Shown: piece after piece, positions 1 to 33,638 of the stretch
How the letters are laid out: every line of letters starts with the position of its first letter
Position numbering within the stretch: the first letter of the stretch is position 1
DNA from: Ignavibacteriota bacterium
GTDB taxonomy: Bacteria > Bacteroidota > Ignavibacteria > SZUA-365
Reading direction: 5' to 3'
DNA: 33,638 nt
NCBI GenBank assembly: GCA_016218045.1
Contig: JACRFB010000043.1
Location: forward strand, 1 to 33,638
Position numbers and translations under genes: made by a program
Notes under the pieces: model-generated
What the model saw: the letters and a program-made list of their open reading frames with translations, nothing else
The model's database searches: none
Told to the model about the DNA's origin: nothing

Positions 1-1
1 G

Positions 2-499
2 CGGATGGGGTATCTGTTGAGCGATACCAGTATCTGGGAGATACGCTGTACATCGCCAAATATGTATTCCGAAGGCAGGCTGGATCGAGAAACACTCACT
101 CATCTGTCTGTTCAGAAGTACCCGCATCCCGTCCGTTGGTTGAGCAAAGCCGGGGAGCATCTTTTCGCGTTGACAGCGGACGGAAAGTTGATTGTATATG
201 ATTCGCGATTGGTGGGAGTGGAGCAGCCACAAGACACCGAGAAGTCGTTCCAGGATCTCGTCGTCTATCCCAATCCCGCCCGTGAGCAGGTGTCCATCGT
301 GTATTCCGCGGCGGCTCCCGCCGAGCTTGTGATCTCGGACCTCCACGGCCGCATCCTGCACCGGCAGTCAACAAATCCCGCGCAATCCGGTTCGAACACC
401 ACATCTACCATCTCCCTCCGCACCTATCCCCCCGGCGTATATCACGTACAGCTCACCACCGCCACAACCCGTCGCAACACGCTGTTCCTCGTATACTAG
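2..499 (+). CDS. T9SS-sorted secreted protein, 3' end only
   Basis: This is the C-terminal part of a secreted protein; the frame is open to the left edge, so the true start lies outside the window. The first 75 or so residues contain short strand-like stretches (for example 'LFALTADGKLIVYDSR') that resemble one blade of a beta-propeller. That is followed by a linker and a type A T9SS sorting domain beginning near 'VVYPNPAREQVSIVY' and ending in 'GVYHVQL...LFLVY'. In this family the last ~80 residues direct export through the outer membrane by the Type IX system and are then removed. The catalytic or binding function cannot be told from what remains. It is followed directly by a repeat field, as are the other two sorted proteins in the window. 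Sorting-domain call is confident; the propeller is only a suggestion. Confidence 0.75.
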   Translation, partial: RMGYLLSDTSIWEIRCTSPNMYSEGRLDRETLTHLSVQKYPHPVRWLSKAGEHLFALTADGKLIVYDSRLVGVEQPQDTEKSFQDLVVYPNPAREQVSIVYSAAAPAELVISDLHGRILHRQSTNPAQSGSNTTSTISLRTYPPGVYHVQLTTATTRRNTLFLVY

Positions 500-520
500 G
501 TGTCCGACACAGGAACAGAA

Positions 521-1040
521 CGTAACACGTAACACGTATCCACGTTCCACGTTCCTACGATCAACGTGGCTACTTTCCACGTTGCTACTTTCAACGGAGC
601 CCGAGCGCAGCGGAGGGCGACAGGATGAGCCCGGAGCGCAGCGGAGGGCGGTACAATGGTCGTTACACGTTCCACATAATACGTGACACGTTCAACGTTC
701 TACGATCCACGTGGTCACTTTCCACGTTGCTGCTTTCAACGGAGCCCGGAGCGCAGCGAAGGGCGACACCAGGAGCCAGAGCGAAGCGAAGGGCGACGGA
801 ACGTCACACGTAACACGTATCCACGTTCCACGTTCCTAGGATCAACGTGGCTACTTTCAACGTTGCTACTTTCAACAAAGCCCGAGCGCAGCGAAGGGCG
901 ACAAAACGGAGCCCGGAGCGAGGCGGAGGGCGACAGGACGTAACACGTAACACGTATCCACGTTCCACGTTTCACCGATCCACGTGGCAACTTTCCACAT
1001 TGCTACTTTCAACGGAGTCCGAGCGAAGCGAAGGGCGACA
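521..1040. repeat. Direct repeat array, left arm of a composite repeat field
   Basis: Four degenerate units of about 100-140 bp (starting near 521, 661, 799 and 938) alternate two modules. Module A is a run of CACGT words ('acacgtatccacgttccac', then 'acgtggctactttccacgtt'). Module B is a CG-rich word ('gagcgcagcggagggcg' and variants), sometimes doubled. The short frames that cross it have no protein-like composition. The same words reappear in reverse orientation at 1259-1580, and module A words recur at 7640-7745 and 9113-9200. Confidence 0.85.
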
Positions 1041-1258
1041 GATGAATTATAGAATCGTTAAGACGATAATCTTTCGAATCAAGAACGATGAAGTCATTTC
1101 GAATGATGGAGAAGGTTTGACATATATTAGTCTTCTCCTAGAAAATCGCTATATATATTCTCTTGAAGCAGCACGGCTGTAAATATTACTCGTTCCATTT
1201 CTAGAGAGAATCCAAGTGGTACACGATTCTGTGCCTGCATTTGACTCGCAGCCTCTTG
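1041..1258. other. AT-rich core between oppositely oriented repeat arms
   Basis: About 215 bp of distinctly AT-richer sequence than anything around it, bounded on the left by forward repeat units and on the right by the same modules in reverse. It contains one short frame (1042-1182, 46 codons, starting MNYRIVKTIIF) without a convincing ribosome site, because the bases before it belong to the repeat. Nothing else was recognised. Possible readings are a remnant of an insertion, a small mobile cassette, or a spacer. Confidence 0.5.
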
Positions 1259-1580
1259 TGCCGCCCTCCGCTTCGCTCCGGGCTTATTAAAGACGCTTGG
1301 CACGCGTCGTCCCCCCGGGCTTACGCCCGGGGCTGGCATGTACCGCCCTCCGCTGCGCTCCGGGCTCCGTCATGTCGCCCTTCGCTTCGCTCGAGCTCCG
1401 TTGAAAGTAGCCACGTGGAAAGTAGGAACGTGGAACGTGGTTACGTGTTACGTGTCACGTCATGTCGCCCTCCGCTGCGGTCCGGGCTCTGTTGAAAGTA
1501 GTCACGTGGAAAGTAGCCACGTTGATCGTAGAAACGTGGAACGTGTTACTTGCTACGTGTCACGTGTTACATGTCACGTG
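1259..1580. repeat. Inverted-orientation repeat array, right arm
   Basis: The modules of 521-1040 occur here as reverse complements: 'cgccctccgctgcgctccgg' near 1343 and 1260, then 'gttgaaagtagccacgtgg' and 'gtggaacgtggttacgtgtt'. Two fairly full units cover about 1370-1464 and 1465-1580, and a shortened one lies near 1259-1290. With the left arm this makes an imperfect inverted arrangement of about 1 kb. Confidence 0.8.
1313..1332. other. GC-rich perfect hairpin in the right repeat arm
   Basis: An 8-bp perfect stem (CCCCGGGC / GCCCGGGG, 1313-1320 and 1325-1332) with a four-base loop 'ttac'. It sits inside the repeat field next to 'ggctggcatgtaccgccc'. There is no T-run, so a terminator role is not supported; it looks like a separate dispersed palindromic element. 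Confidence 0.5.
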
Positions 1581-2265
1581 TGTATTGTCATCGCGCTGTG
1601 TCCACAATGTACACGCGCGCGGAAATGATGTCTGGTCGCACGGTCCACAATGTTCCCTCGCGCGGGAATAATATCAGCTTCCGCGATGTGGATGTAACCT
1701 CGCACCGGTGTACATGTACGCGCGCTGGGGTGTGGATGTCAGGACGCTGCGACTGGGATGTTGTCTCACCGGTTCCAGAGATCGTCTCGCAGACGATAGG
1801 ATGCGTTGTGACGTGAACATAATGTCTGCTGACGGGACGATAATGTACGCTGTTCAGCTCCTGACGTGTTCTCGCACGCGGAAGGGTATAGATGCGCACA
1901 CTCCAGGATGCGGCCGTGCTGCATACGGGAAGTACTCTGTCAGATTCGTGATGACTCGTCTCAAACTACAGATGCTCCGTGTCGTGGTCATGGTGTGCGG
2001 TGTCGAACATAAAATATCTCACAAACCTGGCTGCACCGGTCAGGTTCGGCCACGCGAAATTGTCCTTAATATTGTGTGTTACCGCTGTTTCTGATCGGCA
2101 CATGCGACGCTCCTCGCCTCGCGCTCACCGCTCCTCACCGGCCGCCCAACGGCGCGCCCGACGGTGATCGGCTTCGACAAAGGCGAAGTTTTTCCTCCCG
2201 GTGTACAAAATATATCGTTAGGTTGGTGCCTGTATCACCGACTGCTTCGGATCCGTCACGTGGAC
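1581..2265. other. Non-coding stretch before the VWA gene
   Basis: No convincing gene. Two imperfect copies of a 26-bp direct repeat ('gtccacaatgt...cgcgcgg', at 1600-1625 and 1643-1668) and scattered related words ('gatgtggatgtaacc', 'ataatgtacgctg') give it a degenerate repetitive look. The longest frame (1708-2094) is rich in Cys, Met and Arg without a domain-like pattern and no ribosome site was found. No consensus promoter for the downstream gene was identified. Confidence 0.5.
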
Positions 2266-2271
2266 AAGGAG
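2266..2271 (+). promoter_or_regulatory. Ribosome binding site fixing the VWA gene start
   Basis: AAGGAG followed six bases later by ATG at 2278. It supports that codon over the upstream in-frame codon at 2164, and the protein then begins directly with a signal peptide. Confidence 0.75.
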
Positions 2272-2277
2272 CTTCCC

Positions 2278-5200
2278 ATGAATCGTGTGTATGCGCTGTA
2301 TCACACCGTGCTCCCGCTCCTCCTGGGACTCTGTCTCCTCCTCCCCACAGGAACGTCCGCGCAGCCGACGCTGAACTTCAAAAAGATCGTCAGCAACTGG
2401 CCGACGATCGCGCTGCACTTTTCGGTGCGCTGCAACGGGAAACGAATCACCACGGCCGACAAGAGTCTCTTCACGGTGTATGAAAACGGGGAGAAGATCG
2501 GCGACTTCGAACTCTGGTGCCCCGATTCTCTGCTCTCCTGCCCCGTCTCCGTGGCACTGGTCTTCGACGGCAGCGGCAGCATGGGAAACGGCGGTGTGGC
2601 AATCGTGAAAGAAGCCGGGAAGGTGTTCGTCGATCTTATGGACGGCGTGAAGGACGAGGCCGCGGTCATCTGGTTCGCCAACGGCGTGACGCTTCATCAA
2701 GGCATGACGACAAGCAAATCCGCCCTGCGCGCGGCCATCGATGCAGGACAAAGCAGTGGCGGCACAGCGTTGTGGGACGGGGTGTATATGGGTATCACCG
2801 AGGTGATGAACAAGGCCTCGAATCCCTGTCGCGCGGTGATAGTCCTGACCGATGGGCAGGACAACAGATCGTCACACACGTTGGATCAGACCATCGCGTA
2901 CGCAAAGGCGGCCAAGATCCCCGTCTACACCATCGGTTTCGGTGCGAATGCCACGTCAGGATTAAAACGGCTCGCCACCGAGACGGGCGGAACCTACATC
3001 GATGTCAGCAGACCGGAAGAACTGATCGACGTCTATGAGTCGCTTATCTTCGCGATCAGCGGCGCACAGGATTGTATCATCACCTACAAGGCGCGCTGCA
3101 CGGGCAAGGGCGAACCGCTGCGCTCGGTGGATCTCACCGCGCTGCTCTGCTCGGGAAGCGACACAAAAACGCGCACGTACATCGCGCCCTACGATTCAAG
3201 CATGGCACGCGCCATCACCATGCGGCTCGGATCCGAAAAAGGCATCGACGGAGAGGACATCACGATTCCGCTGCAACTCCTCAGTCCGCTCACCGACGAT
3301 CTGTTATTCCCATCCACCATCACCTTCCAGTACGATCCCGCGTGTATGGAATTTCGCGCGTTCCGCTTCCCTGTTACATCGCCGCTTGCCGGGATCAAAT
3401 ACACCGTCGACCGGAGTGCCGGACTCGTCACCGTGCGCACCACGGAGCAGCGCAGCATCACCACCACCGACCTCCCGGCCCTGCTCGCCGAACTTGTCTT
3501 CCGGCCCTATGAACCCTATGGCAAAGACACGACGTGCTGCGAGGTGAACATCGGCAGTTGGCTGTTCACCGGCGGCTGTCTCAAGGTGTTCGCCACACGC
3601 GGGAAGATCTGCGTACCTCCGGTGTCGAAATTGCCCGAGCTGACTCTGCTCTGCACCGTGCCCGATTCGCTGCACTACGAGTCCTCGGCGGGAACGTATG
3701 CACCGAATCCCTTCGATGTGCGCCTGACGTGTATCAACCGCGGCCGCGTGCCCGCGTACAACACCATCGCCACGCTGTACCTGCCCGCCGACGTATCGCT
3801 CGCCGATCCGGCCGATTCGCTCCGCAGGCATTTCCCCTCGCCGCTCGCACCGTGGAAGACGGGGAATCCGATTCCCAGCGTGTCCTGGCCCGTGAAATAC
3901 GGTGCGGTTCCTAAACGCGACCGCTTCCTCGATTTCCGTTTTGTTGTCACCTCGGTGGCGGAGAACGGCGTGCCCATCGATACAAACGAAACGTGGTGCC
4001 GTGTGCGTGTACCCGGGCAGGCGCCGGATCTGCTCTGCGAGATCACGCTGCCCGATTCGCTTTCAGTCGACGCATCCGGAGCGGATCTCACACCGAATCC
4101 GTTTCCGATCACCTACCGTGTATGGAACAGCAGCAGGCAGATGATCAGCATCCAAAACATCGCGCTGCGCTACCCCACGGCCGACGGACTCAGACTCGAT
4201 CCCAACACGCCGCGTGTGCGTGTGGTGAATCGTGTGCTGGCACCGGGCGATTCGATTGTGGTGGACTGGCTCATGTTTGTGGACGCGCAGAGAACGCCGC
4301 GCAACCTCGCGATCTCGGCCGTGGCGATCGACAGCGACAACTTCCCCGTCGAATGTGAACGGATGGTGCGGATTCCCGCCGTCACCACACTGCTCCGGTG
4401 TAACACCATCGCGACGCCGTCGGATGTGCACGTGCTGCCTGACGGTGTGCGCGACACTGCGGCCGTGTGGACAATCAGCACCGAGCTGCATAATGCGGGT
4501 CCGCTTCCCGTGCTCGATCTTTCGGTGGCGATCCGCCTCGCCGATTCGACGCTGGCGGCGTTGCAAGAATTCGATCCGTCCTTCCCCGACAACAGCAATC
4601 CGCGCATGGTGCCTCTGATATTCCCGAACGGCAGCGCCATCGTGGAGTGGAGGTTCCGCGCCACCGCGGCCGCGGCCGATGGTCTGCGGCACGATATAGC
4701 GTATGGAATTTCCTACTCCAACAAGGATGTTGTCGTCTCCGACGCACGCTGCGGTGTGCAGGTGGCGCTTGCCCCCAGGCCTCCCGACGTTGTGCTGGGC
4801 TGCGCGCTGACGGGACCCGACACCATCTACTTCGACACCGATCACTACACGCCGAATCCCTTCGCCATCGGCCTCACGATACACAACAGCGGCTCCACGA
4901 CCGCACGCAGTGTGCGCGCGATGGTACTGCAGGACACACGGTTCAACATCCTCTCCCCCGCGCTTCGTGAATACGGAGACGTGCGCGGTGGAAGCACAGT
5001 GGCCGTCGACTCGTTGAACAATCCCCCGTTCTTCCTGCACATGAACACACGCGAGCGTGACGGCTACGACACTGTGCGTGTGCTGCTTGTGGCGGAGGGA
5101 CAGGCGCCGGTCATCTGTGAACTCCCCATCTTTGTCCTGCACGAGCGGCGGCCGAGTTTTCGGATGTCTTGCACGGCAAATCCGGAACGGCTCGTCTTCA

Positions 5201-7470
5201 ACGAGAGCATCGACGACTATGTGCCGAATCCGTTCACGGTGACAAGCACCGTCTATCAGGATGGTGAAACCGATGCGGAGCAGTGTGTGCTGCTGTTTGT
5301 GGGTCCGCCGCGCTTTACTCCGGCGGACGACTCACCCATCGTCACAGTCGGCATCAACGGTCGTCTTGCGTCGGGTGATTCCGTGAAACATGTGTGGCAC
5401 ATCACCGCCTTACCGCGCAGTGTGGGCGGCTGGGATACGCTCGTGTATCAGGTACAGGGGCGCGGCGGACTCGGCCACCGCCTCATCATCGGCGAGTGCC
5501 GGGTGCCGGTGTACGTGCCCGCGGCGCGCACAGCGCTGTACGGCATCGACTGTGCGTCGCCCGACACGCTGGGTCTCGATCCCGACGGCGGCAGGTACGT
5601 GCCCGATCCGTTCGAGATCACGGCGCGAATCCGGAACACCGGCTCGGCCACGGGGCGTGATCTGCGTGTCACCGCCCTGTTGCCTCCCGGTCTTCTGTTC
5701 GCACAGGGAGAAACGGCCGAGCATGCAGCGGGCGACCTCGATGTCGATTCCGTGTTTGTCACACGCTGGCTCGTGCGGCCCGCGGCACACACCGAGCCGG
5801 GCGGACGCACGCTGCGCGTCTGTTTCCGTGTGACGGATGCGCGCCGCAACAGCGCCGAGTGCTGCGACGATACACATGTGCCGCCGTTGCGCGCTGCGAC
5901 AGTGGCCCTCGACTGCGCGGCCGAGTCGTCCGAACTGCGCGTGAATACCACACGCGCTGTATACGAGCCGAATCCGTTCCGTGTCACGGCGGTGTTGCAC
6001 AACAACGGCGAGCGCCCCGTCTCGCGTGTCAGCATCCGCTGCATCCCGTCCACACACGACGTGTACCTCGCGGATTCGAGCGAGCGTTTCCTTGCGGCGC
6101 GCCTCGAGGCGCACCGCAGCAGCGACATGATATCGTGGCAGGTTGTTGCGCAGCCGCGCACGTCGCGTGGTGATGTGGTCTTCCGGTTCATCACAACGTC
6201 CGACGACGCTCCGGCCGCCGAGTGCAGCACCGTGGTCGGCATTCCCGCGCTCGGCGCACCCGATCTGCACTGCGCGGTCTCCACATCGATGACTCGCACC
6301 GGAGACACGTTGTACTTCGATCGTTCGATCGAGGATTTTCGCGACGATGTCGGTACGCGGGGTTACGCGGACAGGTACAATGTGTGTGTCATTCATGCCG
6401 ACGTGTCCAACAGCGGTGCTGTATCCGCACAGCGTATGATCGCAACGCTGCTTCCGCCTCCGGGCATGTCGTTGGACGATGGCGAGAACGCGGTGCGCAC
6501 CCTCGCCGACATTGCCCCAAACGGAAGCGCGCGTGTGTCGTGGAAACTGCGCCCCTTGCGGCAACCGATGAACGTGACGGGAAACGTGGAGGTGATCGTG
6601 AACGCCGAGAACGCTGTGCAGAGCCGTTGCGCGCGGCGTGTCACCATTCACGGTGCGCCCAAGGCCGTGCGCGTGCGTATCTCGCGCGATATCACCGGAC
6701 GCACGGGTGAAAAAGTATCCGTGCCGATATTCGTCGACACCACGTACGGACGCGAGATCACGAGTTACAAGCTGAACGTCTCCTTCGATCCTGATGCGAT
6801 CCGATTCATCGATGCTGTGAGTGTGAACAGCGCGACGGGGCGCGGCTGGAACGGTCCGCGCAGCACGCTGTGGCGTGACGCGGGTGGTACGGATCCGTCG
6901 CGCGAGACCATCGTGCGCATCGAGGACAACACCTTCGAGGCGCCGCTGAATCTGCGGCGCGAAGCGCTGCTTGTGCGCCTGGTATTCGAAGTTGTGTACA
7001 CGGGCGGACCCACGGCCATCGGCGCCTTTGTCGACTCGCTGCGTTTTGTCGACATCTTCACCGCGGGGGGAAGCGGGGGCGGACGTGTGCTCGCCTCGTC
7101 GATGAATTCGCACGACGATGCGGCTCCTGCGCCGGACCTGCGCCTGATCACCGAGGACGGCTTCTACATCGTCTCCGGCGACTGCCTCCCCGCGCTGCAG
7201 CTCAAGACCGAGCCGACACTCTCACAGAATTCTCCCAATCCCTACAATCCCGCAACCACCATTCGTTACACACTGCCCGCCACCACACACGTACGCCTCG
7301 CGGTGTACGACACCTTCGGGCGCGAACTATCCGTGCTCGTCGATGCCGAACAAGTGGCGGGCGAACACTCTGCCGTCTTCCACGCCGGCTCCCTCCCCAG
7401 CGGCGTGTACCTCTACCGTCTCACCACGCCTTCCTCGTCCTTATCCCGTTCCATGCTACTCGCGCGATGA
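2278..7470 (+). CDS. Giant VWA-domain surface protein with 'PNPF' repeats and T9SS sorting domain
   Basis: A 1730-residue exported protein, probably an adhesin or surface scaffold. A signal peptide (MNRVYALYHTVLPLLLG... ending near TSAQ) supports the ATG at 2278. A von Willebrand A domain (about 92-260) has the metal-site motif DGSGSMG. Next comes a cohesin-like beta domain (about 310-430), then roughly eight repeats (about 455-1460). Each begins with a 'L-x-C ... PDSL' strand, has 'Y-x-PNPF' and 'N-x-G' turns, and closes with a second Cys before the next unit ('CRVRVP', 'CERMVRIP'), suggesting one disulfide per repeat. A second cohesin-like domain (about 1463-1605) and a type A T9SS sorting domain (about 1645-1730, 'SQNSPNPYNPATTIRY') follow. 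The sorting domain is nearly identical in DNA to that of the next gene. The ligand is unknown. Confidence 0.85.
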   Translation: MNRVYALYHTVLPLLLGLCLLLPTGTSAQPTLNFKKIVSNWPTIALHFSVRCNGKRITTADKSLFTVYENGEKIGDFELWCPDSLLSCPVSVALVFDGSGSMGNGGVAIVKEAGKVFVDLMDGVKDEAAVIWFANGVTLHQGMTTSKSALRAAIDAGQSSGGTALWDGVYMGITEVMNKASNPCRAVIVLTDGQDNRSSHTLDQTIAYAKAAKIPVYTIGFGANATSGLKRLATETGGTYIDVSRPEELIDVYESLIFAISGAQDCIITYKARCTGKGEPLRSVDLTALLCSGSDTKTRTYIAPYDSSMARAITMRLGSEKGIDGEDITIPLQLLSPLTDDLLFPSTITFQYDPACMEFRAFRFPVTSPLAGIKYTVDRSAGLVTVRTTEQRSITTTDLPALLAELVFRPYEPYGKDTTCCEVNIGSWLFTGGCLKVFATRGKICVPPVSKLPELTLLCTVPDSLHYESSAGTYAPNPFDVRLTCINRGRVPAYNTIATLYLPADVSLADPADSLRRHFPSPLAPWKTGNPIPSVSWPVKYGAVPKRDRFLDFRFVVTSVAENGVPIDTNETWCRVRVPGQAPDLLCEITLPDSLSVDASGADLTPNPFPITYRVWNSSRQMISIQNIALRYPTADGLRLDPNTPRVRVVNRVLAPGDSIVVDWLMFVDAQRTPRNLAISAVAIDSDNFPVECERMVRIPAVTTLLRCNTIATPSDVHVLPDGVRDTAAVWTISTELHNAGPLPVLDLSVAIRLADSTLAALQEFDPSFPDNSNPRMVPLIFPNGSAIVEWRFRATAAAADGLRHDIAYGISYSNKDVVVSDARCGVQVALAPRPPDVVLGCALTGPDTIYFDTDHYTPNPFAIGLTIHNSGSTTARSVRAMVLQDTRFNILSPALREYGDVRGGSTVAVDSLNNPPFFLHMNTRERDGYDTVRVLLVAEGQAPVICELPIFVLHERRPSFRMSCTANPERLVFNESIDDYVPNPFTVTSTVYQDGETDAEQCVLLFVGPPRFTPADDSPIVTVGINGRLASGDSVKHVWHITALPRSVGGWDTLVYQVQGRGGLGHRLIIGECRVPVYVPAARTALYGIDCASPDTLGLDPDGGRYVPDPFEITARIRNTGSATGRDLRVTALLPPGLLFAQGETAEHAAGDLDVDSVFVTRWLVRPAAHTEPGGRTLRVCFRVTDARRNSAECCDDTHVPPLRAATVALDCAAESSELRVNTTRAVYEPNPFRVTAVLHNNGERPVSRVSIRCIPSTHDVYLADSSERFLAARLEAHRSSDMISWQVVAQPRTSRGDVVFRFITTSDDAPAAECSTVVGIPALGAPDLHCAVSTSMTRTGDTLYFDRSIEDFRDDVGTRGYADRYNVCVIHADVSNSGAVSAQRMIATLLPPPGMSLDDGENAVRTLADIAPNGSARVSWKLRPLRQPMNVTGNVEVIVNAENAVQSRCARRVTIHGAPKAVRVRISRDITGRTGEKVSVPIFVDTTYGREITSYKLNVSFDPDAIRFIDAVSVNSATGRGWNGPRSTLWRDAGGTDPSRETIVRIEDNTFEAPLNLRREALLVRLVFEVVYTGGPTAIGAFVDSLRFVDIFTAGGSGGGRVLASSMNSHDDAAPAPDLRLITEDGFYIVSGDCLPALQLKTEPTLSQNSPNPYNPATTIRYTLPATTHVRLAVYDTFGRELSVLVDAEQVAGEHSAVFHAGSLPSGVYLYRLTTPSSSLSRSMLLAR

Positions 7471-7486
7471 ATGCGTGTTGAAGAAA
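7300..7486 (+). repeat. Sorting-domain cassette, copy 1
   Basis: The last ~170 coding bases of the VWA gene, its stop codon and the 16 bases after it match 8855-9041 with no gap and about nine mismatches by eye (roughly 95% identity). The identity runs through the stop codon into non-coding DNA, so it is not explained by protein-level selection alone. It extends into the tandem array that follows. Confidence 0.9.
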
Positions 7487-7621
7487 GACGGTTAGACGAT
7501 TAGACGATTGGACGATTAGACGATTAGACGATTGGACGATTAGACGATTGGACGATTGGACGATTGGACGATTAGACGATTAGACGATTGGACGATTGGA
7601 CGATTGGACGATTGGACGATT
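7487..7621. repeat. 8-bp tandem array, 17 units
   Basis: Seventeen head-to-tail copies of gacgattR, in which R is A or G in an irregular order; the first unit is a variant (gacggtta) and the last lacks its final base. Non-coding. The companion array at 9042-9112 has nine units and is flanked by the same sequence on both sides. Confidence 0.95.
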
Positions 7622-7885
7622 CGCGGACCACGTACTTTCCACACCGCATCGATCACGCACTCGTGAAAAGGAGATACGTGTCACGTGGATACTTTTCACC
7701 TTGCTACCTTCCACACCGCATCGATCCCGCACTCGTGAAAAGTAGAAAGCAGTCAGGTATTGCCCGCAACAATTGTCGTACGACGGTGAGAGCACAACTT
7801 TCCGACCATCACAACAACCGCCGGCGGAACAAATCGTGTTGTTGATGTACATGCCACTTTAATGGCCTTTCGAAGGGTGAGAAAG
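7622..7885. repeat. Post-array repeat and leader of the next gene
   Basis: The first 33 bases (7622-7654) equal 9113-9145 exactly. The segment 'ctttccacaccgcatcgatc' occurs twice here (about 7635 and 7710), each followed by 'cgcactcgtgaaaag', with CACGT words between. From about 7750 to the next gene the sequence is unique, with no clear consensus promoter. A ribosome site GAAGGGTG (7872-7879) lies six bases before the ATG at 7886. Confidence 0.75.
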
Positions 7886-9025
7886 ATGAATCCTCGAGCA
7901 TCGTGCATTGTGAGAGTCCGTGTACTCATGGCCCTGCCTGTGTTACTCGCGGCCTCAGTGATATTGCATGCGCAGCCAAAACTGCACATGATCGGGCACG
8001 GCGGCATGAAGCCGATCCAGATCGACAGTATTCACGGTGGTTATCTCCCCTTCGAGTTCAGGATTCTTATTGCGAATGAGGGCAACGCGCCGGCGTACAA
8101 CGCATCGGTATTCATGCGTATGCCGCGTGATTGTGTATTCGCCGACTCATCGCAGACCCAGCGCGTGTACCTCCCGTCGCCACTCCCTGTCCTGTCGCCC
8201 GGCGATACTGCCTGCATCGTGACGTGGCTGTTCCGCGGAACACAAATCTATCAGTCTGATCGCACCGTGTATTTCGACTACACGATCGGCGGCTGCGATT
8301 CAAGCGGGACTCCGCTCGACAGCATCCAACTGTTGTGCAGTCTGAGATTTCCAGGCTTGCTTCCGCAGGTCGCCATTAAAATTCACGCACCGGATTCCCT
8401 TTCTGTCACCGGCGATGGATTGAATGTCGAACCGAATCCATTCCCGATTCTGATGTCTGTCAGGAACACCGGCTTCGTGAAGTGCAGGGCCACGCAGTTC
8501 GGTATCGTCGTGCCGCCTCCGGCCGGTGTATGGGTGGATCCGAACACACCACAAAACCAGCGCAAGATAGTCGACATCCCGGTACAGGACTCGCTCGACG
8601 TCTCATGGCTCCTCCATGTGGAGAACAGAGAGACACGGCGTCGACTCGTAATAACCGTATTCGCATATACCGACGACACCAATGTGGATTCGGCCACGGA
8701 CACCGTGGAGATCCCGGCCATCCGCATCACGGGAACCCACGAGCAGACCACAACATTTCCTGCGTCTCCATACCTCTTGCCAAATACGCCGAATCCATTC
8801 CGTGACATGACGCGGATCCGGTATTCCCTGCCCGCCACAGTGCGGACACATCTTGCGGTGTACGACACCTTCGGGCGCGAACTGTCCGTGCTCGTGGATG
8901 CCGAACAAGCCGCGGGCGAACACTCTGTCGTCTTCCACGCCGGCTCCCTCCCCAGCGGCGTGTACCTCTACCGTCTCAGCACACCGTCCTCGTCCTTATC
9001 CCGTTCCATGCTGCTCGCGCGATGA
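7886..9025 (+). CDS. T9SS-sorted secreted protein with two 'PNPF' repeats
   Basis: A 379-residue exported protein, a short relative of the preceding giant. The ATG at 7886 is chosen over 7862 because it has the better ribosome site and puts a signal peptide (VRVLMALPVLLAASVILHAQ) near the N-terminus. Two repeats follow. The first ('YLPFEFRILIANEGNAPAYN') lacks the usual Cys at its start; the second has 'PDSLSVTGDGLNVEPNPF' and 'RNTGF'. There is no VWA domain. It ends in a type A T9SS sorting domain ('NTPNPFRDMTRIRYSLP' to 'SRSMLLAR'), whose DNA nearly matches that of the upstream gene. It is likely exposed on the cell surface or released. Both genes may act together, the shorter one as accessory subunit, but that is inference. 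Confidence 0.8.
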   Translation: MNPRASCIVRVRVLMALPVLLAASVILHAQPKLHMIGHGGMKPIQIDSIHGGYLPFEFRILIANEGNAPAYNASVFMRMPRDCVFADSSQTQRVYLPSPLPVLSPGDTACIVTWLFRGTQIYQSDRTVYFDYTIGGCDSSGTPLDSIQLLCSLRFPGLLPQVAIKIHAPDSLSVTGDGLNVEPNPFPILMSVRNTGFVKCRATQFGIVVPPPAGVWVDPNTPQNQRKIVDIPVQDSLDVSWLLHVENRETRRRLVITVFAYTDDTNVDSATDTVEIPAIRITGTHEQTTTFPASPYLLPNTPNPFRDMTRIRYSLPATVRTHLAVYDTFGRELSVLVDAEQAAGEHSVVFHAGSLPSGVYLYRLSTPSSSLSRSMLLAR

Positions 9026-9041
9026 ATGCGTGTTGAAGAAA
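8855..9041 (+). repeat. Sorting-domain cassette, copy 2
   Basis: Pairs with 7300-7486 at a constant offset of 1555 bases without indels. Upstream of 8855 the match drops sharply although the proteins stay similar, so there is a boundary inside the coding region. Confidence 0.9.
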
Positions 9042-9112
9042 GACCGTTAGACGATTAGACGATTAGACGATTGGACGATTAGACGATTGGACGATTAGAC
9101 GATTAGACGATT
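9042..9112. repeat. 8-bp tandem array, 9 units
   Basis: Nine copies of gacgattR (first unit gaccgtta, last unit truncated), placed 16 bases after the stop codon exactly as in the 17-unit array at 7487-7621. Confidence 0.95.
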
Positions 9113-9309
9113 CGCGGACCACGTACTTTCCACACCGCATCGATCCCGCTCCCGCGAAAAGTAGAAACGTGTCACGTTGCTACTTTCCACATGGCTACGA
9201 AACACACACGCAGCAGACCCCACCGCCCTGCATCGCCCACACCGCCCTCACCAGATCCAACCCCGGCCTGAGAAAAATTACGAGACAAAATCCGCGAGAG
9301 GCGAGCAAA
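9113..9309. other. Repeat-derived spacer after the second array
   Basis: Begins with the 33-base flank shared with 7622-7654, followed by words of the CACGT/'gctactttccac' family (about 9165-9200). From about 9200 the sequence is unique and has no recognisable gene. Confidence 0.6.
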
Positions 9310-9369
9310 GGCGGATGCTTGTTTGAGACCCGCGGCCGCCTGCGGCCGCGGGGCGAGTTTGCATCCGCC
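9310..9369. other. Nested inverted repeat
   Basis: Outer arms GGCGGATGC (9310-9318) and GCATCCGCC (9361-9369) enclose an inner perfect palindrome CCGCGGCCGC / GCGGCCGCGG (9330-9339 and 9342-9351). RNA or single-stranded DNA from here would fold strongly. No T-run follows, so it is not a classical terminator. Its role is unknown; dispersed REP-like elements can look like this. Confidence 0.6.
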
Positions 9370-9425
9370 GCGAGCCGAAGCGAGATTTTGGCCGGAATTT
9401 TTCTACAGCCTTGACTTTTTCTTTG

Positions 9426-9459
9426 CTTCTTTCTTTTGTGTCAAGACAAAAGAAAGAAG
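9426..9459. terminator. Perfect 14-bp hairpin, possible bidirectional terminator
   Basis: Left arm 9426-9439 (CTTCTTTCTTTTGT) and right arm 9446-9459 are exact complements with a six-base loop 'gtcaag'. The stem is pyrimidine-rich on one strand, and T-rich tracts ('gactttttctttg') occur beside it. It lies between the plus-strand T9SS genes and the minus-strand Mrr gene, where a shared terminator would be expected. The low-GC stem makes this less typical. Confidence 0.45.
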
Positions 9460-9593
9460 AAGTCTACCAATAGACCCGGCATGCTGCGTCACGAGACAGG
9501 ATCTCTGAGAGCTGATGAGTAGTTGGTAGATAGTTAGGTGGTACATCGGTAGATGGCCAGCGAGGCACACACGCAGGGCGCGTAGCCGAACTC

Positions 9594-10499
9594 CTAGTCC
9601 TCGACGAAATAGTCGTTGTCGATCCGTTTCACTCGATACGTCGCACGTGTCGCAACTCCGATGTCGAAGTCGATCATCATTTCCGCAAGCCGCTTCCCAT
9701 CGATAAGAACCACCTTGGTGTTGATGGTGGCGACGTATTGTTCCGCATTCTTCGCGAAGCTTCCCGTGGTGATGAATACACCCTTTTGTGCGTGTTTCCC
9801 CGAGAGCGCACCAACAAATTTCTGTACCTCGGGACGACCCACGGAGCCATCCCACCGCTTCGCCTGGATGTAAATGACATCAAGACCGAGCCGATCTTCC
9901 TTGATGATGCCGTCGATGCCCTCGTCGCCGCCCTTCCCTATGGCCTTCCCCGCATCCTGCATCGTTCCACCGTATCCCATCGCAACCAGCAGATCGATCA
10001 CGAGCCGTTCGAAGAATTTTGGCGTCATGGATTTTACCTGCTCGAGAATGTCGGTCGCGAGCTGGCTGCGAATTGTCGAATAGGCAGCGCCGAGGATTTC
10101 TTCCGGTGTTGCCGTCTGCTGCGGTTCAACTGAAGAATCTCCCGTCTCAAGGTCCGATTTATTCTGCCATGTGTTGAATACTTCGAAGCGTTTGAGATAC
10201 TTGATATTGATTTTCTCCGGCTTCTCGGAGAGCACCTTCCGGCCTGCCTCCGTGATATGATACTTACCACGGGCTGGTCGTGCGAGAAGCCCGGCCCGCT
10301 GCAGATACACAATCGCCCATGCAACCCGGTTTGCGAAGAGCGGCGCCACGCCGCTGGGAAGCATCGCGTCGAGTTCCTCCTCCGAAAGGCAAAACTCCAA
10401 GGCCAATTTTTCGCGGTATTCCTTTGTAGCACGGATCACACCATCCTTGGCGACACGAAGCAATGGGAGCATGATGGACTGAAAATCGGGGATGGCCAT
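9594..10499 (-). CDS. mrr: Mrr-type restriction endonuclease
   Basis: A 301-residue Type IV-style restriction enzyme; family members cut modified DNA without a partner methylase. The N-terminal winged-helix Mrr_N domain (about 1-105, starting MAIPDFQSIMLPLLR) is followed by a linker and a PD-(D/E)xK Mrr catalytic domain (about 155-290). Visible active-site residues are D196 in GGDEGIDG and Q212/K214 in YIQAKRW. Length and domain order match E. coli Mrr. The ATG at 10499 is chosen: the longer frame opens with TTG at 10556, which falls inside the predicted promoter. The gene stands alone on its strand between hairpins and low-complexity repeats, and its sequence looks less GC-rich than its neighbours, which fits acquisition by transfer. 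Its recognition specificity cannot be read from the sequence. Confidence 0.9.
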   Translation of the reverse strand: MAIPDFQSIMLPLLRVAKDGVIRATKEYREKLALEFCLSEEELDAMLPSGVAPLFANRVAWAIVYLQRAGLLARPARGKYHITEAGRKVLSEKPEKINIKYLKRFEVFNTWQNKSDLETGDSSVEPQQTATPEEILGAAYSTIRSQLATDILEQVKSMTPKFFERLVIDLLVAMGYGGTMQDAGKAIGKGGDEGIDGIIKEDRLGLDVIYIQAKRWDGSVGRPEVQKFVGALSGKHAQKGVFITTGSFAKNAEQYVATINTKVVLIDGKRLAEMMIDFDIGVATRATYRVKRIDNDYFVED

Positions 10500-10546
10500 T
10501 GATCGGATACCCTCTGTTTGCGAAGAAGCAAGAGAAACGAACAGGT

Positions 10547-10575
10547 ATAATACCAATTGATCCGAGGTAGTGCAA
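10547..10575 (-). promoter_or_regulatory. Putative sigma70-like promoter of the Mrr gene
   Basis: On the minus strand TTGCAC (10570-10575), a 17-base spacer, then TATTAT (10547-10552, five of six to consensus). Transcription would begin near 10540 and give a leader of about 40 bases. Confidence 0.5.
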
Positions 10576-10585
10576 TTGGCTGGAT

Positions 10586-10718
10586 CTCAGTGAGACACAG
10601 TTCCGTCGCACTTCGACTCCGCTCAGTGAGACACAGATTCGTCGCTCCGCGTTCCTACTCCCTACTCCCCACTCCCTACTCCCTACTTCCTACTTCCTAC
10701 TCCCCACTCCCTACTCCG
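10586..10718. repeat. Direct repeat pair and 'ctccctact' low-complexity tract
   Basis: Two 24-base copies starting 'ctcagtgagacacag' (10586-10609 and 10622-10645), 36 bases apart, separated by 'cttcgactccg'. They are followed by about 65 bases of pyrimidine-rich near-tandem units ('tccctactcc', 'ttcctac', 'ccccactcc') at 10651-10717. Related tracts occur at 17042-17080 and 33350-33497. Confidence 0.8.
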
Positions 10719-10725
10719 AAAAAAA

Positions 10726-10754
10726 AACCCACCCGCACATCGCACGGGTGGGTT
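10726..10754 (-). terminator. Rho-independent terminator of hppA
   Basis: Read on the minus strand, an 8-bp GC-rich stem (10745-10752 pairs with 10728-10735; arms CCCACCCG and CGGGTGGG) closes a nine-base loop and is followed by a run of about nine T residues. It starts about 20 bases after the hppA stop codon. Confidence 0.9.
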
Positions 10755-10775
10755 CTGGAAAGAAAGAGAAGAAGA

Positions 10776-12953
10776 TCAGATGAACAGCGGCGCAAGCACG
10801 AGTGTGATGGTGCTGAGCAGCTTGATGAGCACGTGCAGCGACGGACCCGCGGTGTCCTTGAAGGGATCACCCACGGTGTCGCCCACAACGCCGGCCTTGT
10901 GTGTGTCGCTGCCCTTGCCGCCATAGGCGCCCGTCTCGATGTACTTCTTGGCATTGTCCCACGCGCCGCCGCCGTTGTTCAGGAACAGCGCCATGAGAAT
11001 GCCTACGATGGTGCCGACCATCAGCAGACCGCCCACAACTTCGGCGCCGCTTGCTGCATGAATGCCGAGCAGATCCTTGCCGTACGAGTAGTAGAGGGCC
11101 TTGAAGGCGAGACCGACAACAATTGGAAGTCCCACAACCAGCAGACCGGGAGCGACCATTTCGCGCAATGCCGCCTTGGTGGCGATGTCCACACACTGGC
11201 CGTAGTCGGGCTTCGACGTGCCGAGCATGATGCCCGGATTGTTCTTGAACTGCTCGCGCACGTTGTTGATGATCGCGTACGCCGCCTTGCCCACGGCCTT
11301 GATGGCCATCGACGAGAAGAGGAACACGAGCACTGCGCCGAGCATGGCGCCGACAAACACTTCGGGCTTGTTCAGGTTGATCACGTAGTCGAACTCGGGC
11401 ATGTACACCTTGATCTCGTCGAGATACGCGCTGAATAGCAGGAAGGCCGCCAGAGCGGCGGATCCAACGGCGTAACCCTTCGTGAGGGCCTTGGTCGTGT
11501 TGCCGACGGAATCGAGACGGTCGGTACGCTCGCGGATCTCATGCGACTGACGGCTCATCTCGACGATGCCGCCGGCGTTGTCGGTGATCGGTCCGAAGGT
11601 GTCCATCGCGAGGATGTACGCGGCCGTGCCCAGCATGCCCATCGTTGCGACGGCGGTGCCGAAGAGGCCCGCGTGCAGACCCGATGATTGCCCGAGGAAA
11701 TACGCGCCGATGATGGCCGCAGCAATCACGAGGATCGGGAAACCGGTGGACTCCATGCCGATGGCGATGCCGCTGATGATGTTTGTCGCGGGTCCGGTCT
11801 GCGAGGCCTTCGCGATTTCCTTCACCGGACGGTACCGGTATTCCGTGTAGTACTGCGTGATAAACACGAAAGCCAGCGCCGTCAAGACGCCGATGAGACC
11901 GCACAGGAAGAAGTTGAAGTAATAATCCGCTCCGAGCAGCCATCGCGAGGCGACGAAGAAGCCGATGATGGCGAGCACGGAGGTGACGTAGTATCCGCGG
12001 TTGAGGGCCTTCATCGGATCCTCGGTCTCGCTGACACGCACCGAGAGCACGCCGATGATGGAGGCGACGATACCGAATGCGCGCGCGACGAGCGGGAAGA
12101 GCATCACGCTGAGCAGTGTGAGTCCGTGCTCCTGAAACGCGGCCATGTTTTCGCGGTACAGCGCCGCGGCCAGAATCATCGCGCCGATGTTCTCGGCGGC
12201 GGTCGATTCAAAAAGGTCGGCGCCGCGGCCCGCGCAGTCGCCCACGTTGTCGCCCACAAGATCGGCGATCACGGCCGGGTTGCGCGGATCGTCTTCGGGA
12301 ATGCCGGCTTCGACCTTGCCCACGAGATCCGCGCCGACGTCGGCGGCCTTGGTGTAGATACCGCCGCCGAGCTGCGCAAACAGCGCCACGAAGCTCGCGC
12401 CGAAACCGTAGCCGACGATGAGCAGCGGAATATTCTCGGGCGCTTTCGCCACGCCCGCCCAGTCGACGATGGCGTAGAGGCCGGCTACGCCGAGCAGGCT
12501 CATCGCCACAACAAAGAAGCCCGACACGGCGCCGCCGCGCAGAGCCGGCTGCAAGGCGCTGTTCATGTCCTTCAGCGCGCCCGCGGCGGTGCGGATGTTG
12601 GAACGGATGGAGACCCACATGCCCATGTATCCCGCGGCGACGGAACAGAGTGCGCCGAGGATGAAGGAGATGGTCGTCCACAGCGCGAGTGCCGATGCGG
12701 AGGTCGTCGGATCGTTCGCGTTGTGCGCGCGCACGAAAGCGTACAATATGTAGATAAGCGCGGCAAGTGCGATCGCGAGCCAGATGATGGTGCGATTCTG
12801 GCGGCGCAGGAACGCTTCGGCGCCCTGCTTGATCGCGTTCGAGATCTCCTGCATCTGGGGCGTGCCGGTGTCGCGTTTGAGTACGTCGCGTATCAGCCAC
12901 GTCGCAAACAGCAAGCCCAGAACGCTGATTCCGAGAATCAGTGTCAGTTCCAT
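10776..12953 (-). CDS. hppA: Membrane-bound proton-translocating pyrophosphatase
   Basis: A 725-residue inner-membrane ion pump that hydrolyses pyrophosphate to two phosphates and drives cation export; family members have about 16 membrane helices, and the many hydrophobic segments here fit. The substrate and Mg site signature is clear ('DVGADLVGKVEAGIPEDDP' and 'DNVGDCAGRGADLFES'), as is a second acidic cluster ('DTFGPITDNAGGI') and the C-terminal 'GDTVGDPFKDTAGPS'. The diagnostic motif reads GNTTKALTKG: Lys and Thr where K+-dependent enzymes have Ala and Gly. That predicts a K+-independent enzyme, most of which pump H+. The start has GGAGGA at 12965-12970, eleven bases upstream. The gene is monocistronic by its own terminator. 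It would recover energy from biosynthetic pyrophosphate. Confidence 0.96.
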   Translation of the reverse strand: MELTLILGISVLGLLFATWLIRDVLKRDTGTPQMQEISNAIKQGAEAFLRRQNRTIIWLAIALAALIYILYAFVRAHNANDPTTSASALALWTTISFILGALCSVAAGYMGMWVSIRSNIRTAAGALKDMNSALQPALRGGAVSGFFVVAMSLLGVAGLYAIVDWAGVAKAPENIPLLIVGYGFGASFVALFAQLGGGIYTKAADVGADLVGKVEAGIPEDDPRNPAVIADLVGDNVGDCAGRGADLFESTAAENIGAMILAAALYRENMAAFQEHGLTLLSVMLFPLVARAFGIVASIIGVLSVRVSETEDPMKALNRGYYVTSVLAIIGFFVASRWLLGADYYFNFFLCGLIGVLTALAFVFITQYYTEYRYRPVKEIAKASQTGPATNIISGIAIGMESTGFPILVIAAAIIGAYFLGQSSGLHAGLFGTAVATMGMLGTAAYILAMDTFGPITDNAGGIVEMSRQSHEIRERTDRLDSVGNTTKALTKGYAVGSAALAAFLLFSAYLDEIKVYMPEFDYVINLNKPEVFVGAMLGAVLVFLFSSMAIKAVGKAAYAIINNVREQFKNNPGIMLGTSKPDYGQCVDIATKAALREMVAPGLLVVGLPIVVGLAFKALYYSYGKDLLGIHAASGAEVVGGLLMVGTIVGILMALFLNNGGGAWDNAKKYIETGAYGGKGSDTHKAGVVGDTVGDPFKDTAGPSLHVLIKLLSTITLVLAPLFI

Positions 12954-13205
12954 GAGTCTAGTCTTCCTCCGTCGATGGTTGTATCAGTGTTGATGCGTGA
13001 TTGCCGCGGAAAAATGCGCTTCGATCAGGCGCAAGTCCTGTGCTGATGTCCGGCCGGCGGCATTCGATTCATGCCTCCCGGAAGACGTCCCAATCCCGGA
13101 TCGGGAAAACGGGGCACGAGGAGAGATAATGGGACAAAGATGCGGGATAATGAGGGTGAAAGCAAGCGCCGTACGTCGGAAAGTGCGGCCATCGTCGCCG
13201 CGCTC
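12954..13205. other. Leader region of hppA
   Basis: 252 bases between the permease stop and the hppA start. Apart from the GGAGGA ribosome site at 12965-12970 nothing firm was found: no tandem repeat, no good -35/-10 pair and no recognisable riboswitch. The distance suggests that hppA has its own promoter here. Confidence 0.4.
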
Positions 13206-15077
13206 TCAGCCGCGCGAACGCCGCTCGTATTCGATGCGGAACGCGACGTCGGGGTATTCGCTCGGCAGCCGCATCATGTTCATCACCAGCACGCCGATCG
13301 AAAAACGGTCGAGCCACGACGACATGGGCCAGCCGAGATGCACGGTGAGTTTCTTGTGCGGCAGTTCGTACTGTAGCACGTTGATGATGGTGCACATGCT
13401 CTTGTACACGCTCTGCAGCGAGAACGGGAAACGGAAGTGGTTCTCGGTGAGACGCGCGGGAATCCCCTCGCGCGGGGAGTAAAAACTCACGTAGGCCTTC
13501 GAGGTGTCGGACTTCCGCAGCACGTTGTTTTCACGCGGACGCCGGAAATACAGATGTATCTCGTCCTCGTCGGAGGATCCGAGATAGGTGACGAGGTCGA
13601 GCGGACTGTCGCTCGCGAGGAGCTCGGGTTTCTCCGGAGGCCGCCGTCGCGCGATGCTCAGTCCGGCCACCAGGAACACGCCGGTTGCGATGGCCCAGAG
13701 GGTCAGTCCGTACGGCTTCTCGTATGCGAGGTACAGCAGGCAGGCGGTGAGGATAAGAAAAAGCAGCACTGTGAGCGAGCGGTGTGTGAAATAATGTTTG
13801 ATGTCGCGCGTGCCCTTGAAATACCGGTACACGATCAACGATCCCATGTTGATCACCATGCTGGCGATGAGTCCGATCGCGTACATCTCGGCGAGCAGCG
13901 CCTGCTGTCCGCTCGTGATGAGGATGATCACCGAGAACAGCACCGCGCTTAACAGATGGATGCGGTAGAAGCTCTGGCGGCTGTTCGTCTTTGTGAGCCA
14001 GTGGAACGAGTAGCGTTCGGCCACACGCTCGAGCAGTTCGCTCGATGCGACGTAGGCGGTGTTCACGGCCATGGTCAGCGTGAAACTGGCGAGGGCGCCC
14101 ACCACGATGCCGAACACGGGACCGTTCAGCATGGCGGCGTACGCGGTGATGAGATCGGTCTCGTGTTCCGCCAGATTGATGGGAGAAGAAAGCGTGAGCA
14201 TGGATATGAGCGGTGTGAAGATGCCCACGGTGAGCGCGAGAAACAGGTAGGCCTTGCGGATGTCGTGCCACGAGCGCACAAGACCGGCGGTCTGCACCAC
14301 CGATTCGATTCCGGAGTAGGCGAGGATGCAGCTCGAGACGCCGATGATCACGAAACCCATGTCGACGGTGAGCGCGCCGAGGTCGAGTGTGCCGAAACGT
14401 TCGAACACTCCGGTCACACTGCCCGCGATCTTGGTCGCCGCGCTGTTGTCCAGCGCGAGAATACCCGACAGCACGAGCAGCACGAGCACAAAGGCCGCGA
14501 AGGTGAATATCCCGAAGGTGAATCGCGCGTTCTCGCGGATGCCGAGAATGTTGAGCCCGGCCACAAGCCACACGATGCCGAAGTTCAGTATCATCGCCGT
14601 GCCGTGCGAGATGTCGAGGAAGGCCAGGCCGTTCTGCACCGCGCTGACGGTGGATATGCTCGCGGTGAGGACGTAGTCGACGAAGATCGAGGAGACGGCG
14701 ATGAAGCTCACCGTGGGACCGAGCACGAGATACGAGAACGAGTACACTCCCCCGCCGCGGATGTTGTGGTGTTCGAGTATCTGCGCGATCTCTGTCATGC
14801 GGTTCGACAGGATGCGCATCAGCACCGACGTGAAGGCGATAAAAAAGATGGCGCTCTCGCCGATGAAACGATGCGCCTCGCTCGGCGCGTAAAAGATCGA
14901 TGTGAGTTCGTCCATCAGGGTGATGATCGCGATGGCGAACCATGTCAGATACCACTTGCCTCCCTCGAACGAGGAGAGGAAATCTTTCTTCCTCCAGAGA
15001 TAGATGAACAGGACGGCAAGCACCAACGCCGCGCCGTAGAGCACGATGGATTTGACGTCGAATGCAAAGGATGGCAT
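13206..15077 (-). CDS. APC-superfamily permease with C-terminal cytoplasmic domain
   Basis: A 623-residue inner-membrane transporter, probably for amino acids or related compounds. After a first helix (about 8-28, 'IVLYGAALVLAVLFIYLW') the APC core spans roughly 40-490 with about 12 more helices. 'GGGVYSFSYLVLGP' corresponds to the Gly-rich unwound helix 1 region typical of the family; 'SGIESVVQTAGLV' resembles the later conserved helix. The final ~125 residues (from about 'SDEDEIHLYFRRP') form a soluble domain that I do not recognise; it may regulate transport. The extra N-terminal helix is also unusual. Stop and start codons are clear, but the ribosome site is weak. Its neighbours are hppA downstream and the DMT gene upstream on the same strand. 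The substrate cannot be assigned. Confidence 0.8.
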   Translation of the reverse strand: MPSFAFDVKSIVLYGAALVLAVLFIYLWRKKDFLSSFEGGKWYLTWFAIAIITLMDELTSIFYAPSEAHRFIGESAIFFIAFTSVLMRILSNRMTEIAQILEHHNIRGGGVYSFSYLVLGPTVSFIAVSSIFVDYVLTASISTVSAVQNGLAFLDISHGTAMILNFGIVWLVAGLNILGIRENARFTFGIFTFAAFVLVLLVLSGILALDNSAATKIAGSVTGVFERFGTLDLGALTVDMGFVIIGVSSCILAYSGIESVVQTAGLVRSWHDIRKAYLFLALTVGIFTPLISMLTLSSPINLAEHETDLITAYAAMLNGPVFGIVVGALASFTLTMAVNTAYVASSELLERVAERYSFHWLTKTNSRQSFYRIHLLSAVLFSVIILITSGQQALLAEMYAIGLIASMVINMGSLIVYRYFKGTRDIKHYFTHRSLTVLLFLILTACLLYLAYEKPYGLTLWAIATGVFLVAGLSIARRRPPEKPELLASDSPLDLVTYLGSSDEDEIHLYFRRPRENNVLRKSDTSKAYVSFYSPREGIPARLTENHFRFPFSLQSVYKSMCTIINVLQYELPHKKLTVHLGWPMSSWLDRFSIGVLVMNMMRLPSEYPDVAFRIEYERRSRG

Positions 15078-15103
15078 ACAGGGTTTCCGTGATTGACAGG
15101 CGG

Positions 15104-15132
15104 AAACTACACGCGCCGCGCGACGCGTGCAA
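15104..15132 (-). promoter_or_regulatory. Possible promoter of the APC permease
   Basis: TTGCAC (15127-15132) and TAGTTT (15104-15109) on the minus strand with a 17-base spacer; the -35 word equals that of the Mrr promoter but the -10 is poor. The spacer contains a GC palindrome-like run. Confidence 0.25.
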
Positions 15133-15149
15133 GAAAAATCGTCCGCGGC

Positions 15150-16070
15150 CTAGTGTTCCGCCGCGGCCGAGCGACGCTCGATCACCTGCTGCGCCGCTAT
15201 GCCCGCGACGATCAGGACGAGTCCGACCAGGGTGCTCGCCGCGATGTCTTCCCCCACCACGAAGTGTATCAGTACCAGCGAGAGGAACGGCGACAGGTAC
15301 ACGAGGGCTCCGACGCGCGCGGTGGTGCTGCTGAGTTTCAGGGCGCGCAGCCACAACACGAAGGTGAGTCCCATCTCGAACACTCCCACATACGACGCGC
15401 CCAGTGCGCCCGCGAGCGAGGGTACGCGGAGCCCCTCCGTGATGGCAAGAAACAGCAATGTGTACAGTGATCCGAAGCCGGCGTTGACGAGAAGTTTCTC
15501 CTCGGGATCGGCCGTGCTGCGCATGGTCAGCATCCAATACGCGGCCCAGAGAACGGAGCTGCCCATCGCGAGGGCCACGCCGAGCGGATCGGAGAATCGC
15601 AGCGCAAACACGTCGCCCCGTGTCGAGATGATCCACACGCCCGCAAAGCTCACCACCATCGCGGCATAGACGCCGCGCCGTATGCGCTGGCGCAGGAACA
15701 CCGTCGAGAACAGGGCGAGCACAAGCGGCCACGTGTAATTGAGGGGCTGCGCCTCCTGCGCGGGCAGGCGGTCGTAGGCGCTGAACAATACCAGGTAATA
15801 CGCGAAGGGGTTGATGAGGCCCAGCAGCGCGGAATGGGCGTACTCGCGGAGCGGCCACTGCCGCAGGCCCGCGGGCGCGCGGCGGAACAGAATCACGACA
15901 CACAGGGCGAGGAACGAAACGAGGGATGAAAACGCGAGCAGTTCCGCGACGGTGAGCGCCTCGAGACTGAGCTTGAACGCCGTCGCTACGGTGGACCACA
16001 GCAGCACGGCCCCGAGCGCGGCCAGCACCGCGCGCCGCTGCTTCCCGTGTGTGACGGACGCGCCGTTCAA
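15150..16070 (-). CDS. DMT-family transporter (EamA, two domains)
   Basis: A 306-residue inner-membrane protein of the drug/metabolite transporter superfamily, likely exporting amino acids or other small metabolites. Two EamA repeats are visible, each of about five helices: the first from 'AVLAALGAVLLWSTVATAF' to 'VVSFAGVWIISTRG', the second from 'DPLGVALAMGSSVLWAAYW' to 'STLVGLVLIVAGIAAQ'. Conserved features include 'LNYTWPLVLALFS' and 'ARVGALVYLSPFLS'. The predicted start is TTG at 16068-16070, overlapping the stop codon of the upstream deacetylase-like gene in a TTGA arrangement, which suggests translational coupling; no strong ribosome site was seen, so the true start may differ slightly. 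The substrate is unknown. Confidence 0.85.
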   Translation of the reverse strand: MNGASVTHGKQRRAVLAALGAVLLWSTVATAFKLSLEALTVAELLAFSSLVSFLALCVVILFRRAPAGLRQWPLREYAHSALLGLINPFAYYLVLFSAYDRLPAQEAQPLNYTWPLVLALFSTVFLRQRIRRGVYAAMVVSFAGVWIISTRGDVFALRFSDPLGVALAMGSSVLWAAYWMLTMRSTADPEEKLLVNAGFGSLYTLLFLAITEGLRVPSLAGALGASYVGVFEMGLTFVLWLRALKLSSTTARVGALVYLSPFLSLVLIHFVVGEDIAASTLVGLVLIVAGIAAQQVIERRSAAAEH

Positions 16071-17026
16071 AACATCAACGCCCGGAGATGCGCCGCGGCG
16101 CTGCGCGCCAGCGCGTCGAGGGCATAGCCGCCCTCAAGCACCGACACGATGCGTCCGCCCGCGCTCTGCTGCGCGATATCCTTGACGAGCACAGTGAGAT
16201 GGGCAAAACACGAGGTGCTCAGGTTGATGTTCGCGAGCGGATCCTCGCGGTGCGCGTCGAAGCCGGCCGAGATGAGCACAAACTCGGGCGCGAAGGTCCG
16301 TGCCGCGGGTAGCAGGACGCGTTCGAAGGCCTCGCGGTAGTGTTCGTCGCCCGAACCGGGCGCGACGGGCACGTTGATGGTTGCGCCCTCGCCGGCGCCC
16401 GCGCCGCGTTCCGATGCCGCGCCGCCTCCAGGATACAGGGGTGATTGATGTATGCTGAAGAACAATGTGTCCGGATCGTCGTAGAAGATGTTCTGTGTGC
16501 CGTTGCCGTGATGCACGTCCCAATCCACGATGAGGATGCGGCGTATTCCGTGAACCGCGCGCAGATGCGACGCGGCGACGGCCACGTTGTTGAAGAGGCA
16601 GAATCCCATCGCGCGCTCGCGCTCGGCATGGTGACCGGGAGGCCGGACGGCGCAGAAGGCGTTTGTGATCGATCCGCCCGCAACGGCGTCACACGCGGAC
16701 ATCACACCGCCGGCCGCACGCAGCGCCACGTCGTACGAGCGGTTGCAGACCGGCGTGTCGAGATCCGCGCGGAAGGGTGCCTGCGCGCATATCTCGCGCA
16801 CATGGGCCAGGTGCCGTGCCGAATGCGCGCGAATGATCGCCTCCTCGGGCGCGGGCACGGCATCGATCGGGACACAGCGGTCATACAAGCCCGTTTCCGC
16901 GACATGCCCGACTATCGCTTCAAGTCGCTGCGCCGATTCCGGATGGGAATATCCCGTGTCGTGTTCCAGATACGCGGGATCGTACACAAATCCCGTCGCC
17001 GTTATTCCTGCGCGTCGCTCCATCAT
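16067..17026 (-). CDS. Histone-deacetylase-family amidohydrolase
   Basis: A 319-residue zinc hydrolase of the arginase/deacetylase fold. Bacterial members remove acetyl or related acyl groups from polyamines, small amides or protein lysines (AcuC, HdaH and acetylpolyamine amidohydrolase groups). All catalytic elements are present: RPPGHHAE with the His pair at 132-133, DWDVHHGNGT giving zinc ligands D170 and H172, SAGFDAH giving the third ligand D257, and GGY with Y301 as the transition-state tyrosine. Length is normal for a single-domain member. Two Met codons open the gene; the upstream ribosome site is weak. It is followed by an overlapping DMT exporter, so the pair may process and export one acylated metabolite, which is inference. 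The exact substrate is open. Confidence 0.92.
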   Translation of the reverse strand: MMERRAGITATGFVYDPAYLEHDTGYSHPESAQRLEAIVGHVAETGLYDRCVPIDAVPAPEEAIIRAHSARHLAHVREICAQAPFRADLDTPVCNRSYDVALRAAGGVMSACDAVAGGSITNAFCAVRPPGHHAERERAMGFCLFNNVAVAASHLRAVHGIRRILIVDWDVHHGNGTQNIFYDDPDTLFFSIHQSPLYPGGGAASERGAGAGEGATINVPVAPGSGDEHYREAFERVLLPAARTFAPEFVLISAGFDAHREDPLANINLSTSCFAHLTVLVKDIAQQSAGGRIVSVLEGGYALDALARSAAAHLRALMF

Positions 17027-17041
17027 ACAATGATACGAATT

Positions 17042-17083
17042 TCCCCGCGCTACTCCCCACTCCTAACTCCTAGCTCCCAGCTA
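17042..17083. repeat. 'ctcctaactcc' low-complexity tract at the phoU end
   Basis: Near-tandem pyrimidine-rich units ('tactccccac', 'tcctaactcc', 'tagctcccag') directly abutting the phoU stop codon (17081-17083). It is the same family as 10651-10717 and 33350-33497. Confidence 0.75.
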
Positions 17084-17737
17084 CTTCCCCTGATGTCGAA
17101 TAATCTCTCCACCGGCGAGATACACCACGTCCTCGGCGATATTTGTCACATGATCCGCGATGCGCTCCAGATAGCGCGCGGTGAGCATGATCTGCAGATC
17201 CGCATCCACATCGGTCTCGGCTGCGCGGAGGCGGTCGCGGATCAGACGGAACATCTCCTTGTTTAACGCATCGACCTCGTCGTCGAGTTTGCACACTTCG
17301 CGCGCAAGGTCCGCATTTAATGTCACGAGCGCATCGAGGGCCTTCTTCAACATGGTCAGAGCGCGCTCGCCCAGCAGGTCGATCTGCGGGGGAATCTGTG
17401 TCGCGCCCGAGCCCGCAAGGGTGATGGCGCGTTTCGCGATGTTCTTCGCCAGATCGCCGATGCGTTCGAGTTCATTGTTCATCTTGAGTACCGACACGAT
17501 GAAGCGCAGGTCGCCCGCGACGGGATGGTAGAGGGCGAGGATCTTGAGGCAGTCCTCCTCGACGTCAATTTCCATCTCGTCGATCTCCGCGTCGGTGTGT
17601 ATGACACGGCGCGCCAGATCCACGTCACGCTCGCGCATCGAGCGCAGGGCGATGGCCAGATCCTCCTCCACGATGGCGCTGAGCGCGAGAAGTTTTTTCT
17701 TCAACCGGTCTATTTCGCGATGAAAATGCAGAGACAT
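17081..17737 (-). CDS. phoU: Phosphate-signalling protein PhoU
   Basis: A 218-residue all-helical cytoplasmic protein made of two PhoU three-helix bundles. Each carries the metal-binding helix motif: 'NNELERIGDLAKNIAKRA' in the first and 'ARYLERIADHVTNIAEDV' in the second. PhoU links the Pst phosphate transporter to the PhoR kinase and dampens the Pho response when phosphate is ample. Here it lies downstream of phoB and phoR on the same strand, 45 bases after phoR, and the ribosome site AGGAAG supports the start. No pstSCAB genes are in the window, so the transporter must lie elsewhere. The C-terminus stops at the edge of a low-complexity repeat, but the domain appears complete. Confidence 0.95.
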   Translation of the reverse strand: MSLHFHREIDRLKKKLLALSAIVEEDLAIALRSMRERDVDLARRVIHTDAEIDEMEIDVEEDCLKILALYHPVAGDLRFIVSVLKMNNELERIGDLAKNIAKRAITLAGSGATQIPPQIDLLGERALTMLKKALDALVTLNADLAREVCKLDDEVDALNKEMFRLIRDRLRAAETDVDADLQIMLTARYLERIADHVTNIAEDVVYLAGGEIIRHQGK

Positions 17738-17782
17738 GATCTTCCTGTGTTGTACGTGAATGGCCTCGCGCCGAAGTCCCGG

Positions 17783-19561
17783 TCAGACCGCCGGAGGCAC
17801 GATGATGGTGAAGGTGCTGCCCGCGCCGGGAACGCTCTCGACGGACACGGTGCCCGCGTGCGCCTGCACGATGTGTTTGACGATCGAAAGGCCGAGTCCG
17901 GTGCTGCCGCTTGCGCGGCTCCGCGAAGTGTCGACGCGGTAGAATCGTTCGAAGATGCGCCCGAGATGTTCGGCGGGGATGCCGCGTCCCTGATCCTGCA
18001 CCTGTATGCGCACGCCCTCCGACGACCGCTCGGCGCGCACGGCCACGCGTGTGTTGGTGTCGCTGTATTTGATCGCGTTGTCCACCAGATTCGCGACGGC
18101 CTGTTCGAGCAGTTGCGCGTTTGCGCGCGCGCGCAGCGCGGGATCGCAGGTGATGTCGATGTGGACGGAGCGCTCGGCGGCGATCGCCGCGCGGCTCTGC
18201 ACAGCGGAGGTAACAACATCGCAGACGGACGTGGTCGCGAGCAGCACTTCCATGCGCTCGGATTCCTGCTCGATGCGCGAGAGACTCAGCAGATCCTCGA
18301 TGATGTTGTGCAGGCGGTCCGATTCCTTCGCGATGATCGCCAGAAAACGATCGCGCGTGGCGGCATCCTCTGCTGCACCATCCTGCAGAGTTTCAACAAA
18401 ACCCTTGATCGATGTCACGGGTGTCTTGAGTTCATGCGAGACGTTGGCCACAAAATCGCGGCGCACATTCTCGAGGCGGCGGAGCTGCGTTATATCGTTG
18501 GTCACGATCACGGCGCCGATCGCCCTGCCGTCGCCGTCGCGCAGCACGCTTCCGTGCGCCTGTATGTGGCGGTCCTCGCCGTCTCGCAGCGTGATCACCC
18601 CTTCAGCGGGTTCCAGCGCCTCGAGTGTGCGCGCGGCGAAGCGTTGCACGTCGATGTTCCGCACAACTTCCTGTATGGCACGGCCCTTCGCGGTGCGTGG
18701 ATCCACGTCGAACAGCCGGCCCGCGGCCGCGTTCATGTTCAGGATGCGCTCGTCGGTGTCGATGGCAATCACCCCCTCGGCCATGCTCGAGAGCACCGCC
18801 TCCTGCTCGTTGCGCTGCTGCAGTATCGTGCGAATGCGTTCATCGAGCTGCCGCGCCATGAGCGACATCGCATCGGTCAGCGTCGCGACCTCATCGGTTT
18901 CCCCGATGGGCAGGCGGTAGGCGAAATTGCCGCGCGCGAACTGCTCGGCACCCTCGCGTAATGCCGCGATTGGACGCGTGATGCGCCGTATCGACACGGC
19001 GATGAGCAGAGCCGACACACACGCAAACACCACGCCGCCGATGATGACGCTGCGCTGCAGCATCGCCGCGAATTCGTCGACCGCGGTCAGCGACACTGCC
19101 AGACGCGCCACGCCCGTGATGCGTCCGCCGGAGCGGATCGGCCGCGCGACGTAGAGCATGTTGACCTGCAAGGTCGGACTGAATCGTTTGGACCACGACC
19201 GCTCGCCACGCAGTGCCGACGCGATCTCGGGCCGGCCCGCATGGTTTTCCATCCGCGCCGGATCCTCCATCGAATCGCCCAGTACTGTGCCGTCGGGCGC
19301 GATGATGGTAATGCGGCCCGAGGCGCCCGCGGCGAGTTCACGCGTGAGCGCCTGCACATCCTTCGACGCCGCCCCCGCTGCGCCCAGCGAGTGCATGCGG
19401 TTCTCCACCAGGTAACATCGCGCGTGCAACTCGTCGCGCATGTGGTCGGTGACGAGGTCCTTCAGCGACTCGGTCGAATGCCAGACGAACGCGGCCAGCG
19501 CCACGACGGCGAGAAAAAAAAGCGACAGGGGTAAGCGCCGCAACATGCTCCGTTTGCTCAT
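17783..19561 (-). CDS. phoR: Pho-type sensor histidine kinase
   Basis: A 592-residue membrane sensor kinase. Order: TM1 (about 11-27), a periplasmic sensor region (about 28-168), TM2 (about 171-191), HAMP (about 192-244), PAS (about 252-360), HisKA with H376 in FVANVSHELKTP, and HATPase with N495 (NLVDNAIKYS), DQGRGIP, FERFYR and GLGLSIV. It would phosphorylate the adjacent PhoB-like regulator. It starts three bases after the phoB stop codon, with its ribosome site AAGGA in the last phoB codons, so the two are co-translated. The PhoR assignment rests on gene context (phoB and phoU on either side) and the TM-HAMP-PAS layout; its large periplasmic domain is shared with Gram-positive PhoR and PnpS-type kinases and is absent from E. 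coli PhoR. Confidence 0.92.
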   Translation of the reverse strand: MSKRSMLRRLPLSLFFLAVVALAAFVWHSTESLKDLVTDHMRDELHARCYLVENRMHSLGAAGAASKDVQALTRELAAGASGRITIIAPDGTVLGDSMEDPARMENHAGRPEIASALRGERSWSKRFSPTLQVNMLYVARPIRSGGRITGVARLAVSLTAVDEFAAMLQRSVIIGGVVFACVSALLIAVSIRRITRPIAALREGAEQFARGNFAYRLPIGETDEVATLTDAMSLMARQLDERIRTILQQRNEQEAVLSSMAEGVIAIDTDERILNMNAAAGRLFDVDPRTAKGRAIQEVVRNIDVQRFAARTLEALEPAEGVITLRDGEDRHIQAHGSVLRDGDGRAIGAVIVTNDITQLRRLENVRRDFVANVSHELKTPVTSIKGFVETLQDGAAEDAATRDRFLAIIAKESDRLHNIIEDLLSLSRIEQESERMEVLLATTSVCDVVTSAVQSRAAIAAERSVHIDITCDPALRARANAQLLEQAVANLVDNAIKYSDTNTRVAVRAERSSEGVRIQVQDQGRGIPAEHLGRIFERFYRVDTSRSRASGSTGLGLSIVKHIVQAHAGTVSVESVPGAGSTFTIIVPPAV

Positions 19562-19564
19562 CCT

Positions 19565-20254
19565 CTATTCCTTGAAGCGGTAGCCGACGCCGCGCACGGT
19601 TTCGACATAGTGCGCCGCCGCGCCGAGTTTTCTGCGCAGTCCCACGATCTGCACGTCGACGGAGCGGTCGGTGACGGGATAGCCGTCGCCGCGCACGGCA
19701 TCCACGATCTGCGCGCGTGTGAACACCCAGCCGGGACGTGTCGCCAGGAACTGCAGCACGCGGAACTCCGTCACTGTCAGCTCGACTTGTTCGCCCGCGA
19801 TGGTCACTTCGTGCCGCAGCGGATTGATGGTGATTTCATGCACCGACAACGGCTGCGTGGCGGCGTCCGCGCCCGGCGCGCCTTTGCGGCGCAGAATGGT
19901 TTTCAGGCGCGCAAGCAGCACGCGCGGACTGAAGGGTTTGGTGATGTAATCGTCGGCGCCTATCTCGAGGCCGGTCACGATGTCGGCCTCCTCGGTGCGC
20001 GCTGTCACCATCAGGATGGGTACCCCGGCGGTGCCGGCCCCGCTTTTTAACGCGCGGCACACTTCGAGGCCGTCGAGGCCCGGCAGCATGATGTCGAGTA
20101 TCGCCGCATCCGGTGGCGAGCGCCGCGCCTTCTGCAGCGCTTCTTCCCCGCTGCGCGCGCGTTCGACGGTGTACCCGTCCTTGATCAGATTGAAGCTGAT
20201 AAGTTCGAGGATGTCTTCCTCGTCTTCAACAACGAGTATGGTGCCTTTTGCCAT
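19565..20254 (-). CDS. phoB: OmpR/PhoB-family response regulator
   Basis: A 229-residue DNA-binding regulator. The receiver domain (about 5-120) has the acidic pocket E10/D11, phospho-acceptor D54 in AILDIMLPG, T84 and K106 in ITKPF. The C-terminal winged-helix domain (about 130-228) shows 'LTVTEFRVLQFLATRPGWVF', 'RSVDVQIVGLRRKLG' and 'VETVRGVGYRF', typical of the OmpR/PhoB subgroup. Phosphorylated by the downstream kinase, it would activate phosphate-starvation genes. It is first in a phoB-phoR-phoU unit. The 95 bases upstream show no convincing Pho box or sigma70 pair, so its control is not clear from sequence. Confidence 0.93.
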   Translation of the reverse strand: MAKGTILVVEDEEDILELISFNLIKDGYTVERARSGEEALQKARRSPPDAAILDIMLPGLDGLEVCRALKSGAGTAGVPILMVTARTEEADIVTGLEIGADDYITKPFSPRVLLARLKTILRRKGAPGADAATQPLSVHEITINPLRHEVTIAGEQVELTVTEFRVLQFLATRPGWVFTRAQIVDAVRGDGYPVTDRSVDVQIVGLRRKLGAAAHYVETVRGVGYRFKE

Positions 20255-20349
20255 CGTTCATGTGTCCAAATGATCCGCAATATCGTTCATTCTCTGTTAG
20301 GAACGGATGAGGCGAATGTTTGGATTATGTGTGTGGTACGGCAGTCCCG

Positions 20350-20775
20350 CTATCCCTCGGGATTCAGAACCAGCTCCAGCCGGATGACGTTGTGGCCACC
20401 CTCGCGCCGGTACTCGACACGATTCATCATCGTTGTGACAAGATGGATGCCGAGGCCGCCTATTCTGCGCTCCTCGAGCGGCGCGTCGATGTCGGGTTTT
20501 TCGGCGCGCAACGGATCGAACTCGCGGGCGTCGTCGTCGATGCACACGTGTGCGCGGCCGTCATCCACACGCAGCGTCACCGTGATGTCGTGCGACGCGG
20601 TATCGTCGTAGCCGTACGATATCGTGTTTGTCAGCAGCTCATCGAGGGCCAACGTCAAGGCGAAGACGTCGCCGCCGCCGATCGCGTGTGTGGTACGAAT
20701 CTCCTCGAGCCACGCGTGAACACGTGTCAGTTCGGGAATGCTGTTCTGTATCTGTAAGATCCAATCGGAGGTCAT
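20350..20775 (-). CDS. RsbW-like anti-sigma / serine kinase
   Basis: A 141-residue cytoplasmic GHKL ATPase of the RsbW/SpoIIAB type (HATPase_c_2). Members phosphorylate a STAS partner on serine and, when released, bind a sigma factor or other target. The N box is LALDELLTNTISYGY (E46, N50), G1 is 'CIDDDAREFDP' (D81-D82) and G2 is 'RIGGLGIHLV' (G106-G109). There is no HisKA region. It is the last gene of a seven-gene run, 32 bases after the ABC ATPase, and complements the STAS and PP2C proteins encoded earlier in the same run. No sigma-factor gene lies nearby, so the output partner is unknown. Confidence 0.88.
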   Translation of the reverse strand: MTSDWILQIQNSIPELTRVHAWLEEIRTTHAIGGGDVFALTLALDELLTNTISYGYDDTASHDITVTLRVDDGRAHVCIDDDAREFDPLRAEKPDIDAPLEERRIGGLGIHLVTTMMNRVEYRREGGHNVIRLELVLNPEG

Positions 20776-20807
20776 GCTCTGCCTGCATCCTGATGGCGGT
20801 GAGACTG

Positions 20808-21668
20808 CTACACGTACGCGCGCCGCATGAAGTCGGCGGTGCTTTCGTCGAACTGATCGATCTGCCGCAGCTCGTCGAACCAGTGCATGAGATCTGGGAC
20901 GCGGAGATGACGCTTGTCCGCGCCCGACACGTCGTGCACCACCCTGCCGCGGTGCATCATGATGAGACGGTCGCCAAGATTAATGGCATCCTGCAGGGAA
21001 TGTGTGACCATGAGTGTTGTGATCGCGGCGTCGGTCACGATCTCCTTGCTCAAACGTATGATCAGCTCGGCACTGCGCGGATCGAGCGCCGACGTGTGCT
21101 CGTCGAGCAGCAGGATCTCGGGCTGTTGCCACACGGCCATGAGCAGCGTCAACGCCTGCCGCTGTCCGCCCGACAGTGTTCCGATGGGGACGTCGAGACG
21201 CTCCTCGAGTCCGAGCCCGAGCGCGCGGCAACGCGCGGCGATGTCGCTGCGAAGGCGCGTGTTGAGCGCGCGGCCGAGTCCGCGCCGGATGCCGCGCCGC
21301 GACGCGATGGCGAAGTTTTCGGCGATGCTGAGTCCCGCGGCTGTGCCGGTGAAGGGATCCTGGAAGACGCGGGCGATAAAGCGCGCGCGCTGGAAATCGG
21401 GCCAGTGGGTGATGTCGATGCCGTTCAGATGCAGGGTCCCGACTTCCGGGGCGTAACTGCCCGCGATCGCCTGCAGCAATGTCGATTTGCCGGATCCGTT
21501 TTGTCCGACCACCACGATGAACTCGCCCTTCGCGATCGAGAGCGACACATCGCGCAGTGCGTGCACTTCCGACAGCGTGCCGCGGTTGAAATACTTGTGC
21601 ACACCCGCGAGTTCGAGCAGCGTCGCGGGCGTCGCGGACGCCGCGCCCGTGTTGCGGAATTCCGTCAT
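20808..21668 (-). CDS. ABC transporter ATP-binding protein (ABC_sub_bind-associated type)
   Basis: A 286-residue cytoplasmic ATPase that powers the transporter formed with the next gene. Walker A is GQNGSGKST (55-63), Q-loop VFQDP (Q103), signature LSGGQ (165-169), Walker B ILLLDE (185-190) and H-loop MVTHS (H223). The ATG at 21668 is chosen over a much longer upstream frame: it follows GGAGG by nine bases and overlaps the permease stop codon as ATGA, which implies translational coupling. The protein resembles the ATPase of the uncharacterised transport trio whose binding protein is ABC_sub_bind (the TrpXYZ-like group). Substrate is not determined by sequence. Confidence 0.93.
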   Translation of the reverse strand: MTEFRNTGAASATPATLLELAGVHKYFNRGTLSEVHALRDVSLSIAKGEFIVVVGQNGSGKSTLLQAIAGSYAPEVGTLHLNGIDITHWPDFQRARFIARVFQDPFTGTAAGLSIAENFAIASRRGIRRGLGRALNTRLRSDIAARCRALGLGLEERLDVPIGTLSGGQRQALTLLMAVWQQPEILLLDEHTSALDPRSAELIIRLSKEIVTDAAITTLMVTHSLQDAINLGDRLIMMHRGRVVHDVSGADKRHLRVPDLMHWFDELRQIDQFDESTADFMRRAYV

Positions 21669-22579
21669 CGCGCGCGCCTCCGCAGTACATCGGGAAGCCA
21701 GAGCACCAGCACCAGGAAGGTGGCGTTGATCAGCTTGAAGTAGTCGGTCTCCACGCCCAATGCCAGCAGCGCGGCCACGAGATAGCGCACGATCACGCTG
21801 GCAAGCACGACACTGGCTAGAGCGCGCGCCAGGCGTCCTCTGCCCGCGATCACCTGGCCGACTATCACGCTGGTCAATCCCACCGCGATGAAGCCGACGC
21901 CGGTTGTGAGATCGGCCGTGTTGACGTCCTGCGCGTACAGTGCGCCGGCCGCGGCCACGAGCCCGTTCGAGATCGCCAGTCCGATGAGCACCGTGAGGTT
22001 GGTGTTCACACCGAGTGCGCGCACCATGCGCTCGTTCTCGCCCGATGCGCGCAGCGCCAGTCCGATGTTGGTGCGGAGAAACGCGTACAGCGCAAAGGAA
22101 ACCACTGCAACGATGCACAGCACCATGGCTGCAAAAACAATATCCTCGGCGGGCAGCACGGCCTGTTTCAAGGCCGCGAGTGTGGATTCCGAAAACAATG
22201 CCGCGCCGATGTCCGCTGCCTGTGTCTTGAGCGACGCTTCGTCGATCAGCACCACGGCGCTCGAATCCATCAGGAAGTAATTTGCGGAGTAGAGGCCGGT
22301 CATCACGATGATGCCGCTCAGGATCTTGTTCACGTGCAGGCGGGTCTGCAGCAGGCCCGTCACTGAGCCCGCGATCATGCCCGCGAGCACGCCAAGCAGC
22401 GTAGCACTGACGGGATCGGTTCCGTTTTTGATGGCCATAAGAGCCACCACACCGCCACTCGAGAAGGAACCGTCGACGGTGATGTCCGGGAAATTGAAAA
22501 TCCTGTAGCTGATGTACACGCCGAGCCCAAGCAGCGCAAGTATCAAGCCGAGCGTGAGCGGACCGAGGTAGACGAGCAT
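21665..22579 (-). CDS. ABC transporter permease
   Basis: A 304-residue inner-membrane permease with about eight to nine hydrophobic segments, from 'GPLTLGLILALLGLGVYIS' to 'FKLINATFLVLVLWLPDVL'. Features of the type II (BPD_transp_2-like) family include 'FNFPDITVDGSFSSGG' near the N-terminus, 'NKILSGIIVMTGLYSANYF' and 'LRASGENERMVRALGVN', the cytoplasmic coupling loop. The ATG at 22579 follows AAGGG and lies five bases after the stop of the STAS-fusion gene; longer frames upstream are out of frame with real genes. It overlaps the ATPase start by four bases. This family normally pairs with the ABC_sub_bind lipoprotein, encoded two genes upstream. Confidence 0.9.
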   Translation of the reverse strand: MLVYLGPLTLGLILALLGLGVYISYRIFNFPDITVDGSFSSGGVVALMAIKNGTDPVSATLLGVLAGMIAGSVTGLLQTRLHVNKILSGIIVMTGLYSANYFLMDSSAVVLIDEASLKTQAADIGAALFSESTLAALKQAVLPAEDIVFAAMVLCIVAVVSFALYAFLRTNIGLALRASGENERMVRALGVNTNLTVLIGLAISNGLVAAAGALYAQDVNTADLTTGVGFIAVGLTSVIVGQVIAGRGRLARALASVVLASVIVRYLVAALLALGVETDYFKLINATFLVLVLWLPDVLRRRAR

Positions 22580-22584
22580 GCCGG

Positions 22585-23832
22585 TCAGCCCTTCACCGAT
22601 GTGACGGGACCGAACCAGCAGGCGCCGCGCAGAAATTCGCTCTGCCCGCGCCCGGTGAACGGCCGGTCGTCGTTGATCAGATGCAGCAGCCCCAGCGAAC
22701 TCTCGCTGTCGAATGTGTCGGGATCGAACATGGTGGCGACGGTCTGATGCAGGTCGAGCTTGCCCTTTGTAACGTGACGATACGAAAGAGCGGCGGCATG
22801 CGCGTGCGCAACGATGTCGGAACCGGTCGCGAGCGGACGCAGGAACGGGCGCAACGCCGCGTCTTCGCCACGGGCCACGATGCCCACCACCCACGCGAGA
22901 CTGCGCGCGTGCAGGGGTTCGAGCGAATATCCGAACCACTCGCGCACTTCGGGATGTGAAAACACCGCGCTGCCCGGCTGCACCGGCGACCGGCGCAGCC
23001 AGGTGCCCACGAGCCCCGAGGTCTCGGCCAGCACCACAAAACCGACGGTGCCGCCGCCCGCCGTTTCGTGCAAACGCAGAAACAGCTCGGAGGCGGTGAG
23101 CGCCTCGCTGTGATTCTCGGTTTCAAATCGCGCGTGATGCGTGAACGCGCCCTGAAGGAGCACACCCGACAGCACGTGGACCGAGGGAACAAAGGAGCGC
23201 CGCGCGATGTCGTAGTCGGGCAGATTCGCACCGTTGCCGGGAAGATGGAACACCGCCCCGCCCATCGCGAGGTACTCGCCGAAACGACCGGCGCAGTCGT
23301 CGAAGTTCTCGCCGATGGCGCCGATGCCGAGGCCGAAGGTGGTGGAGGGATACGGCACGCTCGTGCAGTCGTCACGCGTGTACGCGGCGTCCGCGAGCAG
23401 CTCGGGCCTGCCGATGGGCCTGCAAGAAAGCCCTGTCTGGCCGCCCAGCGGATAGACGAGGTACGAGGCCGCGGCGGATTCGAGCCGTGTCGCCGCCTCC
23501 TCCTTCGCCTGCTTCGCCACGGGCGCTTCCTTGCCGGCGAGTAGAAACTGTGTGACGCCGGAGAGATCGAGCACCTTGCGGACATTGTCCGACGGATTCA
23601 CGACGCGCAGCGCGCCCTGCATGCCGAGCAGCATCTTGTAGTACCGCAGCAGCACGCTGATGCCCGCCGAACTGAGGAAATCGACCTCGCGGAAATCGAG
23701 CACGATCACATGCCGGTTCTCGCGCACCAGCGTCTCGAGTTCGCGCGTGAGATGTGTCGCCCAGTGCGCGTCAAGACGCCCGCGAAGGCGCAGCTCGGCC
23801 TCGCCTTCGACGTGGTGTACGGTGATGTCCAT
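22585..23832 (-). CDS. STAS domain fused to a large unrecognised domain
   Basis: A 415-residue soluble protein. Residues 1-100 are a STAS domain of the anti-sigma-antagonist type ('VIVLDFREVDFLSSAGISVL'), with S55 at the position phosphorylated in SpoIIAA and Ser in place of the preceding Asp. After a charged linker (about 103-120) comes a ~295-residue region that I do not recognise. It has 'TTFGLGIGAIGENFDDCAG', 'GGAVFHLPGNGANLPDYD', 'GTVGFVVLAETSGLVG' and 'HAHAAALSYR'. The acidic and Gly-rich blocks hint at an enzyme-like or degenerate phosphatase fold, but this is only an impression. The gene sits between the binding-protein and permease genes, where no regulatory protein would be expected in a plain transporter operon. 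Confidence 0.75.
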   Translation of the reverse strand: MDITVHHVEGEAELRLRGRLDAHWATHLTRELETLVRENRHVIVLDFREVDFLSSAGISVLLRYYKMLLGMQGALRVVNPSDNVRKVLDLSGVTQFLLAGKEAPVAKQAKEEAATRLESAAASYLVYPLGGQTGLSCRPIGRPELLADAAYTRDDCTSVPYPSTTFGLGIGAIGENFDDCAGRFGEYLAMGGAVFHLPGNGANLPDYDIARRSFVPSVHVLSGVLLQGAFTHHARFETENHSEALTASELFLRLHETAGGGTVGFVVLAETSGLVGTWLRRSPVQPGSAVFSHPEVREWFGYSLEPLHARSLAWVVGIVARGEDAALRPFLRPLATGSDIVAHAHAAALSYRHVTKGKLDLHQTVATMFDPDTFDSESSLGLLHLINDDRPFTGRGQSEFLRGACWFGPVTSVKG

Positions 23833-23866
23833 CGCGGGCCGGAGCGCCTCCGTGACTCGTCTGCGC

Positions 23867-24895
23867 TTACTGGGTGATGACGGAGTCCGCCTGCGCGAGC
23901 ACCGATGGCGGAATGGTCAGCCCGACCGCCTTCGCGTTCGCGGAGTTGACGATGAGATGGAACTTGTCGATGCGGCGGAACGGTATCGCGGCGACTTTTG
24001 TGCCCTTCATGATCTGCGCAATCGTCTCGGCGGCTTCTTTTGCCGACTCGTAGTAATCCGGCGCGAACACGATGCTCGAACCTGTCCGCGCCTGTTCGTT
24101 CACGAACGAAAACACGGGGAGGTTGTACTTGCGGGCCGTCTGTGCGATGATCGGGAACATGGCGCTCGTCAGGTTGTCCTCGATCTGGCAGATGGCGTCG
24201 GGCGTGCGTGAACAGAGCGCATTGACGGCCGGTGCCACGTCGGCCTTGGTGCTGACGTCGATGGCGTCGACGGTCATGCCGTGTTTCGCGGCCGCGGTGA
24301 TGAGCTGCGACTTATAGTATGTCGCGTTCATCTCGAGCGACGAGAACAGCGTGCCGATGCGTTTGGCCTTCGGCATACATTCCTTGATGTAGCCGAGCAT
24401 GCGGTCGAAGGTCGTGTTTGTGTACACGCCTGTCACATTCGGAAGATGGACGCTGTCGTTGACGCCCACGGTGGAAATGACGAAGGGATTGGCGACCACC
24501 ATGAACACGATCGGCGTGTTGTCGACGCGCTTGATGGCGGTGTGCAGCGTGGAGGTCTGCAGCGAAATGAGCAGGTCGGTGCTGCCCGCGGCAACCTTGT
24601 CGAAGAGTCCGCGCAGCACGGGCACGTCGCCATGGGCGTTCATCGAGGTGATCTCGAAGTCCTTGCCTTCGACAAGCCCGACGTCGCGCAAACCCACGCG
24701 CAGGCCGCGCTCGGTGTCCTCGGTCTGCTGAAGTTCTTCAAACTTGACGATCGTGAAATTCCACATCCGTCCGCCGGGTCCTGCCTGCCCCCCCTCGTCG
24801 CCGTCCGATTTCTTGCAGGAGGCGAAAAACACCGTCGCTGCCGCGACGACGAGCACGAGCGGAATGAGACGGTGATTGTAGACCGTAGTGCGCAC
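23867..24895 (-). CDS. ABC_sub_bind-family periplasmic lipoprotein
   Basis: A 342-residue substrate-binding protein of the ABC_sub_bind family (TrpX-like). A lipoprotein signal ends in FFAS-C27, so the mature protein would be anchored by a lipid at Cys27, followed by a charged linker (KKSDGDEGG). The two-lobe fold shows the family words 'RGLRVGLRDVGLVEGKDF', 'IVFMVVANPF', 'NVTGVYT', 'KRIGTLFSSLEMNA' and 'IVFAPDYYESAKEAAE'. The GTG at 24895 is chosen because AAGGAG lies seven bases before it and it starts the signal peptide directly; longer frames have no such support. It delivers ligand to the permease and ATPase two and three genes downstream. The ligand is unknown; aromatic amino acids are known for a few relatives. 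Confidence 0.9.
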   Translation of the reverse strand: MRTTVYNHRLIPLVLVVAAATVFFASCKKSDGDEGGQAGPGGRMWNFTIVKFEELQQTEDTERGLRVGLRDVGLVEGKDFEITSMNAHGDVPVLRGLFDKVAAGSTDLLISLQTSTLHTAIKRVDNTPIVFMVVANPFVISTVGVNDSVHLPNVTGVYTNTTFDRMLGYIKECMPKAKRIGTLFSSLEMNATYYKSQLITAAAKHGMTVDAIDVSTKADVAPAVNALCSRTPDAICQIEDNLTSAMFPIIAQTARKYNLPVFSFVNEQARTGSSIVFAPDYYESAKEAAETIAQIMKGTKVAAIPFRRIDKFHLIVNSANAKAVGLTIPPSVLAQADSVITQ

Positions 24896-24902
24896 GTTGA
24901 GA

Positions 24903-24908
24903 CTCCTT
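24903..24908 (-). promoter_or_regulatory. Ribosome binding site deciding the GTG start of the lipoprotein
   Basis: AAGGAG on the minus strand, seven bases before GTG at 24895. It is the best ribosome site in the cluster and fixes a non-ATG start. Confidence 0.75.
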
Positions 24909-24960
24909 GAAATGTGAGGTTCAGATGGTGATTGTGAGCGCGTCCGACGCGTGAACGGCG

Positions 24961-25296
24961 TCAGGAGACGACCGCGATCGCGTCCTGCTCGGTCTCCTTC
25001 AGCGGAAACACCACATGGAGCCCCGCGATGGTGAAGACCTTGGTGATATGCGGATTGAGGCCGAAGAGCGCCATTTTCCCGCCGCCGGCCATGAGCCGCT
25101 TCATGCCGATAAGCAGCACGCGCAGGCCCGAACTGTCGATGTAGTCGCAGCCCGTGAAATCGACCAGCAGCCGCGTCTCGCCCGCTCCGATGCACTGCAT
25201 CATCTGCTCTTCGAACGGTTTCACTGTCACGGCGTTCATGCGGCCGACGAGCCTGATAACGGATACGTCGGTATTTTTTTCCAGAATGACGTCCAC
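24961..25296 (-). CDS. STAS-domain anti-sigma factor antagonist
   Basis: A 111-residue single-domain STAS protein of the SpoIIAA/RsbV type. The switch loop reads CDYIDSSGLRVLL, with S55 aligned to the phospho-serine of SpoIIAA. In partner switching the unphosphorylated form binds the RsbW-like kinase and frees the kinase's target, and the phosphorylated form lets go. The GTG at 25296 is chosen because GCAGGAA (25304-25310) lies seven bases upstream and the domain begins at once (VDVILEKN); the longer frame overlaps the phosphatase gene. It starts 58 bases after the receiver-PP2C gene, its likely phosphatase, and precedes the lipoprotein gene. Confidence 0.9.
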   Translation of the reverse strand: MDVILEKNTDVSVIRLVGRMNAVTVKPFEEQMMQCIGAGETRLLVDFTGCDYIDSSGLRVLLIGMKRLMAGGGKMALFGLNPHITKVFTIAGLHVVFPLKETEQDAIAVVS

Positions 25297-25354
25297 GTGT
25301 GTATTCCTGCTTCTGTGCTGAGGAAATGCTGCTCGATGGGTGCGGAGAGGCCGG

Positions 25355-26539
25355 TCAGATGCCGTTTCCGCGGTATCGCAGGGCGAGGGAAGTGATGTCG
25401 TCGGACTGCGCGGCGCCGATTGTGAAACCGCGCACATCGTCGAGGATGCGATGGACGAGGTCCGCCGGAGCCCGCTCTGTATGCAGGGCGAGATTTTCCA
25501 GCAGGCGCTCGTCGGAGTACATGCCGCCCGTCGCGTCCATGGCTTCGGTCACACCGTCGGTGTACAGGTACACGCTGTCGCCGGGTTGCATGCGCAGGGT
25601 GAGCTGTTCGTAGGGCATGCCGCTCATGACGCCCAGCACCAGACCGTTTGCGCCTTTCAGGATCTCGACCTTGCCCGACGGCTGCAGCACGCAAGGTTCG
25701 TTGTGTCCGGCGTTGCAGTACGTGAAGTCGCCTGTGCGGACGTCGAGTATGCCGTAGAACACGGTGACGAACATGCCCGAGTCACTTTCGGAACTCAGCA
25801 CGTCGTTCACGTGTGCCATACATTCGGCCACCGTCACGCCGCCGAGTGCAGTGGAACGGATGAGCGTGCGCGACATCGCCATGTAAATGGCGGCGGGAAC
25901 ACCCTTCCCCGACACGTCCCCGATCACGACGCCGAGATGCTGGTCGTCGAGGAAGAAGAAATCGTAGAAATCGCCGCCCACCTGTTTGGCGGCCTCCATG
26001 TGCGCGTACATGTCGAATCGCATCTCGGTGCCATCGGTCGGGAAGGCGTGCGGAAGTATCGACTGCTGAATGCGCTGCGCGACGCTCAGCTCCTGCCTGA
26101 TGGCGATGAGCTGCTCGCGGGTCACCTCGGCCTGCTTGAGCATGCCGAGAAGTGTCCGTGTCTTTTCAATCGTGATTTCAAGGTCGTTGAAATCGATCGG
26201 CTTGGTGATGAAGTCGAACGCGCCGCGATTCATCGCGGTGCGAATATTCTCCATGTCGCCGTACGCCGATACGACGATCGACTTGAGGATGGGATTGATG
26301 ACCTGTTCCCGCAAGCGCGAGAGCAGGGTCAGGCCATCCATCTGGGGCATGTTGATGTCGGTGAGAAGGATTTCGACGTCCGGTTCACGTTCGAGCACGT
26401 TGAGGGCCTCGACACCATTCGGCGCAAATACGAACTCCAATTCCTTCTGCTGTATCTTTTTCCTGAAACGCTGGCGAATCAACAATTCCAGATCAGGCTC
26501 ATCATCAACAACAAGTATCTTGAGTGACGTGTCCTGCAT
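25355..26539 (-). CDS. Response-regulator PP2C phosphatase (SpoIIE/RsbU type)
   Basis: A 394-residue cytoplasmic signal protein. The receiver domain (about 5-125) has D12-D13, phospho-acceptor D61 in LLTDINMPQMDG and K113 in ITKPID. A helical linker (about 125-165) leads to a SpoIIE-type PP2C domain (about 170-392) with metal-site motifs VGGDFYD (D190), GDVSGKG (D208), 'YTDGVTEA' (D328) and 'SDDI' (D380, D381). Phosphorylation of the receiver by an unlinked histidine kinase would control dephosphorylation of STAS proteins. The ATG at 26539 opens the receiver directly; the longer frame runs into the glycosyltransferase gene. It is first in the seven-gene run and has a plausible promoter just upstream. 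No cognate sensor kinase is adjacent. Confidence 0.93.
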   Translation of the reverse strand: MQDTSLKILVVDDEPDLELLIRQRFRKKIQQKELEFVFAPNGVEALNVLEREPDVEILLTDINMPQMDGLTLLSRLREQVINPILKSIVVSAYGDMENIRTAMNRGAFDFITKPIDFNDLEITIEKTRTLLGMLKQAEVTREQLIAIRQELSVAQRIQQSILPHAFPTDGTEMRFDMYAHMEAAKQVGGDFYDFFFLDDQHLGVVIGDVSGKGVPAAIYMAMSRTLIRSTALGGVTVAECMAHVNDVLSSESDSGMFVTVFYGILDVRTGDFTYCNAGHNEPCVLQPSGKVEILKGANGLVLGVMSGMPYEQLTLRMQPGDSVYLYTDGVTEAMDATGGMYSDERLLENLALHTERAPADLVHRILDDVRGFTIGAAQSDDITSLALRYRGNGI

Positions 26540-26631
26540 ACGGGGAAACCTTGGCGTTGAAGTTATGGACAGGCACCACGGGCAATGTACAATCCCGTTA
26601 GGCCCGCTGTAATGTGGCACAGTATCACGGC

Positions 26632-26659
26632 AATATACACCAAACGGAACAACTTGCAA
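26632..26659 (-). promoter_or_regulatory. Putative promoter of the phosphatase-ABC cluster
   Basis: Minus strand: TTGCAA (26654-26659), a 16-base spacer and TATATT (26632-26637, five of six to consensus). It lies between the glycosyltransferase stop and the phosphatase start and gives an 80-90 base leader. Confidence 0.4.
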
Positions 26660-26675
26660 CCGCGAGACGGCCGCA

Positions 26676-28166
26676 TCAGGGAGGGTAGCTGTAGCTGCGG
26701 ACCGAGATCGGACCAAAGTCCCGCGTCTCCTCTTGCACGCAGTTCTCACGCAGAGCCGCGGGCAGGAGGCGGCCGCGATCGCTGTATTCGAAATGTGTGT
26801 ACACGAGCCAGACGCGCCGTTCCCGCGCACACCGCGCCCGCGCCGCGGTCGCGGCGTGCGCATCCATGCGCGGTTCCCAGCCGCCGTCGAACAGTGTCGC
26901 GGGTATTCCCGCCAGCCGCAGCCGCCGCGCGCGGTCGCCCGCGTAATACGTGAAGGGAATCTGGCCCGTGGGTGTATGGAACAGCACGAGATCGCCCTCG
27001 CGGGCGCCGCGCACAACCGCCGTTGTCGCCTCCCGCCACGGCTCCTTCCGGTACTCGCGATGGTACGCCACGAGTCCGACGCATTGCAGCGCCGCCACCG
27101 CGCATACTATCGCCATGCGCACCCAGCTTCGCGCGGCGGGCGCGGCGAGGCAGCCCGCCGCGATGTACAACGGGAGCGCGCTCCACAACAGGGCCCGTCC
27201 GACAAACACCGGCTTCCACAGACTTATCAGCAACAGCAGCAGCGGCCCCCCCACCTGTATCAACAGCAGAATCCGCACCTGCAGCGCGGCGCGCCTACGC
27301 AGCACCGCCCACCCGGCAAAACCGGCCCCGGCACAGACAAGCAGGACCACAGCACCGGGTACGCCAAGCAGGTCGGCATAGGCGGCGTAGACAAATGCCA
27401 GCGAGCGCAGCACATACGCCGCGTCGGGCACAGGAATCCAGAAATCGGTGGCAACCTGCCGCGCCTGCGTAAAAAACAGCGGGGCCAGCGGCAGCCACAA
27501 CGCACCAAGTGATGCGCAGGCGAATACCCAACGGCGCGCGAACGCCCATCGCTCAGCCGCGGGACGCGCACGGAAGACGAGGCCGAGCGCGATCTGTGTC
27601 AACATCGCGGGCAGCAGCGCGCTGTGCTGCGCGTGTAACGCGAGCGCGAGACCCGCGACGATTCCCGTCCACGACGACAGGCGCCCCTTCCCCGCCTCAC
27701 GCGCGAGGCGCAGCACACCCCACAGCGCCGCGGCGATGCCGCACACGAGCAAGGTGTACATGCGGGCCTCCTGGGCGTACCGGATCTGCGCGGGTGCAAG
27801 CGCAAAAAGCAACGCGGCGGCCACTCCCGCGCGGCGGCCTCCCGTGGCCCGCGCGGCGCCATACACAAAAGGCAGCGCCGCGGCGCCGAACAACACCGAC
27901 GGCGCGCGCAGCATGGCCTCGCTCTCACCGAACACGCGAGAGATGTGCAGAATGGCGTAGTACAGGGGCGGATGCTGGTCGACACGTTGCAGCACCGATG
28001 TGAGATCCGACCACGGCAACCTCGCGAAAAAGAGACTGCTGGCCTCGTCGAGCCAGAGGTCCTTCGCACCCAGGCCGTACATGCGCAGCGCTCCCGACAC
28101 AAGTGTCAGGAGCGCCACGATGAGGATTTCGCGCCGTTGCGGTGTGAGTGTGAGACGCTGCGGCAC
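26676..28166 (-). CDS. GT39-like membrane glycosyltransferase
   Basis: A 496-residue inner-membrane GT-C glycosyltransferase related to the dolichyl-phosphate-mannose protein mannosyltransferase family. The first periplasmic loop has the catalytic acid motif 'KDLWLDEASS', followed by 'DQHPPLYYAIL', 'LRAPSVLFGAAALPFVYG' and 'YAQEARMYTLL', all typical of this family. About ten hydrophobic helices follow, then a C-terminal periplasmic domain (about 375-496). It would move a sugar from a polyprenyl-phosphate donor to lipid or protein at the outer face of the inner membrane. The start is GTG at 28166, the first possible start after an in-frame stop. It is last in a DUF3078-mscL-GT unit, 27 bases after mscL. 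The acceptor is unknown. Confidence 0.85.
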   Translation of the reverse strand: MPQRLTLTPQRREILIVALLTLVSGALRMYGLGAKDLWLDEASSLFFARLPWSDLTSVLQRVDQHPPLYYAILHISRVFGESEAMLRAPSVLFGAAALPFVYGAARATGGRRAGVAAALLFALAPAQIRYAQEARMYTLLVCGIAAALWGVLRLAREAGKGRLSSWTGIVAGLALALHAQHSALLPAMLTQIALGLVFRARPAAERWAFARRWVFACASLGALWLPLAPLFFTQARQVATDFWIPVPDAAYVLRSLAFVYAAYADLLGVPGAVVLLVCAGAGFAGWAVLRRRAALQVRILLLIQVGGPLLLLLISLWKPVFVGRALLWSALPLYIAAGCLAAPAARSWVRMAIVCAVAALQCVGLVAYHREYRKEPWREATTAVVRGAREGDLVLFHTPTGQIPFTYYAGDRARRLRLAGIPATLFDGGWEPRMDAHAATAARARCARERRVWLVYTHFEYSDRGRLLPAALRENCVQEETRDFGPISVRSYSYPP

Positions 28167-28193
28167 GACGGTCGCCGGTGAAGGCGGTGCGGA

Positions 28194-28622
28194 CTATTTC
28201 TTCAGGTTGTCACGGATCTCGCGAAGCAGGAGCACTTCTTCGGGCGGTTCGACCGGAGCCGGCGGCGCGGGAGGTGTTTCGCGCTTCAGCTTGTTCACGG
28301 CCTTCACGAGCATAAATATCGCAAACGCGACAATCAGGAAACTGATCACGGTGTTGATGAACTGTCCGTAATTCAGTGTCACGGCCCCCGCCGCCTTCGC
28401 GGCTTTCAGATCGGCGTACGGACCCGCGGCCGCGGCACCTTCCTTCAGGAGAATGTAGAAGCCTGCGAAATCGACTCCGCCGAGCAGAATGCCTATAGGG
28501 GGCATGATGATGTCGTTCACGAGCGATGTGACAATCGTCCCGAACGCGGCGCCAATGATGATACCCACGGCCATGTCGAACACATTGCCGCGCATGACAA
28601 ATTCTTTGAACTCTTTCAGCAT
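28194..28622 (-). CDS. mscL: Large-conductance mechanosensitive channel
   Basis: A 142-residue inner-membrane channel that opens under membrane tension to release solutes on osmotic downshock. The conserved N-terminal amphipathic helix and TM1 are clear ('[19 protein letters not shown]', '[19 protein letters not shown]'), as are 'IMPPIG' at the end of TM1 and TM2 ('[19 protein letters not shown]'). The C-terminal bundle ('[16 protein letters not shown]') is intact. Length is normal. The periplasmic loop holds a slightly long Ala-rich insert. AAGGAG lies six bases before the ATG. It is 28 bases after the DUF3078 gene and shares its promoter. Confidence 0.97.
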
Positions 28623-28650
28623 GACGTTCTCCTTCCGTTAATGGTACGCA

Positions 28651-29505
28651 TCAGAATATTGTGTAGCTCAAACCCAGCGCAAGAACCTGCTTCATCTGCG
28701 TTCTGCGGGTCTGCGCAATCTCGTGCACCACGAGCACGTTCAGCGACACGTTGATGTAGGTGTTGACTTTCGCCGTGATGGAATTGTCCCAGCGCACGTC
28801 CCACACGTCGAGTTTGTCGAATGCCGAGAACATGTTGAGCTGCGAGGTGTACATCATGTTCTCCATGATCGGCACCTTGATCGAGGTGCCGGATTCGATG
28901 CCGGTCTGTACACGCGTCGTTTTGGCGGGATCGCCCGTGTATCCGAAACGGGCGTATTCCGACGAGAAGGTCTCCTTCACGGCGACACCGAGACGTGTGG
29001 CGAACTGCTCCGACGGTGCGTAGGTGAATCCGGCGCTCTGCATCAGATAGCCCGGATCAAAAAACGCGGAGGTCTGCGTGCGCACATCCACACCGTTCGC
29101 GTCCTTCAGCATCTTGAATCCGGGGGCGAGCTGTGTGCGCGCGGTGAACGCGAAGAACGGATTCACCTTCCAGCCCACGTTGTACGCCAGGATGCTCTCG
29201 AAAAAGAGTTCGTCATCCGTTTTTTCGAATTGTTTGGATCCGATCTTTGTCTGGCCGTACATGACCTTCAGCGTGTTGGTCCAGACGTAGCTTTCCTGTG
29301 TGTACAGGGATTTTCCGTTGGCGGCCAGGGTCCAGGCGAGCGTGTTCTCGCCACCCTGCACCCAGTTCTGCAGACTCACCTGCGTGACGTTCAGTCCCGC
29401 GACGAGTGTGTTGTTCCAGCCGTACTCCGGCGCCTTCTGTTCCGTCTGAGCAGCAAGGTTCGACGCGGCGAGCATGAGAATGAATACCGTCGCTAAGCGG
29501 CGCAT
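28651..29505 (-). CDS. DUF3078-type outer-membrane protein
   Basis: A 284-residue protein with a signal peptide (MRRLATVFILMLAASNLAAQ) and strand-rich sequence typical of DUF3078 proteins, which are largely confined to Bacteroidota and relatives. The start region has the family pattern 'VSLQNWVQGGENTLAWTL', followed by alternating polar and hydrophobic strands and a C-terminal aromatic residue ('LGLSYTIF'), consistent with a beta-barrel in the outer membrane. The ATG at 29505 is chosen because of GAGGGA nine bases upstream and the signal peptide; the longer frame is shadow. It is first in the unit with mscL and the glycosyltransferase. Function is unknown; an envelope maintenance role is only a guess. 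Confidence 0.8.
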   Translation of the reverse strand: MRRLATVFILMLAASNLAAQTEQKAPEYGWNNTLVAGLNVTQVSLQNWVQGGENTLAWTLAANGKSLYTQESYVWTNTLKVMYGQTKIGSKQFEKTDDELFFESILAYNVGWKVNPFFAFTARTQLAPGFKMLKDANGVDVRTQTSAFFDPGYLMQSAGFTYAPSEQFATRLGVAVKETFSSEYARFGYTGDPAKTTRVQTGIESGTSIKVPIMENMMYTSQLNMFSAFDKLDVWDVRWDNSITAKVNTYINVSLNVLVVHEIAQTRRTQMKQVLALGLSYTIF

Positions 29506-29583
29506 GATGACTGTTCCCTCGTATGGTGGATGAAAAGTGGCATGGCTGCGGGCTGATTGGTGGATGGCGCCGCTGTGTGTAAT

Positions 29584-29612
29584 AATGTAGAGCGAACGGT
29601 ATGGAATGTCAA
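29584..29612 (-). promoter_or_regulatory. Strong sigma70-like promoter of the DUF3078-mscL-GT unit
   Basis: Minus strand: perfect -35 TTGACA (29607-29612), a 17-base spacer and -10 TACATT (29584-29589). The start of transcription would be near 29577, with a leader of about 70 bases. It lies just after the MFS stop codon. Confidence 0.65.
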
Positions 29613-29623
29613 GAACCGAGGAG

Positions 29624-30865
29624 TCAACTCTCGTGTCGCGGACGGATCGGCGCCGGATGCAGCCGGATGCTTGCCCACAGCAGCGCCATCGCCGTCGCCG
29701 CGGCGAGGGCTGCGACAGGAAACACAATCCAGTACCCGACTCCTTCGGCGAGTGCGCCGATGGCAAGCGCGTTGGCCGCGGCACCCACGTCCATCATGCC
29801 CGTGACCAACGCCATGGCGCTGCCGGTGAAACGTTCGGGCGCCATGGCGTAGCCGAGCGATGCCACGGCGGGAAAGGCGATGCCGTGCGCAACCCCGGTG
29901 AACAGGCCTGCCGCGACGAGCACCGGTGTGGAAGGGGCGAACGAGAGGAGCAGAAGTCCGGCCGCGTAGACGCCGAAGCTCGGGAGCAGCACGCGGCGCA
30001 GCCCGCGTTTGTCGCCCCAGCTCCCGCCGACAAAACGGATGAGTGCCCCGCCCGCGCCCCACGCGGCGAAATAGAAACTGAACTGCGCGAGCCCGCGCTC
30101 GGCCGCGACCGTCGCCAAAAAACTTTGAGGTGAGGAGTATGCCACCGCGAGTAGAAAGGCGAGTACCGCCACAAAACGCATTTCCTTTGTGCTCAGGGCG
30201 CGGATCACCTCGCGCGGCGTGGGGAAGCCGGCGCGTTTGCGCTCGAGCCACACAAACGATACTACGGCGGTTGCAAGCACGCCGATGAGGGCCATCACAT
30301 AGAAAAAGGCGGCGATGCCCAGCGACGCGATCAACCATTCACCGAGCGGCGGACCCGCAATCGCGCCCGCAAGCCCCGACACACCGTACATGGCGATGGC
30401 TTCGTTGCGCCTCTCGGGCGGCGCGATCTGCGCGGCCAACGTGAAGGTGGCCGAGAAGTGCGCGCCGTACCCGAATCCCTGCAGGATGCGCAAGGGCCAC
30501 ACCAGCAACGGAAATCCCTGTCCCAACAGGGCGACGTATCCAAGCGCGGGCAGGCTCAGGCACAAACTCCCGAGCATCAGAACGCGTGTGGCACCGAAGC
30601 GGTCGATGAGATACCCGACCAGCGGCCTCCCCGCAACCGCGCCCACGGAATACATGCCCATAAAAAGGCCCACCAGCGCGATGCCTCCCCCCTCGCTGCG
30701 GACAAACAGGGGATACATGGCGTTGTTCGTGAAATGCAACGCCAGGATGAAGTTGTAGCTGAAACCGAGAAAGAACGTGGGCGTGTAAAGGCGCGTGGAG
30801 GGCACGGGAGTTTCGAAGTGCTTCGTGTCGGTGATGGATGTGCGGCGTGCGGCGGTAATGTACAC
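29624..30865 (-). CDS. MFS transporter
   Basis: A 413-residue inner-membrane major facilitator with about 12 helices. The loop 2-3 motif appears as 'GYLIDRFGATRVLMLGSLC' (motif A, D-R-F-G), and a second version as 'GSWGDKRGLRRVLLPS' between helices 8 and 9. 'GFGYGAHFSATFTLAAQIAP' fits the helix 4-5 region. Family members of this style are drug or sugar exporters or importers of small organic anions; the substrate is not readable here. The start is GTG at 30865 with GAGGAA immediately upstream. It is transcribed away from iorAB, with 224 bases between. Confidence 0.88.
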   Translation of the reverse strand: MYITAARRTSITDTKHFETPVPSTRLYTPTFFLGFSYNFILALHFTNNAMYPLFVRSEGGGIALVGLFMGMYSVGAVAGRPLVGYLIDRFGATRVLMLGSLCLSLPALGYVALLGQGFPLLVWPLRILQGFGYGAHFSATFTLAAQIAPPERRNEAIAMYGVSGLAGAIAGPPLGEWLIASLGIAAFFYVMALIGVLATAVVSFVWLERKRAGFPTPREVIRALSTKEMRFVAVLAFLLAVAYSSPQSFLATVAAERGLAQFSFYFAAWGAGGALIRFVGGSWGDKRGLRRVLLPSFGVYAAGLLLLSFAPSTPVLVAAGLFTGVAHGIAFPAVASLGYAMAPERFTGSAMALVTGMMDVGAAANALAIGALAEGVGYWIVFPVAALAAATAMALLWASIRLHPAPIRPRHES

Positions 30866-31089
30866 CGTTCCTCGACCAGAACATCAATCGCGCCCCTCGG
30901 GTGCCCGCGTGCAAATCGGGAATCCCATCACTCGCGGGGAATCGTCCCGCGACGCGACCATGTGCCGGTAGGAAAAGAACAGCGTCGCTCGTATTTTTCT
31001 GGACAGGTTCGGTCGGCTGTCCGCATCCGCTCCCACCGTCCACTCCGCTTCATCTTCTCCCCACCATACAATCTGATCGAGGAACGCAC
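30866..31089. other. Divergent intergenic region between the MFS gene and iorA
   Basis: 224 bases that must hold both promoters. Only weak candidates were seen, such as 'catacaat' near 31066 for iorA, without a good -35. GAGGA at 31079-31083 is the iorA ribosome site. No repeat array is present. Confidence 0.4.
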
Positions 31090-32688
31090 ATGAACCGCAC
31101 GCTGCTGCTCGGGGACGAGGCCATCGCCCAAGGCGCTCTCGACGCCGGCCTTTCCGGCGTATACGCATATCCAGGCACACCCTCCACGGAAATCACCGAA
31201 TACATTCAGCGATCGACGGAGGCCCGTGAACGCGGCGTCCACTCGCAGTGGTCGGCCAACGAAAAGACCGCGATGGAATCGGCGCTCGGCATGTCGTACG
31301 CGGGCAAGCGCGCGATGGCGTGTATGAAACACGTCGGACTCAACGTGGCCGCCGACGGCTTCGTGAACGCGGGCATCACAGGCGCAAACGGCGGACTTCT
31401 CGTCGTCTCCGCCGACGATCCGTCGATGCACTCGTCGCAGAACGAGCAGGACTCGCGCTACTACGGGAAGTTTGCGCTGATTCCGACTATCGAGCCCTCC
31501 AATCAGCAGGAGGCCTACGACGCGATGCATTACGGTTTCGACCTGTCTGAGAAATACGGGACGCCGGTGCTCATACGCATCACAACCCGCCTCGCGCATT
31601 CGCGCGCGGGCGTGGCGATGCGCGACGTGCGCCGTGAAAACGAGGTGAAGCTGCCCGAGAACAAACGCCAGTTCGTGCTGCTCCCGTCCATCGCGCGAAA
31701 GAATTACGACTCGCTGCTGAAGAAACAGATCGCCTTCGACGAGGATTCGCAGAACTCGCCTTTCAACGCGTACATCGACGGACCCGACCGCTCGCTCGGC
31801 ATCGTGGCCTGCGGCCTCGGATACAACTACCTTCTCGAGAATTACCCCGACGGCTGCCCGCACCCCATTCTGAAAATCGGGCAGTACCCGATTCCCAAGC
31901 TCCACATGAAGCGGATCTTCGACGAATGTGACACGATCCTCATCCTCGAGGAGGGCGCGCCCTTTGTCGAGGAGCAGCTCCGCGGCGTGCTCGACGAAAG
32001 CGGCAAGATCCGCGGGCGCCTCGACGGCGTCGTCCCGCGCGCGGGCGAACTCAATCCGAACATCGTTGCGCGGGCCCTCGGCCGCGAGGTGCACACGGGC
32101 GAAGTGGTGACCGACGTGGTTGTGCCTCGCCCGCCCGAGCTTTGCAAGGGTTGCCCGCATATCGACTCCTTCGACGCGCTCAACGAGGCGCTGCAGGTGT
32201 ACGAGGAGGGCCGTGTGTTCTCCGACATCGGCTGTTACACGCTTGGCGCGCTCCCGCCGTTCAACGCCATCAACTCCTGCGTCGACATGGGCGCCAGCAT
32301 CACGATGGCCAAGGGCGCGGCCGACGCGGGCCTTGTCCCCGCCATCGCCGTCATCGGCGACTCGACATTCACGCACTCCGGCATCACCGGCCTGCTCGAC
32401 GCCGTGATCGAGAACTCGCCCATCACCGTGCTCATCGTCGACAACGAGACGACGGGCATGACCGGCGGTCAGGCCTCGCATGCGCGCGGCAAGCTCGAGG
32501 ACATCTGCGCGGGCGTGGGCGTGCCCCGCGAGCACATCCTCGTGCTGGAACCGCTGCACCGCAATCACGAGAGCAACGTCCAGGCGATCATGAAGGAACT
32601 CGAATATCCCGGCGTCTCCGTTGTCATTCAGAGACGGGAATGTATACAGACCGCTGCCGACACACGAAAGGAGGCGAAGAAACAATGA
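31090..32688 (+). CDS. iorA: Indolepyruvate:ferredoxin oxidoreductase, alpha subunit
   Basis: A 532-residue thiamine-diphosphate enzyme subunit. With IorB it oxidatively decarboxylates aryl-pyruvates from aromatic amino acids to acyl-CoA, reducing ferredoxin. The N-terminal pyrimidine-binding domain ('VYAYPGTPSTEITEYIQ', 'SANEKTAMESALGMSYAG', 'GLLVVSADDPSMHSSQNEQD') and C-terminal TPP domain ('GDSTFTHSGITGLLDAV', 'DNETTGMTGGQASHARGK') are clear, as is CKGCPH at 352-357. The ferredoxin-like tail with two 4Fe-4S clusters found in archaeal IorA is absent: the protein ends at 'VIQRRECIQTAADTRKE'. The ATG at 31090 follows GAGGA by six bases. It overlaps iorB by four bases (ATGA). Confidence 0.95.
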   Translation: MNRTLLLGDEAIAQGALDAGLSGVYAYPGTPSTEITEYIQRSTEARERGVHSQWSANEKTAMESALGMSYAGKRAMACMKHVGLNVAADGFVNAGITGANGGLLVVSADDPSMHSSQNEQDSRYYGKFALIPTIEPSNQQEAYDAMHYGFDLSEKYGTPVLIRITTRLAHSRAGVAMRDVRRENEVKLPENKRQFVLLPSIARKNYDSLLKKQIAFDEDSQNSPFNAYIDGPDRSLGIVACGLGYNYLLENYPDGCPHPILKIGQYPIPKLHMKRIFDECDTILILEEGAPFVEEQLRGVLDESGKIRGRLDGVVPRAGELNPNIVARALGREVHTGEVVTDVVVPRPPELCKGCPHIDSFDALNEALQVYEEGRVFSDIGCYTLGALPPFNAINSCVDMGASITMAKGAADAGLVPAIAVIGDSTFTHSGITGLLDAVIENSPITVLIVDNETTGMTGGQASHARGKLEDICAGVGVPREHILVLEPLHRNHESNVQAIMKELEYPGVSVVIQRRECIQTAADTRKEAKKQ

Positions 32689-33281
32689 AACGCGACATCA
32701 TTCTCGCCGGCGTCGGCGGACAGGGCATCCTCACCATCGCAACCGTGATCGGATATGCCGCGGTACAGAAAGGCCTGTACTTGAAACAGAGCGAAGTACA
32801 CGGCATGTCACAACGCGGCGGCGACGTCTCGTCGCATCTGCGTATCGGCGACACCGAGGTGCATTCCGACCTCATCCCCGAAGGGCGCTGCGATCTGATC
32901 ATCAGCGTGGAGCCGATGGAATCGCTGCGCTACGTGTCCTTCCTCAAACCCGACGGCTGGGTCATCGCGAACCGCAAGCCCTTCGTCAACGTGCCGAACT
33001 ACCCCGAGTACGAGAAGGTGTGGGAACGCATCGAACATCTGCCGCACAGTGTGCTCATCGACGGCGAGAAAATCGCCCGCGAAGTCGCCACCGCCAAGGC
33101 GGTGAATATTGTGCTCCTCGGCGCGGCATCCACGCACGTGGGCCTTCCGGTCGAGGATCTCATGGACGCGATCCGCACCATCTTCGAGCGCAAGGGACAG
33201 GCCGTCGTCGACGCGAACCTCCGCGCCTTCGAAGCGGGCGCCACCTTCGCGGACCAGTGGGAACACGCGCACGTCGCGTAA
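32685..33281 (+). CDS. iorB: Indolepyruvate:ferredoxin oxidoreductase, beta subunit
   Basis: A 198-residue gamma-type domain subunit of the 2-oxoacid:ferredoxin oxidoreductase family, which binds coenzyme A. The N-terminal 'ILAGVGGQGILTIATVIG' and 'QSEVHGMSQRGGDVSSHLR' are the family hallmarks; 'DLIISVEPMESLRYVSFL' and 'GAASTHVGLPVEDLMDAI' complete the pattern. Length is normal. A strong AAAGGAGG at 32667-32674 lies ten bases before the ATG, and the start overlaps the iorA stop codon, so the two subunits should be made in equal amounts. A hairpin terminator lies 138 bases downstream. Confidence 0.95.
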   Translation: MKRDIILAGVGGQGILTIATVIGYAAVQKGLYLKQSEVHGMSQRGGDVSSHLRIGDTEVHSDLIPEGRCDLIISVEPMESLRYVSFLKPDGWVIANRKPFVNVPNYPEYEKVWERIEHLPHSVLIDGEKIAREVATAKAVNIVLLGAASTHVGLPVEDLMDAIRTIFERKGQAVVDANLRAFEAGATFADQWEHAHVA

Positions 33282-33344
33282 GTCTATCGCGTAAGCCCGT
33301 CGCGTGTAGTTCTCCCGAAACTCCGCCCGTGTCATTTGTATGAG

Positions 33345-33497
33345 TCGAGTCAGGAGCTAGGAGCTGGGAACGAGGAACTGGGAACTGGGAACTAGAGGAT
33401 AGGAAATAGGAAACGGAAAACAGGAGACATGAACTCACACAGTGACTGTCTCCTGTTCCCATTTTTCCCAACTCCCAACTCCCAGCTCCTAACTCCT
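33345..33497. repeat. Low-complexity inverted repeat around the iorAB terminator
   Basis: The left arm (about 33350-33412) has 'aggagctaggagctggga', 'gaactgggaactggga' units; the right arm (about 33461-33497) has the complementary 'cccaactcccaactcccag' and 'ctcctaactcct'. The whole is an imperfect large inverted repeat with the terminator stem at its centre. Same word family as 10651-10717 and 17042-17083. Confidence 0.8.
33419..33457 (+). terminator. Terminator hairpin after iorAB
   Basis: Perfect 11-bp stem AACAGGAGACA / TGTCTCCTGTT (33419-33429 and 33447-33457) with a 17-base loop that contains its own short TCAC/GTGA pairing, followed after four bases by a run of five T residues. Confidence 0.6.
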
Positions 33498-33498
33498 A

Positions 33499-33638
33499 TG
33501 TCTCGTCCTAAAAAAAGTTGACAGAAAAATCGTTCGTGTATCGCTTCGTTATGGATGTTCTAGTGATCGTTTTTCCACGTGTGATCGGTTCGGAGTGGTC
33601 GTTTCCGGCATCGAGACGCGTTGGTGGTAGCAGAAGCC
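33499..33638. other. Right-edge non-coding sequence, possible insertion-element end
   Basis: A sharp change from low-complexity repeat to unique sequence occurs at 33499, beginning 'tgtctcgtcctaaaaaaag' and followed by TTGACA (33518-33523). Several insertion sequences have outer ends of this TGT...TTGACA form, with the -35 box of the transposase gene close to the tip. No transposase frame is visible before the window ends. Confidence 0.25.

Follow-up and report, generated by a model that had tools for sequence, protein, structure and literature searches.

The window, i.e., the whole stretch of 33,638 nucleotides that was analysed, carries two adjacent genes that both encode cargo proteins of the type IX secretion system (T9SS). 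The product of gene A, of about 1,730 residues, combines a VWA domain (PF00092, 3.3e-18) with repeated CARDB/NEW3-like domains. Its open frame starts at 2164, and the likelier start codon is the ATG at 2278, which lies ahead of a hydrophobic leader. Such leaders are visible in the translations of both genes. The body of gene B aligns with one of the gene A repeats at 31% identity over about 240 residues (E about 3e-34) and is a distant paralogue of those repeats; tblastn against other named genomes returned no relatives of gene B. Both proteins end in a T9SS type A sorting domain, hereafter the tag, recognised at the extreme C-terminus by TIGR04183 with 27.6 bits for gene A and 26.5 bits for gene B (cut-off 23). 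The corresponding Pfam matches (PF18962) score 20.1 and 22.1 bits, below the gathering score of 27, with E-values of 7.9e-4 and 1.9e-4, and agree in location with the NCBIfam call. Because the same genome encodes SprA/Sov (TIGR04189, 1071 bits in one frame) and eight PorV-family genes above cut-off, the secretion system itself can be taken as present, and sorting domains number at least 150 in this genome. At the edge of the window, a truncated frame (2-499) adds a third cargo gene of the T9SS (TIGR04183, 39.6 bits), whose tag is not homogenised with those of genes A and B. The features of the locus are as follows.

2278..7470, + strand: cargo gene A, encoding a VWA domain (PF00092), a series of CARDB/NEW3-like repeats and, at the C-terminus, a type A sorting domain (TIGR04183)
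7234..7467, + strand: sorting domain of gene A (TIGR04183)
7297..7489, + strand: pre-array part of copy A of the copied tract; comprises the 57 final sorting-domain codons, the stop codon and 19 non-coding bases
7490..7621, + strand: 8-bp tandem array GACGATTR, about 17 units, copy A
7622..7707, + strand: 3′ flank of copy A, corresponding to the 3′ end of the copied tract; first 33 bases identical, weaker after
7886..9025, + strand: cargo gene B, about 380 amino acids, with a C-terminal type A sorting domain (TIGR04183)
8789..9022, + strand: sorting domain of gene B (TIGR04183)
8852..9044, + strand: pre-array part of copy B of the copied tract; differs from copy A at 10 of 193 positions
9045..9112, + strand: 8-bp tandem array, about 8 units, copy B
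9113..9198, + strand: 3′ flank of copy B

The near-identical 3′ piece shared by the two adjacent cargo genes is real. Positions 7297-7489 and 8852-9044 match without gaps at 183 of 193 bases (offset 1555), and copy B was retrieved by a DNA search of the whole genome at E = 3.8e-83, which excludes chance. The first-pass annotation of this DNA, which had estimated about 95% identity with some nine mismatches in 187 bp and no gaps, was therefore close to the actual figures. It had also placed 16 non-coding bases within the match and let it span the sorting domain; a non-coding stretch is indeed present but comprises 19 bases after the TGA (7471-7489), all identical in copy B, and the tract takes in only the last 57 of about 78 sorting-domain codons. 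Its 5′ edge lies 63 bases into the TIGR04183 match (7234-7449), and the first quarter of the domain is gene-specific in both A and B. Upstream of this edge, identity falls to background within a few codons, with 29 matches per 30 bases at 7300, 20 at 7285 and mostly 6-16 farther upstream, in keeping with the divergence previously described above the cassette. The reported continuation of the match into the 8-bp array and an identical 33-bp flank likewise holds: after the array, 7622-7654 and 9113-9145 agree at 33 of 33 bases (offset 1491), and similarity then drops, with 11 mismatches in the 86 bases up to 7707.

The comparison of synonymous divergence (pS) inside and upstream of the cassette, for which equality had been named as the outcome expected of plain duplication, gave unequal values of 0.15 and 0.74. 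Over the 57 cassette codons, dS is 0.17 and pN 0.02, while pN reaches 0.42 in the 31 codons directly upstream, where synonymous sites are saturated, so that the contrast gives only a lower bound. When the full last 78 codons are taken, pS is 0.30 against 0.73 for the body (0.67 with a longer alignment, Fisher 2e-6), body alignments of the two genes being poor at 21-31% identity. Since pS is low inside the cassette and saturated upstream of it, simple gene duplication does not explain the cassette.

The array that interrupts the tract, GACGAT(T/C)(A/G), belongs to an intergenic family found genome-wide, with 178 three-unit matches against 0 for a reversed control pattern. It occurs on contigs C5, C7, C10, C11, C12, C24, C28, C30 and others, and arrays behind a cargo gene are often on the strand of that gene (C5, C11, C12, C30, C43, C61 and C63). 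The arrays were considered as a requirement for homogenisation and rejected, as they are present behind non-cargo genes and absent in several homogenised pairs. A further 54-base copy (family D3) lies in the 3′ flank of gene A, 72 bases on. A repeat field at 533-1581 of the window combines tandem repeats of 7, 15 and 91 bp, made of ACGTGGAAAGTAGCAACGTGG-like units and repeated short segments; units resembling these recur downstream of the cassette (7622-7758) and at other genomic sites. Intergenic 7-bp tandem arrays are found at 10654-10717 and 33352-33496 (CCTACTC, AGGAACT, TCCCAAC).

The window's genome was screened for other paralogous cargo pairs in two ways. An all-pairs comparison of the stretches around 150 sorting domains, to which the window's second one was added, yielded further neighbouring pairs with matching tags and background identity upstream, namely 166348/168503 on contig C40 and the older pair 62421/64426 on C22; it yielded no distant pair of this kind. 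In the C40 pair, a 175-bp stretch (-213 to -38) is 96% identical, with divergence on both sides, and the bodies are 33% identical. The pS screen then covered 207 pairs with paralogous upstream regions (205 obtained by blastp and two added by hand, the A/B finding itself and C22), comparing pS in the tag with that in the preceding 200 codons and counting a pair as positive when the tag was lower at P<0.001. Low pS limited to the tag was found in five of the eight pairs less than 8 kb apart (A/B, C40 and three mutually dependent comparisons within a trio on C44) and in 0 of 196 other pairs (Fisher 2e-8, one of the near pairs being the hand-added A/B finding). Two further positive pairs, C5/C7 and C30/C61, involve contig ends, and their true distance is not given by the assembly. 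Many distant paralogues have equal pS in tag and body (e.g., 0.67/0.58 for C14/C57), which indicates that the tag is under no general constraint at its silent sites. The tags of C5/C7 and C30/C61 are strongly homogenised, and their position at contig ends, in a fragmented assembly of 72 contigs that looks metagenome-derived, suggests that short-read assemblies break at such 3′ modules, which are hence under-counted.

The same pattern was found in all four related genomes sampled, three belonging to the same family and one to a different family within the class (G002, G004, G006 and G029). Positive pairs amount to 14 of 154 near and 3 of 233 far comparisons (Fisher 5e-4), in neighbouring clusters that were picked non-randomly among the best 150 HMM matches and in which pairs are not independent. 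Proximity is a weaker predictor in G029 (8/103 near versus 3/208 far, Fisher 0.007), where one of the three far positives lies in the same cluster, 9.7 kb away. Tag and body pS are 0.04 and 0.55 for genes 1 and 2 of cluster L172 (G004), 0.30 and 0.68 for L178 (G002), and 0.32 and 0.72 for L184 (G006); in G029, L275 (0.17/0.70), L272 (0.17/0.63) and L278 together span 0.17-0.26 in the tag and 0.63-0.75 in the body. Most 5′ edges of the matching stretches map to the interval from -290 to -234 relative to the stop codon, i.e., at or near the start of the domain, and the 3′ edges lie within the domain or up to about 120 bases past the stop. As in A/B, the tract crosses the coding boundary in L138, L171, L172, L184 and L278.

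Cluster L278 of G029 is the strongest single case, with the same anatomy as A/B, i.e., tag, stop codon and 3′ non-coding DNA. Designated by their end positions, the bodies of 1662 and 5453 pair with each other (E=1e-49), as do those of 7379 and 9476 (E=9e-99), while the tags fall into two classes, {1662, 9476, 11361} and {5453, 7379}. Because the pairing of the bodies conflicts with the classes of the tags, tag and body must have different histories in this cluster. Genes 5453 and 7379 share the tag (pS 0.26) and the stop codon, followed by 100 identical bp of 3′ flank, and their bodies show no detectable relation (E=0.02). It is solely in this cluster that a direction of copying is implied; for A/B, the other tags of the genome reach at most 61% amino-acid identity to the converted part and do not distinguish gene A from gene B.

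Altogether, these observations are best explained by short-tract gene conversion between nearby cargo genes that use the sorting domain as shared homology, a reading to which we give a probability of about 0.8. The event would have started from old, strongly diverged neighbours that both already encoded T9SS type A cargo. A short non-reciprocal recombination, either gene conversion or copying by template switch, may then have replaced the 3′ end of one gene with that of the other, from sorting-domain codon -57 through the stop codon, the 3′ non-coding bases and the 8-bp array to about 86 bases of flank. Homology at the 5′ junction would be supplied by the common sorting domain, while in A/B the 3′ end would lie beyond the array, whose unit number could have changed before, during or after the event. 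We infer conversion as the molecular process, and A/B would represent one case of a recurrent local process by which the sorting domains of neighbours are homogenised or exchanged while the bodies diverge. The earlier suggestion of recent copying or gene conversion thus holds as regards the copying of a 3′ cassette as opposed to plain duplication, given the pS contrast, the inclusion of non-coding DNA and the other neighbouring pairs, but "recent" applies only relative to the gene bodies (dS 0.17).

The first-pass annotation had also viewed the copied cassette as a means of bringing new proteins to the cell surface. In a corresponding alternative, tag, stop codon, array and flank would form a unit that moves or duplicates and thereby carries export tags to new genes. 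The copied content is well defined and similar arrays stand behind several other cargo genes, yet this alternative is very unlikely. More than two copies, in different genes, would be expected of an element, and the genome-wide search for further copies that had been proposed returned only the two full ones; the other three matches are short sorting-domain stretches elsewhere (56, 116 and 31 bases, 71-90% identity), and no further copy sits on an unrelated gene of this genome. Neither terminal repeats nor target duplications were seen, the 5′ edge lies within the coding domain at homologous positions, and arrays also occur behind non-cargo genes and without a tag. Genes A and B each keep their own first part of the sorting domain, from which it follows that both were tagged before the event, and each recipient examined retains its own tag sequence or has tagged relatives. 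The process is local, and the proposed role in equipping new proteins for export is not borne out.

Lower still ranks an origin of the second copy by unequal crossing-over of sister chromosomes, with the 8-bp arrays or 3′ repeats as the sites of exchange and most of the duplicated gene lost afterwards. It would fit the unequal array unit numbers and the extra 54-base flank copy, which mark the region as recombinogenic; however, the body would have been duplicated as well, whereas the body of gene B and the first part of its tag are no recent copy of gene A, and other cases, such as C40, end inside the domain without an array. Lower again stands a tandem gene duplication in which the body diverged faster and the sorting domain was held by purifying selection on the protein. 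The bodies are indeed distant paralogues (31%) and sorting domains form a conserved family, but such selection does not account for silent sites that agree inside the cassette and are saturated beyond it, nor for non-coding DNA that is just as similar; moreover, paralogous pairs that are not neighbours lack the drop of pS in the tag, and the matching pair in L278 has unrelated bodies. As for an artefact of assembly or binning, which might be feared in a metagenome-derived genome of 72 contigs with some repeats at contig ends (C5, C7, C30 and C61), it is the least probable of these alternatives: the two copies, which lie on the same contig, are distinguished by 10 sites, by their array lengths and by the flanks on both sides, and equivalent homogenised cases are observed in genomes of one or two contigs (G004 and G029).

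Conversion between nearby cargo genes, our preferred reading, has known relatives. Gene conversion between paralogues is established in Mycobacterium tuberculosis, where tracts in paralogous antigen genes have a median length of 101 bp and distance, from 1 kb to 2.14 Mb, is no predictor (PMC13061034), and module exchange is likewise known in Porphyromonas gingivalis cargo (PMC5266723). Both the M. tuberculosis events and the present ones involve short non-reciprocal tracts, here about 190-350 bp, between paralogous genes for surface or secreted proteins on one chromosome; in contrast to M. tuberculosis, the window's genome shows neighbours only, and the preferred tract is a secretion signal (PMC13061034). 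According to the accessible part of PMC5266723, the P. gingivalis gingipains and HagA are also T9SS cargo diversified by recombination of modules and by allelic exchange, but the modules described are of the catalytic and adhesin type, the sorting domain being a conserved end, and that part of the source makes no mention of tags being exchanged locally in P. gingivalis cargo. A further parallel is the displacement of rhs C-termini, in which the 3′ part of a surface-protein gene is exchanged between relatives; as described in the accessible part of PMC2935791, the rhs core is conserved and the tip is a variable toxin, whereas here the tip is a conserved export tag and the body is variable. The sorting domain that ends genes A and B (TIGR04183, PF18962) is in itself ordinary; what is unusual is that its DNA evolves with that of a neighbour and not with its carrier gene. 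A search confined to literature outside subscription found no paper in which the T9SS sorting domain is described as undergoing conversion or evolving in concert.

It is conceivable, at somewhat less than even odds, that sorting domain, stop codon and 3′ non-coding DNA constitute an exchangeable 3′ module in this class, such that neighbours, even with unrelated bodies, repeatedly gain each other's tag and tags evolve by neighbourhood instead of gene family, perhaps matching clustered cargo to one shuttle or anchoring route. Export tags would then be patched between neighbours faster than the cargo proteins change, in genomes of a class that carry at least 150 genes with type IX export tags. 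If tags are patched in this manner, trees and function predictions built on C-terminal domains would be misled, similarity of tags would be no evidence of kinship between cargo proteins, and the clustering of cargo genes would shape the evolution of secretion signals. A question thereby made testable is whether clustered cargo owes its common tag to the demands of the secretion machinery or to local recombination.

The tag is a hot spot and not the sole site of such patches. In sliding windows over neighbouring paralogous pairs, low-pS patches make up 6.7% of tag windows versus 1.3% of body windows, a contrast whose nominal P is too small because windows overlap and pairs within clusters are dependent. 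A hot spot at the tag is to be expected if the tag is the longest homology left between diverged neighbours. Patches outside the tag were found in bodies (L155 and L287) and at the N-terminus (L138 and L278). In L278, the first 35 or so codons of genes 7379 and 9476, corresponding to the signal-peptide region, are 100% identical and followed by saturated divergence, and the C-terminal tags of these two genes differ; the N-terminal export signal may thus be homogenised too. In L175 (G004), the genes ending at 2301 and 11825, which lie 9.5 kb apart, are identical throughout the tag and the 200 codons that precede it, a case of very recent whole-gene duplication or conversion.
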